This document shows, in pieces, positions 1 through 64,000 of a DNA stretch of 64,000 nt (its first letter is position 1; each line of letters starts with the position of its first letter). Below the pieces are notes generated by a model that saw only the letters and a program-made list of their open reading frames with translations, did no database searches and was not told the origin of the DNA. The stretch lies in the NCBI GenBank assembly GCA_030748635.1, contig JASMLP010000028.1, positions 24,633 through 88,632 of the forward strand. Reading direction: 5' to 3'. The translations under genes were made by a program, and so were the position numbers. This DNA comes from Planctomycetota bacterium (GTDB taxonomy: Bacteria; Planctomycetota; JACQVV01; JASMLP01).

Positions 1-315
1 GAGGAGGATCTCATGCCCTATGAAATCCTCGACGCGATCGAACGAGCGGCGATTCGGGACAAGATGATGCCGATCGAGGTGTGGGGGGTGGTGCAGCGTC
101 AGTTTCCCGAGGTCGAAAGGGGATTGCTCTCCGAGTGGGTCGAACGTTTCTTTGTCCTCTGGTGCCAGAACCAATGGAAGCGGGAGCGGTATGCGCCCAG
201 TTTTCATCTGGATGATGAGAATCTGGACCCCAAGACCTGGTGTCGGTTTCCGATCCTGTCGGGAGGGTTCGAACGTGAACTCGACATCTTGCGCGAGCAG
301 CGCGTATCGGAATGA
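1..315 (+). CDS. nadE: NAD(+) synthase, C-terminal fragment (5' truncated by window edge)
   Basis: Frame open from base 1 (EEDLMPYEILDAIERAAI...); FFVLWCQNQWKRERYAPSFHLDDENLDPKTWCRFPILSGGF resembles the C-terminus of NadE-type NAD+ synthases. Confidence 0.8.
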   Translation, partial: EEDLMPYEILDAIERAAIRDKMMPIEVWGVVQRQFPEVERGLLSEWVERFFVLWCQNQWKRERYAPSFHLDDENLDPKTWCRFPILSGGFERELDILREQRVSE

Positions 316-334
316 AGGTTTTCTGAACCGACTC

Positions 335-1162
335 TCATCGCGAGAGGAAGGGGGCCAGTTCACTCGGGTCGTGAGCCGAGAAGATCTCGATCTCGTCGGC
401 GTGATCGCGCGCGAGTCGGCGCAGGTGACCCAGACTTTCCCGTCGTTTCGGTCCGTCGACCTGGAGTAGCCAGTGAAAGAAGGCCGAAGAGGGCGCCATG
501 CGGGAACGGTTCGGGTCGATTTCGAGGCGGTGGAAGTAGGAATCTCCGGCGTGGAGAAGCCAGCCTTTGTCGAGTCGTATAGCGACTCCACAGAGACCTC
601 GGGTGTGACCGGGAAGAGGGATGAGCAGGACATCTCCATCGAGTTCATCGATGGGCTGGGCTCCGGGGATCCCCATCCAGGTGGTTCCGGGCTGGTCGTG
701 AACTCTCCACTGGGGACCGTGATCCCACTGGAGAGGCTGGTACCGTTTGTTCTCCATCCAGGTCGAGGGGTGATGGGCGGCCTCGAACTCGGTGGCATGG
801 ACGTGGACTCGAGTCCGGGGAAAGTCGGGGAGCGCTCCGGCGTGGTCCAGATCCATGTGAGTCAAAACGATGTGCTGAAGATCGTCCGGAGAAATGCCGC
901 GGGTTTCTAGCTGGCGAATGAGGAGTTCCTCTTCGCTCAACTGGGGATTGGACATGAAGAGGAAACCGCGCCCGAGACGCTCTTTCGGGGCTCTCAGGTC
1001 TTCCTGTCCGAATCCGGTATCGACGACGGTCAGTCCGCGGGGGTGATCGATCAGCAGGCTGTGGCAGATGAGATGATCTTCGGTGCCGCTACGCGACCAT
1101 TGAGGGAAATAGAGGGACCCCAACGCGTGAAGAGTGCCCAGGTTGAGGTGTTCGATCTGCAT
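335..1162 (-). CDS. MBL-fold metallo-hydrolase
   Basis: HxDxDH motif (LTHMDLDHAG) and downstream GHT/AGD motifs. Confidence 0.85.
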   Translation of the reverse strand: MQIEHLNLGTLHALGSLYFPQWSRSGTEDHLICHSLLIDHPRGLTVVDTGFGQEDLRAPKERLGRGFLFMSNPQLSEEELLIRQLETRGISPDDLQHIVLTHMDLDHAGALPDFPRTRVHVHATEFEAAHHPSTWMENKRYQPLQWDHGPQWRVHDQPGTTWMGIPGAQPIDELDGDVLLIPLPGHTRGLCGVAIRLDKGWLLHAGDSYFHRLEIDPNRSRMAPSSAFFHWLLQVDGPKRRESLGHLRRLARDHADEIEIFSAHDPSELAPFLSR

Positions 1163-1265
1163 GGTTTCGAGGATTCGGTGAAGAGGAGTTTGGGGAGGGG
1201 GAAGGTCCTTCGACTTGAAAAGGATCCTGGAAACGGGATCAGGAATCCAGCAGGATGTGGGGCCG

Positions 1266-1709
1266 ATGAGTGATCAAGAATCCGACAAACAAATTCGTGG
1301 CCCGGTTCGCTTGCTTTTTCTAATCCTCGGATTCGGGTTTCTCGCCCTGGCCTGGCTGGGGTTCGTCTTGCCGGGTCTTCCCGGAACTCCGTTTCTTCTG
1401 CTGGCTAGTTATTTCTGGGTGCGTTCTTCGCCTCGACTTCACCAATGGCTACTGGAGTCCCGATATTTTGGGCCGCTCCTTCGCGACTGGCAAAACCATC
1501 GTGCGGTGCGGCCTTCTGTGAAGACCACCGCTTTGGTCTCCATGGTCCTGGTGGTCAGTTTGAGCATCATTCTGGGGGGATTTCGAGGGTGGCTGCTGGC
1601 GGCGCTGGTGGCTCTGGCGCTGGTCGGTCTCGTGGTGGTGGTGCGTTTACCCGTTGTGGTGGAAACCGATCCGCACACTCCTTCCGGTCGGGATACGGAA
1701 ACTGTCTGA
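1266..1709 (+). CDS. DUF454 (YbaN-like) small membrane protein
   Basis: LAWLGFVLPGLPGTPFLLLASYFWVRSSPRLHQWLLESRYFGPLLRDW pattern and terminal TM helices. Confidence 0.75.
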   Translation: MSDQESDKQIRGPVRLLFLILGFGFLALAWLGFVLPGLPGTPFLLLASYFWVRSSPRLHQWLLESRYFGPLLRDWQNHRAVRPSVKTTALVSMVLVVSLSIILGGFRGWLLAALVALALVGLVVVVRLPVVVETDPHTPSGRDTETV

Positions 1710-1732
1710 ACTTGGTTTCTCCGCTCCGGAGC

Positions 1733-2251
1733 TTATCGGGACTTCGGGAGCTTGCGGAAGGTTCCGGGTTGGCGGAAGAGTTCGGGATCGCTTTCGTGTT
1801 TCAGAAAAGCTTGCTCGAGGGCGGTCGTGGAGTCGAGGTCGTCATCCAGGAGATCGGTATTGAGGATGCGCAAAACGATCTGACCGGGCTCTGTAACCTG
1901 ATAGGTGAAGAGATGATATTTTCGCTCCTCGGGTTTGATATTTCCCCGGGAGGTACCCACGCACTGGATCTGAACACAGTCGGTTTTTCCGATTCGAACC
2001 GGGTACCCTCGGAAGAACATCCCACTCTTGCTGTTGCTGGGGTAAAAAATCAGATATTCGGTCTGGGAATATTTCAGGATCAACATCTCTTCGGGATCCC
2101 GGGATTTGTTCGCTTTCTCCGCAACGAACCTCCAGTGTCCCAGGACGGTGGGGTCGATCGGTAGGTCTTGTTTCGCGGCGACGGGCGCTTCGTATTCGCA
2201 GGCGGGAAGAAAGAGGACCAGAGAGATCCAGGAGAGGGTGATCCATTTCAT
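1733..2251 (-). CDS. Putative lipoprotein of unknown function
   Basis: N-terminal signal with lipobox-like MKWITLSWISLVLFLPAC. Confidence 0.6.
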   Translation of the reverse strand: MKWITLSWISLVLFLPACEYEAPVAAKQDLPIDPTVLGHWRFVAEKANKSRDPEEMLILKYSQTEYLIFYPSNSKSGMFFRGYPVRIGKTDCVQIQCVGTSRGNIKPEERKYHLFTYQVTEPGQIVLRILNTDLLDDDLDSTTALEQAFLKHESDPELFRQPGTFRKLPKSR

Positions 2252-2325
2252 GATGATATTTTTTCGAGAGACTTGGGGGTGAGTGAGGCGACTGAGAAGC
2301 GAACAACGTTTTACGAAACCGCTAC

Positions 2326-3618
2326 TCACGGTCGGATTCGGTCGAGGAGACGTGGAAAGGGGATCGTCTCACGAACGTGCGGAGTGCCGCACATCCAGGC
2401 GACTGTTCTTTCCAGTCCCAGTCCGAAGCCGGCGTGTGGAACCGACCCGTAGCGGCGCAGATCGAGGTACCAGTCGAAGGCTTCTTCGGGGAGGTGGTGT
2501 TCCGCTATTTTCTTCTGAAGAAAGCTCAGGCTTTCCGCTCGCTGACCGCCACCGATGACTTCTCCGACTCCCTCGGGCGCGATCATGTCGTATCCCAGGG
2601 CGAGGCGTGGATCTTCCGGATCCTCTTTCATGTAGAAAGCTTTGATCTGGGCCGGGAATCGGTGAATCAGGACCGGTTTTGCAAAGTGTTCGGAGATCGC
2701 GGTCTCATCGGGGGCCCCGAAGTCGCCACCCCACTCGAATTCGATCCCCTTGGAGTGGAGGATCTGCACGGCTTCGTCGTAGGAGATACGAGGAAAGGGG
2801 GGGGTGATCGCTTCGAGAGGGGCGAGGTCTCGCTCGAGGGCTTCCAGTTCGGCTTGGCAGTCGCTGAGTATCGCGGTGACGATGGAGTGCACGAGAGCTT
2901 CTCCCAAATCCATCACCTCGTTCAAGTCGGCGAAAGCGACCTCGGGTTCGACCATCCAGAATTCGGTCAGATGTCGGCGGGTTTTGGATTTTTCGGCTCG
3001 GAAGGTCGGGCCGAAGCAGTACACCTTGCCGTGGGCCATGGCGGCCGCTTCCATGTAGAGTTGGCCGCTCTGGGTCAGGTAGGCCTTGTCGTCGAAATAG
3101 TCGACCTCGAAGAGCGTGGTGGTTCCTTCGCAGGCGGCCGGGGTGAAGATCGGAGCGTCGACCAGGATGAATTGACGGTGGTCGAAGAAATCCCGGATAG
3201 CCTTGACGATGCGGGAACGGATTCGGATCGTGGCGTGCTGCTTTTTGGATCGGAGCCACAGGTGACGGTGTCCCATGAGGAAGCCGGTCGAATGTTCCTT
3301 GGGAGTGATCGGATAGTCCTCGGAAGTCTGAAGTACCTCGACTCCGGTAATATGTATTTCATGACCCCCAACCGATCGGGCATCCGCGTTGACCCGTCCA
3401 GTGATGGAAAGAGAAGTCTCCTGAGTGAGCTTCTGGCAGGACTCGAAGGTCGCTTCGTCGACATCTTTTTTGCCGGCGACGCACTGACAAATTCCGCTGC
3501 CATCGCGAAGCATGAGGAACTGCACGTTTTTCGATCCGCGTTTGTTGTAGAGCCAGCCTCGGAGGGTCACCTCCTGGTCGACATGCTGGGAGAGTTCTTC
3601 GATCCGACAGGTAGTCAT
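2326..3618 (-). CDS. asnS: Asparaginyl-tRNA synthetase
   Basis: OB-fold N-terminus ([26 protein letters not shown]) and class II motifs ([31 protein letters not shown]); start ATG overlaps upstream stop as ATGA. Confidence 0.93.
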
Positions 3619-4373
3619 GATGCGTGGGCCTTTCGGGCGGGTTCGAGCAGGGACCGGGCACGGTCGGGGTAATTGGTGATGATGCCGTCGATGCCGGCTC
3701 CGAGGATCACTTCCAGCGCGGTCGGTGAATCGACCGTCCAGACGAAGACGGAGAGACCGCGCCGTCGCCAGCCGCGGATGATTTCGTGAGTGAGGTTGGC
3801 CACGCAAACCGAGAGCGTACCGATACCCGCCGCGAGGGCTCGGTCGGCCAGAATCGGAGCTTTTTGGTCGGGATCGTCATCGGGGAGTTGCAAAATCCAG
3901 GCGGCTCCGAGTTCCGGACAGAGTTCCCGGCAGCGTTGGATGGTCTCCAGTTCGAAGGAGTGGACCATGCAGTGACGCACGGCGTCCGCATCGATAATCG
4001 TCTGGACGACAGCTTCTTCGATGCCTTGGACTTTGATTTCGATACAGGTCTGAAGTTTGCCTCGTAACAGTTCGAGGACATCGCGCAGGGAAGGAGCGCG
4101 TTCATCCGAGAATTCAGGCGCAAACCAGGAACCGGCGTCCAGAGTGGAAAGGGTCGATGAATCCACTTCGAAGACTGGCCTAGGATCGCCAGTCGTTCGG
4201 GTGAGTCTCTCATCGTGGAAAACGACCGGTAGTCCATCAGCCGTGGCTCGGACATCGAGTTCGACCGCGTCGGCCCCGTGTTCAATGGCGAGAGAAAAGG
4301 CCGCCAGCGTGTTCTCGGGGGCGTGGCCGCTGGATCCTCGATGAGCGATGACCTGAGTGGGATGAATGTTCAT
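3615..4373 (-). CDS. Glycerophosphodiester phosphodiesterase
   Basis: [45 protein letters not shown] signature. Confidence 0.92.
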
Positions 4374-6232
4374 GGTTTAGGTCCGGTAGAAACCGATCGT
4401 GTCTGGATGTGGGTGATCAGTTCGGTGGCTAGCGAAATGCGGCCAAAAGGGGTGATGAGATAGAAAGCCGGAACGATATCGAAAACGGCGTCGATGGTTT
4501 CCCGGGCGATGGCGAGGCCTTCGGCCCGGCCGGATTCCCCTGAAAGGCCCTTCATCCGACGTCGGATTTCGGAAGGAACCTCGATTCCCGGAACCTCGTT
4601 GTGGAGGAATTCCGCGTTGCGTTCCGAAACCAGGGGAAGGATGCCCAGAAAGACGGGGATTCCCATGGGCTGACAGGCTTTCCAGCACTCTTTGATCCGT
4701 TCCACATCGTAGACCGGTTGCGACAGAGCGTACTGGGCGCCGCGTTCGACTTTTTTGGAGAGTCGGCGCACCTGGGGTTCGTAGCGGCGACCGTTGGGGT
4801 TGAGCGCGCAGCTGATCCGGAACCCAGTGGCTTTACGAATCGATTTTCCGGTGATGCTGTACCCCTCGTTGAGATCGTGGATCATTGAGATCAAGCGGAG
4901 GCTGTTGAGATCGAATACACTCGTGGCCCCGGGTTGATCCCCCACGCGAGCCGGGTCGCCGGTGATGGCCAGAATATGCCGGATCCCCAGTGCCCAGGCG
5001 CCCATGAGGGACGATTGGGTTCCGATGAGGTTGCGGTCGCGACAGGCCAGGTGAGTGATGGTCGGGATACCGATATCGCGCTGGATGATGTGGCTCATCG
5101 CGATCCCTCCGAGTCGGGTGATCGCCAGAGGGTTGTCGCCTACGGTGATGGCGTCACAACCGATCTCTTTCATCTTCTGACAACTGGAGAGGACCTGGTC
5201 GGTGTCCATGTGGGGTGGAGGATCGATCTCGTTGACGATTATTTTCTCGCCGCGTTCGAATTTATCCAGGAAGTCTTCTTCGTGGGTCGGTGGGGGTGGG
5301 GTCGGCTCGGTTCGGGGTTGAGCCGGTTGGGAGGTGGAGCGGGGAGATGGTTTTTCTCCCTCGAGTCGCTCCACGACTTTTCGGATATCGTCCGGACTCG
5401 TGCCGCAGCAGCCTCCGATGAGATTGGCGCCGGCAGCGACCATCTTGGCGGCGGATTCAGCCAGATATTCCGGAGTGGTGAGGTACATGTAGCGACCTTC
5501 CACGTAGCTGGGGAAACCGGCGTTGGGGAAGGCGGAGAGACGAAACTTGGTTTGGTTCCCGATCTGAGTGATCACCTCGAGTATGCGGCGCGGGCCGCTG
5601 CCGCAGTTGGCGCCGATGACATCCGCGCCGGCCAATTCGAGTTGACGGACCGCTCGGGTGGGGCTGATTCCGGCTGCGGTTCCCCCCCGTTCCTGGAAAG
5701 CCATCTGGCAGCATACCGGGAGATCGCACGATTCTCGTGAAACTTGCAGGGCCAGAAGCAGGTCGTCGAGTCGGGTGAAGGTTTCCAAGATGATCAGGTC
5801 GACGCCCCCTTCGGCCAGGGCCACGATCTGTTCCCGGAAGATCTCGCGTTTCTGGGCCTCTGGCAAACGGGTTTCTTCCAGTCGGGGTTCGGCCAGGGGA
5901 CCGACCGAGCCGGCGACGAAGATCCCTTCCCCAGCAGCTTCCACTGCCAGGCAAGCGCCCGAGAAATTGATATCACGAGTTCGGTCCTCGAGGCCAAACA
6001 TCTGGAGCTTGGTTCGGTTGGCGCCAAAGGTATTGGTCTCGATCAGATGGACCCCGGCATCCAGATACGCTTCGTGAATGGAGCGTACCAGGTGGGGACG
6101 GTCGAGATTGAGCTCGTCGTAGCAGGCTTCGAACGGAATACCCTTGTCGTACAGGTAGGTGCCGATGGCACCGTCAGCGACGAGAATGTGTTCATCGAGT
6201 TGGGTCAGGAAGTCACGACTCTTGCGGGTCAT
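4370..6232 (-). CDS. Bifunctional homocysteine S-methyltransferase / methylenetetrahydrofolate reductase (YitJ-like)
   Basis: N-terminal HMT domain (LVADGAIGTYLYDKGIP..., GGCCGTSPDDIR) fused to MTHFR domain (CRDRNLIGTQSSLMGAWALGIRHILAITGDP). Confidence 0.9.
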   Translation of the reverse strand: MTRKSRDFLTQLDEHILVADGAIGTYLYDKGIPFEACYDELNLDRPHLVRSIHEAYLDAGVHLIETNTFGANRTKLQMFGLEDRTRDINFSGACLAVEAAGEGIFVAGSVGPLAEPRLEETRLPEAQKREIFREQIVALAEGGVDLIILETFTRLDDLLLALQVSRESCDLPVCCQMAFQERGGTAAGISPTRAVRQLELAGADVIGANCGSGPRRILEVITQIGNQTKFRLSAFPNAGFPSYVEGRYMYLTTPEYLAESAAKMVAAGANLIGGCCGTSPDDIRKVVERLEGEKPSPRSTSQPAQPRTEPTPPPPTHEEDFLDKFERGEKIIVNEIDPPPHMDTDQVLSSCQKMKEIGCDAITVGDNPLAITRLGGIAMSHIIQRDIGIPTITHLACRDRNLIGTQSSLMGAWALGIRHILAITGDPARVGDQPGATSVFDLNSLRLISMIHDLNEGYSITGKSIRKATGFRISCALNPNGRRYEPQVRRLSKKVERGAQYALSQPVYDVERIKECWKACQPMGIPVFLGILPLVSERNAEFLHNEVPGIEVPSEIRRRMKGLSGESGRAEGLAIARETIDAVFDIVPAFYLITPFGRISLATELITHIQTRSVSTGPKP

Positions 6233-6296
6233 GGCTGGGGATTCTACCCTCGACCCTCCTGCGGTCCAACTCTCGGAAGCCTCAGATCGAAAGAAA

Positions 6297-7487
6297 ATGA
6301 CGAAGATGACGAAAAAACTTGTGATGGCGGATCGTCGACCGATCCTGGCAATACTCGTTCTGGCAGCCGGGTTGCGATTGGGGTATGCCTTGATGCTGGG
6401 GCCTGAGCCGCTATTTCCCGACGCCATCGAATTCCAGGCTCAGGCTCTCCATGTGGCCGCTGGGGAGGGGGCGATCGTGAGCGAAGAGCGCGTGGCGACT
6501 CGCCCCCCTCTTCTGGCCATCCTCCTGGCACCTTTTGCCTGGATCTGGGGCGAGGACTTTCGGCCCGCTCGTCTCTTCTTGGCTCTGATCTCGGTTCTCA
6601 CGATCTTTTTGGTGCATCGCCTGGGGAGTCGGTTCGGAGGAAGGGATGTGGGAATCTGGGCCGCGCTTCTCGTGGCTCTCGACCCTTTTCTGGTCTACCT
6701 GGCTCCGGCGGTTCTTTCAGAAACGGTCTTTGTCTTTCTGCTTGTCGCGGCGGTGATCCTGGTTCATCGTTTTCGAGAGGAGGCTCGCTGGGAAGACGGT
6801 TTCTGGGGCGGTTTTTTTCTGGGACTCGCCGCGTTGACCCGAACGTCAGCCCTGCTGCTTCCCTTTTGGTTCGTGCTGGTGATGAGACCTCACAAGAAAC
6901 CTTCGGGCGCCCTGGCTCTTCTGGTGGGGGCGGCACTGGCCGTGGCTCCGGGGATTGTGGTCCCATCGCTTACGTTGGATACATGGGTGCCGATCACGAC
7001 CAAGGGAGGGCAAAATCTCTACGAGGCGCTCGGTCCTGGAGCTACCGGTCGGGTTCGGATCCTGGAGATGGAATTCCCACCTCATCTGGAAGGGCTTTCG
7101 CTGGTTGAGAAAGATCGGGAATTTCGTCGTCTTGCGTGGGACTCCGTGCTCGAGCGACCGGGTGTGGCTTTGCGTCTGGCTTTCTACAAAGCTCTCTATT
7201 TCTGGAATCCGGTTCCCAACGCTGAGGAATATCGACATCCCTGGATGATTCTCGTGTCGGTGCTTTATGCCTTGCCTCTTTTCGTTTTGGCCATTTTAGG
7301 CCTTCGCCGGGTTTGGGCTCGGGGGGGGGTCGTTCTTCTTGTTCCCATGCTGTATTTCACCGCTCTCCATATGGTCTTTCTCGGATCGATCCGGTACCGT
7401 GTTCCGCTTCATCCGCTGATGGCGGTGATGGGAGCCTCATTCCTGGCTCACTGCTGCAGAAGAGGTCAAGTATCCGGGGAGTGTTAG
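6297..7487 (+). CDS. GT39/ArnT-like integral membrane glycosyltransferase
   Basis: Multi-TM protein with conserved acidic loop (PEPLFPDAIEFQAQA) and GT-C like layout. Confidence 0.7.
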   Translation: MTKMTKKLVMADRRPILAILVLAAGLRLGYALMLGPEPLFPDAIEFQAQALHVAAGEGAIVSEERVATRPPLLAILLAPFAWIWGEDFRPARLFLALISVLTIFLVHRLGSRFGGRDVGIWAALLVALDPFLVYLAPAVLSETVFVFLLVAAVILVHRFREEARWEDGFWGGFFLGLAALTRTSALLLPFWFVLVMRPHKKPSGALALLVGAALAVAPGIVVPSLTLDTWVPITTKGGQNLYEALGPGATGRVRILEMEFPPHLEGLSLVEKDREFRRLAWDSVLERPGVALRLAFYKALYFWNPVPNAEEYRHPWMILVSVLYALPLFVLAILGLRRVWARGGVVLLVPMLYFTALHMVFLGSIRYRVPLHPLMAVMGASFLAHCCRRGQVSGEC

Positions 7488-7491
7488 AGAC

Positions 7492-9081
7492 GTGTCTTTT
7501 TCTTATCGGGACCGAAAGCAGATTCTCCAGACGTGTACCGATCAGACCTTCGATCTGGTCGTGATCGGTGGTGGAATCACCGGAGTGGGGGTTGCTCGAG
7601 AAGCTTCCATGCGTGGGCTTTCTGTCTTGTTGTTGGAGCAGGGAGATCTGGCTGAAGGCACTTCGAGTCGCTCCTCGAAGCTGATTCATGGAGGTTTACG
7701 CTACCTGGAACAGTTTCAGTTCGGACTCGTATTCGAATCGGTATCCGAGCGTAGAAAACTCCGTCGCCTGGCTCCACACCTGGTCCGGCCCTTGGCGTTT
7801 TTGTTTCCGGTTTACGAGGACTCCAGGCACGGGCTTCTGGCGGTATCGGCCGCGATGTGGATGTACGACGCGCTGGCCTGCTTTCGGAATGAACACCTTC
7901 ACAAAACGCTGGGGGTACAAGGGGTTCTCGATCGTGAAGGAGGGCTCCGGTCGGAGGGGCTCAAGGGCGGGGTTCTCTATTATGACGCGATGGCTGATGA
8001 CGCGAGATTGGTGCTGGAAACCGCGATCTCGGCGGCCGATCACGGTGCGTCGATTCTCACTCGGGCCCGTGTTCACGGATTCGGAGAGGGAGAATCGGAA
8101 CGGGTGGATCGGGTCCTATTTCGGGATCTCGATGGAGGAGGAGATTTCGAAGTTCGAGCTCGGATGGTGGTTTCGGCCACCGGACCGTGGACGGATCGTG
8201 TTCTGGGTGAATTGTCCGGGACCGAATCTACGCTGCTGCGTCCTACCAAGGGGGTGCACCTGGTCCTCTCTCCGGGCCGTCTACCTCTGGAACACGCGGT
8301 GGTGGTACGGACACGAGATGGAAGAATCGTTTTTGTGCTGCCCTGGAAAGGGCAGGTGGCAATCGGGACCACCGATACGGATTTTTCGGAAGATCCATCG
8401 GCGGTTGGGGTCGATGCCGCGGATATCGAATATCTTCTCCCTGCCGTGAACGCCTGTTTTCCCGAAGCTCATCTCGTCCCTGAAGATGTGGTGGGGCATT
8501 GGGCGGGAGTCCGGCCGCTGTTGCGTGAGGAGGGGGTCGGGGAGTCTGAGGTCTCTCGGGAACACGAAATCGTTTTTGTAAAACCCAACCTGGTCGCTGT
8601 GGTCGGGGGGAAGTTGACTACCTATCGGCTCATGTCAGAAGAGGTTTTGGATGAGATCCTGCCAAGTCTTTCCGAGGTGATGGATACTTCGGGTTTCCGC
8701 AAGGCGCGGTCGGATCAGGAGGTTCTTCCGGGAGCTCCCGACTGGGAAGTGGGGCGCGAAAGGGAAACCGCTTACCATGCGCAGATGGTCGAGGAAGGGC
8801 TGGGGGATGCGACGGCTGTTCATCTTCTGGAGCAGTATGGAGTCCGGGCTCCCTCGGTTCTTGCCGTGGCGAGGGAGGTGGGTCTGGAGAGAGCGTTCGA
8901 CCCGATCGTTGAAGGGTTGCTCCCGATCCGGGCGGAGATCGCCTACGGGGTCGAAGAGGAGATGGTACTTTCGGCCGCGGATCTTCTGGACCGACGACTC
9001 AGTTTGCGTCAGAGGCATCTGGAAGGAACGTTACAGGTCGAGGAAGAGGTTGAATGTCTGGTTCGTGAGCTGCGATCCTGA
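7492..9081 (+). CDS. glpD: FAD-dependent glycerol-3-phosphate dehydrogenase
   Basis: DLVVIGGGITGVGVAREASMRGLSVLLLEQGDLAEGTSSRSSKLIHGGLRYLEQ signature; GTG start. Confidence 0.93.
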   Translation: MSFSYRDRKQILQTCTDQTFDLVVIGGGITGVGVAREASMRGLSVLLLEQGDLAEGTSSRSSKLIHGGLRYLEQFQFGLVFESVSERRKLRRLAPHLVRPLAFLFPVYEDSRHGLLAVSAAMWMYDALACFRNEHLHKTLGVQGVLDREGGLRSEGLKGGVLYYDAMADDARLVLETAISAADHGASILTRARVHGFGEGESERVDRVLFRDLDGGGDFEVRARMVVSATGPWTDRVLGELSGTESTLLRPTKGVHLVLSPGRLPLEHAVVVRTRDGRIVFVLPWKGQVAIGTTDTDFSEDPSAVGVDAADIEYLLPAVNACFPEAHLVPEDVVGHWAGVRPLLREEGVGESEVSREHEIVFVKPNLVAVVGGKLTTYRLMSEEVLDEILPSLSEVMDTSGFRKARSDQEVLPGAPDWEVGRERETAYHAQMVEEGLGDATAVHLLEQYGVRAPSVLAVAREVGLERAFDPIVEGLLPIRAEIAYGVEEEMVLSAADLLDRRLSLRQRHLEGTLQVEEEVECLVRELRS

Positions 9082-9132
9082 AAACCGCTTCCGCCCTCGT
9101 TTCGCTGGATCCAGGAAAGATCCGTCGGCGTT

Positions 9133-11196
9133 TTATCCCGGCAGTTTCACGGTGACGGTGACTTCGTTGCCTCGCTCGTTGAAACGTACGGAATGGGAGT
9201 ACTCCTGGATGAGCAATAGGCCTCGTCCTCGTCTTTTCTTGAGATCGATCTGTTTGGTCTCACGAAGCGTATTGGAGACATCAAAGCCGCGGCCTCGGTC
9301 AGAAACCACGATTTCGAGACGATCGCCAGATGCTCGTAGTAGCAACTGGACTCGACGGATGGGATTCTCCTGATTCCCGTGTACGATGGCATTGGCCAGC
9401 AGTTCTCGAATCAGTAACCGGAACGAGCCTTCGGATTCCTCTGCGAAACCGAACTTTTTGGCCTGATCGGTGACTTCCTGCGATATGGGGCCGAGAAGCT
9501 CGCTTCTGGAGGGAATCGTGCGATACCAGGTCTGAAGGTCGGGAAGGGTACGAACCGAGAGGATGGTGACATCGTCGTCGAATGAGTTCGACCCCCTGTG
9601 ATTGCGCAAGGAAGAGAGGACCCGTCTGGCGAGCTCTGTGGCGGTATCCTTTTCGGAGTGTTCGAGGCAGTGGATCAGCTTCTCTCGGCCATAAGTCGTC
9701 CCCCCCATATTTTTGGATTCGACGAGACCGTCGGTGTAGAGAAGAAGTTTGGAGCCCGGGGCAATCTCTACGGATTCTGTTTCGTATGTGCTTGCGGAAC
9801 GCAGTCCGACCGGGAAACCGTTTTGCCCGAGAATCTGGCACTGTGAATCTTCTTGAATCAGTACGGGGTAAGGGTGGCCGGCATTGGCATATTGCAACGT
9901 CATGTGGCGAGAATCGAGAATGCCCAAAAAACAGGTGACGAACATGCCGGGGGGAGTCCCCTCGTGGAGAGCTTTGTGAGTGGAATTCAGAATCTCAGCG
10001 GGATCGTCGAGATTGTTGCTGTAAGCGTGAATCAGGCTTCGGAACATCGCCATGACCAGAGCGCTGGAGAGGTGGTGGCCCGCTACATCGGCGACAAGGA
10101 TCACCGTCTGGAAGGATGAAATGGGGAATGTGTCGTGATAATCGCCCCCCAGGGTGTTGGTGGAACATCGTTCACTTCCCAATTCGATCCCCAGCAATTC
10201 CGGGGTTTTTCGGGGAAGAAGAAACTGCTGAATCGACAGGGCATTCTGGATTTCCTGGTCGATGCGACGTTTCTCCATGGCCTGGGATTGAAGCAAGATC
10301 TTTTCGTAGAGCACGCCGGTTTGAACTCCCACGGCGCTGACTCGTTCGAGGTCGTGCTGTCCAAACATGTGTGAAATTCTGGACGTGTTACAGAGAAGAA
10401 CTCCCTCTACCTGGTCATTCGCGATCAGGGGCGCCGCGATGACACTCTGGATTTTTCCCAGGCGGACCGACTCTCGATGCTGAAACCTCGCGTCTCGTAG
10501 CATGTTCTGGAAGAGAATGGACTCGCCACTTCGAAGAACTTCTTCCGTGACCGCGCTGGAGACTCTCGGATAAGGGCCGCGAACTTGGGTTTCTTTCAAA
10601 TTTTGATTTCGATAGGCGATGATGCGGAGCTTTTCTTCGGGTCCAGATCGGAGAAGAACATATCCGTGTTCGGCATGTGGCAATTCGTCCATTACGATGC
10701 GCAGGACGTTCCGGAGTAATTTGTCTGCGTCGATAATGTGCGTGAGTTCGGTGGTGATGCGGTAGAGGAGGGCGAGGTCGTTTTGGGTCTGGTGGAGATC
10801 GTCGACCAGTCGACGGTGGATTTCGACCGGTCGCCCTCGACCTTCGATGCCCGAAGAGGTCTCATCGGTCCAGAGATCGTCGGAAGTCTGGTCTTCCGGG
10901 GAGGGCTCGGTTTCAGTCCCATCGTCATACATCATCCGGACCGCCTGGGTTTCGAGGAGGTCTCCATGCTGTAAGGTATGGCTCCGAGTGGCATTTCCGT
11001 TCACCGTGAAGGGGAGATCGGAATGTACCTGAAGGATTTGGTGGGAGGATTCGGAGAGGATGGAGAATCCGGCTTTTTGGGACACGATTCGTCGAGGAGG
11101 GCATCCCTTGTCGATCGTAAAGTGGCCACCGGAACTCAGGTCGAATCGAGTTCCCGATCCCGGGCCGTGCAGGATGATAAGCAAGGGTTCTGTCAT
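9133..11196 (-). CDS. FHA-like / GAF / PP2C (SpoIIE) phosphatase / RsbW-like HATPase fusion regulator
   Basis: N-terminal FHA-like beta region, GAF, PP2C/SpoIIE motifs (LGGDYHDTFPI, VADVAGHHLSSALVMAMFRS, LLLYTDGLVESKN), C-terminal HATPase (LIRELLANAIVHGN, VSDRGRGFD, GRGLLLI). Confidence 0.85.
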   Translation of the reverse strand: MTEPLLIILHGPGSGTRFDLSSGGHFTIDKGCPPRRIVSQKAGFSILSESSHQILQVHSDLPFTVNGNATRSHTLQHGDLLETQAVRMMYDDGTETEPSPEDQTSDDLWTDETSSGIEGRGRPVEIHRRLVDDLHQTQNDLALLYRITTELTHIIDADKLLRNVLRIVMDELPHAEHGYVLLRSGPEEKLRIIAYRNQNLKETQVRGPYPRVSSAVTEEVLRSGESILFQNMLRDARFQHRESVRLGKIQSVIAAPLIANDQVEGVLLCNTSRISHMFGQHDLERVSAVGVQTGVLYEKILLQSQAMEKRRIDQEIQNALSIQQFLLPRKTPELLGIELGSERCSTNTLGGDYHDTFPISSFQTVILVADVAGHHLSSALVMAMFRSLIHAYSNNLDDPAEILNSTHKALHEGTPPGMFVTCFLGILDSRHMTLQYANAGHPYPVLIQEDSQCQILGQNGFPVGLRSASTYETESVEIAPGSKLLLYTDGLVESKNMGGTTYGREKLIHCLEHSEKDTATELARRVLSSLRNHRGSNSFDDDVTILSVRTLPDLQTWYRTIPSRSELLGPISQEVTDQAKKFGFAEESEGSFRLLIRELLANAIVHGNQENPIRRVQLLLRASGDRLEIVVSDRGRGFDVSNTLRETKQIDLKKRRGRGLLLIQEYSHSVRFNERGNEVTVTVKLPG

Positions 11197-11230
11197 GTCA
11201 CCATTGTATTCAGAAGCGGTGCTGTAGAGA

Positions 11231-12955
11231 ATGTCGCCCATGAATCCTCTTGTACAGGTTGTTCTTGACGATATCGCGCAGCAGGTGGCTACCCGGATGG
11301 ATCTGGAAGTGGCCGAGGTCCGTTCTTTACTCGAGGTCCCTCGTGAATCCGGGCGGGGAGATTTCGCCTTGCCCTGTTTCCCATTTGCTCGGGTGATGCG
11401 TCGCGCTCCCCAGCAAATCGCGGAGGAGATCGCGACGGCTTTCGAGCCGGGGCCGATTATACAAAGTTGCCAGGCGACTGGACCCTTTGTCAATTTTACC
11501 CTCGATCCCGCCGAGCGGGCTCGACGAGTTCTGGGAGCCATCCACTCCGGTGGAGACGATTTCGGAAGCCAGGATATAGGGAGCGGGAAAACGGTGGTTC
11601 TGGACTATTCCAGCCCTAATATTGCCAAGCCGTTTCATGTCGGCCATCTTCGCTCCACCGTGATCGGCGCGGCTCTCATCCGGGTCTACAGGAGCCTGGG
11701 ATATCAGACGATCGGGGTGAACCACTTGGGGGACTGGGGAACCCAGTTCGGGCATATGATGGCCGCTTACTCCAGGGAAGACTGGAAGGATCCTGAGCGA
11801 GAAGCTTCTGATCCGATTCCGTTTTATCGGGAACTCTATGCTCGTTTCAATCTCGAGATCGAGCGGGATGCGGGGCTGGCCGAGGAAGGACGGAACTGGT
11901 TCCGGAGGCTGGAGGAAGGGGATCAGGAAGCCCGAGAGCTCTGGAAGAAATTTCACGATGTTTCGATGATCGAGTTCGATCGAATTTACCGTAAGCTTGG
12001 AGTCACCTTCGATCATTTTACCGGGGAGTCTTTTTACAACGACAAGATGGACCGAGTTGTGGAAGAGGCGCGTTCGCGGGAGGTGGCGGTGGAGAGTGAG
12101 GGGGCGCTGGTGATTTCGGTTGGAGACCATGTGCCTCCGGTCATGTTGCTCAAGAGTAACGGGACGACGACTTACCACACTCGTGATCTGGCTGCCGCCA
12201 TGTACCGACAAGAGACATTTGATTTCGAAATGCTCCTCTATGTGGTTGGGGAAGAGCAGCGCCTCCATTTTCAGCAACTCTTTCACGCGTTGGAGCGGAT
12301 GGGATTTGAATGGGCCGCGCGCTGCCGGCATGTGGGATTTGGTCGCTATCCCAATATCTCCAGTCGGGGGCAGGGTGGGAAACGGTTCGTAGGGCTCGAC
12401 GAGATCCTGGATGAAGCGATCCGAAGGGCCAAGGAGAAGGCTTCGGAGAATTCTGACATCGAAGACGCCAGCGGCGTGGCCGAGGTCGTGGGGATCGGGG
12501 CGGTGATTTTCAACGACCTCAAGAACAATCGGAAAAAGGATGTCGATTTCGATCCGGAAGACTGGAATACGATTCTGGAATTTCGCGGAGATACGGGCCC
12601 CTATGTCCAGTACAGTCACGCTCGAACAGCCTCGATCATTCGCAAGCACGGGGCGCCCGTGTCCACTCGCATCGACTATCAGCTTCTGACCACTCCGGAA
12701 GACCGGACCCTGGTCTCTTTGCTCGAATCCTATCCCGGACGACTGGCCATGGCGGGGCAGGAGGTCGAGCCGTCTCTCGTGACTCGATATCTCCTCGATC
12801 TGACCAAGGCTCTGAGTCATTACTACCATAAACACAAGGTCCTCGTGGAGGATCCTCCATTGCGAGCAGCTCGTATCTTGCTCATCGACTGTGCGCGCCA
12901 GGTGATCGCCAACGGATTGAAGATCCTGGGGGTTGCCGCGCCGGAGAGGATGTAG
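11231..12955 (+). CDS. argS: Arginyl-tRNA synthetase
   Basis: VLDYSSPNIAKPFHVGHLRSTVIGAALIRVYRSLGY class I HIGH region; C-terminal DALR-like domain. Confidence 0.95.
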   Translation: MSPMNPLVQVVLDDIAQQVATRMDLEVAEVRSLLEVPRESGRGDFALPCFPFARVMRRAPQQIAEEIATAFEPGPIIQSCQATGPFVNFTLDPAERARRVLGAIHSGGDDFGSQDIGSGKTVVLDYSSPNIAKPFHVGHLRSTVIGAALIRVYRSLGYQTIGVNHLGDWGTQFGHMMAAYSREDWKDPEREASDPIPFYRELYARFNLEIERDAGLAEEGRNWFRRLEEGDQEARELWKKFHDVSMIEFDRIYRKLGVTFDHFTGESFYNDKMDRVVEEARSREVAVESEGALVISVGDHVPPVMLLKSNGTTTYHTRDLAAAMYRQETFDFEMLLYVVGEEQRLHFQQLFHALERMGFEWAARCRHVGFGRYPNISSRGQGGKRFVGLDEILDEAIRRAKEKASENSDIEDASGVAEVVGIGAVIFNDLKNNRKKDVDFDPEDWNTILEFRGDTGPYVQYSHARTASIIRKHGAPVSTRIDYQLLTTPEDRTLVSLLESYPGRLAMAGQEVEPSLVTRYLLDLTKALSHYYHKHKVLVEDPPLRAARILLIDCARQVIANGLKILGVAAPERM

Positions 12956-12962
12956 GGAAATC

Positions 12963-14081
12963 ATGATGGACCGACCTCTGGAAGGTTTCACAATCCTGGA
13001 CCTGAGTCAGTTGCTTCCCGGCCCCTACGCCACTCGTCTGCTGGCCGACCTGGGAGCCCGAGTGATCAAGGTGGAACCTCCGGGGGGAGATCCTCTGAGG
13101 CAGGTTCCGCCGACGGATGCCGAGGGAAAGAGCCTCCTTTTCGCCGCGATCAATCACGGCAAGGAGAGTGTGGTTCTGGATCTGAAGCAGGATGCCGATC
13201 GAAAAAAACTGGCCACCCTGGTCGGGCGGGCTGACGGTCTGGTGGAGTCTTTCCGGCCGGGAGTTACGGCGCGACTGGGAGCCGATTATGAAACCTTGAA
13301 AGCGATTCACCCTGGGCTGATCTACTGTTCGATCACCGGGTTTGGTCAAGATGGCGCCTGGTCTTCTCGTCCCGGGCATGACCTCAATTTTGTTTCACTT
13401 AGCGGGATTCTGGCGACGACAGGTCCTCGTTCCGGTGAAGCCGGTATTCCGGGATTTCCTGTGGGGGATGTCGCCGGAGGCTCTCTGGTCTCGGTTCTGG
13501 GAATCCTGGCCGCACTTCTGGGCCGCTCCCGGAGTGGGCGGGGGTGTCATCTCGATATTTCGATGTCCGAGGCGGTCGCTTCGCTGGCCGTGGTTCCCTG
13601 GGTTCACTGTCGCGCACTGGAAGAGTCGGGACGGCCGGGGACGTTGCCGCTGACCGGTCTTTTGCCCAGTTATCGGCTCTACGAGACTTCGGATGGGCGA
13701 TCCCTTGCTGTGGCCGCGTTGGAGCCGAAGTTCTGGCTTCCGCTTTGCGAAGCGCTCGAGCTTTCCGATCACGCCGGAAGCGCGTACGGGGATGATCCCG
13801 AGGTTCATCGGGATTTCGAGGCGGTGTTTGCGACTCGCACCCTGGAGGAATGGGTGAAAACTTTAGAGACGGTGGAAACCTGTGTTTCTCCGGTTTTGAC
13901 TCCGATTGAGGCCGCTCGTTCCTCGCTTTTTCAGGAGCGCGATTTTTCGGGTCAGGCCGAACCGTTCGCGCCGGGCTTTCCCTACTGTGTCGATGGCCAG
14001 AGACCTGGCGGATTGGGAACAACCTCCGATCTGGGAGCGGATACCCAACAGGTCATGGATTGGGCGGAGTCCGGATCCTGA
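12963..14081 (+). CDS. CaiB/BaiF family class III CoA-transferase
   Basis: LEGFTILDLSQLLPGPYATRLLADLGARVIKVEPPGGDPLR and LVESFRPGVTARLGADYETLKAIHPGLIYCSITGFGQDG. Confidence 0.9.
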   Translation: MMDRPLEGFTILDLSQLLPGPYATRLLADLGARVIKVEPPGGDPLRQVPPTDAEGKSLLFAAINHGKESVVLDLKQDADRKKLATLVGRADGLVESFRPGVTARLGADYETLKAIHPGLIYCSITGFGQDGAWSSRPGHDLNFVSLSGILATTGPRSGEAGIPGFPVGDVAGGSLVSVLGILAALLGRSRSGRGCHLDISMSEAVASLAVVPWVHCRALEESGRPGTLPLTGLLPSYRLYETSDGRSLAVAALEPKFWLPLCEALELSDHAGSAYGDDPEVHRDFEAVFATRTLEEWVKTLETVETCVSPVLTPIEAARSSLFQERDFSGQAEPFAPGFPYCVDGQRPGGLGTTSDLGADTQQVMDWAESGS

Positions 14082-14089
14082 AAAAACGA

Positions 14090-15037
14090 CTATTCGGTGG
14101 GCTCCGTTCTCGGTTGAGAATGGCGGTACCAGAAGGGGTAGCGGGACACTTCCTGGAAGCCGGAATGTTCGTAGAGGGAGCAGGCTGCGAAGTTGCCTTC
14201 GATCACGGTCAGGCGAACCCGAGCAATGCCTTGTCGATTGAATCCGGAAAGGCAGGCGCTGAGAAGGGCCTGGCCGAGGCCTCGCCCCCGATGCTCCGAG
14301 AGGACGTAGAGTTGGGCGATGATTCCGTCCGCGGTGGCGCCACAAAAACCGCAGGGTTTATTCTCGTAGGTGGCGACCAGGGAGCGAGACGAGCGCTGAG
14401 GGGTTCCGGGATTCAGGACCGGAAGTCGGATGAGATCTCGACACTCCTCGATCGGATGAGGAATCGTGTTCATGAGCAGGTCGGGCGATCGGAACATGAT
14501 GCTTGCGCACAGATCAAGATCCTCCGGTTGGTAGGGGCGCAGTTCATAGCCTTTGTGGAGATCTGGGGAGGAGACGGGATTTTCCCGGGAAAAAAGATGT
14601 TCCAGAATCCGGACCTGAAAGGCGCGAAACCCTATCGAAAGGAAAACGTTTCTGAAGAGGTGTTTGGGACGTCCGATCGGTTCGTCCCAGCTCTGGTTGC
14701 TGGAGATCTGAGTCGGAATCTGTGGAGTTTCCTGATCGACGTGTCGAGATCCACATCGGACCAGTTCTCGCAGTACTCGGGGGTGATCTCCCACGGCATG
14801 GATCAGGGCCAAATCGGTTTTCTGGCCGGCAATGGGGCGCAGGACGATGAATCCTGTGGGACGGTTCGATTGTCGAGCGAGAAGAACCGGATTTTCCTCG
14901 ATGCGAGTTTTCCACGCGCGAACAGCGCTTTTCGAAAAGGCGGTTCCAAAGGTTCGCTGGAAACGTTTTTCCAGATCGTCTACCAGCGGATCCAGTCCGT
15001 CCCGGCTTTTTTCGACTTCTATGTTCATCACTCCCAT
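14090..15037 (-). CDS. GNAT family N-acetyltransferase, probably tandem GNAT
   Basis: C-terminal RGRGLGQALLSACLSGFNRQGIARVRLTVIEGNFAACSLYEHSGF motif A/B; second degenerate copy in N-half. Confidence 0.8.
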   Translation of the reverse strand: MGVMNIEVEKSRDGLDPLVDDLEKRFQRTFGTAFSKSAVRAWKTRIEENPVLLARQSNRPTGFIVLRPIAGQKTDLALIHAVGDHPRVLRELVRCGSRHVDQETPQIPTQISSNQSWDEPIGRPKHLFRNVFLSIGFRAFQVRILEHLFSRENPVSSPDLHKGYELRPYQPEDLDLCASIMFRSPDLLMNTIPHPIEECRDLIRLPVLNPGTPQRSSRSLVATYENKPCGFCGATADGIIAQLYVLSEHRGRGLGQALLSACLSGFNRQGIARVRLTVIEGNFAACSLYEHSGFQEVSRYPFWYRHSQPRTEPTE

Positions 15038-15099
15038 GGTTCGATCATTTTATGGGAGTTCTTGCGTCGGAGAGCACCTCTTACTGAAAATAGATCTAC

Positions 15100-18000
15100 A
15101 TGAAGATCTCGGAGAACTCATTTATTCGCTGGGCGATCGATCGGCCCGTGACGGTTCGCATGGTTTTGCTGGCTGTCGTGGTGGTCGGATTTCTGGTTTA
15201 CCAGCGGATCCCGTTACAGCAATTTCCTAGTGGATTTAATCCTCGTTTTCTGACCATCCGGGTTCCGTATCGATCCACGTCTCCCGAGGAGGTGGAGCGG
15301 GCTATCGTGCTCCCGGTGGAAGAGGCTATCGGGACCCTTTCGGGGATCGAGGAACTCCGCTCTCACGCGATGGAGAATGGAGCCCGTTTCGCCCTCCGCT
15401 TTGCCGGCGGAACGGATATGGATGCGGCCTATGTTCAGGTTGTGGATCGGATGGAACTGGCCATGGTCCGGTTACCGAGCGATGTCCAGAGGTACTGGAT
15501 CCGAAAATTCAATCTGGCGGATCGACCCATTCTCTGGATGGCGGCGAGTTCGGTGTCGGGAAAGGAATCCGGGCTTCTACTCGAGCGAGCCCACGATATA
15601 CAAAATCATGTAATTCGAAGACTCGAGCGAGTTCCCGGGGTGGCCAAAGTGGAGGGGGGCGGACTGACTCGAAAACGTTATGAAATCGTTTTCAATCTAG
15701 GGGCGTTGAGACGCCACCGGATCAACCTGTACGCACTGCTCAATCGGCTCGAAAAGGAGAACCTGGATCTGTCGATCGGTGAAGTGTTTCGGGGGGGGCG
15801 TCGGCACTATCTGCGGTCGGTCGGGCGTTTCTCGTCCTTGCCAGAAGTCGAGCGCTTTCCCGTCGCGCCGGGGGTACCTCTTACCGCGGTGGCGACGCTT
15901 CGGGAAGTGCATTTTCTCGAAAGAGATGTCGCACGGGTGGATGGATTATCGGCCACCACGTTTGCGGTTTACAAGGAGGGCGACGCGAATACCGTCGAGA
16001 CCGCCGCGGCGGTTCGCAGGGTGATCACTTCGGACCTTCCGGAGCATCCATCTCTGGCGGGGTTGCGGTTTCATGTTCTGTGGGATCAGGGAGAATCCAT
16101 ACGCTGGTCGATGGAGCAATTAGAGGAGACGGCGGCCTTTGGTGGCGCACTCGCGATCCTGGTGCTCTTCGTGTTTTTGCGGCGCATCGGAATGACCGCG
16201 ATCATCTCTTTTGCGATCCCCTTTTCACTCGTTTTGACTCTGATCGTGCTCTATTTCCAGGGGGAGAGTCTGAACATGATCTCCCTGATGGGGTTGACTC
16301 TCGGAGTGGGGATGCTGGTCGACAATTCGGTCGTGGTTTCCGAGAGCATCGAGAGGGTTCGGGATCGAAAGGTGGGTGATTCGCGTTCGGCGGCTCTTCT
16401 GGGGACTTCCGAGGTCGCCTTAGCGGTGCTCATCGCGACGAGCACGACGCTGGTGGTGTTCGTGCCGTTGATGTTGATGGGAGAGGATAATTTTCAGTTT
16501 TTCATGATGCGTCTGGGATTGCCTATCTGTTACGCGTTGATCGCCAGTCTCGGTACCGCGTTGATTCTGATCCCCTTCGCGGCCAGTCGACTCCCCGATC
16601 CGTGTCGCTCTTCGGGAGCGGTTCGTGGGGGGATCTGGGCGTTATTCGACCGGGGGGTCGAGCGTTTCTTGAGCGCGCTGCAGGGGATTTATCTTTCGAT
16701 GTTGGGGTGGATGTTGCGTCGCCGGGCCGATGCGCTCTTACTCCTTTTGCTTCCCGCGTTTCTCGGGATGGCCTGGCTCCACGGGCAGTTGAACAGGACC
16801 GACGAAAATCAGGGCGAAGATCGGGACTTTATCCTCTCGGTCCGATTCCCGGATTCTTACGATCTTTCCGATGCCGATCACGCCATGGCGATGGCTGAAC
16901 AAGCTCTGCTGGAAAAGGTTTCGAAAAAGCGACTGGAGATCGACCGGGTATTCTGCAAGTTCGATGCTCGAAGAGGCCGGCTCTGGGTTTTTCTGACACC
17001 GGGGGAGAAGGCTGTTCGTCCCCGCAGCGAGATCCTCCCAGAGGTCGAAGAGAAGCTCCCGAAAATGAAGAATATCGATTTTCAGGTGGGTTGGCATTCG
17101 GGGCGCGGGGAGGACGACTCCAAGATCCCGATCGTTCTGGAGGGGAGGGATACCCAGCGACTCGTGGCGCTGGCCGAGGATGTTCAGCGTTTGATCGGCG
17201 GATTGCCGGGAGTGGTCGGCATCGAAACGGATATCGAGTCGGGTTACGAGGAGGTGCACGTCCACATCGACCGGCAGGCGGCAGAACGGGTAGGAGTCGA
17301 TCCGAGGAACGCGATGGGTACGCTTGTGTACACCTTGCGTGGCCGCAGTCTTCCCGAGCTTCAGATGGGAGATGAGGAAATCGATCTGTTGGCCCGGTTC
17401 GAGGAGGAGGCCCCACTCACTATCGCGGACCTCCGGGATTTGCGCGTATTTACCCGAAACGGCGGGACCGTGCCGCTGGGCGGATTCGCCGACTTTCGGC
17501 CGTCACGTGGAATGGGCGGGATCCAGCGAGTCAACGGGATGACTCGAGTGACGGTTCTGGCCACATCGACCAGCGAGGACCTGGAGAAACTTTCGGCGAG
17601 TATCGATGCTCGTCTTGCCGGATTGTCTCTACCCGAGGGATATCGGTGGGTTTTCTCCGGGCGATTCGAGAAGATGGCAGAGAACATGAAGGCTTATAAA
17701 TTTGCCATGCTGATGGCGGTGGTATTCGTATTTTTGTTGATGGGTGTATTGTTCGAGTCGATAGTGCTCCCCTTCGCCGTTCTGGCTACGATTCCCTTCG
17801 GGTTTTTGGGCGTGTACGCCATCCTTGTGCTGACCGACACCGCGATGGGGGTCCTGTCCCTGATCGGGGTCGTGATCTTGGTCGGGATCGTGGTCAATAA
17901 CGGAGTCGTACTCGTGGATCGGATCAATCGGTTGCGACGTTCTGGAGAAACGCGAACTGCGGCGATCCTGGGGGCGGGAGCGGCTCGTTTACGGCCGATT

Positions 18001-18237
18001 CTCATGACCGCCTTGACCACCATTGTCGGGTTGATCCCCATGGCTTTTGGGGCGAGCGGAACCACCGGTATCCCTTACTTTCCCATTGCTCGCACGGTGA
18101 TCGGGGGATTGACGGCTTCGACCCTATTTACCCTGTTTCTGGTGCCGCTGGTTTTCACGCTTCTGGAAGATTTTGGACAGGAAATTCGTCGTCTTGTAAA
18201 CCGGTTTCTCGCGGCCGGATCTCGGGAGGTGACGTGA
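15100..18237 (+). CDS. RND superfamily (AcrB-like) efflux transporter
   Basis: 1045 aa; TM1 FIRWAIDRPVTVRMVLLAVVVVGFLVYQRIPLQQFP, TM4 MGLTLGVGMLVDNSVVVSESIERVRD, duplicated architecture. Confidence 0.9.
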   Translation: MKISENSFIRWAIDRPVTVRMVLLAVVVVGFLVYQRIPLQQFPSGFNPRFLTIRVPYRSTSPEEVERAIVLPVEEAIGTLSGIEELRSHAMENGARFALRFAGGTDMDAAYVQVVDRMELAMVRLPSDVQRYWIRKFNLADRPILWMAASSVSGKESGLLLERAHDIQNHVIRRLERVPGVAKVEGGGLTRKRYEIVFNLGALRRHRINLYALLNRLEKENLDLSIGEVFRGGRRHYLRSVGRFSSLPEVERFPVAPGVPLTAVATLREVHFLERDVARVDGLSATTFAVYKEGDANTVETAAAVRRVITSDLPEHPSLAGLRFHVLWDQGESIRWSMEQLEETAAFGGALAILVLFVFLRRIGMTAIISFAIPFSLVLTLIVLYFQGESLNMISLMGLTLGVGMLVDNSVVVSESIERVRDRKVGDSRSAALLGTSEVALAVLIATSTTLVVFVPLMLMGEDNFQFFMMRLGLPICYALIASLGTALILIPFAASRLPDPCRSSGAVRGGIWALFDRGVERFLSALQGIYLSMLGWMLRRRADALLLLLLPAFLGMAWLHGQLNRTDENQGEDRDFILSVRFPDSYDLSDADHAMAMAEQALLEKVSKKRLEIDRVFCKFDARRGRLWVFLTPGEKAVRPRSEILPEVEEKLPKMKNIDFQVGWHSGRGEDDSKIPIVLEGRDTQRLVALAEDVQRLIGGLPGVVGIETDIESGYEEVHVHIDRQAAERVGVDPRNAMGTLVYTLRGRSLPELQMGDEEIDLLARFEEEAPLTIADLRDLRVFTRNGGTVPLGGFADFRPSRGMGGIQRVNGMTRVTVLATSTSEDLEKLSASIDARLAGLSLPEGYRWVFSGRFEKMAENMKAYKFAMLMAVVFVFLLMGVLFESIVLPFAVLATIPFGFLGVYAILVLTDTAMGVLSLIGVVILVGIVVNNGVVLVDRINRLRRSGETRTAAILGAGAARLRPILMTALTTIVGLIPMAFGASGTTGIPYFPIARTVIGGLTASTLFTLFLVPLVFTLLEDFGQEIRRLVNRFLAAGSREVT

Positions 18238-20732
18238 CGTTACCGACACGCTTTGACCTCTACGCCAGTCGGATGTATCCCGAGACGGGGCCGATTCTCC
18301 GGCGACTGTTCGGCGCTCTTTTCGGGCCGGTTCGAGTGGATCCCGAAGGGGTGGAGAAGATCCAGGATCTTTCGAAACGCGGGACGGTCGTGTACTGCAT
18401 GCGGACCCGGAGTCAGTTGGATTTTCTCTATTTCAACTGGCTTTATGTTTGCAAAGGGCTTCCGCTGCCAGGATTCGTCAACGGAATTCAGATGCGGCTC
18501 TGGCAACCGTTTTCCCGCATGCTGCATACAACCTTGGCCCGGCTTGGAATGCGGCTTCTCAAGGGAAGAATTCCCAATCCGCTGGAATCGGGTTATATCG
18601 AAGGGCTGGCTCGCGACAAGGAATCGATCATGATTTTCCTGGGGCGAAGTACCAGTTTGCTGGATCGTTTGTTCCCGGAACTCTGGGGGCCGATACAGGC
18701 TCTGGTCGAGGCGCAGGCTCGCTGTAGCGATCCGATTTATCTGGTCCCCCAGTTGCTGGTTGTGAGCAGGGACCCTTCAAAAGTCCGACCCGGCCTGATC
18801 GATGTTCTTTTCGGGGAGACTCTCGAACCTGGGCGTCTCCGGCGTCTGGTCTCCTTTTTTCGGGGGCGTCGTACGGGGCGAGTGCAGTGGGGAGATCCGA
18901 TCGATTTGCGGGAGTTCATCCGGAGTCGGAGCGGTGAATCGGCCCCTGTCCTTGCGCGGAAATTGCGGTGGGTATTGCGGAACTATATCTATCGTGAGTC
19001 GCGGGCGATTACGGGTCCTCGTAGGCGTCCTCGGTGGCGGGTACGAGAAAAAGTTTTGCGTAGCTTGGAGAAAGACATAGATCGTTTGGCCCAGGAGAAC
19101 GATCTGTCGCCAGATGAAGTCCGTCGTAAAATCGACGCCGTGGTTCGGGAAGTGGCTGCCGATACCCGACATCGCTGGGTGTTGATGGCTTACCGCTTTT
19201 TCTACTGGGTCTGGAACACGATGTTTTCGGGAGTGCACTTCGAAACCCGCGAAATGGGAGAATTCCGGGAGACGATGAAGAAAGCCCCGGTTGTTCTGGT
19301 GAGTTCTCACAAGAGCCATCTCGACTATTTACTCATCTCGTACATCTTTTTCGACAACGCACTTTCCGTGCCCCATATCGCTGCCGGAAAGAACCTCTCT
19401 TTTTGGCCTCTGGGGTTCATCTTTCGGCGACTCGGGGCTTTTTTCATTCGAAGAAGGTTTCGGGGTGATCCCTTGTACGTGGAGGTTTTCAAAAAATACT
19501 TGCGTCAGATTATTCTGGACGGATACCCCGTGGAATTTTTTATCGAGGGAACTCGTAGTCGCACCGGCAAGGTCTTGCTCCCACGCCTGGGGTTGCTGCA
19601 GATGATCGTGGAGACCTATCTTTCGGGAAAAGATGAGGATCTGGCCATTGTTCCGATCGCCGTCACCTATGAACGGGTTCCAGAGGATGGAGCCCATGCT
19701 CGGGAACTTTCCGGTGAGCCGAAAAAAGCGGAAAGTTTACTGGGGCTCTTCTCGATGCACAAAGTCCTGCGGCAGCGGTATGGACGGGTTTTTATCCGGT
19801 TAGGAGATCCTATTTTTCTGAAAACCTGGTTCGCCCCGTTCTTGCAAGAGGAGGGAGCTGCTCGCTCTCAGTTGCGTGAATCGACGCATCAGCTGGGGCT
19901 TGCGATCACGAACAAAATTCTCGAAGGGACAGTGGTCACTCCGACAAGTTTGGTCGCGGCGGTCTTGCTCTCCGCGCCCGAAGGCGAAGTGAGTCGTGAG
20001 GAACTTGATTGGGGGGTGAGTCGTTTGCTCGAAATCCTGGAAGGGGGGGCGGCCATGATTCCGTCCGATACGGATCCTGTCGGACCCTGGGTGGATCAGG
20101 CGCTCGGTCTTTTCTCCCGGGCGGGAGCTCTGGATGAGCGTATCGTGGGACAGGAAGAGAGGTGCCTCTTGCGGGCCGAACAACGACTTCGGCTGGCCTA
20201 TTACCGCAACAGCGTTTTGTTTCTGTTCTGGAATCTGTCGCTGTCGCTTCGGGCTTTGAAGTCCTTCGAGGGGGGGAGTTTGGATCAAGAGGGTTGGTTT
20301 CGCGAGTTCGAAGCCTGGTCGGAGTGGTTGGAAGGACAGAGAATTTTTCCTGTTCCACCAGAGTCCGAAGCTTCTTTTCGGCAGGTTTTGGCGACTCTTA
20401 CCCGAGTTGCCGGGCTCGAGTTCGGGGAAGAGGGGGTCGGGTTTACAGCCGAAGGAGAAAAGGTCTGCGATCTCTTACTCGGATGGACCTCGGATGTGGT
20501 CGTGGCTCATCAACTGGTGATGGAATATCTGGAGGACCAGGCTTCAGGAGATGGTGGAACCTTCGGAGTGGTCTCTTCGATTCTTGAAGAGGGGCGGTCG
20601 AGGGCTCGTTGGAATTCCTCGGACCGTCCGGAGGCGTGGTCTCGGCCGCTACTCGAGTCCGCGCTGATCGCGGTGAATGGACTCGATGTCGAAGATCGAT
20701 CGCGATGGCGACGTCGACTCCATTCTGGGTAG
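18234..20732 (+). CDS. plsB: Glycerol-3-phosphate 1-O-acyltransferase, PlsB-like
   Basis: SHKSHLDYLL (HX4D), FFIEGTRSRTGKVLLPRLGLL, PlsB-length N-terminal region; GTG start overlaps RND stop (GTGA). Confidence 0.85.
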   Translation: MTLPTRFDLYASRMYPETGPILRRLFGALFGPVRVDPEGVEKIQDLSKRGTVVYCMRTRSQLDFLYFNWLYVCKGLPLPGFVNGIQMRLWQPFSRMLHTTLARLGMRLLKGRIPNPLESGYIEGLARDKESIMIFLGRSTSLLDRLFPELWGPIQALVEAQARCSDPIYLVPQLLVVSRDPSKVRPGLIDVLFGETLEPGRLRRLVSFFRGRRTGRVQWGDPIDLREFIRSRSGESAPVLARKLRWVLRNYIYRESRAITGPRRRPRWRVREKVLRSLEKDIDRLAQENDLSPDEVRRKIDAVVREVAADTRHRWVLMAYRFFYWVWNTMFSGVHFETREMGEFRETMKKAPVVLVSSHKSHLDYLLISYIFFDNALSVPHIAAGKNLSFWPLGFIFRRLGAFFIRRRFRGDPLYVEVFKKYLRQIILDGYPVEFFIEGTRSRTGKVLLPRLGLLQMIVETYLSGKDEDLAIVPIAVTYERVPEDGAHARELSGEPKKAESLLGLFSMHKVLRQRYGRVFIRLGDPIFLKTWFAPFLQEEGAARSQLRESTHQLGLAITNKILEGTVVTPTSLVAAVLLSAPEGEVSREELDWGVSRLLEILEGGAAMIPSDTDPVGPWVDQALGLFSRAGALDERIVGQEERCLLRAEQRLRLAYYRNSVLFLFWNLSLSLRALKSFEGGSLDQEGWFREFEAWSEWLEGQRIFPVPPESEASFRQVLATLTRVAGLEFGEEGVGFTAEGEKVCDLLLGWTSDVVVAHQLVMEYLEDQASGDGGTFGVVSSILEEGRSRARWNSSDRPEAWSRPLLESALIAVNGLDVEDRSRWRRRLHSG

Positions 20733-20799
20733 ACCGTAGAAATCGAGAGCGTTTTTTGGATGATCTCGAAAACACCTATGATGAAACCTGTGAACCGTC

Positions 20800-22536
20800 G
20801 TGATGAAGCCTATGAATGAAACTGGCAAGCCGATGTCGAGTTTGATCGCCCCTTACGGGGGAGTGTGCGTCGATCTCGAGGTGACAAAAGAGATGTTTGG
20901 TGAGGAGAAGGAGCGAGGGGAGCAACTTCCGTCGATCCAGATATCTCCGCGTGTGCAGTGTGATCTGGAACTGCTGGCGGTGGGCGCTTTTTCTCCACTG
21001 GATACGTTCATGGGTCAAGCTGACTTTCAGCGGGTTCTCGACGAAATGCGCCTGGAAGATGGGACTCTATTCCCGATTCCCATCACTCTTCCGGTCGCGG
21101 ATGATGTTTCGGTATCTCTCGATTCGGAAATCGCTTTGCGAAGTGCGCACAATGAATTGCTGGCGATTCTTCGGGTGGAAGAGGTGTATGAGTGGGATTC
21201 CGAAGAGATGTCCACGAAGGTCTTTGGGACCCGGGATTTCCGACACCCGCTAGTCGCGGAGTTGCCCCGTTGGGGAAAACGAAATCTTTCCGGCACCTTG
21301 CGGGTGATTCAGCGACCTCGCCATCTGGATTTTCAGAATTTGCGTCTAACCCCCGCGGAGGTTCGTGAGCGACTGGAAGGGACAAAGAATGTCGTCGCGT
21401 TTCAGACTCGCAACCCTCTTCACCGGGCTCACGAGGAGATGATCCGCCGGGCTGTAGATCAGGTCGAAGGAACCTTGCTCCTCCATCCGGTGGTCGGAAT
21501 GACTCGATCGGGAGATATCGATCACTATACGCGGGTGCGTTCGTACATCACCTTGCTCGACGCACATTTCGACTCGGTGCCTTATCTGCTCGCGCTTTTA
21601 CCTCTGGCCATGCGAATGGCGGGACCGCGTGAAGCGTTGTGGCACGCGATTATTCGCCGGAATTATGGCGCCAACGCGATGATTGTCGGTCGGGATCATG
21701 CTAGTCCCGGAGTCGATTCGAAGGGGCAGCCTTTTTACGGTCCGTTCGAAGCTCAGGATCTGGTTCGGAATCATGCCGAAGAGGTCGGTGTTTCGCCACT
21801 TTGCTTCTCTCCGATGGTCTATCTTCCGGATGAGGAACGCTACGAAGAGGTGAGTCGAGTCGAAGAGGGGGTCGCTCGCCTCTCGCTTTCGGGGACCGAG
21901 GTTCGGGATGAGTACCTTGATCGGGGTCGTTCTCTGCCGGAGTGGTGTACCCGTCCGGAGGTCGCTCGGGTGCTGGCTGATGTTCACCAGCCTAAATGTC
22001 ATCAGGGGGTGTGTATCTGGCTCACGGGACTCTCGGGCGCCGGGAAGTCGGTCACCGCGGAAAATCTGGCTGCGTATCTGCTGGAACGGGGTCGGCGAGT
22101 TACCCTGTTGGATGGGGATGTGATTCGTACTCACCTCTCCCACGGTCTGGGATTTTCTCGGGAGGATCGGGATACGAACATTCGTCGTATCGGTTACGTA
22201 GCCTCGGAAATTGTTCGACACGGCGGTTGCGTCGTTTGCGCAGCCATCAGTCCCTATCGATCTACGCGGGGTGATGTGCGGGCCCGAATGGAACGAGGTC
22301 ATTTTGTCGAGGTCTTCGTGGATACACCGCTAGAAGTTTGCGAATCCCGGGATACGAAAGGGCTTTATGCGAAAGCTCGTCGGGGAGAGATCACCGGTTT
22401 CACGGGGATCGACGATCCTTACGAATCCCCTCGCAACCCGGAGATCCGGATCGAGACCGTCGATTCCACCGCTCAGGAGAACGCGCGCTCCATACTCCAA
22501 TTTCTGATCGATCGGGGGTTTGTACACCCGGAGTAA
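20800..22536 (+). CDS. Bifunctional sulfate adenylyltransferase / APS kinase
   Basis: ATP sulfurylase motifs (FQTRNPLHRAHEEMIRRA, IVGRDHASPGVD) followed by APS kinase (IWLTGLSGAGKSVTAENLAAYL, LDGDVIRTHLSHGLGFSREDRDTNIRRIGYVA). Confidence 0.93.
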   Translation: MMKPMNETGKPMSSLIAPYGGVCVDLEVTKEMFGEEKERGEQLPSIQISPRVQCDLELLAVGAFSPLDTFMGQADFQRVLDEMRLEDGTLFPIPITLPVADDVSVSLDSEIALRSAHNELLAILRVEEVYEWDSEEMSTKVFGTRDFRHPLVAELPRWGKRNLSGTLRVIQRPRHLDFQNLRLTPAEVRERLEGTKNVVAFQTRNPLHRAHEEMIRRAVDQVEGTLLLHPVVGMTRSGDIDHYTRVRSYITLLDAHFDSVPYLLALLPLAMRMAGPREALWHAIIRRNYGANAMIVGRDHASPGVDSKGQPFYGPFEAQDLVRNHAEEVGVSPLCFSPMVYLPDEERYEEVSRVEEGVARLSLSGTEVRDEYLDRGRSLPEWCTRPEVARVLADVHQPKCHQGVCIWLTGLSGAGKSVTAENLAAYLLERGRRVTLLDGDVIRTHLSHGLGFSREDRDTNIRRIGYVASEIVRHGGCVVCAAISPYRSTRGDVRARMERGHFVEVFVDTPLEVCESRDTKGLYAKARRGEITGFTGIDDPYESPRNPEIRIETVDSTAQENARSILQFLIDRGFVHPE

Positions 22537-22560
22537 TCGGTCGGGACAGGGAGGTGGGGG

Positions 22561-23214
22561 TTAACCGCGACTGGCTTCGTAATCGGCCATGACCTGCAAG
22601 AACTCCGCTTCGGTCTGGGCGCGAAGAAAAGGATTGTTCTGGCGCTGAGCGCCCAGAATATCGCTGGCTTGCTCGCCGTAATCGTGGCCGGGGTAGATGC
22701 GAGTATCTTCGGGGAGGGAACTGAGAAGTTGAAGGGATCGAAAGAGTGTAGAGGTGTCCGACCCAGGAAACACCGTTCTCCCTGTGCGTCCGATGAAGAG
22801 AGTGTCACCGGTAAAAAGATGTCTTTGCAGGAGAAAGCAGAGATGGTCCTCTGCATGTCCTGGAGTGTGAAGGACCTCGATTTTAAGTTTTCCACATTCG
22901 ATCTGGCTCCCGTGAGTCAGCGCCTGGATCGGGGCTTCGATTCCCTCGATATTTGTACGAAAAGCGCTCACCTTCGCGTCGGTGGCCTCGAGGATATCCG
23001 GGATGGAGACCAGGTGGTCGGCATGAGTGTGGGTGAGAAGGATATGCTGGATTTGCGTTCCGTCTTTTTGAGCGTCGGCCAGAATCGGCGCCGGGTCGGT
23101 CGCCGCGTCGATGAGAAAACCCGCTCCGCCCCCTAGTGGACCGACCAGATATGAGAAGTTCTTGTCGTGACCGCCCCGATAGGTTCGGATGGAAAAGTCC
23201 GTAGGTAAAATCAA
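22561..23214 (-). CDS. MBL-fold hydrolase (glyoxalase II-like)
   Basis: ILLTHTHADHLVSIPDI, HTPGHAEDHLCFLL, FTGDTLFIGRTGR motifs; overlaps etfA stop as ATGA. Confidence 0.87.
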   Translation of the reverse strand: MILPTDFSIRTYRGGHDKNFSYLVGPLGGGAGFLIDAATDPAPILADAQKDGTQIQHILLTHTHADHLVSIPDILEATDAKVSAFRTNIEGIEAPIQALTHGSQIECGKLKIEVLHTPGHAEDHLCFLLQRHLFTGDTLFIGRTGRTVFPGSDTSTLFRSLQLLSSLPEDTRIYPGHDYGEQASDILGAQRQNNPFLRAQTEAEFLQVMADYEASRG

Positions 23215-24209
23215 TGTTCGGCGTCCTTGATCTTGCGAAGTTCTTCGGTCAGGCGAGGGACCACATCGAAAAGATCACCGACGATCCCGTAGGTGGCCAG
23301 GCCGAAAATGGGCGCTTCCGCATCCTTGTTGATGGCGACGATGTTCCTGCTCGTACGCATGCCCGCGATGTGCTGGATCTGTCCGCTGATGCCGCAGGCG
23401 ATATAGAGGCCGGGATTCACGGTCTTTCCGGTCTGCCCGACCTGGTCTTCGTGGGGGCGCCAACCGAGATCGACCGCGGCGCGACTGGCACCGACGGTGC
23501 CGCCGAGCGCTTCGGCAAGATCTTCGAGAATGTTGAAGTTCTCGGGGCCTTTCAGTCCTCGACCCCCCGCGACGATGGTATCGGCCTCCGTGAGGTCCAG
23601 TTTTTTTCCTGCTGCGGCTTCGAAACCGGTGATCTGGGTTTTGAGTTGGGCGTCTTCGAGGTTGAGATCGCTGAGAGCAACGACTTCTGAACCGGCTGAT
23701 TCTTCGCTACGCACCGGTTTTCCGGCGGCTTTGGGGCGTAGACTGACCACGGCGGGCAGGGTTTTGGGGCGGATTTTCAGGAGCACTTTCCCCGCGTAAG
23801 CGGGTCGGGTAGCTACCAGGTGGCCTTCACTTATTTCCAGATCTGTGCAGTCCACCAGGAGGCCGGATTGGAGACGAGCGGCGACACGGGGTGAGAGGTC
23901 TTTCCCGCGGCGACTGGCTGGGAAGAGGATGGTTGACGGGTCGTAGGTTTTGGCGGCGGCCAGAACGGTTTCGGTGAGTCCTTCGGGGGCGTATTGCTCG
24001 AATCGAGGGTCATCGAGAACCAGGATTCGGTGGGCGCCCCAGTGTCCCAGTTCAGCGGCTTTTTCTGTTATTCCAGATCCCACCGCGACGGCGATCGCCT
24101 CACCTCCGGTCGATTCGGCCAGTTTTCTGGCCTGATAGATGATTTCGTAACTTACAGACCGAAATTCGCCATCACGGATCTCTGCGATGGCCAGAATGTT
24201 TTGTCCCAT
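23211..24209 (-). CDS. etfA: Electron transfer flavoprotein alpha subunit
   Basis: FAD-binding C-domain (VGASRAAVDLGWRPHEDQVGQTGKTVNPGLYIACGISGQIQHIAGM). Confidence 0.95.
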   Translation of the reverse strand: MGQNILAIAEIRDGEFRSVSYEIIYQARKLAESTGGEAIAVAVGSGITEKAAELGHWGAHRILVLDDPRFEQYAPEGLTETVLAAAKTYDPSTILFPASRRGKDLSPRVAARLQSGLLVDCTDLEISEGHLVATRPAYAGKVLLKIRPKTLPAVVSLRPKAAGKPVRSEESAGSEVVALSDLNLEDAQLKTQITGFEAAAGKKLDLTEADTIVAGGRGLKGPENFNILEDLAEALGGTVGASRAAVDLGWRPHEDQVGQTGKTVNPGLYIACGISGQIQHIAGMRTSRNIVAINKDAEAPIFGLATYGIVGDLFDVVPRLTEELRKIKDAEH

Positions 24210-24253
24210 GGTGGATTTATCTCCGGTTCTTGGCAGATGGGGAAAGGGGGAGG

Positions 24254-25000
24254 TTAGAGAACCTTGGCTTCTTCTTGGAGCACTCGGATCAGTTCGGGAA
24301 CCGCATCGGCGCCCTCACCCACGATCTTGCCCGGGGGACGATCGGGAGGAAACGACATTTCTACAATTTCCAGAGAAGAGTCTGGCAACTCGACAGGACG
24401 AATTTCCAGAGGTTTTTTCTTGGCCTTCATGATTCCCGGGAGGGAGGGGAGTTTGGGCTCATTGAGACCTTTTTGCGTGGTGATTCCACAGGGAAGTGGC
24501 ATGTTGCCGATCTCATGGCCACCCTCGGTTTCACGCTGAACCGTGGCTTTGCTTCCCTCGACGTCAAACTGAATGACGTCGGATAGAAGAGGGATATCGA
24601 GGATGGAAGCCACCATCGGTCCGACCGCACAGTTGTCGTCATCGACTCCGCGACATCCGAAGAAGAGCAGATCGAATTCGAGTTCTTTCAGGGCACTCGC
24701 AAGCACTTGCGCGGTTTGCAGCGGGTCGGTCGGTGGGCGTTGGACTTGCAGGAGAATCCCTTGGTCGGCGCCCATGGCCAGAGCGGTACGGATCTCCTTG
24801 GTGGTCTCTTCGGGGCCGAGCGCAAGAATGATGACTTCACCATCGCTTCCGCGATGGGTTAGCGCTTCTGTAATCGCGAATTCATCGTATGGATTGACAA
24901 TCCATTCCACATCGGTGTCGTCGATCGCTGTTCCGCTGGAGTCGATTTTGATTCGTGTTCCGGTATCGGGTACTCGTTTCAAGCAGACCACACACTTCAT
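24254..25000 (-). CDS. etfB: Electron transfer flavoprotein beta subunit
   Basis: MKCVVCLKRVPDTGTRIKID...WIVNPYDEFAITEAL; adjacent to etfA. Confidence 0.95.
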   Translation of the reverse strand: MKCVVCLKRVPDTGTRIKIDSSGTAIDDTDVEWIVNPYDEFAITEALTHRGSDGEVIILALGPEETTKEIRTALAMGADQGILLQVQRPPTDPLQTAQVLASALKELEFDLLFFGCRGVDDDNCAVGPMVASILDIPLLSDVIQFDVEGSKATVQRETEGGHEIGNMPLPCGITTQKGLNEPKLPSLPGIMKAKKKPLEIRPVELPDSSLEIVEMSFPPDRPPGKIVGEGADAVPELIRVLQEEAKVL

Positions 25001-25212
25001 GTATATTCTCCATGTATCTGTTTAGGGCTCGTTCTCCGGGGTTCGGAGGGATACCTTCAGATGGGCAGGGATTGTAGGAGGGGCTCCGGACCAGTTCAAT
25101 TCGAAAGTTCGAGTTCGTTATCTCTTTCAGAGGCGTCTTGAAGGCAATCTTCTGAACGGGATAGAATGTTCATTCATGGACTTGTGTTTCCAGGTGATCG
25201 TGACAGGGGCGG

Positions 25213-26823
25213 GTGGACGACACCCAATCCAACGTTGTTCTGCCTTCTTCTTTCAAGGTTGAGGTCTTGATGAGCGCTTTTGGCCTCGATGAAACTTACT
25301 ATCCGGATGAATCCACCGAGATCCTTTTTGGAGCTCATCGGGAAATTCGAAAACGAGTGGAGATGGTTTCCCCGGAGGTCTGGGTCGAGGGGAAACCCGC
25401 GTCGGTCCAGCTACGCGTTCTGCCAGAGGATGATGTCAAGGCGATGCGAGCCGAATTTACGATGCTCGGTCGGGCGGGAAGTGAATCGTACGAGATCCAG
25501 GTGTTTGTCGCTGCGCAGTCGGTGTCTGTCGAAGAGGATATGACCGTCGCCTCCATTCGGGTCGCTCGAGATGAAGAGCCGGCGGAGGTGAGCTGGGAGA
25601 TCACTCCGGAACGCTCCGGCCCGCTGCGAGTTCTTTTCAGCTTCTTCTGTCATGGAGGGTATGCCGGACGGATGGCTCTTGACGTCGAGGTTCAGAAGGA
25701 AGGGGAGTCGGCAGACTCCAGGACCCTCCAGGCGGAGATCTCGATTCGTCCCGCGGGCAAGGCTCCCGATCTATATCTGATGGTCGAACGATTTCCGGAT
25801 GGGGACTCAACCGATCTTTGTTATCACCTGTATTCTCCGATCGACTCCTTGACCTGCCATTATCAGGAGGCGGGCTCGATTCGGTACGAGGAAAGTGGTA
25901 GCCCGGAGTCCTGGCGACAGAAATTGTTTGCGCCCCCTCCCGAGGAGAGTGACCTGTCGGAAACCGTTCAGCATTACGCGCAAATCGGTCGCGATCTTTA
26001 CGATGCATTCTTTCCCAAGCCGCTGCAGAATCTTTACTGGGAACTCCGGGAGCGTATTCAGAGTATTCAGGTCGTATCTGGGGAACACGAGATCCCCTGG
26101 GAGGCGATCAAGCCGTATCGGACTCAGCCGGCATTCGAAGATCCTCACCTGGGAGAACGTTATGCCATAGCTCGGTGGTTTTCTGGCCCCGCTCCTTATT
26201 GTGAATTTCCTGTAGCCGAGGGCCGGGTCTTGTCGATTGATATCGGAAAAAGGGAAGAGTCCAGCCATAGCGATGCCCGTTTTCTCTCCGCCTTTTCACT
26301 GATCGAGTACAAAGATCTGGATAATAGCTTGAAAGGATTTCGCGCTTGGATGGAAGATATCAACGAACTCTGTTCGTTGCATATTTCGTGTCGAGGACCT
26401 TTCAAAGAGGCGGATTCGATGAAATCTCTTCCGTTCTCTTCCGGGGAGCGTATGGAGCCCGGTTCGATCAGCAGGGGAGTTGAATTGTCTTTTCTGAATC
26501 GACCTCTGGTTTTCATGAATTCGAGTGATACCGGTCATGGCGGAGGTGTGCCGTTGGATCCGGAGGTTTGGGCCCGAGCTTTTCTGCGTACGGGGGCTTC
26601 GGTGTTTACCGGCGCCATCTGGAGTGTCGAAGAAGATCTGGCGCATGAATTCGCGCGATCCTTCTACATGAACCTTCTCAATCGCCAGGTACTCGGGCAC
26701 GCGGTCCGTCTGGCTCGATTGGCAGTGAAGATGATCGGTTTGCGACGGGGTTCACCAGCCTGGTTGGCCTATGTGGTCTATGGTGATCCGGTCGCGGACG
26801 CCAATCCGGCTCGAATCCGATGA
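25213..26823 (+). CDS. CHAT-fold (caspase-like) domain protein with N-terminal beta-rich region; catalytic positions substituted
   Basis: C-terminal half has CHAT layout: HEIPWEAIKPY; LHISCRG (canonical HxxxHG region); PLVFMNSSDTGHGG (canonical PLVxLNACxTG); FLRTGASVFTGAIWSVEED. Confidence 0.7.
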   Translation: MDDTQSNVVLPSSFKVEVLMSAFGLDETYYPDESTEILFGAHREIRKRVEMVSPEVWVEGKPASVQLRVLPEDDVKAMRAEFTMLGRAGSESYEIQVFVAAQSVSVEEDMTVASIRVARDEEPAEVSWEITPERSGPLRVLFSFFCHGGYAGRMALDVEVQKEGESADSRTLQAEISIRPAGKAPDLYLMVERFPDGDSTDLCYHLYSPIDSLTCHYQEAGSIRYEESGSPESWRQKLFAPPPEESDLSETVQHYAQIGRDLYDAFFPKPLQNLYWELRERIQSIQVVSGEHEIPWEAIKPYRTQPAFEDPHLGERYAIARWFSGPAPYCEFPVAEGRVLSIDIGKREESSHSDARFLSAFSLIEYKDLDNSLKGFRAWMEDINELCSLHISCRGPFKEADSMKSLPFSSGERMEPGSISRGVELSFLNRPLVFMNSSDTGHGGGVPLDPEVWARAFLRTGASVFTGAIWSVEEDLAHEFARSFYMNLLNRQVLGHAVRLARLAVKMIGLRRGSPAWLAYVVYGDPVADANPARIR

Positions 26824-26840
26824 GCCGATAGCGGCGATGT

Positions 26841-27800
26841 CTATTTTCTATTGAACCAACGATCGGGAAGAACGCTTTTGAGTCCCCGAGTGATGTCTCG
26901 CAGGTTGGCCGCGCTTTCCTCGATATTCTGAAGGGTTTGCTGGATATCGACCGGCTTGCCGGTGTCATTTTGTCCGAGCATGGTCCGTAATTCTCGACTG
27001 GCCTCTGAAGTGTTGCTGGCTGTTTTTTGCAGATTACTGATCATCTGGTGAAGATCTGCAGGTTGTCCTTCAGGTCCTGAAATCGAGCCTCTCACGAGTC
27101 GAGTGATCTCTCGAATGTCCGACGTGGCTCGCTTGAGATCGATGAGGAGGGTCTGGACATCGACCCCTTCAGCGGGTTCGTTGCCGATGATCTGGTTCAC
27201 ACCTTTGCTGATATTTGTGAGGTGGTTGGAAGCTTCACGCAGATTGCCGAGGAGATGGCTGAAGTTGTCCACCGATCCGTCTTCTCCGGCCAGCCCTTTA
27301 CGGAGCGATAGACTGATCGTTTTGATATGACCGATGGTCTGGGTCATCTCCTCGAGGATCGACCCGATCTGGATCGGCTCTTTTCCCCAGACGGTACTTC
27401 CCGAGGTCAGTTTCGGAGTGTCCAGGGAGCCGAATCCGATTTCGACATGTTTGTCTCCAAGCAAATTCGTGCTGGCGATGGTGATGGAACTGCTGGTTCG
27501 CAACCATTTCCGATAATCCTCTTCATCCTGGATCCGGAGGATGGCCAGGTAGTGGGGACCGTCTTCTGGGGTGGAATCGATGGTGATTGAGTTGACGGAT
27601 CCGACTCGGAAACCGGCCAGTTTGACTTCCGAGCCGGGGCGGAGGCCGGAAACATCCCGAAATCGGACCTGGATCTGCACATGGGGGCCGATCGCTTGCT
27701 CTCCCTGGGAGAGGAATGTGACGTAAAGAGCAGCCGCTCCCAGAGTGAGCAGGGTAAGGAGACCGACGAGAATTGGGCTACTGAATCGTTTGGGCTGCAT
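26841..27800 (-). CDS. mlaD: MlaD/MCE domain lipid-transport protein
   Basis: N-terminal TM then VQIQVRFRDVSGLRPGSEVKLAGFRVGSVNSITI MCE signature. Confidence 0.87.
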   Translation of the reverse strand: MQPKRFSSPILVGLLTLLTLGAAALYVTFLSQGEQAIGPHVQIQVRFRDVSGLRPGSEVKLAGFRVGSVNSITIDSTPEDGPHYLAILRIQDEEDYRKWLRTSSSITIASTNLLGDKHVEIGFGSLDTPKLTSGSTVWGKEPIQIGSILEEMTQTIGHIKTISLSLRKGLAGEDGSVDNFSHLLGNLREASNHLTNISKGVNQIIGNEPAEGVDVQTLLIDLKRATSDIREITRLVRGSISGPEGQPADLHQMISNLQKTASNTSEASRELRTMLGQNDTGKPVDIQQTLQNIEESAANLRDITRGLKSVLPDRWFNRK

Positions 27801-28554
27801 AGTCGACCTCTCCCTGGAGGAAGTGACGGATTTCGGGGTGTGTTTCGCACTCGTCGATTCGGCCGATAAAACGGATCTGGCCGTCTCTCATGAAGCATAC
27901 CCTGTCCGCGATGATTCGGGCAGAATTCATGTCGTGAGTGGCTGTGATGCTGGTGAGTCCTCTGGATTCGGACAATCGACGGATGAGTTTCGCGATGTCC
28001 ATGGCCACCGGGGGATCGAGGCCCGCGGTCGGCTCGTCGTAAAGCATGGTATCGGGTTCCAGGAGAAGGGAGCGGGCCAGGGCGATCCGCCGTTTTTGGC
28101 CGCCGGAGAGCTCACGGATTTCTTTGGATAGAAGACCTCGGATCCGATGCATTTCGACCTGCTCCAGAGTGGACTGGATTCGGTCGAGGATCTCGGTCGG
28201 TGAAAGTTTGTGATTTTCTCGCAGTGGCCAGGAAAGGTTTTCCTCCACATTACAAAAGTCGAACAGGGCCCCTTCTTGAAACAGCATGCCGATTCGATTT
28301 CCCCGGATTCGCTGATGGAGAAGTTTCTGCTCGGGCCAGCGGAGAAGGTCCTGAACATCCCCCACGTCGATGCGTCCTGAAAATGGGCCGGACGATTCAT
28401 CTTCGATTCCGGCGACGTGCCGAAGAAGGGTGCTCTTTCCGCATCCTGAAGGGCCGATCAATACCAGCGCCTCACCAGTATCGACCTTCAGTTCGATGTC
28501 CTGGAGGATTTTTACGTCCCCGTAAGATTTGGCGAAATCGTGAATGGTGATCAT
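27778..28554 (-). CDS. mlaF: MlaF-like ABC transporter ATPase
   Basis: Walker A GPSGCGKSTLLRHV, signature LSGGQKRRIALARSLL, Walker B TMLYDEPTAGLDP. Confidence 0.9.
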   Translation of the reverse strand: MITIHDFAKSYGDVKILQDIELKVDTGEALVLIGPSGCGKSTLLRHVAGIEDESSGPFSGRIDVGDVQDLLRWPEQKLLHQRIRGNRIGMLFQEGALFDFCNVEENLSWPLRENHKLSPTEILDRIQSTLEQVEMHRIRGLLSKEIRELSGGQKRRIALARSLLLEPDTMLYDEPTAGLDPPVAMDIAKLIRRLSESRGLTSITATHDMNSARIIADRVCFMRDGQIRFIGRIDECETHPEIRHFLQGEVDYAAQTIQ

Positions 28555-29351
28555 TCGAAGAGGTGGATGAACGCTTTGGTGAGAAAAAAGTTGCTGACTA
28601 AAATGACAAAACTGGCCGTGACGACTGAACGTTTGGTGTTGATGCCTAGTTGGCTGGCGCCGCCGCGTGCCGAGAGGCCGTAATGACAACCGACAATCGC
28701 GATGACCAGGCCAAAGAAGACCGATTTGAAGAGACCGCAGTAGAGATCGAGCGAGTCGAGTGAATCGAGTGTTTTACCGTGGTAGGTGGCAAACGGAATG
28801 TCGAGATGACCGATGCCCACGATATACCCACCGAGAATTCCAGAGATGCCGGCCAGAAGAGTGATGGAGACCAGGCTCAAGATCGTGGCCAGAAATCGAG
28901 GGGCGATCAGTTCGTCTTCTACAGACAAAGAGAGCGAACGCATGGCGAGTAGTTGACCGGAAATTTGCATTGCTCCCAGTTCCGCCGTGATTCCCGCTCC
29001 CGCTCGGCCGGCGATGAGCAGGGCGGCAAAGATCGGAGCGAGTTCGCGCAAGATGCTAGCGCAGACGATACTGGCGACGGTCAGGCTCACCCCGAACTGG
29101 GCCAGAGCGGTCGAAACATGCACGGCCATCACCATGCCGACAAAGAAGGTGGCGATGGTGACGATAGGGATGGACCCGACCCCAATATGTACGATCTGGT
29201 CCATGCTACGACGCCACTTGCACCGGAGGGTTACTATCGAGCGAACCGAACGACCGAGGGTTTCCAGTGAGGAACCGGTTTCCGATAAGAAGGAGATTAC
29301 ATTGCGCCCCAGGAAGGCAAATCCGAGGGACAGATATCGAGTGGCCAGCAC
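28551..29351 (-). CDS. mlaE: MlaE-like ABC transporter permease (start uncertain)
   Basis: ILRELAPIFAALLIAGRAGAGITAELGAMQISGQLLAMRSL MlaE signature; ATGA overlap with mlaF; a GTG at 29351 is the likely start. Confidence 0.87.
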   Translation of the reverse strand: MLATRYLSLGFAFLGRNVISFLSETGSSLETLGRSVRSIVTLRCKWRRSMDQIVHIGVGSIPIVTIATFFVGMVMAVHVSTALAQFGVSLTVASIVCASILRELAPIFAALLIAGRAGAGITAELGAMQISGQLLAMRSLSLSVEDELIAPRFLATILSLVSITLLAGISGILGGYIVGIGHLDIPFATYHGKTLDSLDSLDLYCGLFKSVFFGLVIAIVGCHYGLSARGGASQLGINTKRSVVTASFVILVSNFFLTKAFIHLFE

Positions 29352-29577
29352 GTTATCCCGCTTGTTGAGAGAGGCGTGAGTGGGTCGAAAATGTATCAAG
29401 CCGGATTTCCGTTCCGGCGACGAGCGGGACAGTTTACGGATTTCCTTTCTTCGGTGCGAGAGAAACACCGACTGGAGCGGGGATTTCCTCCGGTTGTCGC
29501 ATATTTTCGAGGGTCTTATACTGAAGGGGGAAGGGAACCTTCGCGTCACAGAGAGTTTTCTTCTGGAAAGAGAGTGA

Positions 29578-30521
29578 TGGAAAACACAGGTCGAGAACAA
29601 AAGGGATCAATCCCCGGTTCATCTTTGATTCCTGGGAGTGGGGAGCGTGATGTACGCCCCGGTTTTCCCGATGGAGGGAGGACACGAACGGCTCCGGAGG
29701 AAATTTCTTGTGATTCTTGCGGCCAGGTTTTTTCCGCAGAGCATCTGCGAACCGGAAAAGCTCGGGTGGTCGAAGGTGCGGTTACGTGCCCTCTCTGTCG
29801 GCTTCGAAGTGAACGCAAGGGCAAGAAAAGTTTCGATTTGCAGCTTGTAGGGAGCGCGGTTTTGCTGTTTGTGGTCGCTCCCGTTCTCGTGTTGCTTTTG
29901 CTGACTCACTGGGAGCCAGCGAGCGACTCGGGTCCGGTTCCTGATCGGATCGAGACGGAATTTGCCGAACGGATGGAGGCCCGGCTGGAGCGGTTGGAGA
30001 TTTTGTTACAGGCCGTTTCTCGCTCGGAGAAGGAGGGAGAGATTCGGCAACTCGAAAAAAGGATTGCGTCTCTGGAAGCGGCCAGAGAAAAGCTCGCCTC
30101 CTCGGCAGCGGCTCCCGCTCGCAAGGGAGGATCTTCCTCGTCGAGAAGTCGCATAGAGTCCAGTGGACTTTCTCCGCGGCGTCTTCAGAGGGCGCTGACA
30201 CAACGTCTCGAAACCGTGTTCACGAACGGGACTATCGTCGAGCGCCTGGAGGCGCTTGCCCGGATCGACCGCCTCAGAGACCCGGAACAGGTTCGTCTGG
30301 TTCGGGAGCGTCTGGAAGGGGACGATGAGGATCTGGTCCGAACGGTCGCGGCGGAGATTTTGGGGCGTTTGGGCGATTCGGATTCATTGCCGGCGCTTCG
30401 GAAACTTTCCGATGATAGTAACCTCCTACTGCGTCATGCGGTCAAGCAGGCGGTGAAACGGATTGGGGAAAGAAATGAACGGAAGAAGAAGTCGCCTCCT
30501 TCGGATCGGGGGACTCGATGA
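29578..30521 (+). CDS. Zinc-ribbon / TM / coiled-coil / HEAT-repeat protein
   Basis: CDSC...CPLC pair, single TM (LVGSAVLLFVVAPVLVLLLLTHW), HEAT-like C-terminus (VRTVAAEILGRLGDSDSLPALRKLSDDSNLLLRHAVKQAVKRIG). Confidence 0.65.
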
Positions 30522-32185
30522 ATCCGTCAACCCTGAAGGAAAAGGGTTCGGGACGTTTGCTCTCTTCCTCCATTCACCCGGAACTCTCCGCTTCCGAGAG
30601 CAACGTTTCCTGGATCATTCGTCTTCGTCAAAGCCCTCCGGTGGTTCTTTCTTGTTTGGCTCATCTGTTCGTTTTTTGGGTGGCGATTCGTTGGCTGCTC
30701 TTTCCTGTCCCGCAGGCGGATCCCAACCCGACAACGCTTTCGATTTCACTTCAGCTTCCTGGAGATCATTCGGATCCGATTGAACAAACTCTTGACGAGG
30801 AGTCCCAGGTACGCGAGTTATCTCATGAACTCGACCTGGAGGCGAAAATGGATTCCAAGATCCAGACTCCCATCGAATCGCAACGGCGCGATCAGCGCAT
30901 CGGTTTGGGGGGAAATCGCGGTCGACGGACCGATGCGAGGAGTCGTCCGCTACTCGACCCGTCCGCCACGCTTACGGTTCTGGAAAGAGTTCGAGCTTTA
31001 CAGGCCACGCGTTCCTCCGTCTTCGCTCACCGAACCACCTGGGGGCGTGGGCAGGCTGTCGGTCGTTACGGGGGAACTCCGGAGTCCGAACAGGCGGTCG
31101 ATCTCGGGCTCGATTGGTTGGCACAACATCAATCGAGTGATGGCCGCTGGGACGCCAACGGTTTTCATGGACGATGCCGCGGGGGTTCTCGCTGTTCGGG
31201 GCAGGGGTTGGCCAGTTTCGATCCCGCGCAAACCGGTCTCGCCATCCTGGCTTTTCTGGGGGTCGGGCAAACGCATCAGATGGGTGAACACAAAGAGGTG
31301 GTCCGGCGCGGGCTGGAATTTCTTCTCTCCTGTCAGGCCTCCTCCGGGTTGCTCGATGGGGACAATGAATATTCCCGGCAAGGGAATCTCTACAATCACA
31401 CGATCTCTCTTCTCGCTCTGGCCGAAGCTTACGGGATGACCCGGGATACCCGCTTTCTCCAACCGGTGGCCCGTGGGATCGAATTTCTCGCTCGTTCGCA
31501 GCAGTCGGGAGGAGGATGGACCTACACGCCTTTTGCCGAGGAAGAGCGAAATGACAGTTCGATCACGGGGTTCGCTGTTCAAGCGATCAAGGCCGCATTG
31601 GTGGCGCAGGTCCCGGTTCCAGAGAAACTCGTTCGGGGGGTGATTCGCCACTTCCGACAGATGACCCAAGCGGACGGTTCTGTGGTCTATGCCGATGTCG
31701 GTGTACGCAGGAATCGGCAATCGCGATCTCTGGTCGCGGTGGGAGCGTGTAGCCGATTGCTTCTGGGGTTGAGTCGACAGAACCCGATTGTCCGGCGTCA
31801 GATCGCGTCGTTACGGAGTCATCCACCCGATTGGCAGCGGCGCAGTTCTATCCATAATTCCTATTACAGGTGGTACTACGGAACACTCGCGACATTTTTG
31901 GCCGGAAGTGAAGACTGGGCGTCTTGGAATGTTCGGATGCATGCTGCGCTCGTGAAGACGCAGATCCGAAAGGGTTGTGCGGCGGGATCTTGGTCGACCG
32001 ATAGCAAATGGGGGCCCAATGGGGGACGTATTTACGTGACAGCAATCAATGTGCTGACACTCGAAATCTACTACCGTTATGTGCCGGATTATTTCCAGAA
32101 AGAACAGGGTTTGGCTCGGTTCTGGAGGACTCCGGTTGCCGGAGGAGAGGCGCCGGTGAACGAATCCACGTCTCGAAGGAGGTGA
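30518..32185 (+). CDS. Prenyltransferase/squalene-oxidase-repeat (alpha/alpha toroid) protein
   Basis: ALDLGLDWLAQHQSSDGRWD-type repeats, GLEFLLSCQASSGLL, LARSQQSGGGWTYTP; ATGA overlap with upstream gene. Confidence 0.8.
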   Translation: MNPSTLKEKGSGRLLSSSIHPELSASESNVSWIIRLRQSPPVVLSCLAHLFVFWVAIRWLLFPVPQADPNPTTLSISLQLPGDHSDPIEQTLDEESQVRELSHELDLEAKMDSKIQTPIESQRRDQRIGLGGNRGRRTDARSRPLLDPSATLTVLERVRALQATRSSVFAHRTTWGRGQAVGRYGGTPESEQAVDLGLDWLAQHQSSDGRWDANGFHGRCRGGSRCSGQGLASFDPAQTGLAILAFLGVGQTHQMGEHKEVVRRGLEFLLSCQASSGLLDGDNEYSRQGNLYNHTISLLALAEAYGMTRDTRFLQPVARGIEFLARSQQSGGGWTYTPFAEEERNDSSITGFAVQAIKAALVAQVPVPEKLVRGVIRHFRQMTQADGSVVYADVGVRRNRQSRSLVAVGACSRLLLGLSRQNPIVRRQIASLRSHPPDWQRRSSIHNSYYRWYYGTLATFLAGSEDWASWNVRMHAALVKTQIRKGCAAGSWSTDSKWGPNGGRIYVTAINVLTLEIYYRYVPDYFQKEQGLARFWRTPVAGGEAPVNESTSRRR

Positions 32186-32188
32186 GTA

Positions 32189-32739
32189 TGGCGAAGAGGA
32201 AAAGTGTTTTTCTGCTAATGGGGGCGCTGGTTTTTGGCTTCGGGTGTGCCGATCGACATCCGATTCCTGAAGAGGCGGGGTTTGAAAATACTGTGGCACC
32301 GATCGGTTCGTATTCGGAGTATCGGGCCGTCTGGAAAGCCACATACAGTGTGTTGCAAAAATACTTTCTGATCCGGGTCAGTCGCTATGAGGACGGTTAC
32401 ATCGTGGCCACCAGTCGGCTGCGAGATCGTGGTGGGCAGATGACCCGTACAAAAATTGTTGGGCAGGTGGTCGAAAATGAAGACGGGTTCTTCGAACCTC
32501 AGGTCCGGGCGACTCTTCAGATGGATCTTTCCGATCCCTTGGGGCACGCGCGGACGATTCGTCAGCCGCACATAAAGTGGCACAATCTGGATTTCGATCG
32601 CACGCTGGAGGTGCGACTCATGAATGAGATCCAGGAAGAGTTGCGGGGAAAGCCCAATCCGTTTTCTCGGCTCTCTCCGATGCCAGGTAATCCGAGAAAG
32701 GTCGCTGCTCGTTCTTCGGGGGTGATTGACGTCCGATGA
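32189..32739 (+). CDS. Putative lipoprotein
   Basis: Signal with lipobox-like MAKRKSVFLLMGALVFGFGC. Confidence 0.65.
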
Positions 32740-34370
32740 AACCAACGGTGGCACTCCGGATTCTCGAGGGAGGGATTTTCCTCCTATTTGCATCGGTGTT
32801 GGGGGCACAGTCCCCTCTTTCCTCGGACCTGGAGGCTTTCTCTACCGCTCTGGATTCCGCCGGTTCCGGTTTCGAGGCGGGAGTGCGGCCCGAGATTCAC
32901 AAGGGGATCGAAGCGTTCGAGTCCGGTCGTTACACAGAGGCTTCACGGGCGTTTTTCATTCAAGCTGAAAAGTATCCTCTGGATCCTCGTTCTCATTTGC
33001 TGCTCTGTTTCTCTCGTCTCGTCGAGGGGGAGATGAAGGCGGCGAGTGGAGCTCTGGTTCGTGCTCTCTCGGTGGCATTGGTCTGGAGAAAGGTGCCGCT
33101 GCGTCTTCCTCTTTACGTCCGCGACTCCGACGAACTTCGTTCGAATCTGAATGGACTGGAGTCGTCCGTTGCCGGATCCGAACCCGCTCCAGAGCAGGTT
33201 TTGCTCTCGGGATTCTGTGACCACGCGATGGGGCGGTCCGATCGGGCTCGAAATCGACTCGAAAGTCTTGTGCGCCAGGAATCGAGGGTCGCCGCTCTGG
33301 CCCGTCGTTTACTGCGATGGATGATGCCCGAAGGAGACGGGTTGGTTCGTGCTCGTTACCCCTCCCATCGTGATCCGAAGACCGGAAATTACACCGACCC
33401 GATGACCCGAGGGTATCGGGCGTTTTCGGAGGGTCGATTTTCTTCGGCGGCTCGCAGTTTCTGCGAGGCGACTCTTCAGGATCCGGATAATCCGATCGCC
33501 CGGATCGAGTTCTGTCAGGCCCTGTTCGCTATCGGTCATTACCAACTCGCAGGCAGGCTCCTCCGACGAGCGATACTCCGTTTTCCCTCCCTGCTGGAAA
33601 AAAGACTGGATCGGCACGCCATCTATTCCGATCCGACGGATTTTTTGAAGCATCAAGAACGGTTGGCTTCCTGGATCGAAACCCATCCTCAGGGTTCGGA
33701 CGCCCTCTGGCTTTACGGGTTTAATGCGTTGTATTCGGGGCATCTCGAGGAAGCTCGGCTCGTGTTTCTGGCGATACGAAAGCATCGGCAGGAGGACCGG
33801 GCGACGGTTCGGATTCTGGAGCAGATCGAGAAACGACGATCCGCCGGAGAAGAGCATTTGCCGGTTCCGGATGGGCCTCGCGCGGGGGAAGAGGATCCAA
33901 CGCGCGGTATGGATCGGGAAACCCGTCTCCGTTGGTGTTTCGAGAACGGTCACTTCGAGCGAGCTCGGGAAATCCTGGTTCGCTGGCTGCAAGAGGAGGG
34001 GGATCCGGTTTACGGTTCGTTGCAATTGGCTCGCGCCGAATATTTTCTGGGACGTTTTGACGCGGCTGGCAGGGCTGTCCGAAACGCAATGGATGCGTCA
34101 GAGAATTGGAAAACGTTTACCTTCGATCTGTCGAACGGAGGCTTTCCCGAGGGCGTGGAGTCCGCGTCGCTGGCCCGGTTAAGGAAGTATGTCGAGATGC
34201 ACGGAGCGGAACGGGAGCCCCGTTTTTTCCTGGCGGTGGTCTGTTTCTTTCGGCGTGAATATCTGGAATCCCGCGGCCATTTGCGGAAGCTGTACGCTCG
34301 ACATCCGAGTGATGAAGCGGTGGCTTTCTTCCTCCTGATGATTCAGCAGGAGTTTGACCGTTCCGACTGA
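32736..34370 (+). CDS. TPR-like repeat, exported protein
   Basis: Signal peptide-like N-terminus and TPR-like helical repeats (AFESGRYTEASRAFFIQAEKYPLDPRSHLLL; AFSEGRFSSAARSFCEATLQDPDNPIARIEFCQ); ATGA overlap. Confidence 0.7.
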   Translation: MKPTVALRILEGGIFLLFASVLGAQSPLSSDLEAFSTALDSAGSGFEAGVRPEIHKGIEAFESGRYTEASRAFFIQAEKYPLDPRSHLLLCFSRLVEGEMKAASGALVRALSVALVWRKVPLRLPLYVRDSDELRSNLNGLESSVAGSEPAPEQVLLSGFCDHAMGRSDRARNRLESLVRQESRVAALARRLLRWMMPEGDGLVRARYPSHRDPKTGNYTDPMTRGYRAFSEGRFSSAARSFCEATLQDPDNPIARIEFCQALFAIGHYQLAGRLLRRAILRFPSLLEKRLDRHAIYSDPTDFLKHQERLASWIETHPQGSDALWLYGFNALYSGHLEEARLVFLAIRKHRQEDRATVRILEQIEKRRSAGEEHLPVPDGPRAGEEDPTRGMDRETRLRWCFENGHFERAREILVRWLQEEGDPVYGSLQLARAEYFLGRFDAAGRAVRNAMDASENWKTFTFDLSNGGFPEGVESASLARLRKYVEMHGAEREPRFFLAVVCFFRREYLESRGHLRKLYARHPSDEAVAFFLLMIQQEFDRSD

Positions 34371-34436
34371 GTGATACTTGGAGAGACGCGGACGAGAGTG
34401 CCGGGCGACTTTTATGGGTGTAGATATGGGGAAAAG

Positions 34437-35222
34437 ATGTCTCTATTGATCGGATCTTCGGCGATGGGCGGGTTGTCAGTGCTGGTCGTTTTCCTCTTGT
34501 TGTGGGGGCTGAGTTTGCGACTTTCCGACTCGAGCATTGTCGATGTGGCCTGGGGGCCCGGTTTTTTCTTTCTGGCGCTGGTGGTCTGGAAGGTGTCGGG
34601 CCAGCCCCTCGATATGCGACGTGGAATGATGCTGGGGATGGTTGGGCTCTGGGGAATCCGCCTGGGGGCCTACCTGGCTTACCGCAACTGGGGTCGAGGT
34701 GAGGATCGACGGTATCTGGCCATGCGCAATCGGCACGGGGAGCGTTGGCCTCTTCGCAGTTTGGTCATCGTCTTTTTCCTACAGGGATTTCTGCTCTGGC
34801 TGATCTCCTGGCCGGTTCAGGTCGCGGTAGTTTTCGGAGGACCGGAAGATCTGGGCGTTTGGGATGGGATCGGACTGCTTCTTTATGTCATCGGACTCGG
34901 TTTCGAGGTTGTCGCGGACTGGCAGCTGGCTCGGTTTCGGGCCCGAGAAACGGATCCTGGGGCCTTGTTGATTTCCGGTGTCTGGAGGTACAGTCGCCAC
35001 CCCAACTACTTCGGTGAGGCCTTACTTTGGTGGGGGATCGGTCTGGTGGCTTGTTCGGCTGGTGGGGTCTGGTGGTGCTTGATCGGACCGGGAGTGCTGA
35101 GCTTTCTCTTGCTCCGCGTTTCGGGGGTGCCGATGTTAGAGGCAACTTTGAGCGAGGAAAAACCCGGGTACGCGGATTACGTGAGAAGAACCAACGCCTT
35201 TGTGCCCTGGTTCCCACGCTGA
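34437..35222 (+). CDS. DUF1295 / steroid 5-alpha-reductase-like membrane protein
   Basis: SGVWRYSRHPNYFGEALLWWGIGL and DVAWGPGFFFLAL motifs. Confidence 0.87.
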   Translation: MSLLIGSSAMGGLSVLVVFLLLWGLSLRLSDSSIVDVAWGPGFFFLALVVWKVSGQPLDMRRGMMLGMVGLWGIRLGAYLAYRNWGRGEDRRYLAMRNRHGERWPLRSLVIVFFLQGFLLWLISWPVQVAVVFGGPEDLGVWDGIGLLLYVIGLGFEVVADWQLARFRARETDPGALLISGVWRYSRHPNYFGEALLWWGIGLVACSAGGVWWCLIGPGVLSFLLLRVSGVPMLEATLSEEKPGYADYVRRTNAFVPWFPR

Positions 35223-35239
35223 AGTCTGATCGTCAGACT
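35223..35239. terminator. Perfect inverted repeat between convergent stop codons
   Basis: AGTCTGA-TCG-TCAGACT spans the gap between the DUF1295 stop and the DUF4340 stop; no clear T tract. Confidence 0.4.
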
Positions 35240-36647
35240 ATCGAGAACTCAGCGGAAGCCATTCGGGGCGTTGGGTTCCGACCAGATGATTCGCGAGTTC
35301 AGTGTCGATGGTGAAGACGGAGCCCGGGCGTTCCGAGAGCTGTACGTAGGTTTTGTCGGGAGAGCTTTTTGTTGGAGACCCGATATAGATCACCGTCAGC
35401 CCTTCGGTATGATCCGGGGCTAAAAGCTGAACGGTAACCCGGGCCGGAGTCAGGCCGTAGCGGACTGGGGGGGGAGAGCCGACTCCATCGGCCTCGATCG
35501 ACTCGATCCGGGCGTTTCGGATCCTGTCGATGAGTTTCTGGACAGATCGCTTGTCGGCCGATTCACGTAGGTGGGTACCATCCGGCTTCTGGTCGAGAAT
35601 GGTCCAACCAGACTTCACGCGAAGCAAGGTCCAGTGGCTGCCATCGGGGCGAGAGAAAATGACTCGGGCCAGGGGCGAAGGGAATCGGTGAATGAGGTCT
35701 CGGCTGCGTAGTTCTTGGGGCTGCTCGATCTGAGAGAAAATTTTCGAGTCGATCTGAAGGATCGCGTCACGACCCTCGATTCGGACGTGGGTCTTGTTTT
35801 GAGGTCCGCTCGGTCGACCGATCTCGATCGGTCCCACGCGGTAGCCTTCTTCGAGTTCCAAAACGATGCGCCATTTAGGAGGTGTGAGACCGTGGAGGGC
35901 CAGGTCCGGAGGGGCTCCCTCCGCGAATTTTTGGGCTTGGAGGTTTCTCAATCCGTTCAGAAGTTGTCGCACCGATTTGGGATCCGCCGGGTCGGCGATG
36001 GGAGAAGAAAAGAGCCAGGCCGACTTGCGATCTCCCCGCTTCAGAGTGTAGCTGGCATCTTGGCCGGAAGGGCTCAGGGCGCCAGCTTTGACACGGATTG
36101 TACGCACGAGGTGGATGGGGAATCGAACCAGAGATCGGTCGCGTAGGGAGTGAAGAGTCGGAGAAAGAATTTCGCTTTCCTCGCTGGGGATAGCCAGGAG
36201 AGTTTTCCCGGGGTCCACTCGTACGTAGGTGATCTGGTTCAGAGGGCCTGCGGATCCTAGCGATATTGTCTTTTCATTATCTTTCGTTCGAAAGCGGATT
36301 CGGGTGCGAGGGGAAGCGAGTCCGTGGGAATCGGACTCTTCGATCCCATTCAGGGTATTGGCGGGCAGGTGGGTGATCGCTTCGAGAAGGCGGTGCAACT
36401 CTACCGAATCGGCTTGATCCCGGACCGGAGCGGTGATCATCCAGTTTTCGCTTTCCGGAATTCGGTGGAGTTCGAGGGGCGCGAATCCCGAGTGTTCGAT
36501 GGTGAGTTGAGTGATGGCTTGAGCTTGGAGTCCGGGGAAGATCTGTTCGGCCCCCTCCTGGAACGGCACGTCGATTTCGTGCAAGAGCACATAGGCGGAG
36601 AGTCCCAATGCCAGGAGGATGAGGAGTGCGGTGCTCTTGGGGTTCAT
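35238..36647 (-). CDS. DUF4340 domain protein
   Basis: Repeated beta modules (LEEGYRVGPIEIGRPSGPQNKTHVRIEGRDAILQIDSKIF), N-terminal TM, downstream of GldG-like gene. Confidence 0.8.
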   Translation of the reverse strand: MNPKSTALLILLALGLSAYVLLHEIDVPFQEGAEQIFPGLQAQAITQLTIEHSGFAPLELHRIPESENWMITAPVRDQADSVELHRLLEAITHLPANTLNGIEESDSHGLASPRTRIRFRTKDNEKTISLGSAGPLNQITYVRVDPGKTLLAIPSEESEILSPTLHSLRDRSLVRFPIHLVRTIRVKAGALSPSGQDASYTLKRGDRKSAWLFSSPIADPADPKSVRQLLNGLRNLQAQKFAEGAPPDLALHGLTPPKWRIVLELEEGYRVGPIEIGRPSGPQNKTHVRIEGRDAILQIDSKIFSQIEQPQELRSRDLIHRFPSPLARVIFSRPDGSHWTLLRVKSGWTILDQKPDGTHLRESADKRSVQKLIDRIRNARIESIEADGVGSPPPVRYGLTPARVTVQLLAPDHTEGLTVIYIGSPTKSSPDKTYVQLSERPGSVFTIDTELANHLVGTQRPEWLPLSSR

Positions 36648-36654
36648 AAGCGTT

Positions 36655-38190
36655 TTACCGACGTCGGATCAGCCAGACCCCAACGCCCCCGGTGAAGGCG
36701 AGGAGTGGAAGAATGACCAGAACCAGACGCCCCATCTGGGCCCGCTGGTCCTCATCGAGTTCGATTCGTCGTTGGTCCGTGGCGCGGGGGTTGATCTCGA
36801 TCAGGCGTTCCCGGCCGGCGAGCCAACTGATCATGGCCTGGGCAAGATCGAGGTTGCCGTGGTATTCGATCGCACGGTCGTCGGTGAAGTCGGAGTCTCC
36901 GATCAAAATCGCTTGGGCATGGGGACGTTGACCCGATTCGTCTGCCGGACCCAGGTAGCGACGAGCGGCAAAGGCGAGGGTCAGAGGACCCTTGGGGTCG
37001 GTTTCGTCGGGACGCACCTCTTCCTCCCGATATGAGGATTCGCTCCAGGACTCCTCCGAGGAACGGATCAGGGGCCAGACTCGGACATCGCCTTCGAGAG
37101 GGTCTGTCGTCGAGGTGAGTGAGCGGGCTTCGGGGAGAAACACCCCGATATTGCGACGGTGGAGGAAGGCCGTGACCGGATGCTCCTTGGCAAGGTCGTT
37201 GGTGAGAACTCGGGTGTCCGCGGCCAACTCGAGTAGGATCTTGCCTTCACCCCCCTGGCGGGCTTGACGAGCGCGGTGTACGACCAAGTCATCTCTCGGC
37301 TCCACCTGGAACCATTGAGATATCGCTTCCAGTCCGGTGGTGACTGTGGGCTCGAGAGCGAGAAAGAGCCGCCCACCCTCCAGGAGATAGCTTTTCAGCA
37401 ACTCGATCTCCTGGGGGAGAAAAGTGCGACGAGGTCCGTTGATGATCACGATTCGAGCATCCTCGGGAATCTGTTTTACCGCTTGCAGGTCGAGGGATTC
37501 GAGTTCGTATCCGTCGAGTTGGAGCTGCTTGGCCAGGCGCTTGTTTTCGTTCTCGGGATCTTTTTCACCGTGTCCCTGAGTCCAGTAGAGGCGAAAGGAG
37601 GATTCGCGGGTGAGTCGGAGAATGCCGCTGGTCATCGCTTCCTCACCGGTGAAACTTTCGATTCTGCGGTCTTGGGGGCCGAAACCGAAGGCGGTGGGCC
37701 GGGCGAGTTCTTCGATCGGGATGATCCGGTGGCGAGACCCGGAGACGAGCAACACTACATTGCGTCGCCGGATCGAATATCGTTCCACCAACTGTTTGAC
37801 CCGGTCCAGATCGCGGTGGATCTCGAGTGTGGTCTTGTGGATGCGAGAGCTGACCGCCATGTATTCGTCGAGGAGGTCTCGGGTCATGCCGGCCGCGGAT
37901 TCCACCAGATCGCGATCGAACGGGAGTTCGGCGGCGGCGGGATCGAACAGAAACACCACATCGATGTCGACATCGAGTTCTTCGAGTACGTTGAGAGTCT
38001 TGGGACTGAGAGTGAAAGCGCCCACTCCCGACAGATCGAAACGGGTGTAGTGTCGAGCGCCTAGGTAGTTGGACAGAATGAGGAGGGCGAGAGCGGCTAC
38101 GAGGGCCAGAAGCGTTTCCGCGCTGTAGAGTGTTCGCTTCTTCGAACCGAAGCTGGGGGAGGGTTTGGAGTTACTCAAGGGCTTCTCCAC
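36655..38190 (-). CDS. GldG-like ABC transporter auxiliary protein
   Basis: N-terminal TM, RFDLSGVGAFTLSPKTLNVLEELD motif, C-terminal TM (LVILPLLAFTGGVGVWLIRRR); GTG start overlapping permease end. Confidence 0.8.
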   Translation of the reverse strand: MEKPLSNSKPSPSFGSKKRTLYSAETLLALVAALALLILSNYLGARHYTRFDLSGVGAFTLSPKTLNVLEELDVDIDVVFLFDPAAAELPFDRDLVESAAGMTRDLLDEYMAVSSRIHKTTLEIHRDLDRVKQLVERYSIRRRNVVLLVSGSRHRIIPIEELARPTAFGFGPQDRRIESFTGEEAMTSGILRLTRESSFRLYWTQGHGEKDPENENKRLAKQLQLDGYELESLDLQAVKQIPEDARIVIINGPRRTFLPQEIELLKSYLLEGGRLFLALEPTVTTGLEAISQWFQVEPRDDLVVHRARQARQGGEGKILLELAADTRVLTNDLAKEHPVTAFLHRRNIGVFLPEARSLTSTTDPLEGDVRVWPLIRSSEESWSESSYREEEVRPDETDPKGPLTLAFAARRYLGPADESGQRPHAQAILIGDSDFTDDRAIEYHGNLDLAQAMISWLAGRERLIEINPRATDQRRIELDEDQRAQMGRLVLVILPLLAFTGGVGVWLIRRR

Positions 38191-38912
38191 TGTCTCGTCT
38201 GGAGCATTTTCCAGCTTACGAAAAGGAAGAACAGCGTGCCGCTGAGAAAGAAGGTAAGCGCGCGGGTATCCAGGATCCCTTTGGCCAGATCGTGGAAATG
38301 AAAGGGGATCGATGTGTGGCGCAAGTAGGGGATGATGTCGGCCGGGGGGCCGAGGAAATGAAGAAAGTGAAGAAAGAGGAGGCTCAGGCACAGCACGACC
38401 GAAACTACGGCGGAGATCATCTGCTCGTCGCTGATGACGCTGGCGAAGAGGCCGATCGAACAGTAGAAGCTTCCGACCAGAAGGGTTCCCAGAATTCCAG
38501 TGCCGATGGGTCCCCAGTGAGGAGCGGAACCGTAGCTGGAAAGGACCAGGAAATGGAGGGCAACGGGTAGCCAGAGTCCCCCGAAAAGGATCCAGCTGGC
38601 GAAGAACTTGGAGAGAACAACCTGGAGATTGGTGACCGGGGCGGTGAGTAGAACTTCGAGGGTGCCGCGTCGTTTTTCCTCGGCGAAGAGTCGCATGGTC
38701 AGGAGCGGAGGCGCGAGGGTGATGAGGATGAAAAAGAAGTTGGAGCTGAATGTGGCGCGGACGATGGTCGAGTAGTCTCCCCGCGAGGTTTCGACGTAGA
38801 GAAAGAACAGGAATCCCTGCATGAGCCAGAAGAGAGTCAAGACGAGATAAGTCAGCGGACTTACGGCGTAAGCGTGGACCTCGCGACGAAGGAGAACAGC
38901 AAAGGGCCTCAT
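38175..38912 (-). CDS. ABC-2 / GldF-like permease
   Basis: MRLFAEEKRRGTLEVLLTAPVTNLQVVLSKFFA motif and TM helices; ATGA overlap with ATPase. Confidence 0.85.
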   Translation of the reverse strand: MRPFAVLLRREVHAYAVSPLTYLVLTLFWLMQGFLFFLYVETSRGDYSTIVRATFSSNFFFILITLAPPLLTMRLFAEEKRRGTLEVLLTAPVTNLQVVLSKFFASWILFGGLWLPVALHFLVLSSYGSAPHWGPIGTGILGTLLVGSFYCSIGLFASVISDEQMISAVVSVVLCLSLLFLHFLHFLGPPADIIPYLRHTSIPFHFHDLAKGILDTRALTFFLSGTLFFLFVSWKMLQTRQWRSP

Positions 38913-39649
38913 TCCGCTTCTCCCCCCTTCGTGATGCGGATGAAGATCTCTTCGAGCGCGTCGGGCCCGGAGGGAACGGAGTGAGTTTCGGCCAGCTCCT
39001 TCATGGTGCCCGAGCCGACGATCTGACCCCGATCGATCACCAGCAATCGGTCGCAGAGGACGGAAGCTTCCGAGAGGATATGCGTACACAGCAGTACGGT
39101 CTTGTCTTCGCGGAGTTCTCGGACGATGGCTCGCAGGTGGCGGACCTGATGGGGGTCGAGGCCGGAGGTCGGTTCGTCTAACACCACGACTGGAGGGTCG
39201 GCCAGGAGCGCGTCGGCGAGACCGACTCGTTGGCGATAACCTTTGGAAAGTTGTCCCAAGATACGCTGGCGTACATCGACGACCTGGCATCGCTGGAGGA
39301 TCTCTTCGATCTTCGTGCGTCGGGCGGCTCTGGGAAAAAGCCCCTTCAACTGGCCGCGATAATCGAGGTATTCAATGACTCTCATCTCTTCGGGCAGCGG
39401 GTTGGATTCGGGGAGATATCCGATGCGACGACGGACTTCGATCGAATCCCGGGCAACGTCGAAACCCGCGACTCGCGCGGATCCTGATGTCGCTGGTAGC
39501 AGGGTGGAGAGGATACGCAAGGTCGTCGTTTTCCCCGCTCCGTTGGGGCCGAGGACTCCGAGAATTTCACCGGGATGGGCCTCGAAGGAGACCTCTTTCA
39601 GCGCGTGTATATTCCCGTAGGTCTTGGAAAGTCCCTGAGCCTCGATCAT
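38909..39649 (-). CDS. ABC transporter ATPase (GldA/CcmA-like)
   Basis: GPNGAGKTTTLRIL, LSKGYRQRVGLADALLADPPVVVLDEPTSGLDP. Confidence 0.92.
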   Translation of the reverse strand: MIEAQGLSKTYGNIHALKEVSFEAHPGEILGVLGPNGAGKTTTLRILSTLLPATSGSARVAGFDVARDSIEVRRRIGYLPESNPLPEEMRVIEYLDYRGQLKGLFPRAARRTKIEEILQRCQVVDVRQRILGQLSKGYRQRVGLADALLADPPVVVLDEPTSGLDPHQVRHLRAIVRELREDKTVLLCTHILSEASVLCDRLLVIDRGQIVGSGTMKELAETHSVPSGPDALEEIFIRITKGGEAE

Positions 39650-39690
39650 CGGGCGTCATGATACCCGAAGCGAACCGAGAAAAGGATCGT

Positions 39691-40038
39691 TCAGATTTTC
39701 GGACCGAGGGGCTCCTCGAGGGTCGTGGCCATCTCTTTCGCGCCGGGAAACCGGTCCTCGGGATTTTTGGCCTGGGCGCGATGGCAGAGAGCGTCGAGCG
39801 GTTCGGAGAGGGACGGAACCTTTGCCTTCAGGCTGGGGGCCGGATTTTTAACAATGGCCTGCTGGATTTCGAAGGCGTTTCGTCCCTGGAAGGGTCGAGT
39901 TCCGACCATCCGTTCGTAGAGAATCACGCCGATGGAGAAGAGGTCGCTCCACGGGCTGGAGGCTGAAAAACAATCGGGGTCCGAGGCGTAGGCCTCGGAC
40001 CCCGAGGGGTCAGGCTTTCGGTCGAGTGAGAGAGCGGA
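39691..40038 (-). pseudogene. Remnant of Ser/Thr protein kinase C-lobe, in frame with and 3' of dnaK
   Basis: Continuous frame after the dnaK TAG: ...GSEAYASDPDCFSASSPWSDLFSIGVILYERMVGTRPFQGRNAFEIQQAIVKNP...LDALCHRAQAKNPEDRFPGAKEMATTLEE, matching kinase subdomains VIII-XI; N-lobe, HRD and DFG absent. Confidence 0.6.
39964..40005 (-). terminator. Rho-independent terminator of dnaK
   Basis: Minus-strand stem TCGGGGTCCGAGGC/GCCTCGGACCCCGA (14 bp) with 4-nt loop followed by TTGTTTTT. Confidence 0.85.
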
Positions 40039-41964
40039 CTATTTGGCCGCGTCCTCCTTGACCTCGAATTCGGCGTCGATCACATCGCCGTCACCTCCGC
40101 CGGCGGTGGCTCCGGCCGGCTCCCCCTGGGGAGCGCCTTCGGCAGCGCCTTGCTGCTGAGCCATTTCCTCGTAGAGGATTTTGCCGATCGCCTGGGCGTC
40201 GGTCTGGAGGGTCTGGGTGGCCGTCTGGATGGCCTGGAGATCGTCGTCCTCAGCGGCCTTCTTGAGGCCGGTGATGGCGTCTTCAATCTTCTTCTTCTCC
40301 TCGTCGGAGATTTTCTCTCCGTGTTCTTCGAGGGTTTTTTCGGTCTGGTGGGCGAGACTGTCGGCCATGTTCTTGGCGTCGACGAGTTCACGCTTTTTCT
40401 TGTCCTCGGCGGCGTGTTCCTCGGCTTCCCGGGTCATCCGATCGATGTCAGCATCATCTAATCCGCTGGAACTCTGGATCTCGATCGTCTGCTCCTTGCC
40501 GGTTCCCATGTCCTTGGCGTTGACGTTCAGGATGCCGTTGGCGTCCATCTTGAAGGTGACCTCGATCTTGGGAATGCCGCGCGGGGCGGGTGCGATGCCG
40601 GTCAACTGGAAGTTGCCCAGTCTGCGGTTGTCGGAAGCCATTTCTCGTTCGCCCTGGAGGACGAGGATCTCGACCGCCGGCTGGTTGTCGGCCGCGGTGG
40701 AGAAGACTTCCTTCTTCTCGTGCGGAATGGTGGTGTTGCGTTCGATGAGCTTGGTCATCACGCCGCCGAGGGTTTCGATGCCCAGCGAGAGCGGGGTGAC
40801 GTCGAGAAGGAGCACGTCCTTGAGATCATCGTCGCCCATCAGAATGCCGGCCTGGATGGCGGCGCCGAGGGAAACGACCTCGTCGGGATTGACGCTCCGG
40901 TTGGGTTCTTTGCCGAAGATCTCCTTGGCGAGGGCCTGCACGGCCGGAACGCGGGTCGATCCGCCAACGAGGAGAATCTCGTCGATTTCGCCCGGTTTGA
41001 GGTTGGAGTCGCGCATCGCTTTTTCACACGGCTGACGGGTCCGTTCGAGCAGGGGATCGATCAGCTTCTCGAATTCGGCCCGGGTGAGCTTGCGCAGAAG
41101 GTGCTTGGGGCCGGTCTGATCGGCGGTGATGAAGGGGAGGTTGACCTCGGTCTGGGTGGTCGAGGAGAGTTCGCACTTGGCCTTCTCGCAGGCTTCCTTG
41201 AGGCGTTGGAGAGCCATCTGGTCCTCGAGAAGATTGATGCCGTGCTCTTTGCGGAATTCCTCGGCTACGAAGTGGATCAGGACCTCGTCGAGGTCGTCTC
41301 CACCGAGGTGGGTGTCGCCACTGGTGGCTTTGACCTCGAAGACGCCGTCTCCGCACTCGAGCACCGAAATGTCGAAGGTACCGCCACCAAAATCGTAGAT
41401 GGCGATCTTCTGGTTCTTGTCGGTTTTGAGTCCGTAGGCGAGGGCCGCGGCGGTGGGCTCGTTGATGATCCGCTTGACTTCGAGACCCGCGATGCGACCG
41501 GCGTCCTTGGTGGCCTGACGCTGGCTGTCGTTGAAGTAGGCCGGGACGGTGATGACCGCTTCGGTGACCTCGGCTCCCAGATGGTCTTCGGCCTGCTCTT
41601 TCAGCTTCTGGAGAATCCAGGCGCTGATCTCCGGGGGAGTGTACGCTTTGCCGCGCACTTCGACTTTGACCAGCTCTTCGGGATCGCCGACGACCTGGTA
41701 GGGGACGGTTTTCTCTTCCTGGGACACCTCGTTGTGACGACGCCCCATGAAACGTTTGATGGAAAAGACGGTGTTCTTGGGGTTGGTAACGGCCTGACGC
41801 TTGGCGACCTGCCCGACAAGGCGTTCCTTGTCTTCGGTGACGGCGACGACCGAAGGGGTCGTACGGTGGCCTTCCGCGTTTTCGAGGACCTGAGGCTGGC
41901 CCCCTTCCATGATGGCGACTACGGAGTTGGTGGTTCCGAGGTCGATGCCGATGATTTTGGACAT
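40039..41964 (-). CDS. dnaK: Molecular chaperone DnaK (Hsp70)
   Basis: [46 protein letters not shown], linker [20 protein letters not shown]. Confidence 0.98.
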
Positions 41965-42030
41965 GATGATCTCCTTACTTGTCTGGAGTGAATTCGAACG
42001 GGACGGTCGCTAGGTGGCGACACCCCTCGG

Positions 42031-42050
42031 TATAGCATTTCTTGTGCCAA
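42031..42050 (-). promoter_or_regulatory. Sigma-54-type (-24/-12) promoter match upstream of dnaK
   Basis: Minus strand TTGGCACAAGAAATGCTATA: TGGCAC element and GC with GG-N10-GC spacing; 67 bp upstream of the dnaK ATG. Confidence 0.5.
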
Positions 42051-42202
42051 GGAGTGGGGATTGCGTAAGTCTTTGCCGGTAAATGGGTAATGAATTTGAC
42101 TCATTCCGTCTCGAGGTCAGGATGGCACTTCCATTCGGGGGGGTGTGCCGTAGCGACCGGGTTGACCTGGGAGGGAAAATCCCAAACTCCGGACCGTGGG
42201 AG

Positions 42203-43561
42203 TCAGCGCAGATCGTATTCCTTGATCTTGCGGTAAAGGGTTCGGACACCGATCCCCAGGATTGTGGCGGCTTGATCTCGGTTGCCGCCGGTCTGCTCCA
42301 GGGTTTTTCCGATCAGCAGTTTCTCGGCGTCACGGAGCGACATCCCCGCGGACAGGGAGGGGGCCGATCTGGGCAGAGCGACCGCCGAGCCGATTAGTTC
42401 GGAAGGGAGGTGTTCGAGTTCGACGGTTGGGTTCGTGGAGAGGAGGACGAGATTTTCGATGACATTGCGCAGTTCCCGAACGTTGCCTGGCCAGGGGAGT
42501 TCCACCAGGCACTTCTGGGCGGCGGGGGAGAGGGTCAGTTCGGATTTACCGTGGAGGAGTTGGAATTCCTCGAGGTAGTGTTTGATGAGGAGCGGAATGT
42601 CCTGCTTTCGGTCCCGGAGGGGGGGGATCTGGATCTCGACCACCCGGAGGCGGAAGTAGAGGTCTTCCCGAAACCGACCGGCCTCGACTTCTTCGGAAAG
42701 GTTTCGGTTTGTGGCGCCGATGAGGCGAACATCGATCGAGATCAGGTCGTTGCTGCCCACGCGCTGGACCTTCTGCTCCTCGAGGATTCGCAGGAGTTTG
42801 GCCTGGGTGTCCAGCGGCATATCACCGAGTTCATCCAGAAACAGGGTCCCCCGGGTCGCGGATTCAAAACGCCCTTCCCGTTTTCGGTAGGCTCCGGTGA
42901 AGGCTCCTTTTTCATGTCCGAACAGTTCGCTTTCCAGGAGACCTCCACTCATGGCGGCGCAATTGAGGGGGACGAAAGGTCCTTCACGTCGCCGACTGCC
43001 GTTATGTATCGCTCGGGCCACCAACTCTTTACCGGTCCCACTTTCACCGGTGACCAGAACGGTGGCTGAGGTCGGGGCGATCTGGGCCATGATGTCGAAG
43101 ATCCGTTGCATGGCCGCGGTCTCTCCGATCAGGCCTTCGAATCCGTACCGTTTATCGAGCGCGCGGTGGAGGTCGAGGTTGTCGCGAGAGAGGGCCTGTT
43201 TTTCCAGGAGATTTTTCACCAGAGTTCGAAGATTTTCCAGATTGATCGGCTTTTCGAGATAGTTGGCAGCTCCTTTCTGCATCGCTTCAACAGCGCTGGT
43301 GACGCAGGCGTGACCGGTGATGAGGACGACTTCAACCGATGGATCTTGGGCCTTGGCATGACGCAAGATTTCCATTCCGTCGATGTCGTAGATTTTCAGG
43401 TCGGTGATGACGATGTCGTATCGCTCACGGGTGAGCCAGTCCAAGCCTTCGGTTCCACTGGTCGCGACGTGGCAACGACATCCTACCCGTTCGAGCGCTT
43501 CAGCGGTGATCTCGGCGTGATTCTTGTCGTCGTCGATCACTAGGATGATCGGGGAGGTCAT
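42203..43561 (-). CDS. NtrC-family sigma-54-dependent response regulator
   Basis: REC domain (DDKNHAEITAEAL...DIVITDLKIYDIDGMEIL), AAA+ with GESGTGKELVARAIH and GAFTGA, C-terminal Fis-type HTH. Confidence 0.96.
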   Translation of the reverse strand: MTSPIILVIDDDKNHAEITAEALERVGCRCHVATSGTEGLDWLTRERYDIVITDLKIYDIDGMEILRHAKAQDPSVEVVLITGHACVTSAVEAMQKGAANYLEKPINLENLRTLVKNLLEKQALSRDNLDLHRALDKRYGFEGLIGETAAMQRIFDIMAQIAPTSATVLVTGESGTGKELVARAIHNGSRRREGPFVPLNCAAMSGGLLESELFGHEKGAFTGAYRKREGRFESATRGTLFLDELGDMPLDTQAKLLRILEEQKVQRVGSNDLISIDVRLIGATNRNLSEEVEAGRFREDLYFRLRVVEIQIPPLRDRKQDIPLLIKHYLEEFQLLHGKSELTLSPAAQKCLVELPWPGNVRELRNVIENLVLLSTNPTVELEHLPSELIGSAVALPRSAPSLSAGMSLRDAEKLLIGKTLEQTGGNRDQAATILGIGVRTLYRKIKEYDLR

Positions 43562-44265
43562 GGAACCTCCGGGATGGGGAGTCGGAGAATAAAGGCCGTC
43601 CCTTTACCGAATTCGGATTGGACCTCGATGGTCCCTCCGTGTTCTTCGACAATACGGCGGGTGGTGGGAAGTCCCAGACCCGTTCCGGTTCCTTTCCTGG
43701 AAAAATAGACCTGCCAGATTTTGGGCAGGTCTTTCGATTCGATACCGGTTCCAGTATCGGTGATCTCCAGACGAACCTGTCCCTCTTCGAGTAGGGATCG
43801 GATCAAGATTTCTCCTCCCTCGGGCATCGCTTGGCGGGCGTTGATGATCAGGTTGTACAACGCTTGCTTGAAGGAGGTCGGGTCGAGAGTGATTCTGGGA
43901 AGGTCCTCGGCCAGGCTTCTGCGAACCTGAATACCCGCGGTATAAGCTTCGGGGGCGAAGAACTCCAGGGTCTCTTCGACTACTTGATTCAGGTCGTGTG
44001 GCGCCTGTCGAGTCAGATCGGGGCCGCGGGCAAAACGGAGGAAATCGCCGAGTACCCCCTCCATCCTTCGGACTTCGTCGAGAAGCACCTGGATGCGTTT
44101 GCGGGTTTTTCGTTCCTCTGGGGTTTCTGGAGTGGCGAAATCCTCCTGGAGGATCTGGAGGTTGAGCTTGATCGTACTGAGGGGATTTTTGATCTCGTGA
44201 GCCAAACCACCTGCGAGGGTTCCCAGGAAGGCCAGACGATCGGATTCCTCACGATTCACACGCAT
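43558..44265 (-). CDS. Sensor-less histidine kinase (HisKA + HATPase)
   Basis: H-box FLGTLAGGLAHEIKNPLSTI; N/G boxes (NLIINARQAMPEGG, TGTGIESKDLPKIWQVYFSRKGTGTGLGL); starts only ~10 aa before the HisKA domain; ATGA overlap with response regulator. Confidence 0.93.
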   Translation of the reverse strand: MRVNREESDRLAFLGTLAGGLAHEIKNPLSTIKLNLQILQEDFATPETPEERKTRKRIQVLLDEVRRMEGVLGDFLRFARGPDLTRQAPHDLNQVVEETLEFFAPEAYTAGIQVRRSLAEDLPRITLDPTSFKQALYNLIINARQAMPEGGEILIRSLLEEGQVRLEITDTGTGIESKDLPKIWQVYFSRKGTGTGLGLPTTRRIVEEHGGTIEVQSEFGKGTAFILRLPIPEVP

Positions 44266-44385
44266 AGCTCCTCAAATTTGAGAATGAGTCATCATTGTAC
44301 ACAACCTGTTGCCTGACGAGCACCTCGGCACGTGGCCGTGGTGGTTTGTGAGGGGGGATCATGCGATAATAAAATAAGATATCCG

Positions 44386-45975
44386 ATGAAGTTCACCTTC
44401 CAGTTCTTGCACGATGCTACCCTTTCTCCGGTTTCAATCGAGGAGGAGGTGGTGCATATCGGGACGGCGCCAGGCAACCATATCTCCTTTGATCGCGGTC
44501 GGCACCCGATGGTTTCCCGGGCGCATGCTCAGATCCTGGCTGATGAGTCGGGAACGGTCTGGCTTTACGACAATGACAGTCGATCCGGGATCTATATCGA
44601 TGGGCAGCAAGTGGAGGATCGAAAAGAACTCGTTGAAGGTGTTCAGATCACATTCGGAAAGAAAGGACCGACACTTCAGGTCTCTTTCCAGTCGAATGGA
44701 TCCCGGGTCCTGACTCGTAAGCGGGTCGGTCAAACTGCGATTATTCGCCTGGTTCGCGACGAGGTGTCCCGGCGCCAGGCCGCGATGGGGCCGCTTCGTG
44801 GGATTACCGGTGCGGTCAAGCGAGTGGTGACCGATGGATCTCCGGAATTCAAGCGTAACGCCTCTGTCTTGTTGATCCTTATCGCGAGTTGCCTGGCGGT
44901 TGTCTGGTATCGCGTGGGGGTGGGTGAGGGAGAGCAGAGGCAAACGCGAGAATTGCTCGATGCCAATGTGGAGGAAACTCGTAGCCGCCTCCTCAGTAAT
45001 CAAAAGGTTCTGGATGAAACCCGTCGTCGCTTGCAGGCCAACGGAGTGGATTTGCAAGAGACTCGCCAGCGCTTGGTGAAGAATCAGGAGGCGTTGCAAG
45101 AAACCCGTCGTCAACTGGAAGATACTCGATCTCGTGAAGTGGAGACTCGGCAGGAGTTAGCTCGATACGAGGGGCTGCACGATGAATTTTCCCGGGAAAT
45201 TGGAAAACGCAAAAAGCTGGAGCGCGAGTTGGAGCAATTGCGAACGGGAATGGGAGATCCATTTGCCGGAGTGGCTCATGCCTACCGGGATGGGGTTTAC
45301 CTGATCGCGGTACGGTTTCCCAACGGACAGCTTCAGGGGTTGGGGACCGCTTTTCTTGTTCGTGAAGATGGTGTTCTGGCTACCAATGCTCACGTTATCC
45401 TGGGAATTCGGGAATTGATTGAACGTTTTTCGAGACGAGGAATTCAGGTTCAACCGATTCTGATCATGAATCGAGAACCAGCCAAGAGGTTCCGGATTTT
45501 GCAGATGAAGGTTCACCCCGAGTACACCAAGAAGCGTTCCCAGTCCGTGGATACCGCGGTGATGAAAATCGACACGGTTGGGGAGCGGCTGGGGCCGGTG
45601 TTGCGGCTCGCTTCGTCCAAGGTGTTACGGAATCTTCGGTCCGGACAACCGATCGCGCTGCTGGGATTTCCAGGGGAGGAGAACAATCCGCACAAGCCGA
45701 TTGCGACCTTCAAGCACGGTCACATCAGTCGGGTCACCACCTTGCAGAAGGCGGCGGGTTCCTATCTCGATGAAATTCTGGTCCAGCATTCGGTTTCGAT
45801 TACTCCGGGAACGAGTGGAAGTCCGATTCTGGATGACCAGGGGCGGGTGGTGGCGATTCAGTCGTCCGGTTTGGCCATTACCATTCGCCCTCTGGGTATC
45901 CGCTTCATGTCACCCGCTCGGATCAACTGGGCGATTCGTGGCGATAAAATTCAGGAATTGCTCGAGGAATTTTGA
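44386..45975 (+). CDS. FHA - TM - coiled coil - trypsin-like serine protease fusion
   Basis: FHA (IGTAPGNHISFDRGRHPMVSRAHAQILADESGTVWLYDNDSRSGIYIDG), TM (ASVLLILIASCLAVVWY), 14-aa coiled-coil repeats, catalytic triad (TNAHV, SVDTAVM, TPGTSGSPI). Confidence 0.85.
   Translation: MKFTFQFLHDATLSPVSIEEEVVHIGTAPGNHISFDRGRHPMVSRAHAQILADESGTVWLYDNDSRSGIYIDGQQVEDRKELVEGVQITFGKKGPTLQVSFQSNGSRVLTRKRVGQTAIIRLVRDEVSRRQAAMGPLRGITGAVKRVVTDGSPEFKRNASVLLILIASCLAVVWYRVGVGEGEQRQTRELLDANVEETRSRLLSNQKVLDETRRRLQANGVDLQETRQRLVKNQEALQETRRQLEDTRSREVETRQELARYEGLHDEFSREIGKRKKLERELEQLRTGMGDPFAGVAHAYRDGVYLIAVRFPNGQLQGLGTAFLVREDGVLATNAHVILGIRELIERFSRRGIQVQPILIMNREPAKRFRILQMKVHPEYTKKRSQSVDTAVMKIDTVGERLGPVLRLASSKVLRNLRSGQPIALLGFPGEENNPHKPIATFKHGHISRVTTLQKAAGSYLDEILVQHSVSITPGTSGSPILDDQGRVVAIQSSGLAITIRPLGIRFMSPARINWAIRGDKIQELLEEF
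44974..45150 (+). repeat. Four consecutive 42-bp degenerate units encoding 14-aa coiled-coil repeats
   Basis: ETRSRLLSNQKVLD / ETRRRLQANGVDLQ / ETRQRLVKNQEALQ / ETRRQLEDTRSREV / ETR: ETR recurs exactly every 42 bp from 44974 to 45142. Confidence 0.85.
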
Positions 45976-45976
45976 G

Positions 45977-48805
45977 GTGATTTCCTGGCGTGGTATTGTC
46001 AGCACCTTGTGGATGGGAATTTTTCTCGTTTGGGCCGATTTTGGAGCGGCTCAAGACGATTCGAAGGCCTTGCTGGAGCAGTTGGAGTCGATCGTTCAAA
46101 ATTCCGAAATTCCGGCGGACAAGCGGAAGAGGGTATTGCAAGACGTTCGTCTGGAAGTACTTCGCCGCGCGATCAGTGCCGAGGTCGTACTCGATCGCAT
46201 CGAGTCGTTCATCCAGCAGCAGGAGGAGGAGATCTTCGGTTATTCCCTCGATCTGACTCGGGCCTGGATTCACCTGTTTTCGGTCTGTCCGGATCCTCGT
46301 TCGACTCGGGCTTTGATCGGGGCTTCGTCCGCGTCGCGGTTTCAGGTTCGTGAGGCGGCCTGCGAAGGGCTGGGAAGAATCGGTGGTGAGGGAGCCGTGG
46401 AAGCGCTCACAGTCCTCCTGCGGGATGCGGTCCCTCGGGTTTCGATCGCGGCTTGCTACGCCCTGGGAAGATTGAGGTCTGAAGAGGCAGCCGCTCAGAT
46501 CATTCCTCTTCTCGAAGGGCATCTTGATGTGAGGATCGCCGCTTGCCGATCTCTGGCCCAGTGTGGAGGTGATCGAGCCCTCCCGTCTCTCCTCGAGGCG
46601 ACTGGGGATAAAGATTCCGATGTTCGCCTCGAGGCGCTGGGGGCTGCGCTGGAGATCGTGGAGTCATCAACGACTACTTCCGGCTTCCGATCCCAATCTT
46701 TACTCGCTTTTGTCGCTGGGTTTCTCAGTGACGCCAGCATCGATGTTCGCTGCGGTGTGATCCGGATGCTGGTGGAGAGGAATCATCTTTTTGCGGTGGG
46801 AGACTTGATCGAAGCTCTTTCGGCGCCGCACGATTGGATTCGATATCCATCGTGTCGAATGCTTCATGCGCTGTATTCACAACGTTTTGGATACGACCCC
46901 GGCGAAGCTCCCGATAGCGAACTGAATCGTGATGCGGTCGAACGATGGAAAGCTTGGTGGGCGAAGAAATCGAGTCATCCGGATCGAGATCGGATGACTC
47001 TTCTGCTCGTAGGGCTGAGAAGCCCTCTGGGCAAAATCCGACAGGGAGTGGAGCGGCAAATCACGGTTTTGGGAACGAAGTCCCCTGATCTCTACTGGGC
47101 TCCCGAGTCGGGTGATGATCTGATTTACGGCTGTTCGGTGGTCGGTATCGAGTGTCGACGAGTTCTGGCTCGGATTCTTGCTGTGGGGGCTCCCGCGGCA
47201 GGTCAGGAGCTCTTTCGCTCCTGGCTGGAAGATGAGGATCAGGCGATTCGGGAAGCTGGATTGACGGCTCTTTTGCGCCTGGGACTCGAGGAGGATCTGC
47301 TCCGTATGGCCGGTCGACTTGGGGATCCTTCGGACGAGGTGTTCCATAAAATTCTGAAAGCTCTGGTTCAGAATCCATCTCCGCGATCCACGACTCTTCT
47401 CATCTCGGCGGCTCGAACTCTTTCGAACCCAGAGAGGCTTCTGGCGGTGATTCGTGGACTCGGGCTCAGGAAAGATCCGAAGGCTTGCGCCTATCTCGAA
47501 TCGCTCGTCCCGTTATCGGATCGATCACGATCTCTGGCTCTCCTCGACGCTTATCGAGAGATCGATCATCCCGATTCAGTCCGTGGCGGGTGCCTGTTGA
47601 CACAGCATGAAGATCCCCTGGTTCGGACTCGAAGTTGTCTTTGGCTGGGACGGATGATTCAGATGGGGTGGGGAGGAGATGAGGTTACGGAATGCTTGCA
47701 GACTCGTCTAGCAGACGATGAGGAGAGTGTGGTTCGAAGGGCCGCGTCCTGGAGCCTCGGGTGGGGGGAGTGTCGAACCGATGTTCTGGTCTCCCTGGAA
47801 AAGGCGACCTGGGATCCCGAGGTCGCCGAAGCAGCGCTCCAGTCGATGGGGCGACTGGGAGGCGAGAAGGCTCTGGTGGGGCTCAAGCGAGTACTCGATC
47901 GGGCATCGGAAGAAAATATTCGAGTCGAGGTATTTCGCGCTCTGGGACGTCTGGAATCGGCCGCGGCGGATCCGATCCTGATGCAAGGTCTCGGGGATCG
48001 ATCCGACCAGGTACGGCGTGTGATTCTGGAGGGTGAGATCTCGATCGAACAGGATGCCCAGGTGGAACGGATCGTGGAATTGGTGCGTTCTGATCCTAGC
48101 TTGTCTGTGCGAGTTTCCGCCACAATCGCTCTGGCAAGAGCGGAGGGGGAGAAGGCCGGAAACCTGCTGGTGCAGTTGGCCGATGAAGCCGACCGGGAAG
48201 AAATTCGGCTGGCTGCCCGGTGCGGCCTCTACGGCAGCGGGCGAATAAGCACATTCGATGCTGGAATTCTCGAGGTCGAACAGGTTCGCCTGGTGTCGTT
48301 TGCGCTGGAGACCCTTGCCAAGCGACCGATCAAGGTCGATTGGAATTCCTTGATCGATCGGTTGGCGAAGGGGCGCTACGACAAGGAACTTGTCGAGGGG
48401 CGCGATCCTTTGGAGCTTCGGGTGGCGTGGGCTTTTCTGGCCGGAGCAGAAACCGAGATGCCAGGAGGGATGACGGATTGGGTGGGGCAACGTTCCGCTC
48501 CTTGTGTGTCCCTGGTCAAGCTCTTGCGAGGACAGGGAGGAGAGAAGGAACTCCAGGTTGTTCGGCGTGGGTTCGGATATCTTCTGGATGGACTTCAGGA
48601 AGGTGATTTTTCCACCCGCAGAGCTCTGTCCGATTTCGTTTTTCAGGCGACCGGGAAGCGGTTTGAGTACGATCCCAGGGCGGGGCGTGGAGAACGTCGC
48701 AAGGCGGTCATTCGCTTTCGAAGATGGTGGCATGAAATGTCGAGAAATCTCTCTTGGAGTGAGACGGACAAGAAATTCGTTTCGGGCACATTCAAGGATG
48801 AGTGA
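45977..48805 (+). CDS. Exported HEAT-repeat protein
   Basis: Signal-like N-terminus (GTG 45977 or ATG 46013), many HEAT repeats (VREAACEGLGRIGGEGAVEALTVLLRDAVPRVSIAACYALGRL). Confidence 0.8.
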   Translation: MISWRGIVSTLWMGIFLVWADFGAAQDDSKALLEQLESIVQNSEIPADKRKRVLQDVRLEVLRRAISAEVVLDRIESFIQQQEEEIFGYSLDLTRAWIHLFSVCPDPRSTRALIGASSASRFQVREAACEGLGRIGGEGAVEALTVLLRDAVPRVSIAACYALGRLRSEEAAAQIIPLLEGHLDVRIAACRSLAQCGGDRALPSLLEATGDKDSDVRLEALGAALEIVESSTTTSGFRSQSLLAFVAGFLSDASIDVRCGVIRMLVERNHLFAVGDLIEALSAPHDWIRYPSCRMLHALYSQRFGYDPGEAPDSELNRDAVERWKAWWAKKSSHPDRDRMTLLLVGLRSPLGKIRQGVERQITVLGTKSPDLYWAPESGDDLIYGCSVVGIECRRVLARILAVGAPAAGQELFRSWLEDEDQAIREAGLTALLRLGLEEDLLRMAGRLGDPSDEVFHKILKALVQNPSPRSTTLLISAARTLSNPERLLAVIRGLGLRKDPKACAYLESLVPLSDRSRSLALLDAYREIDHPDSVRGGCLLTQHEDPLVRTRSCLWLGRMIQMGWGGDEVTECLQTRLADDEESVVRRAASWSLGWGECRTDVLVSLEKATWDPEVAEAALQSMGRLGGEKALVGLKRVLDRASEENIRVEVFRALGRLESAAADPILMQGLGDRSDQVRRVILEGEISIEQDAQVERIVELVRSDPSLSVRVSATIALARAEGEKAGNLLVQLADEADREEIRLAARCGLYGSGRISTFDAGILEVEQVRLVSFALETLAKRPIKVDWNSLIDRLAKGRYDKELVEGRDPLELRVAWAFLAGAETEMPGGMTDWVGQRSAPCVSLVKLLRGQGGEKELQVVRRGFGYLLDGLQEGDFSTRRALSDFVFQATGKRFEYDPRAGRGERRKAVIRFRRWWHEMSRNLSWSETDKKFVSGTFKDE

Positions 48806-49441
48806 GTGAATATGGGTTTTCTTGAGTCCGGAATAGAAGAATTCCTCGGGGACTGGATCGACCAGGACGATGCGGTGTTAGCAGCCATGGAGGAGGAAGC
48901 TCGAGAGCGCTCCTTCCCGATTGTCGGTCCGGAAGTGGGGCGTTTCCTCGCTCAACTGGTTCTCCTCTCCAGGGCTCGACGAATCCTGGAAATGGGGTCG
49001 GGGTTTGGATATTCGGCTCTCTGGATGGCTCGGTATCTACCCTCTGGAGGCCGGGTGATTCAGACTGAAAACGATCCGGATAATGTGGATCGGTCTCGTG
49101 AATATTTCCAACGCGCGGGATGTGAGGATCGGACGGAGTGGCATCTTGGTGATGCCATGGAGATTGTTTCGGGTCTGGAGGGGGGCTTTGACCTGGTTCT
49201 GATCGATGTAGAAAAATCGAGATATCCAGCGGCTTTCGAACAGGTACGGGATCGCTTGAATCCCGGAGGGCTTTTGGTGGTTGACAACGCTCTCTGGAGA
49301 GGGCAAGTCGCCAACCCCAACTTCCAGGACTCTTCCACTCTGGGTGTGCGCAAGCTTCTGGAGGCGGTGGCGTCGGACAGGGCACTCCTCTGCAGTTTAC
49401 TCCCACTGCGAGATGGGGTTCTGGTCGCATTGCGCCGGTAG
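48806..49441 (+). CDS. SAM-dependent O-methyltransferase (class I, COMT-like)
   Basis: ARRILEMGSGFGYSALWMARYLPSGGRVIQTENDPDN and FDLVLIDVEKSRYPAAFEQVRDRLNPGGLLVVDNALWRG. Confidence 0.87.
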   Translation: MNMGFLESGIEEFLGDWIDQDDAVLAAMEEEARERSFPIVGPEVGRFLAQLVLLSRARRILEMGSGFGYSALWMARYLPSGGRVIQTENDPDNVDRSREYFQRAGCEDRTEWHLGDAMEIVSGLEGGFDLVLIDVEKSRYPAAFEQVRDRLNPGGLLVVDNALWRGQVANPNFQDSSTLGVRKLLEAVASDRALLCSLLPLRDGVLVALRR

Positions 49442-49489
49442 TTCGAAGGGGACCTCGGCGCCACCTATGAATCGGAATTTCTGTTCGGT

Positions 49490-51703
49490 CTATTTTTCGA
49501 AGAGATCTTTGTAGACCTCTTTGCTCAGGGAGAGTTCACCATTTTTAATCGCGGTTTCGAGAACGCTTCGAGATTCGAGATAGCGACTCTGGTAGTCGGC
49601 CAGGCGACGTTTTGAGATGTCAGAACGGATCCGTTCCACCGCATGATCTGGGATGTCATTTTCAGACGGGGGTGTGGCCTTGGTGACTTGGATGAGAAAT
49701 GTGCGACTTTCGTCGTCGGTCTGAATCGGGTCGAGAATTTTGCCGAGATTTTCGGCTCGGATGCTGCTCAGAATCGCGCTCACATTTTGTCCGAACTGCG
49801 TCAATTTGCGGGCATCCTGAAAAGTCCCTGTATCCTGGATGGTTAGCCGGTTTTGATTGGCTCCCTCTTTCCACGAAGTTTTGCGCATGGTTTCGGCGAT
49901 TTGGGTCATATCTTTTTTCGTTCGATCTGCGCAGTAGCTTTGATAAAGCACATCGAGGATGGCTTCGGGCGAAACCTCTTGGGTGGTGTCCCGTTTTGTG
50001 ACTCGCACGTACAGTGGACCGTGGCTCGTGGTGAGCGTAGCTCCTGACTGACCGGGTTGAAGGGACTGGATTCGTGTGAGTAACGCCTTCTCATGGCGGA
50101 AAAACGGGAAAGCGGAAAGGTTCGACATGGAGATCGGACCGACTGTTTGATAGTGGAGTTCGAGGTTTTTGGACTCGGCTTCAAACGACTTTTTGGAATC
50201 TTCGAGCAGGGTAGAAAGCTCCTCGATCCTTTCAGTACATTGCTTGCGGGCCAGCGTGCTTTTCTGAATGAGTTCCAGGTCCGCTCGAACCTCCTCGAAA
50301 GAGGGGGGATTCCCGGAAGAATCGGGCGGAAGAGTGGACTTGATCCGATCGTAAAACCCTCGAAGTTCGCGTGTAGTGACCTGAAGGCTTTTACTGGCTT
50401 CTGTGGGGTTGGCGTGGGCAACCTGGAGAGTGAGGAGGTCGTCTCTAGTAAATTTGTCTGGATGTGAGGCTCGGTACCCTTCGAGGATCGTGTCTCGGTC
50501 GATGTCCGAACGAGTTCGCACCTGCTCTGCGCTTTTGGATAGAAGGATAAAGAAGACGGGCGCTTCATTGGACTCATCTCTGAGTACACGTCCTTCACCG
50601 ACTTGCATGTTGGGGAGAGCATCGACTACAGGTGTGGGCACGAAATGGTCGATAAATATTGTTTCTGGTATCTCCTCCGGGGTCAGGTCGTGGATTCGGG
50701 TGAGTTCCAGTCCGGTCTGGAGGGCCAGGGTTGCTGGGTTCGTGGTTCCGGATTCGAACAAGGAGGTGGCTTTCTCGACAGATTTCCGAGTGCTTTCGTT
50801 GCGGGCTTCGGTTCGCAGCAGACTTCGAACCATTTCTCGGGTGACCTTGGAATCTTTTTTGAGTTCGTTTTCGAGTCGAGCGGTTACGTCTTTCTCCGCG
50901 ATGGCCAAGGCGTTGGTGTTTGAGATGTCGGGGCCGTGAAGAAGAACCCCATGGATCCGCTCTGGGGAACGGAATTCGGGGTGGTCGTGCAGGTGGTTTT
51001 CGTAGTACCAGTCCAGGACCGCCTTTTCATGAGCGGGCAGTCCCCCCTCGGACTCTAATTCGCGACGAATTTCGTCGGTGGATCGTTCTACGAATTGAAG
51101 TTGAAAGACCTTGTTCTGGGACTGGTATTCCGTCAAGACTTCTTGAATGGAGACTTTCGACTGCTGTTCGATCAGGAATGATTGCCATTTGCGGATCAGC
51201 AACCACTGGCTCAGGATTTTCATCAAATCTTGTTCGGAGAAGATTCCAGAATTGATCCCGTTCTGGATCGATTTGCGACCTTTTTCAGCCGTTCCCGTCT
51301 GACTGACATCTGAGTAGCGACTTCGCCTTTGCTCATTTTCTACTCGAGTTCCGATATCGGAGTAGATCTGCTGGAGAAATTTGTCGATTTCTTTTTCGTG
51401 AACGCTGAGTCCCGCTTGTTTGGCGGCGCGGAGTTGGTAAATCCAGGAGTAGGGGGCAAAGGGGTCGTTTTGTACGTCCCAGGCGGCGGGGTCGCTGGAA
51501 ATGGATCCGAGAATTCTCATCCGTCGACGAACATTTTCGACTTCCCATTGAGAAACCGATTTTTGAAAGATTTCCGCGACAGTTTCATCCCCTTCTTGCG
51601 GGGTGAAGAGGTAGGCGCCGGGAAGCCCAAACATGAGGGCAAGCAGGGATCCGAAGATGATCAGCATCCAGCGCTGGTATTCTTGTACCTTCTCGAAATA
51701 CAT
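49490..51703 (-). CDS. PpiD/SurA-like membrane-anchored periplasmic foldase
   Basis: N-terminal TM (RWMLIIFGSLLALMFGLPGAYLF) and SurA_N-like helical region followed by parvulin-like segments. Confidence 0.65.
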   Translation of the reverse strand: MYFEKVQEYQRWMLIIFGSLLALMFGLPGAYLFTPQEGDETVAEIFQKSVSQWEVENVRRRMRILGSISSDPAAWDVQNDPFAPYSWIYQLRAAKQAGLSVHEKEIDKFLQQIYSDIGTRVENEQRRSRYSDVSQTGTAEKGRKSIQNGINSGIFSEQDLMKILSQWLLIRKWQSFLIEQQSKVSIQEVLTEYQSQNKVFQLQFVERSTDEIRRELESEGGLPAHEKAVLDWYYENHLHDHPEFRSPERIHGVLLHGPDISNTNALAIAEKDVTARLENELKKDSKVTREMVRSLLRTEARNESTRKSVEKATSLFESGTTNPATLALQTGLELTRIHDLTPEEIPETIFIDHFVPTPVVDALPNMQVGEGRVLRDESNEAPVFFILLSKSAEQVRTRSDIDRDTILEGYRASHPDKFTRDDLLTLQVAHANPTEASKSLQVTTRELRGFYDRIKSTLPPDSSGNPPSFEEVRADLELIQKSTLARKQCTERIEELSTLLEDSKKSFEAESKNLELHYQTVGPISMSNLSAFPFFRHEKALLTRIQSLQPGQSGATLTTSHGPLYVRVTKRDTTQEVSPEAILDVLYQSYCADRTKKDMTQIAETMRKTSWKEGANQNRLTIQDTGTFQDARKLTQFGQNVSAILSSIRAENLGKILDPIQTDDESRTFLIQVTKATPPSENDIPDHAVERIRSDISKRRLADYQSRYLESRSVLETAIKNGELSLSKEVYKDLFEK

Positions 51704-51733
51704 CTGGTATGGCTCCTGGGGAGAGTGTGGGTC

Positions 51734-52504
51734 TCAAACGGAAGGGGGATCTTCAGGATCGCTTTCCTGTGAGGTTGTGTCCAATGTTTCGGTCTCAATG
51801 GGCGGAATCGCCTGGAGAATCGGCGGCTCGGAGAGTTCTGTATCCTCCGGTTCGGAGGATTGCTCGGAGATCGAGTCTCCCGTCGTTCCCGTTTCGGTAA
51901 TCATTTCGGCAAGCCCGGGAAGGTCCCGGACGGATTTGAGAGCAAAATCCTCCAGGAACTTGCGGGTGGTTCCGTAAAGGATCGGTTTCCCGATGACTTC
52001 TTCTCGTTTGACGATGCGAACCAGTTTACGTTCCATCAATTTGCGTAGCAGCGCTCCACTATCGACCCCACGGATGGCATCAATGTCGGCCCGAAGGATG
52101 GGTTGACGATAGGCCACGATCGAAAGAGTTTCGAGAAGCGCGGGCGAAAGACGAGTCGACTTTTTTTTGCGGGCGAGTTTGAGTATGTAGGGAGCGAATT
52201 CGGGGAGGGTTCGGATCTGGAAACCTCCGGCGACATCTTGAATCTCGTAGGGACGCTGTTCGGATGCCCATCGCTCTTTGAGTTGTTCGATTTCCGTCAC
52301 GATTTCAGAATTGGGAAGTATTCCGTCGAGCGCTTCAGCAATTCGAGATGGGTCGAGTGGTTCTCCGGAAGCGAAGAGTAGGGCTTCGATGATTCGACGG
52401 GCAGACTGCTCGGAAAGTGGAGGGAAGGTGGTCGGATCTTGGCTTTCTTCTTCCGGGTCGATCCCTTCGGCCTCAATATCGGGCACGGAGTCGTTTTGTG
52501 TCAT
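51734..52504 (-). CDS. scpB: Segregation and condensation protein B
   Basis: RIIEALLFASGEPLDPSRIAEAL and LETLSIVAYRQPILRADIDAIRGVDSGALLRKLMERKLV signature. Confidence 0.95.
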   Translation of the reverse strand: MTQNDSVPDIEAEGIDPEEESQDPTTFPPLSEQSARRIIEALLFASGEPLDPSRIAEALDGILPNSEIVTEIEQLKERWASEQRPYEIQDVAGGFQIRTLPEFAPYILKLARKKKSTRLSPALLETLSIVAYRQPILRADIDAIRGVDSGALLRKLMERKLVRIVKREEVIGKPILYGTTRKFLEDFALKSVRDLPGLAEMITETGTTGDSISEQSSEPEDTELSEPPILQAIPPIETETLDTTSQESDPEDPPSV

Positions 52505-52509
52505 GACTG

Positions 52510-53550
52510 TCAGTACCGTTGGATTTCGTAGAATCGTTTGATGCCGATGCGGTCGGCTTGAAAGGAAGCCCACTCCTGGATTTCGTCGGCCAGGACGGGG
52601 TTTTGGACCAGGGAGCGTTCAATTTCTGCCGAGAGTTCCGCGTAGGTCTTCGCTTGAGGTTCATGATATTTGAGCAGTTTGTAGATGCAGAACCCTTCGG
52701 GAAGTTCGATGGCGTCGGAGATCTGTCCGGGACGCATCTTCGAAATGACGGAGCGAACTCCCTCGGGAAGGCGGTTGGCTGTTAGGGTCGGAAGGCGACC
52801 TCCGGAAGAACTCATGGGACCGGAGGATTCTTTCTGGGCGAGGCGGGCGAAATCAGCCCCTCTCCTCAATTTGGACAGAATCGTCTGGCTTTTCTTCGCG
52901 TCGGCGAGAACGATTCGGCGAAGTTCGAAGCGTTCGGTGGTGAGCGCGTAGAAGCGGACCAATCGTTCCAACGGAAGCTTATCCACGAGAATTTGTTCGG
53001 ATTCTTGAGCAAACTGTTTGCGGAGCGATTCGAGGTTGCTCTGGCGTTGCTTCAGGAACGCTTCCAGATCCAGATCCAGCGACTTGCGAATTTTTTTTCT
53101 CGCGTCTTCGATCTTGAACTCCACATCCTTCTCCACCGCGTCGGCGAGTTGCTTCTCGGAAATGGTGATCGCGAGTCGGGTTTTCTCTTGGCGAATCATC
53201 CGACGCAGGATCAATTCTCTGGCGATTTCTTCGAATTCATTGGCGTAACGGATCAGGAAGAGATCGGCAAAATCGGCGGCTCGAATCTTCTCTTTGCCGA
53301 CTTCGACAAGTGTTGGGCCGCGGTCGTGAGAGGAATGACTTCCGGAGGTGGATTTCCGTTTTGATTTGGAACCTTTGGTTCGACCCCGGGGACTGGGGGG
53401 GCGGTCGGATCGAACTTTATGGGGGGAGGCCGGCTTTGAGTTGGCACGCAGAGTCACCGACTCCGGTAAGGGAGTTTTCGCTTCCGGGGCAGGGGGGGCG
53501 CTACAGCAACCGCAAAGAAGTGCCAGGCAGGCAGCAAATCGTAGATTCAT
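52510..53550 (-). CDS. SurA-like lipoprotein peptidyl-prolyl isomerase
   Basis: Lipobox-like LALLCGC; parvulin region FARLAQKESSGPMSSSGGRLPTLTANRLPEGVRSVISKMRPGQISDAIELPEGFCIYKLL. Confidence 0.85.
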   Translation of the reverse strand: MNLRFAACLALLCGCCSAPPAPEAKTPLPESVTLRANSKPASPHKVRSDRPPSPRGRTKGSKSKRKSTSGSHSSHDRGPTLVEVGKEKIRAADFADLFLIRYANEFEEIARELILRRMIRQEKTRLAITISEKQLADAVEKDVEFKIEDARKKIRKSLDLDLEAFLKQRQSNLESLRKQFAQESEQILVDKLPLERLVRFYALTTERFELRRIVLADAKKSQTILSKLRRGADFARLAQKESSGPMSSSGGRLPTLTANRLPEGVRSVISKMRPGQISDAIELPEGFCIYKLLKYHEPQAKTYAELSAEIERSLVQNPVLADEIQEWASFQADRIGIKRFYEIQRY

Positions 53551-53679
53551 GGACCACTTCACAATAGAAAGGGGGGATTGTAGGCTTCCGGACCCGGACC
53601 GTCAATCCGTACCCGATCGGCGTGGGTGGAGGGCAAATTCTCCGCTTGAGTTCTCGGCAGTGGGTCGAGTGCGGAAAAG

Positions 53680-54962
<1,283 letters not shown>

Positions 54963-55013
54963 TGTTTGACTCCTTGGCCCGCGAAGAAAGCGGGTACGAC
55001 TTTCTTTTGCGGA

Positions 55014-55334
55014 TTAACTGGCGGCGATCTTATCGATGCGCACGGCCGTAAATTTTTGACGATGACCGACTTTCGTTTTGCTGTCCTGGCGACGTCGAAA
55101 GTGTCGGACGTAGATTTTCTTTCCCTTGACCAAGGGATCGACAACGTGGGCGTCGATCTGAATTCCGTCAAGGGTTGGGTTGCCTACCCGGATGTCATCA
55201 CCGTTACGGAAGTAGATGATCCGGGAGAAATCGATTTTCGAATCGAGTTCGAGATCGCGACCGAGATCTACCTCGATCGTGTCTCCTTCGGTGACTTTGT
55301 ACTGTTTTCCGCGGTCTTCTATGATTGCATACAT
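55014..55334 (-). CDS. rplU: 50S ribosomal protein L21
   Basis: MYAIIEDRGKQYKVTEGDTIEVD... KGKKIYVRHFRRRQDSKTKVGHRQKFTAVRI. Confidence 0.96.
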   Translation of the reverse strand: MYAIIEDRGKQYKVTEGDTIEVDLGRDLELDSKIDFSRIIYFRNGDDIRVGNPTLDGIQIDAHVVDPLVKGKKIYVRHFRRRQDSKTKVGHRQKFTAVRIDKIAAS

Positions 55335-55373
55335 GTCTTTAACTCATTAAATCGCAAATGGTTGCGGTTGTGA

Positions 55374-56879
55374 CTATCTGATTCGGATCGTTTTTCCCGT
55401 CCCGTTGTAGTAATTCACGTCGATTTGTTCCAGTGAAAATTCCGGTCGGCCTTCAATATAGACAGACAGATTATGCTTCGCTTCTAGCTCCGCGATCGAT
55501 TGACGATGAATGTTTAGTAGCTCGGTCGCGGTGCTGGGATGGGTTCCCACGACCACTCTTCGAACCCCCTCGTTTTTCGTCGCGTTCATGATCATTCGGG
55601 TGAGCATGAGACCCAGAGATTCTGCTGTTTTTACGTGTCCCTTTCCGTGACAGAGGGGGCAGGGACGATGGGTTGTGGTTTGAAGCCCGGGACCCATTCG
55701 TTGTCTTGTGAGTTCGATGATGCCGAACTGACTGATGCGTCCGATACGGAAGCGCGCTCCATCCCGTCGCAGAAAGGTTTTGAATTTCTTCTCGATCTCG
55801 CGTCGGTTTTTTTCTTCGCGCATGTCGATGAAGTCGACCACGATCACGCCCCCCATGTCGCGCAGTCGCAATTGTCGAGCGACTTCTTCCGCGGCTTCCG
55901 CGTTGACTCGAAGCGCGGTGTTTTCGATATCCTTCTCTTCCGTGAATCGTCCGCTGTTGACATCGATGGCTACGAGGGCTTCGGTCTGATCGATGACGAT
56001 CGAGCCGCCCGAAGGTAGAGGGACCTGTCTTTGCAGGGTGCGTTCGATCTGTTCTTCGAGTCGAAAGCGATAAAAGAGCGGTTCTCTGCGATCGTAAAGT
56101 TTGACGCGACCCCGCATTCTTGGACTTACTACACGCATAAGGTCATAGATTTTACGGGCTCCCTCCGGCGAATCGATCAGGATTTCGTCCACGTCGTTAG
56201 TGAGGGCGTCCCGGATGGTTCGGACGACCAGGTCGCTTTCCTGGTAGAGGGTGACCGGGGCCACCGAACGCTTTTCGCGGGCCTGAATGGCGTCCCACAA
56301 TTTGAGCAGATATTTGAGGTCTTTCTGGAGTTCGGTCTTGGTTCGATCCACGCCGGCGGTACGGACGATGACTCCCAGTTCAGGTGGAAGAGAGATCGAA
56401 CTGAGTTTGGAGCGAATATCTTTGCGCTTTTTCGCGTCATCAATTTTTCGGCTGACTCCGGATCGGCGGACCTGCGGCATCAGGACAACATATCGTCCTG
56501 GAAGCGAGATGTAGGTGGATAAGGTGGCTCCTTTTTCGCCGATTTCGTTCTTGGTGATCTGGCAGACAATTTCCTGTCCGCGGTGGAGCAGATCCTGGAT
56601 GCGTCTTCGTCCTCCGGGTCCGTCGCCGGAAGAACGGGCGCCGACGACTGCTGGGCAGACATCGGAAGAGTGGAGAAACCCGTTGCGTTTTTCACCGATC
56701 TGGACGAAAGCGGCCTGGATGCTCGGTTCGACGTTGACCACCCGGCCTTTGTATATGTTTCCATAGCCGGAGGCGATCGAGTCCCTTTCAAGGTAGAGTT
56801 CTTCGAGGGTGCCGTTTTCGATTACAGCGACCCGGGTCTCACCCGATTGGGCCATGTTGATAAGGATTTTCTTGGGCAT
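55374..56879 (-). CDS. rng: Ribonuclease E/G family
   Basis: MPKKILINMAQSGETRVAVIENGTLEELYLERD, GNIYKGRVVNVEPSIQAAFVQIGEKRNGFLHSSDV, GGVIVVDFIDMREEKNRREIE. Confidence 0.96.
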   Translation of the reverse strand: MPKKILINMAQSGETRVAVIENGTLEELYLERDSIASGYGNIYKGRVVNVEPSIQAAFVQIGEKRNGFLHSSDVCPAVVGARSSGDGPGGRRRIQDLLHRGQEIVCQITKNEIGEKGATLSTYISLPGRYVVLMPQVRRSGVSRKIDDAKKRKDIRSKLSSISLPPELGVIVRTAGVDRTKTELQKDLKYLLKLWDAIQAREKRSVAPVTLYQESDLVVRTIRDALTNDVDEILIDSPEGARKIYDLMRVVSPRMRGRVKLYDRREPLFYRFRLEEQIERTLQRQVPLPSGGSIVIDQTEALVAIDVNSGRFTEEKDIENTALRVNAEAAEEVARQLRLRDMGGVIVVDFIDMREEKNRREIEKKFKTFLRRDGARFRIGRISQFGIIELTRQRMGPGLQTTTHRPCPLCHGKGHVKTAESLGLMLTRMIMNATKNEGVRRVVVGTHPSTATELLNIHRQSIAELEAKHNLSVYIEGRPEFSLEQIDVNYYNGTGKTIRIR

Positions 56880-57136
56880 GAATCGTGAGGCCGATCTCCG
56901 CAGGACCTATTCGATCTGAAGACCCTAATCGGTAGGGAATCTTTTCGATGCGGCTGCTACGGTGGAATTGGTTTCGTGAATCCCGGGGTTCGGGGAGCGG
57001 GAAGAGAACGGAGATTCCGCCTCGCCCTGCTCGACCTCGAGGAAGGGCGGAGTGAATCAAACCGGGCCACAGATGTCAAGTGGGAGGGGGCCCCTGATTG
57101 CGATTCTTGGAAGGTCGGAGCGGCCAAATCTCGGGT

Positions 57137-57217
57137 TTTCCAACGGATTTCCACAAAATTCTGGTTCTTTCCACGGGATGAGACAAGGTTTCCACTTTTC
57201 TTCCCCGGATATTCCAC
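57137..57217. repeat. Phased direct-repeat array of TTTCCAC (GTGGAAA on minus)
   Basis: TTTCCAC(or 1-mismatch) at 57137 (TTTCCAA), 57148, 57168, 57189, 57211 (ATTCCAC): spacings 11, 20, 21, 22 bp. Confidence 0.6.
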
Positions 57218-57241
57218 AAAAAATAAAAAACTGGGATTTCC

Positions 57242-57271
57242 TTGATTTCCGGTATGACCATTGCTTAGATT
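57242..57271 (+). promoter_or_regulatory. Candidate sigma-70-type promoter
   Basis: TTGATT - 18 bp - TAGATT, 4/6 matches in each hexamer; ends 7 bp before the first hairpin of the candidate RNA. Confidence 0.35.
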
Positions 57272-57277
57272 ATCCGT

Positions 57278-57373
57278 GCTCTGGGTTCTGTCTCCCACGA
57301 AACCCGGAGTGAGATCTCCCAATCTCCCTGAGGGCCAGACCAAGTTTACCCTGGTCTGGCCCTTCCCTTTTTT
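57278..57373 (+). ncRNA. Candidate small RNA (~96 nt) with three UCUCCC motifs and terminator
   Basis: Hairpin CTCTGGGTT/AACCCGGAG (57279-57287/57301-57309), hairpin GAGAT/ATCTC (57311-57315/57322-57326), TCTCCC at 57291, 57315, 57323, terminal stem plus T tract. Confidence 0.45.
57331..57373 (+). terminator. Intrinsic terminator reading on + strand
   Basis: AGGGCCAGACCA / TGGTCTGGCCCT 12-bp perfect stem, 9-nt loop, then TCCCTTTTTT. Confidence 0.7.
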
Positions 57374-57388
57374 CCGGCGAGGCTGGAT

Positions 57389-59191
57389 TCAGGAAGGATC
57401 GACCTGCAGGAGTTGATGGTACTCCTGCAAGGTGCGTACCTGGGGGTTTTGCTTCTGACTATTTCGAATTCCTCGAATGGCCGCGGCTGTCCCGGAGAGA
57501 GTGGTGATCATCGGGATCCCGAGCAGGAGCGCTGATTGCCCGATAGCATCTTCATCATATCGGGCCTTTTTTCCTAATGGGGTGTTGATGATCAGGTCGA
57601 TGGCGCCGTTTTTCATCAAGTCGACTACATCGGGTCGTCCCTCATGAACTTTGTATGTAAAAGTTGCAGGAATCCCGTTTTGCTTCAGGGCGCGTGCGGT
57701 GCCACGGGTGGCCAGGATATCAAAACCCAACTCTTGGAAATCTCGGGCCAAGTCGATCACCGAAACCTTGTCGTTCTCATTCACACTCAGAAATACGGTT
57801 CCAGATGTGGGGAGATGCAGGAAGCCTCCCTCCATGGCTTTGGAGTAGGCGTTGCCCAGACGGAGGCTGATTCCCATGACCTCCCCGGTTGACTTCATCT
57901 CGGGCCCGAGGAAGAGTCGAGTGCCCGGAAATCGGGAAAACGGAAACACCGGCTTCTTGACGCTGATGTAGCGAGTTTCCGCTTTTCCTGTCAGGCCGAG
58001 GTCCGAGAGGCGGTGGCCGAGGCAGACCCGAGTCGCTATTTGAGCCAGAGGGACGCCGACTGCCTTGGAAACGAAGGGGATGGTTCTCGAGGCCCGTGGG
58101 TTGACTTCGAGCACGTACACCACTTCGTTTTTCATGGCGAACTGGATGTTGAGCAGTCCAACCACCCCCAGGCGCAAGGCGAGACGTCGGGTGGTCTCTT
58201 CGATCGTGGAGAGGCATTCCGAGGAGATGAGGTACGGGGGGATAACGCAGGAGCTGTCTCCGGAGTGGATTCCGGCTTCCTCAATGTGCTGCATGACCCC
58301 GCCGATGAAGACCTCGGTGCCGTCGCAAACGGCGTCGACATCGAACTCGAAGGCATCTTCGAGGAATTGATCGATCAGGATAGGATGTTCCGGACTGATT
58401 TCGGCGCTTCGGCGAACATAGTGGATCAGATCGTCCGGGTCGTAGACGATCGACATGGATCGGCCACCGAGCACGTAGGAGGGGCGTACGAGAACCGGGT
58501 AACCGATGCGGTTAGCGATCTGGATGGCTTCGTCCACGGTTCTGGCCGAACCGTCCTCAGGGTGGGGGAGATTTAGTTCGGTCAGAATCGCGCCAAATTT
58601 TTCGCGGTTCTCGGCCAGATCGATCTGTTCGGGGGAAGTCCCGAGGATGGGGGCGCCTGCTTCACCGAGTTGCCTCGCGATCGAGAGAGGGGTTTGTCCC
58701 CCAAACTGGATCAAAACACCATCAGGCTGCTCCAGTTCGAGGACATTCATCACGTCCTCGAAGGTCAAAGGTTCGAAGTAGAGTTTGTCTGCAACATCGA
58801 AGTCGGTCGAAACCGTTTCCGGGTTGCAGTTGATCATGATCGCTTCACGCCCTTCGTCCTGCAGAGCGAATACGGATTGAACGCAGCAGTAATCGAATTC
58901 GATACCTTGACCGATCCGGTTAGGGCCTCCGCCAAGTATCACGATCTTCTGTTTGTCGGAGGGACGGCTTTCGTTTTCTGTTTCGTAAGTGGAATAAAAG
59001 TAAGGTGTTTCGGCTTCGAACTCGGCCGCGCAGGTATCGACGGTTTTGAAGGTCGGGCGGATGCCGTGTTCGATTCGAGATTTTCGGATCTGGTGGGCAT
59101 TGTGTCCGATGAGATGGGCTAACTGTTCATCGGAATACCCGAGCCGTTTTCCTTCCAGAAGAAGATCTCGATCGATCGGAGGTGAGGTCAT
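57389..59191 (-). CDS. carB: Carbamoyl-phosphate synthase large chain, C-terminal half
   Basis: [21 protein letters not shown]...[24 protein letters not shown] and C-terminal MGS-like domain; starts in the oligomerisation-domain region. Confidence 0.95.
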
Positions 59192-60651
59192 CTCGGAGCG
59201 ACCTCCGAGCGGAGGGGTTCGTGTCCGGAGCGAAAGCGTTCTTCGAAATCGACCAGTTCGGCGATCTGCTCGAGGAACCAGGGATCGATGTAGGTGATCT
59301 TGGCGATTTCAGTGACCGTCATTCCGAGTCGTAAAGCGTCCGCGACCGCGAACAAACGATCTTCAACCGGTTGCATCAGGTGTCCTCGAAGCTCTTCGAG
59401 GGATGTCCACCCCTTGCTATCGGCTCCGAGGCCGGCGCGTCCGATTTCCAGGCTGCGCATGCCTTTTTGAATCGATTCTTTGAATGTCCGTCCAATCGAC
59501 ATCACTTCGCCGACCGATTTCATCTGGATGCCCAGGAGATTGCTACATCCCTCGAACTTTGCGAAATCCCAGCGAGGAATCTTGCATACCACATAGTCGA
59601 TGGTGGGCTCGAAACTGGCGAGAGTCTTTCGGGTGATGTCGTTGGGGATCTCGTCGAGCGTGTAGCCGAGGGCCAGCTTGGCCGCGACTTTGGCGATCGG
59701 GAAACCGGTTGCTTTGGAAGCCAGAGCGGAGGATCGGCTGACTCGAGGATTCATCTCGATCACCACCATGCGGCCGCTTTGGGGGTGAATCGCGAACTGG
59801 ACATTGGAACCTCCGGTCTCGACGCCGATGGCTCGAAGGCAGATCAGCCCCCAGTCTCTCATCTTCTGGTAGTCCCGATCGGAAAGAGTCTGGGAGGGAG
59901 CTACGGTGATGGAGTCGCCGGTGTGGACCCCCATGGGGTCGATGTTCTCGATCGAACAGATCACGATGCAGTTGTCTTTATGGTCGCGAACGACTTCGAG
60001 TTCAAACTCTTTCCAACCCAGCAGGTACTCCTCGACCAGCACTTCTGAAATGGGGCTGGCGGTGAGGGCTTTTTCGACCAGGGAGTCGAATTCTTCGACA
60101 TTGTAGGCGGTGCCTCCACCGGTGCCTCCCAGGGTAAAGGCCGGTCGCAGGCTGATCGGAAAATCCAGTTCCGGAAGAAGCGCTCGCGCTTGTTCGACGG
60201 TTTTGACTGTGTTGCCCCGGGGAACATCGAGGCCCGCTTCGAGCATCGTATTGTGAAAGAGTTGGCGGTCTTCAGCTTTACGAATCGCTTCAGGTTTGGC
60301 GCCGATCACCTCGACTCCGTGTTGTTCGAAAACTCCAGCGTCTGCGACTTCGAGCGTCACGTTGAGGGCGGTTTGGCCCCCCACGGTGGGAAGTACGGCG
60401 TCCGGTTTTTCTCGGATCACGATCTGCTCGATCACCGAGGCGGTAATCGGTTCGATATAGGTACGGTCGGCAAAAGAGGGGTCGGTCATGATCGTGGCTG
60501 GATTGCTGTTGACCAACACGACTTCACACCCCTCTTCGCGCAGCGCTTTGAGAGCTTGGGTGCCCGAATAATCGAACTCGCAAGCTTGACCGATGACGAT
60601 GGGGCCCGCGCCGACGAGAAGGATTTTTTTTAATTCCGGACGGCGCGGCAT
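59188..60651 (-). CDS. carB: Carbamoyl-phosphate synthase large chain, N-terminal half
   Basis: [41 protein letters not shown]...; ends [22 protein letters not shown]...; ATGA overlap with C-terminal half. Confidence 0.95.
59192..59209 (-). promoter_or_regulatory. Hairpin sequestering the carB C-half Shine-Dalgarno
   Basis: Minus strand CTCGGAG-GTCG-CTCCGAG immediately followed by ATGA; GGAGG (59206-59202) lies in the stem/loop, 10 nt before ATG. Confidence 0.55.
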
Positions 60652-60653
60652 CT

Positions 60654-61793
60654 TCAGTCCCCCCTCGCGTGGTTGCGAACGGTGTTCGCAAAACGTTCGA
60701 AGAGATATTCCGAGTCGTGGGGTCCGGGGCAAGCTTCCGGGTGATACTGGACAGAAAAACAAGGTTGGTCTATCACTTCGATCCCTTCGACGGTGCCGTC
60801 GTTCAGGTTGAGGTGGGTGATGCGGATCCGGTCGGAATCCAGACTCTCTTCTTCCACGGCAAAACCGTGGTTTTGGCTCGTGATTTCGACCTGACCGCTT
60901 TGGAGATCCTTGACGGGATGATTCGCTCCGTGATGTCCAAAGGGGAGTTTGAAGGTGCGTCCTCCCAGCGCCAAGCCGAGGATCTGATGGCCGAGGCAAA
61001 TGCCGAAGGTAGGAATTGAATGTTCCAGAAGTCTTTGGACGGTGGAGATCGCATAGGTCACCGCAGCCGGATCGCCAGGACCGTTGCTGAGCAGAACACC
61101 GTGAGGGGCGTGAGACTGAATCTCCTCGAAAGGGGTGGTCGAGGGGACGACCTGGATTCGGAAACCGTATCCGGCGAGACCGCGAAGGATGTTGGTTTTG
61201 ACGCCGAAATCGAGGACCAGAATCGTGGGGCCTTCAACATCCGAAAACAGATAGGGCTCTGAGCAGGTAACCTGGCTTGCCAGATCTTTACCGGACATCT
61301 TTCCCGCTTCCAGGGCTTCCTGCGTGAGTTGGTCGAGGGGTTCGGTCGGATCGGAGGTGAGAACTCCACCGAGAGAGCCGTGCTGTCGGATCTTGCGGGT
61401 GAGGGCCCGGGTGTCGATTTCGGAAATTCCCGGTACGTCGTGAGCGGCAAGATATTCCGAAAGCGAAAGGCTCGCCTGACGATGACTGTGGATTCGAGAA
61501 TGTTCGCGGACGATGAATCCTTCGACCTGAATGCCGTTACTTTCGACGTCTTCTTCGTTGATCCCGTAGTTGCCCACATGGGGATAGGTGATCGTGACGA
61601 GTTGGCCGGTATAAGAGGGGTCGGTCAGAATTTCCTGGTAGCCGGTCATCCCGGTATGGAAGCACACTTCTCCGGACGCTTTTTTGGAGGATCCAAATCC
61701 GAGTCCCTCGAAGACGGTGCCGTCTTCGAGCACGAGCCGAACCCGATTTCTGGGGGTTTGTGGTGGTCTCGAGGAGGGGGGCGAAAAAGGCAT
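60654..61793 (-). CDS. carA: Carbamoyl-phosphate synthase small chain
   Basis: [58 protein letters not shown]; GATase triad region [16 protein letters not shown] and [16 protein letters not shown]. Confidence 0.97.
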
Positions 61794-61847
61794 ATCGTGG
61801 CGAACGATAGCACCCGAGTCCGGCCTTTTCAATCGATCCGATAATTC

Positions 61848-63017
61848 CTACGGGGTCGGAAGGAATTCGTCGTTGCCCAGGAGTTCACGAAGGACCCCGG
61901 TCGCATACGATCCGGGCGGCAGGCTGAAGGCGGTCTGGAGGATTCCTGTGGGCTCCTCATAGCGGACTTCGAGATTTTGAATCGGAACTCGGTAAGGGCG
62001 GCGCGCTCCACGAAGTCGCGTACTTCTCCAGGTGGCGGTCGTCACTTCCGGCCCTAGGGTGGCCCGAAGAACGTTCGCTTCGAGTTCACCCGCAGATTCC
62101 TGCGCTGGGGTCATTTTTGAACCGAAAATGGGGCCGGAGGGGCTGATCTCGAATCGCTGGGCCCTCGGGGACTCTACGAGAGGATTTTCGACGATGAAGA
62201 CGGCCCCCTTCTGGTGGATCCAGGCCAGGTCACCCTTTTCGACCTGATCGAATGTCGGAAGGCGCTGAGCCAAGCAGCGGTTGAAAAGTGCGGACTGAAG
62301 GGATTCGAGATACAGGCGCTGCTCATCTCGACTGAGGAGGGAGACCGCTTTCTCGAAACTGCCTCCTCGGTCCAGGCAGTGACGCATACGACGGACGGAT
62401 CGTGTGGAAGCGGATCCAGAAAGTAAGAGTTCGGCCGCCGGTTCGGGGTGGTTCAGGAGGAGGTGGGCTCCGATGGTCGCGTTGGTGCCGGAGCGCCCAA
62501 AGCGTTGGGGTCCAAAATAGTTGGGGAGCCCGCGTTCGGACAGGATGGTGGCCGATCGTCGCGCGTGAGCGGCGAGTGTCGGGTCCACCTGGCGGACTCG
62601 AAGTCGAAAGCGATTGCATTTCAGGTGGCCGCGTCGGATGCGACGTTGATGACGAGTGACTTCCAAAATTTCGAGTCCATCGATGGCGATCTTGCCGGCG
62701 CGTTCCGGGTCGGCACCTCGGAGAGTCATCGCCTGCGTGGTGACGGCTTGCCGGTCCTTGCGACCGGCATAGCCGATGTCTCGGATCGAAATTCCAAATT
62801 CTCGGGATAGGCGGCGGGCGAGGTACGGAGTGGTCATGTCCCGTTTCCGGATCACGATCCAGAGGTGTTCTCCTTCTCCGGTCGGCGCATAGAGTGGGAT
62901 CTCTTCGACAACGAAATCTTCGGGCGACTGCTTGGCGACTCCGGTTGCCCCCGAATGATCACCCGTCAGTCGTGGACCGCCGGGAGAGGAGAGTGTGTGC
63001 AGTGATGGTAAGGTCAT
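61848..63017 (-). CDS. truD: tRNA pseudouridine synthase D
   Basis: PEDFVVEEIPLY, IGYAGRKDRQAVTTQAMTL, LPNYFGPQRFGRSGTNATIG. Confidence 0.93.
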   Translation of the reverse strand: MTLPSLHTLSSPGGPRLTGDHSGATGVAKQSPEDFVVEEIPLYAPTGEGEHLWIVIRKRDMTTPYLARRLSREFGISIRDIGYAGRKDRQAVTTQAMTLRGADPERAGKIAIDGLEILEVTRHQRRIRRGHLKCNRFRLRVRQVDPTLAAHARRSATILSERGLPNYFGPQRFGRSGTNATIGAHLLLNHPEPAAELLLSGSASTRSVRRMRHCLDRGGSFEKAVSLLSRDEQRLYLESLQSALFNRCLAQRLPTFDQVEKGDLAWIHQKGAVFIVENPLVESPRAQRFEISPSGPIFGSKMTPAQESAGELEANVLRATLGPEVTTATWRSTRLRGARRPYRVPIQNLEVRYEEPTGILQTAFSLPPGSYATGVLRELLGNDEFLPTP

Positions 63018-63494
63018 GAGAGTGGGCTGAAATCGTAAATGGTCTTTACGGAGAATGGTGGCTTTCTTTACTTTTTTCGTCTAAACGGTTGATCCCAGAC
63101 GATTATCCAACCATTTTTCTTTTGGGGCGCGAAGGAAGCCGGTCCGTTTTATGGGGGGCGAACGATGAGAGCAATACTTGTCGGGAGGATTCGAAGTGAA
63201 GGTTGTTAAGCCATGTAAGTGATTGTTTTCATGAACGATGGATACAATCGGCGGATTTTTCCGTTGCTCGCAGAAACGCTGTCATTTTCACGGAGATTTT
63301 TCCTAAAGCACGGATCGTTTTCTTCATCGTCCCTGATTTCAAAATTTTGTCCATTTTTATGAGGCTTCTGGGGTGTGGGGGCATGAGGGTTGCAGTTAGA
63401 AGGCTGTTCGGATAGTTCTGTACAGTAAAGGGTGTGAGGGCCTGGGGTCGGGCGAAGGGTGCTCGGCCGGGGTTTCTCCAGGAAAGGATGACGG

Positions 63495-64000
63495 ATGAGA
63501 GCGATCTCGATGTTGGGAATGGTTTTGATACTCATGGGTTCGATGCTGGGCAGTCCGGTTGCGGCCGAGGAATCCGAGGTGGAAGCGGTGGAGATCCGCC
63601 AGGCCCGATTTACGGCCCTGACTCTCGAGTCGTTCGGGAATACCTCGCTTGCCAAGAAACTCCGGGTACTCCTGGATAAAAAGGACGTCGGGAGCATCCG
63701 ACAGTGGCTGAAGAAACATCAAGACGCGGTCCGAGCAGCCAATCTGGCTTTTTTTGACGCTTCCTCCGCTTCCGATCGTGTAAAGATCAAGAAACAGGAA
63801 GATGCGATCCGGGACGAACTGGTGAAGCGGGTGGAAAAAATCGAAAGAATAGAGAAGAAGCGTCAAGCGGACGGTAGAAAACGTGAGCGAGATGACAAGG
63901 GGCGCTGGCGAGATGACAAGGGCTGGGGAGCGCAAGAGCGAGAAGAAGATGATCGTCGTAGGGGGCGTGGTTGGAGGGAAAATTCCGACGATGAAGACGA
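63495..64000 (+). CDS. Exported highly charged protein, truncated at window end (absent from ORF track)
   Basis: ATG 63495 opens MRAISMLGMVLILMGSMLGSPVAAEESEVEAVEIRQARF... without stop to base 64000; signal peptide-like N-terminus; K/R/D/E-rich tail with RDDKGRWRDDKGW. Confidence 0.7.
   Translation, partial: MRAISMLGMVLILMGSMLGSPVAAEESEVEAVEIRQARFTALTLESFGNTSLAKKLRVLLDKKDVGSIRQWLKKHQDAVRAANLAFFDASSASDRVKIKKQEDAIRDELVKRVEKIERIEKKRQADGRKRERDDKGRWRDDKGWGAQEREEDDRRRGRGWRENSDDED

Follow-up and report, generated by a model that had tools for sequence, protein, structure and literature searches.

A helically phased TTTCCAC array between rng and carB in a planctomycete genome, a possible DnaA-box-like cluster outside the origin

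Five heptamers of the type TTTCCAC lie on one strand, one or two helical turns apart, in the non-coding gap between rng and carB of a planctomycete genome. The array is probably more than a chance arrangement. Judged from its motif and layout, we tentatively read it as a cluster of DnaA-box-like sites outside oriC, upstream of a candidate + strand small RNA and the divergent rng gene, a reading to which we give slightly less than an even chance. The host genome is a 4.25-Mb draft from an isolated planctomycete, and one genome of the same order (G001) was included in the comparison. The 64,000-nucleotide stretch of this genome that was analyzed is referred to below as the window, and TTTTCCACA denotes the DnaA box found at the likely origin of the same genome. 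The features of the locus are as follows.

55374-56879, - strand: rng, RNase E/G family (PF10150, E 1.2e-100)
57074-57079, - strand: TTGACA, a possible -35 of an rng promoter with a poor -10; picked by eye and absent from the promoter-scan list
57137-57143, + strand: array unit 1, TTTCCAA; 9-mer TTTTCCAAC from 57136, 2 mismatches to TTTTCCACA
57148-57154, + strand: array unit 2, TTTCCAC; 9-mer ATTTCCACA, 1 mismatch to TTTTCCACA
57168-57174, + strand: array unit 3, TTTCCAC; 9-mer CTTTCCACG, 2 mismatches to TTTTCCACA
57189-57195, + strand: array unit 4, TTTCCAC; 9-mer GTTTCCACT, 2 mismatches to TTTTCCACA
57200-57206, + strand: possible degenerate unit, CTTCCCC; 11 bp away from both unit 4 and unit 5, weak, with 2 of its 7 positions mismatched
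57211-57217, + strand: array unit 5, ATTCCAC; 9-mer TATTCCACA, 1 mismatch to TTTTCCACA
57216-57230, + strand: A-rich tract ACAAAAAATAAAAAA, 3' of the array boxes; the oriC and C107 clusters have theirs on the same side
57242-57271, + strand: tentative promoter of the RNA (TTGATT at 57242-57247, 18 bp, TAGATT at 57266-57271); 8/12, picked by eye
about 57277-57375, + strand: candidate small RNA, from its predicted fold; its 3' end converges on the carB2 3' end
57389-59191, - strand: C-terminal half of carB (carB2), from a Pfam search of open reading frames

The gene order on the - strand is truD, carA, carB as two adjacent halves, a gap of 509 bp that contains the array, and then rng, rplU, rpmA, and obg. 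The split carB (window 57389-60999, - strand) consists of two adjacent genes with an ATGA overlap at 59188-59191, and carB of G001 is a single open frame of 1297 codons. An earlier note on this DNA had listed the five heptamers, and all were recovered on the same strand at the positions it gave, with spacings of 11, 20, 21, and 22 bp; the A-rich stretch it placed after them is also present. Further weak units absent from that list are CTTCCCC at 57200, TTTCCTT at 57237, and TTTCCGG at 57246, and 11-bp steps within the array connect 57137/57148 and 57189/57200/57211. The note's statement that no coding feature explains the array is borne out, as Pfam gave no significant hit to any open reading frame across the gap (one was sub-threshold, E 0.03). 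The orientation it implied also stands, with rng (-) and the + strand RNA candidate divergent; carB2 and rng are co-directional on the - strand. A tandem repeat or iteron array was considered and rejected, because the spacers between the units are unrelated and are not repeated with the motif, whereas most other triples found across the phylum are true tandem repeats.

The heptamer TTTCCAC is identical to positions 2-8 of TTTTCCACA, with differing flanks. Each of the five array sites, which together occupy 83 bp, has one or two mismatches to this box, and these fall at positions 1, 2, 8, and 9, nearly all of them at the variable ends. Most variation among DnaA boxes is in the first three positions and the last one, with up to two mismatches being usual (PMC5043019). 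Background statistics were taken from 319 kb of sampled stretches and from whole-genome pattern searches. Five TTTTCCACA-like sites in 90 bp make the array the best cluster in the sampled 319 kb. When the 9-mer was permuted and scored on the same DNA, 290 of 300 versions never reached five sites and the other 10 did so apparently at a simple-sequence locus; a five-site cluster was reached in 1 of 1500 Markov windows. The proposal of the earlier note, a multi-site regulator array, survives in part: no other type of explanation does better than a phased protein-binding array between divergent rng and the + strand RNA, but the DnaA-box core had gone unnoticed.

The likely origin of this genome is on contig C200, assigned by dnaA (L155:8831-10177), dnaN (6669-7820), and a GC skew sign change between them alone. 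The DnaA encoded there has the usual GGRDHSTV signature. An A/T-rich stretch (L155:8527-8830) holds one perfect box, TTTTCCACA, at L155:8660 in the intergenic stretch 3' of dnaA, which matches the R-box consensus TTWTNCACA at 9/9 positions. As in the array, this stretch has more units of the type TTTTC/TTTCC on the same strand, at steps of about 11 and 22 bp, that point into its A/T-rich part. The origin differs from the array in its perfect box, long A/T-rich unwinding region, dnaA and dnaN neighbors, and GC skew switch, none of which the array has. An intergenic site on contig C107 (12216-12246) contains two exact copies of TTTTCCACA 22 bp apart and facing an A/T-rich tract, and on its boxes it is a candidate DnaA box cluster outside oriC. 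A third exact copy is 178 bp away, giving three in 209 bp (G000:C107:12038-12246; L158:8039-8247), and no GC skew change occurs there. The array, the origin, and the C107 site share a layout of co-directed boxes about 11 or 22 bp apart that point at an A/T-rich tract. Across the genome, TTTTCCACA is not enriched (47 occurrences vs 40 for reversed controls). A replication origin at the array itself was rejected, because GC skew stays positive throughout the window and changes sign at C200 instead.

Several properties temper the assignment to DnaA. No stringent TTWTNCACA box is present in the array and the two best sites match at 8/9, so it is classed as DnaA-box-like and not as a proven member of the class. 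Since box positions 1 and 9 look random, the sites are explained just as well by a 7-bp motif unrelated to the DnaA box. The match of TTTCCAC to the DnaA box was spotted post hoc, and by a very rough estimate a random 7-mer fits some frame of TTWTNCACA in about 0.3% of cases. With looser DnaA-like scoring, two further five-site stretches appear in the window. Because of the missing perfect box, the random outer positions, the post hoc match, and a spacing that suits direct-repeat regulators equally well, we hold the DnaA assignment just short of even.

If DnaA does act here, the protein, probably in its ATP form, would bind cooperatively along one face of the DNA, at five weak-to-moderate, co-directed boxes one or two helical turns apart and aimed at the A-rich tract. 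The level of DnaA could then control the promoter of the RNA, the promoter of rng, or both, as at the mioC and dnaA promoters of E. coli, and the array might also titrate some DnaA. In this scheme the sites, their phasing and non-coding setting, the divergent layout, and the match to the box of the origin are observed, and we infer the binding of DnaA, the promoters, the existence of the RNA, and the regulatory outcome. Control by several mostly imperfect boxes is known from the E. coli mioC promoter, where one of five DnaA boxes is stringent (PMC4585315). The array resembles E. coli datA and DARS1/2 and the clusters of B. subtilis and Streptomyces in having several intergenic, off-origin, mostly imperfect DnaA-box-like 9-mers, and it resembles the DnaA-regulated promoters of mioC and dnaA in E. 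coli, where such sites lie within or upstream of the promoter. However, the array lacks a perfect box, all five of its sites are co-directed in helical phase, and it adjoins rng and an orphan RNA candidate, which sets it apart from these known clusters and promoters. The fullest version of the scheme, a divergent switch under DnaA control in this deep planctomycete lineage, in which one phased array sets transcription of both RNase G and a small RNA of the anti-Shine-Dalgarno type and so couples replication to RNA turnover and translation, seems improbable to us. Few studies appear to address replication control or small RNAs in planctomycetes, for which literature searches returned general papers only. 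Binding of DnaA to the array would tie RNase G and a new small RNA to the replication cycle, and the likely origin and second box cluster identified alongside it make this idea directly testable.

The + strand RNA candidate that had been proposed beside the array has gained support. Its predicted fold (57275-57375, + strand) has an energy of -45.2 kcal/mol vs -26.4 kcal/mol for shuffles (z -4.98) and comprises three hairpins. Two of these, at 57278-57310 and 57311-57326, carry CUCCC and CUCCCA loops, in which CUCCC is predicted to be exposed (unpaired probability 0.89-1.0). The third, at 57330-57364, is a terminator hairpin of 13 pairs followed by a run of six U that stops just before the carB2 stop. 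Counted from the presumed start of the RNA, the array lies about 60-140 bp upstream; for that start the promoter scan at a 9/12 cut-off returned no site. CUCCC is complementary to the Shine-Dalgarno sequence GGGAG. Shine-Dalgarno-like motifs (GGAG/GAGG/AGGA) precede 13 of 30 window genes, with gene starts picked mechanically, vs 17% of random stretches; since they are commoner there than at random, the loops could pair with ribosome-binding sites. The candidate is like small RNAs with C-rich loops (RoxS/RsaE type, PmaR) in its predicted short length, C-rich loops, and intrinsic terminator, but it differs from them in having no sequence homologue or Rfam match. No Rfam family matched, and a single-sequence covariance model run on 392 planctomycete genomes returned nothing convincing as a homologue, its matches being all terminator-like or within genes. 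PmaR itself mostly acts elsewhere than at ribosome-binding sites (PMC6234868).

The main alternative, possible though on the unlikely side, is that the array is the operator of another direct-repeat regulator (an OmpR/PhoB-type, LytTR-type, or BldC-like protein) that activates the RNA from -60 to -140, perhaps with an effect on rng as well. The conserved unit, a 7-mer with random flanks, is consistent with such an operator, as is the distance of about 60 bp between the end of the array and the presumed start of the RNA. The spacings of 11, 20, 21, and 22 bp agree with the direct repeats of about 11 or 21-22 bp of LytTR and OmpR operators, and OmpR/PhoB-type half-sites suit the 11-bp steps. To our knowledge, however, the array motif matches no consensus of the OmpR/PhoB, LytTR, or BldC families. 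LytTR sites are repeats of 9-11 nt with spacers of 11-13 nt, which gives a period of 20-24 bp (PMC4847170), and BldC occupies repeats, variable in number, in a head-to-tail manner (PMC5859096), although its repeat, AATTXXXX(C), differs from the array motif. All three families, like the array, have directly repeated units set one or two helical turns apart and placed upstream of a promoter, but the array has five units instead of the usual two, no matching consensus, and no adjacent regulator gene, its neighbors being carA, carB, and truD on one side and rng, rplU, rpmA, and obg on the other. The genome-wide motif scan proposed in the earlier note was run and found no second array of equal strength anywhere in the 4.2 Mb, which is unusual for a response regulator, so an operator of this kind is not in wide use in this genome.

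Chance is an unlikely explanation. By this account the array is a cluster, in an intergenic stretch, of a pyrimidine-rich heptamer picked by eye from a large scan. The array is the sole case in the window where 87 bp hold at least five copies (up to one mismatch, at least three exact) of a non-simple 7-mer. Markov-3 simulation of the window, with 8000 copies amounting to 512 Mb, gave 267 such events (0.033 per 64 kb), so about 2.2 unphased arrays are expected in a 4.2-Mb genome, an expectation that favors chance. Once each spacing had to fit a multiple of 10.5 bp to within 1 bp, however, only two events remained in the 512 Mb, about 0.016 per 4.2 Mb, so it is the phasing that carries the signal of the array. 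The phase tolerance was chosen after the data had been seen, which makes these statistics good but not overwhelming; many windows may also have been read, and it is common for some 7-mer to occur three times exactly within 85 bp (10 cases in the window vs 2.3 expected). Against chance, the array is unique in the window, is not in coding DNA but in the 509-bp gap that separates divergent transcription units, and has a core that coincides with the DnaA box of the origin. Whole-genome pattern searches found TTTCCAC pairs 19-22 bp apart at the array, inside one response-regulator gene, and at C107, and nowhere else; a TTTCCAC triple occurs in this genome at the array alone.

An array acting at the RNA level is very improbable: in this account, GUGGAAA units, as the heptamers read on the - strand, would be bound on the rng leader or a carB-rng read-through transcript by a multimeric RNA-binding protein or, in autoregulation of the kind that RNase E genes exert through their own leaders, by RNase G. 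The leader stretch is unusually unstructured, folding worse than shuffles (z +2.2), but the GGA cores are predicted to be mostly paired, a 10.5-bp phase is of no consequence in RNA, and the units would fall outside the rng leader because its best -35-like TTGACA (57079-57074) is downstream of the array, all of which weakens the earlier reading of these units on the rng leader. CsrA-type binding was rejected, as the units lack the ANGGA context.

No recognizable counterpart of the array or the RNA was found in the planctomycete genomes searched, perhaps simply for want of close relatives among them. In no other genome compared did carB adjoin rng, and G001 gave no match to rng. A 21-bp-spaced GTGGAAA pair upstream of rng in L004 was set aside, as it appears to lie inside a coding region. 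In many planctomycetes (rng loci L031-L110), ptsI is upstream of rng across a gap of several hundred bases, the place taken here by carB2. In L125, where ptsI is upstream of rng, the 3' end of ptsI matches 57235-57259 over 25 bp; this stretch was considered as a possible ptsI remnant, but the match is taken as coincidence, because the similarity ends after 8 residues and ptsI-like genes are present elsewhere in the genome.

Follow-up and report, generated by a model that had tools for sequence, protein, structure and literature searches.

In an uncultured planctomycete, the 509-bp intergenic region between an RNase E/G gene and carB2 likely holds a convincing small RNA (sRNA) gene on the + strand, whose transcription is predicted from the sequence. 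The window analysed, a 64-kb stretch of DNA, sits in an 88.6-kb contig of a 4.25-Mb assembly that is 93.7 % complete. On the strength of a terminator and a fold, a discrete + strand RNA is quite probably made from this locus. The first-pass annotation had proposed a trans-acting sRNA of ~96 nt; the + strand gene for a non-coding RNA is well supported, while action in trans is weakly indicated and fits published analogues. The features of the locus are as follows; the identities of both flanking genes are backed by Pfam.

55374–56879, minus strand: RNase E/G gene
57137–57217, + strand: five helically phased TTCCA boxes, a possible activator site array
57242–57271, + strand: weak sigma-70-like promoter, TTGATT-N18-TAGATT (4+4 of 12 consensus matches)
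57278–57373, + strand: candidate sRNA of ~96 nt, its 5′ end predicted from the promoter and its 3′ end from the T run
57278–57310, + strand: hairpin 1, with a C-rich loop that exposes CUCCC; UCUCCC at 57291–57296
57311–57326, + strand: hairpin 2, GAGAU-CUCCCA-AUCUC; UCUCCC at 57315–57320
57323–57328, + strand: third UCUCCC, of which hairpin 2 pairs the first four bases and leaves CC free
57331–57373, + strand: intrinsic terminator with a perfect 12-bp stem, a 9-nt loop and TCCC followed by T6
57389–59191, minus strand: carB2, with its stop codon at 57389

In the proposed mechanism, a lineage-specific + strand gene would give rise to a strongly folded RNA of ~96 nt, ended by its own intrinsic terminator. 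Transcription would start near 57278, possibly with an activator bound to the TTCCA array upstream. Hairpins 1 and 2 would display CUCCC in their loops, which would pair with GGGAG-type Shine–Dalgarno sequences of target mRNAs; we infer that such pairing would block ribosome binding. A further CUCCCUGAG beside the terminator, part-covered by hairpin 2, could be freed if this short hairpin opens. The chances that the locus encodes a stand-alone, Hfq-independent sRNA acting in trans by CUCCC loops on GGGAG Shine–Dalgarno sites are about even. It is doubtful that it represents an undescribed, lineage-specific Planctomycetota family of Hfq-independent anti-Shine–Dalgarno RNAs, activated through the TTCCA array and directed at many mRNAs simultaneously.

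An orphan terminator on the + strand

The case for a non-coding RNA on the + strand rests most strongly on the orphan terminator. The perfect 12-bp inverted repeat described earlier (57331–57342/57352–57363), followed by TCCCTTTTTT, is present as claimed, and the T6 run begins 4 nt past the stem, not in direct contact with it. The terminator loop, AGUUUACCC, has CCC at its end and contains no CUCCC. Within the window the stem is equalled only by that of the dnaK terminator (39974–40005, minus strand), a very strong yardstick with a 14-bp stem located 33 nt past dnaK. Genome statistics here and below refer to a 478-kb sample of this genome, with genes called by a simple home-made caller. A strict scan of both strands of these 478 kb, requiring a perfect stem of at least 8 pairs and T5 within a few nt, returned seven sites: five lie no more than 150 nt after a same-strand gene, one lies within a gene, and the one orphan is the sRNA terminator. 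Along the same strand, the closest end of a called gene is 1,957 nt away, and this call is probably a spurious ORF, since the genuine genes in that area lie on the minus strand. The earlier statement that no + strand ORF neighbour exists to be terminated is borne out, with no real + strand gene upstream. A terminator-like hairpin with a T run is also seen at 43707–43732 (minus strand), within a histidine-kinase-like gene (43558–44265), and may be due to chance. A + strand riboswitch or attenuator was considered and rejected because there is no + strand gene downstream.

The strand of the T run also bears on whether there is an independent + strand RNA at all. The hairpins could instead be part of minus-strand transcripts, where they would stabilize the 3′ end of the carB operon transcript or weakly terminate it, or would sit within an extended 5′ leader of the RNase E gene. 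The 12-bp hairpin lies ~25 nt beyond the carB2 stop, and the minus strand of the segment folds about as well as the + strand (z = −5.6), as this reading would have it. However, the T run is present on the + strand only; read on the minus strand, CAGGGAGATTGG comes after the stem, and other terminators of this genome have their T run on the same strand as the gene that precedes them. A purely minus-strand role is therefore regarded as unlikely.

Folding and display of the CUCCC motifs

The 96-nt segment of the candidate + strand RNA folds at −45.1 kcal/mol (z = −6.1); none of 200 shuffles was as low, and its z-score lies below those of all 1,196 intergenic comparison windows. Much of this signal is contributed by the terminator. 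Hairpins 1 and 2 are nevertheless structured independently of it: the first 51 nt, before the terminator, have a z-score of −4.7, or −3.9 by a second calculation, and only 27 of 1,992 intergenic windows of 51 nt are equal or better, which places this part in about the top 1.4 %.

The two hairpins were described earlier from the sequence, and their outlines hold. The core of hairpin 1 is 9 bp long, including one G-U, and encloses a loop of 13 nt in which UCUCCC is found; in the minimum-energy fold the stem gains an outer G-U and three further pairs on the inside, so that CUCCC is left as a 5-nt loop. Hairpin 2 has five pairs and the loop CUCCCA, so that its UCUCCC consists of the closing U plus loop bases. 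The unpaired probability of CUCCC in the two loops is ~0.9–1.0. The third UCUCCC had been assigned to a single-stranded linker, and this was wrong: the 3′ arm of hairpin 2 is made of its UCUC, and CC alone is exposed, the six bases of the motif being unpaired with probabilities of 0.01, 0, 0, 0.01, 1 and 1 in order. Of the three free anti-Shine–Dalgarno motifs originally envisaged, two therefore remain as exposed CUCCC loops while the third copy is mostly paired. Three copies of UCUCCC arise in 3 of 3,000 shuffles of the 96-mer, although UCUCCC was chosen after the fact and 12 % of shuffles contain one 6-mer or another in three copies. The triple TCTCCC pattern occurs twice in the genome, versus once for a reversed control. 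It was also considered as a route to paralogues, which were rejected, the sole match (in C202) being of low complexity.

Promoter, upstream array and the possibility of action in cis

The proposed promoter was found as described, with TTGATT at 57242–57247, an 18-nt spacer and TAGATT at 57266–57271. Each hexamer agrees with the consensus at four of six positions. Sites this good (8 of 12) occur at 2.7 per kb-strand in the intergenic DNA of this genome; since they are so common, the promoter is weak evidence and adds little. Under a stricter 9-of-12 rule no promoter site was obtained for the candidate. In the sequence TAGATTATC (57266–57274) each strand offers a −10-like hexamer, TAGATT (+) and GATAAT (minus), so that the site might fire both ways, towards the sRNA and towards the RNase E gene.

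Directly upstream of the promoter, TTCCA boxes start at 57138, 57149, 57169, 57190 and 57212, all on the same strand. Their spacings of 11, 20, 21 and 22 nt correspond to one or two helical turns, a pattern suggestive of proteins binding along a single face of the DNA. The array is the only cluster of its kind in the 478-kb sample, and TTTCCAC pairs with the array spacing are rare genome-wide. Control of the sRNA by the phased array is plausible, as it fits both the position and the helical spacing; the array might instead serve the divergent RNase E gene. The TTTCCAC boxes resemble DnaA boxes. A replication origin at these boxes was rejected, as GC skew is of one sign throughout the window.

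Alternatively, a + strand RNA could act in cis: its gene faces the downstream flank of carB2 in antisense and is situated upstream of the divergent RNase E gene. Its mode of action would be pairing with the carB 3′ UTR, cleavage by RNase III or interference with transcription, and its C-rich loops would be incidental. A gap of 16 nt separates the end of the sRNA from the carB2 stop codon, a carB2 3′ UTR long enough to cross the sRNA would be fully complementary to it, and minus-strand promoter-like sites near 57273–57298 overlap the sRNA promoter. Exposed CUCCC loops, compact hairpins and an own terminator are, on the other hand, typical of trans-acting sRNAs. Nor is the arrangement conserved, since carB2 adjoins the RNase E gene in none of the 80 relatives searched at the position upstream of rng; a comparable hairpin with a T run was likewise not found at that position. 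Action in cis is judged improbable.

Shine–Dalgarno use and predicted targets

GGAG-type Shine–Dalgarno sites are used by a minority of genes in this genome. GGAG is present at positions −18 to −4 in 19 % of 362 sampled genes, versus 6–9 % at upstream control positions, and GGGAGA in 1.7 % versus 0.6 %. Because GGAG precedes about a fifth of the sampled genes, a CUCCC loop could meet a modest set of Shine–Dalgarno sites. The exposed loops match GGGAG-type sites, and GGAG-type sites are enriched before start codons. The 3′ end of the 16S rRNA, site of the anti-Shine–Dalgarno sequence, is missing from the assembly.

Target prediction, which had been proposed as a check, was run and gave a slight excess at gene starts that is not significant. 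Complementarity of at least 9 nt to the sRNA was found at six gene starts and in two control segments, and 40 of 500 shuffled sRNAs reached the same target count. Most matches of at least 8 nt over a GGAG-type site involve AAUCUCCCUGAG of hairpin 2 and the linker. The best match, of 11 nt, is also formed via AAUCUCCCUGAG and precedes an ORF that has no Pfam family. These putative pairings at gene starts are a lead, not proof.

Searches for homologues and for Hfq

The suggested check against known RNA families was made for the entire window, and none of the 4,227 families of Rfam 15 reached its gathering cut-off. Among sub-threshold sRNA matches spanning the full candidate, the best was sX13 (RF02232), whose covariance model gave 17.4 bits (E = 0.57; cut-off, 50 bits). 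This is a chance-level match between RNAs of like architecture, and by sequence the candidate is not a member of the sX13 family. LhrC, for which Rfam 15 may lack a model, was absent from the Rfam matches up to E = 10.

Searches by blastn in 61 relatives gave just short chance matches, and no homologue was found with a covariance model in 395 Planctomycetota genomes, which include one order-mate besides this genome. Weak covariance-model matches elsewhere were rejected; they fell in coding frames, a 5S rRNA terminator and ordinary terminators, and their number was no greater than expected by chance. An exact 23-mer had zero matches in viral contigs. The candidate thus appears to be an orphan in the sampled genomes, one order-mate included, which does not imply uniqueness. 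No match to PF17209 (hfq) was detected in the 93.7 % complete assembly.

A further reading is that the terminator just halts pervasive or divergent + strand transcription before it runs antisense into carB2, and leaves a short RNA as a functionless by-product. The terminator is the strongest element of the locus, the fold upstream of it is just in the top 1.4 % of intergenic windows, target enrichment is weak and no homologue was found in the 395 genomes; hairpins 1 and 2, however, fold without the terminator (z = −4.7) and both expose CUCCC. A functionless by-product is judged improbable.

Relation to known C-rich-loop sRNAs

As a trans-acting sRNA, the candidate would most likely work like LhrC or sX13 and belong to neither family. 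LhrC of Listeria is 111–114 nt long, with its own terminator and three CUCCC/UCCC sites that are redundant, two being located in loops; it targets the Shine–Dalgarno region of lapB mRNA, and Hfq is bound but not needed (PMC4132741). The candidate, as read from its sequence alone, shares the own terminator and the CUCCC sites, two in loops. LhrC exists in five near-identical copies whereas the candidate has one, and LhrC consists of one hairpin plus a terminator whose loop holds a site, whereas the candidate has two hairpins plus a terminator. Unlike in LhrC, the terminator loop is without CUCCC and one UCUCCC is mostly paired. LhrC binds Hfq, which was not found in the candidate's genome.

The sX13 RNA of the Xanthomonadaceae is 115 nt long and Hfq-independent, and its C-rich loops act on G-rich motifs near start codons (PMC3771888). 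Three stem-loops, like those of sX13, are also predicted for the candidate, which is shorter at ~96 nt and has C-rich apical loops as well. In sX13 all three stems carry 4C/5C loops, whereas the candidate has two C-rich loops and the terminator loop AGUUUACCC. The sX13 gene is always located downstream of polA, whereas the candidate is located between carB2 and the RNase E/G gene, in Planctomycetota. Absence of Hfq is consistent with a C-rich-loop mechanism, because sX13 (PMC3771888) and LhrC (PMC4132741) work without it. The staphylococcal RNAIII, RsaE and SprD also bind mRNAs at the Shine–Dalgarno sequence through UCCC motifs (as cited in PMC4132741); these belong to another phylum, and the candidate reaches no Rfam cut-off.

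In one tally, annotated sRNAs number 8 for the whole PVC group versus 345 for Proteobacteria (PMC9029176). The candidate is well formed and, in a deep planctomycete lineage, offers a short and precisely bounded target for RNA studies. If the reading is true, C-rich-loop sRNAs would seem to have arisen more than once, in distant phyla; even then, the candidate would reveal no mechanism of a new kind.

Flanking genes

In the sole other sampled genome of the same order (95 % complete), no RNase E/G homologue was detected. The best-matching named relatives of the RNase E/G protein come almost entirely from Planctomycetota, at 42–50 % identity. On the other side of the candidate, carB is split into two genes (57389–60650) that overlap by 4 bases (59188–59191), and each half retains its own ATP-grasp domain (Pfam).
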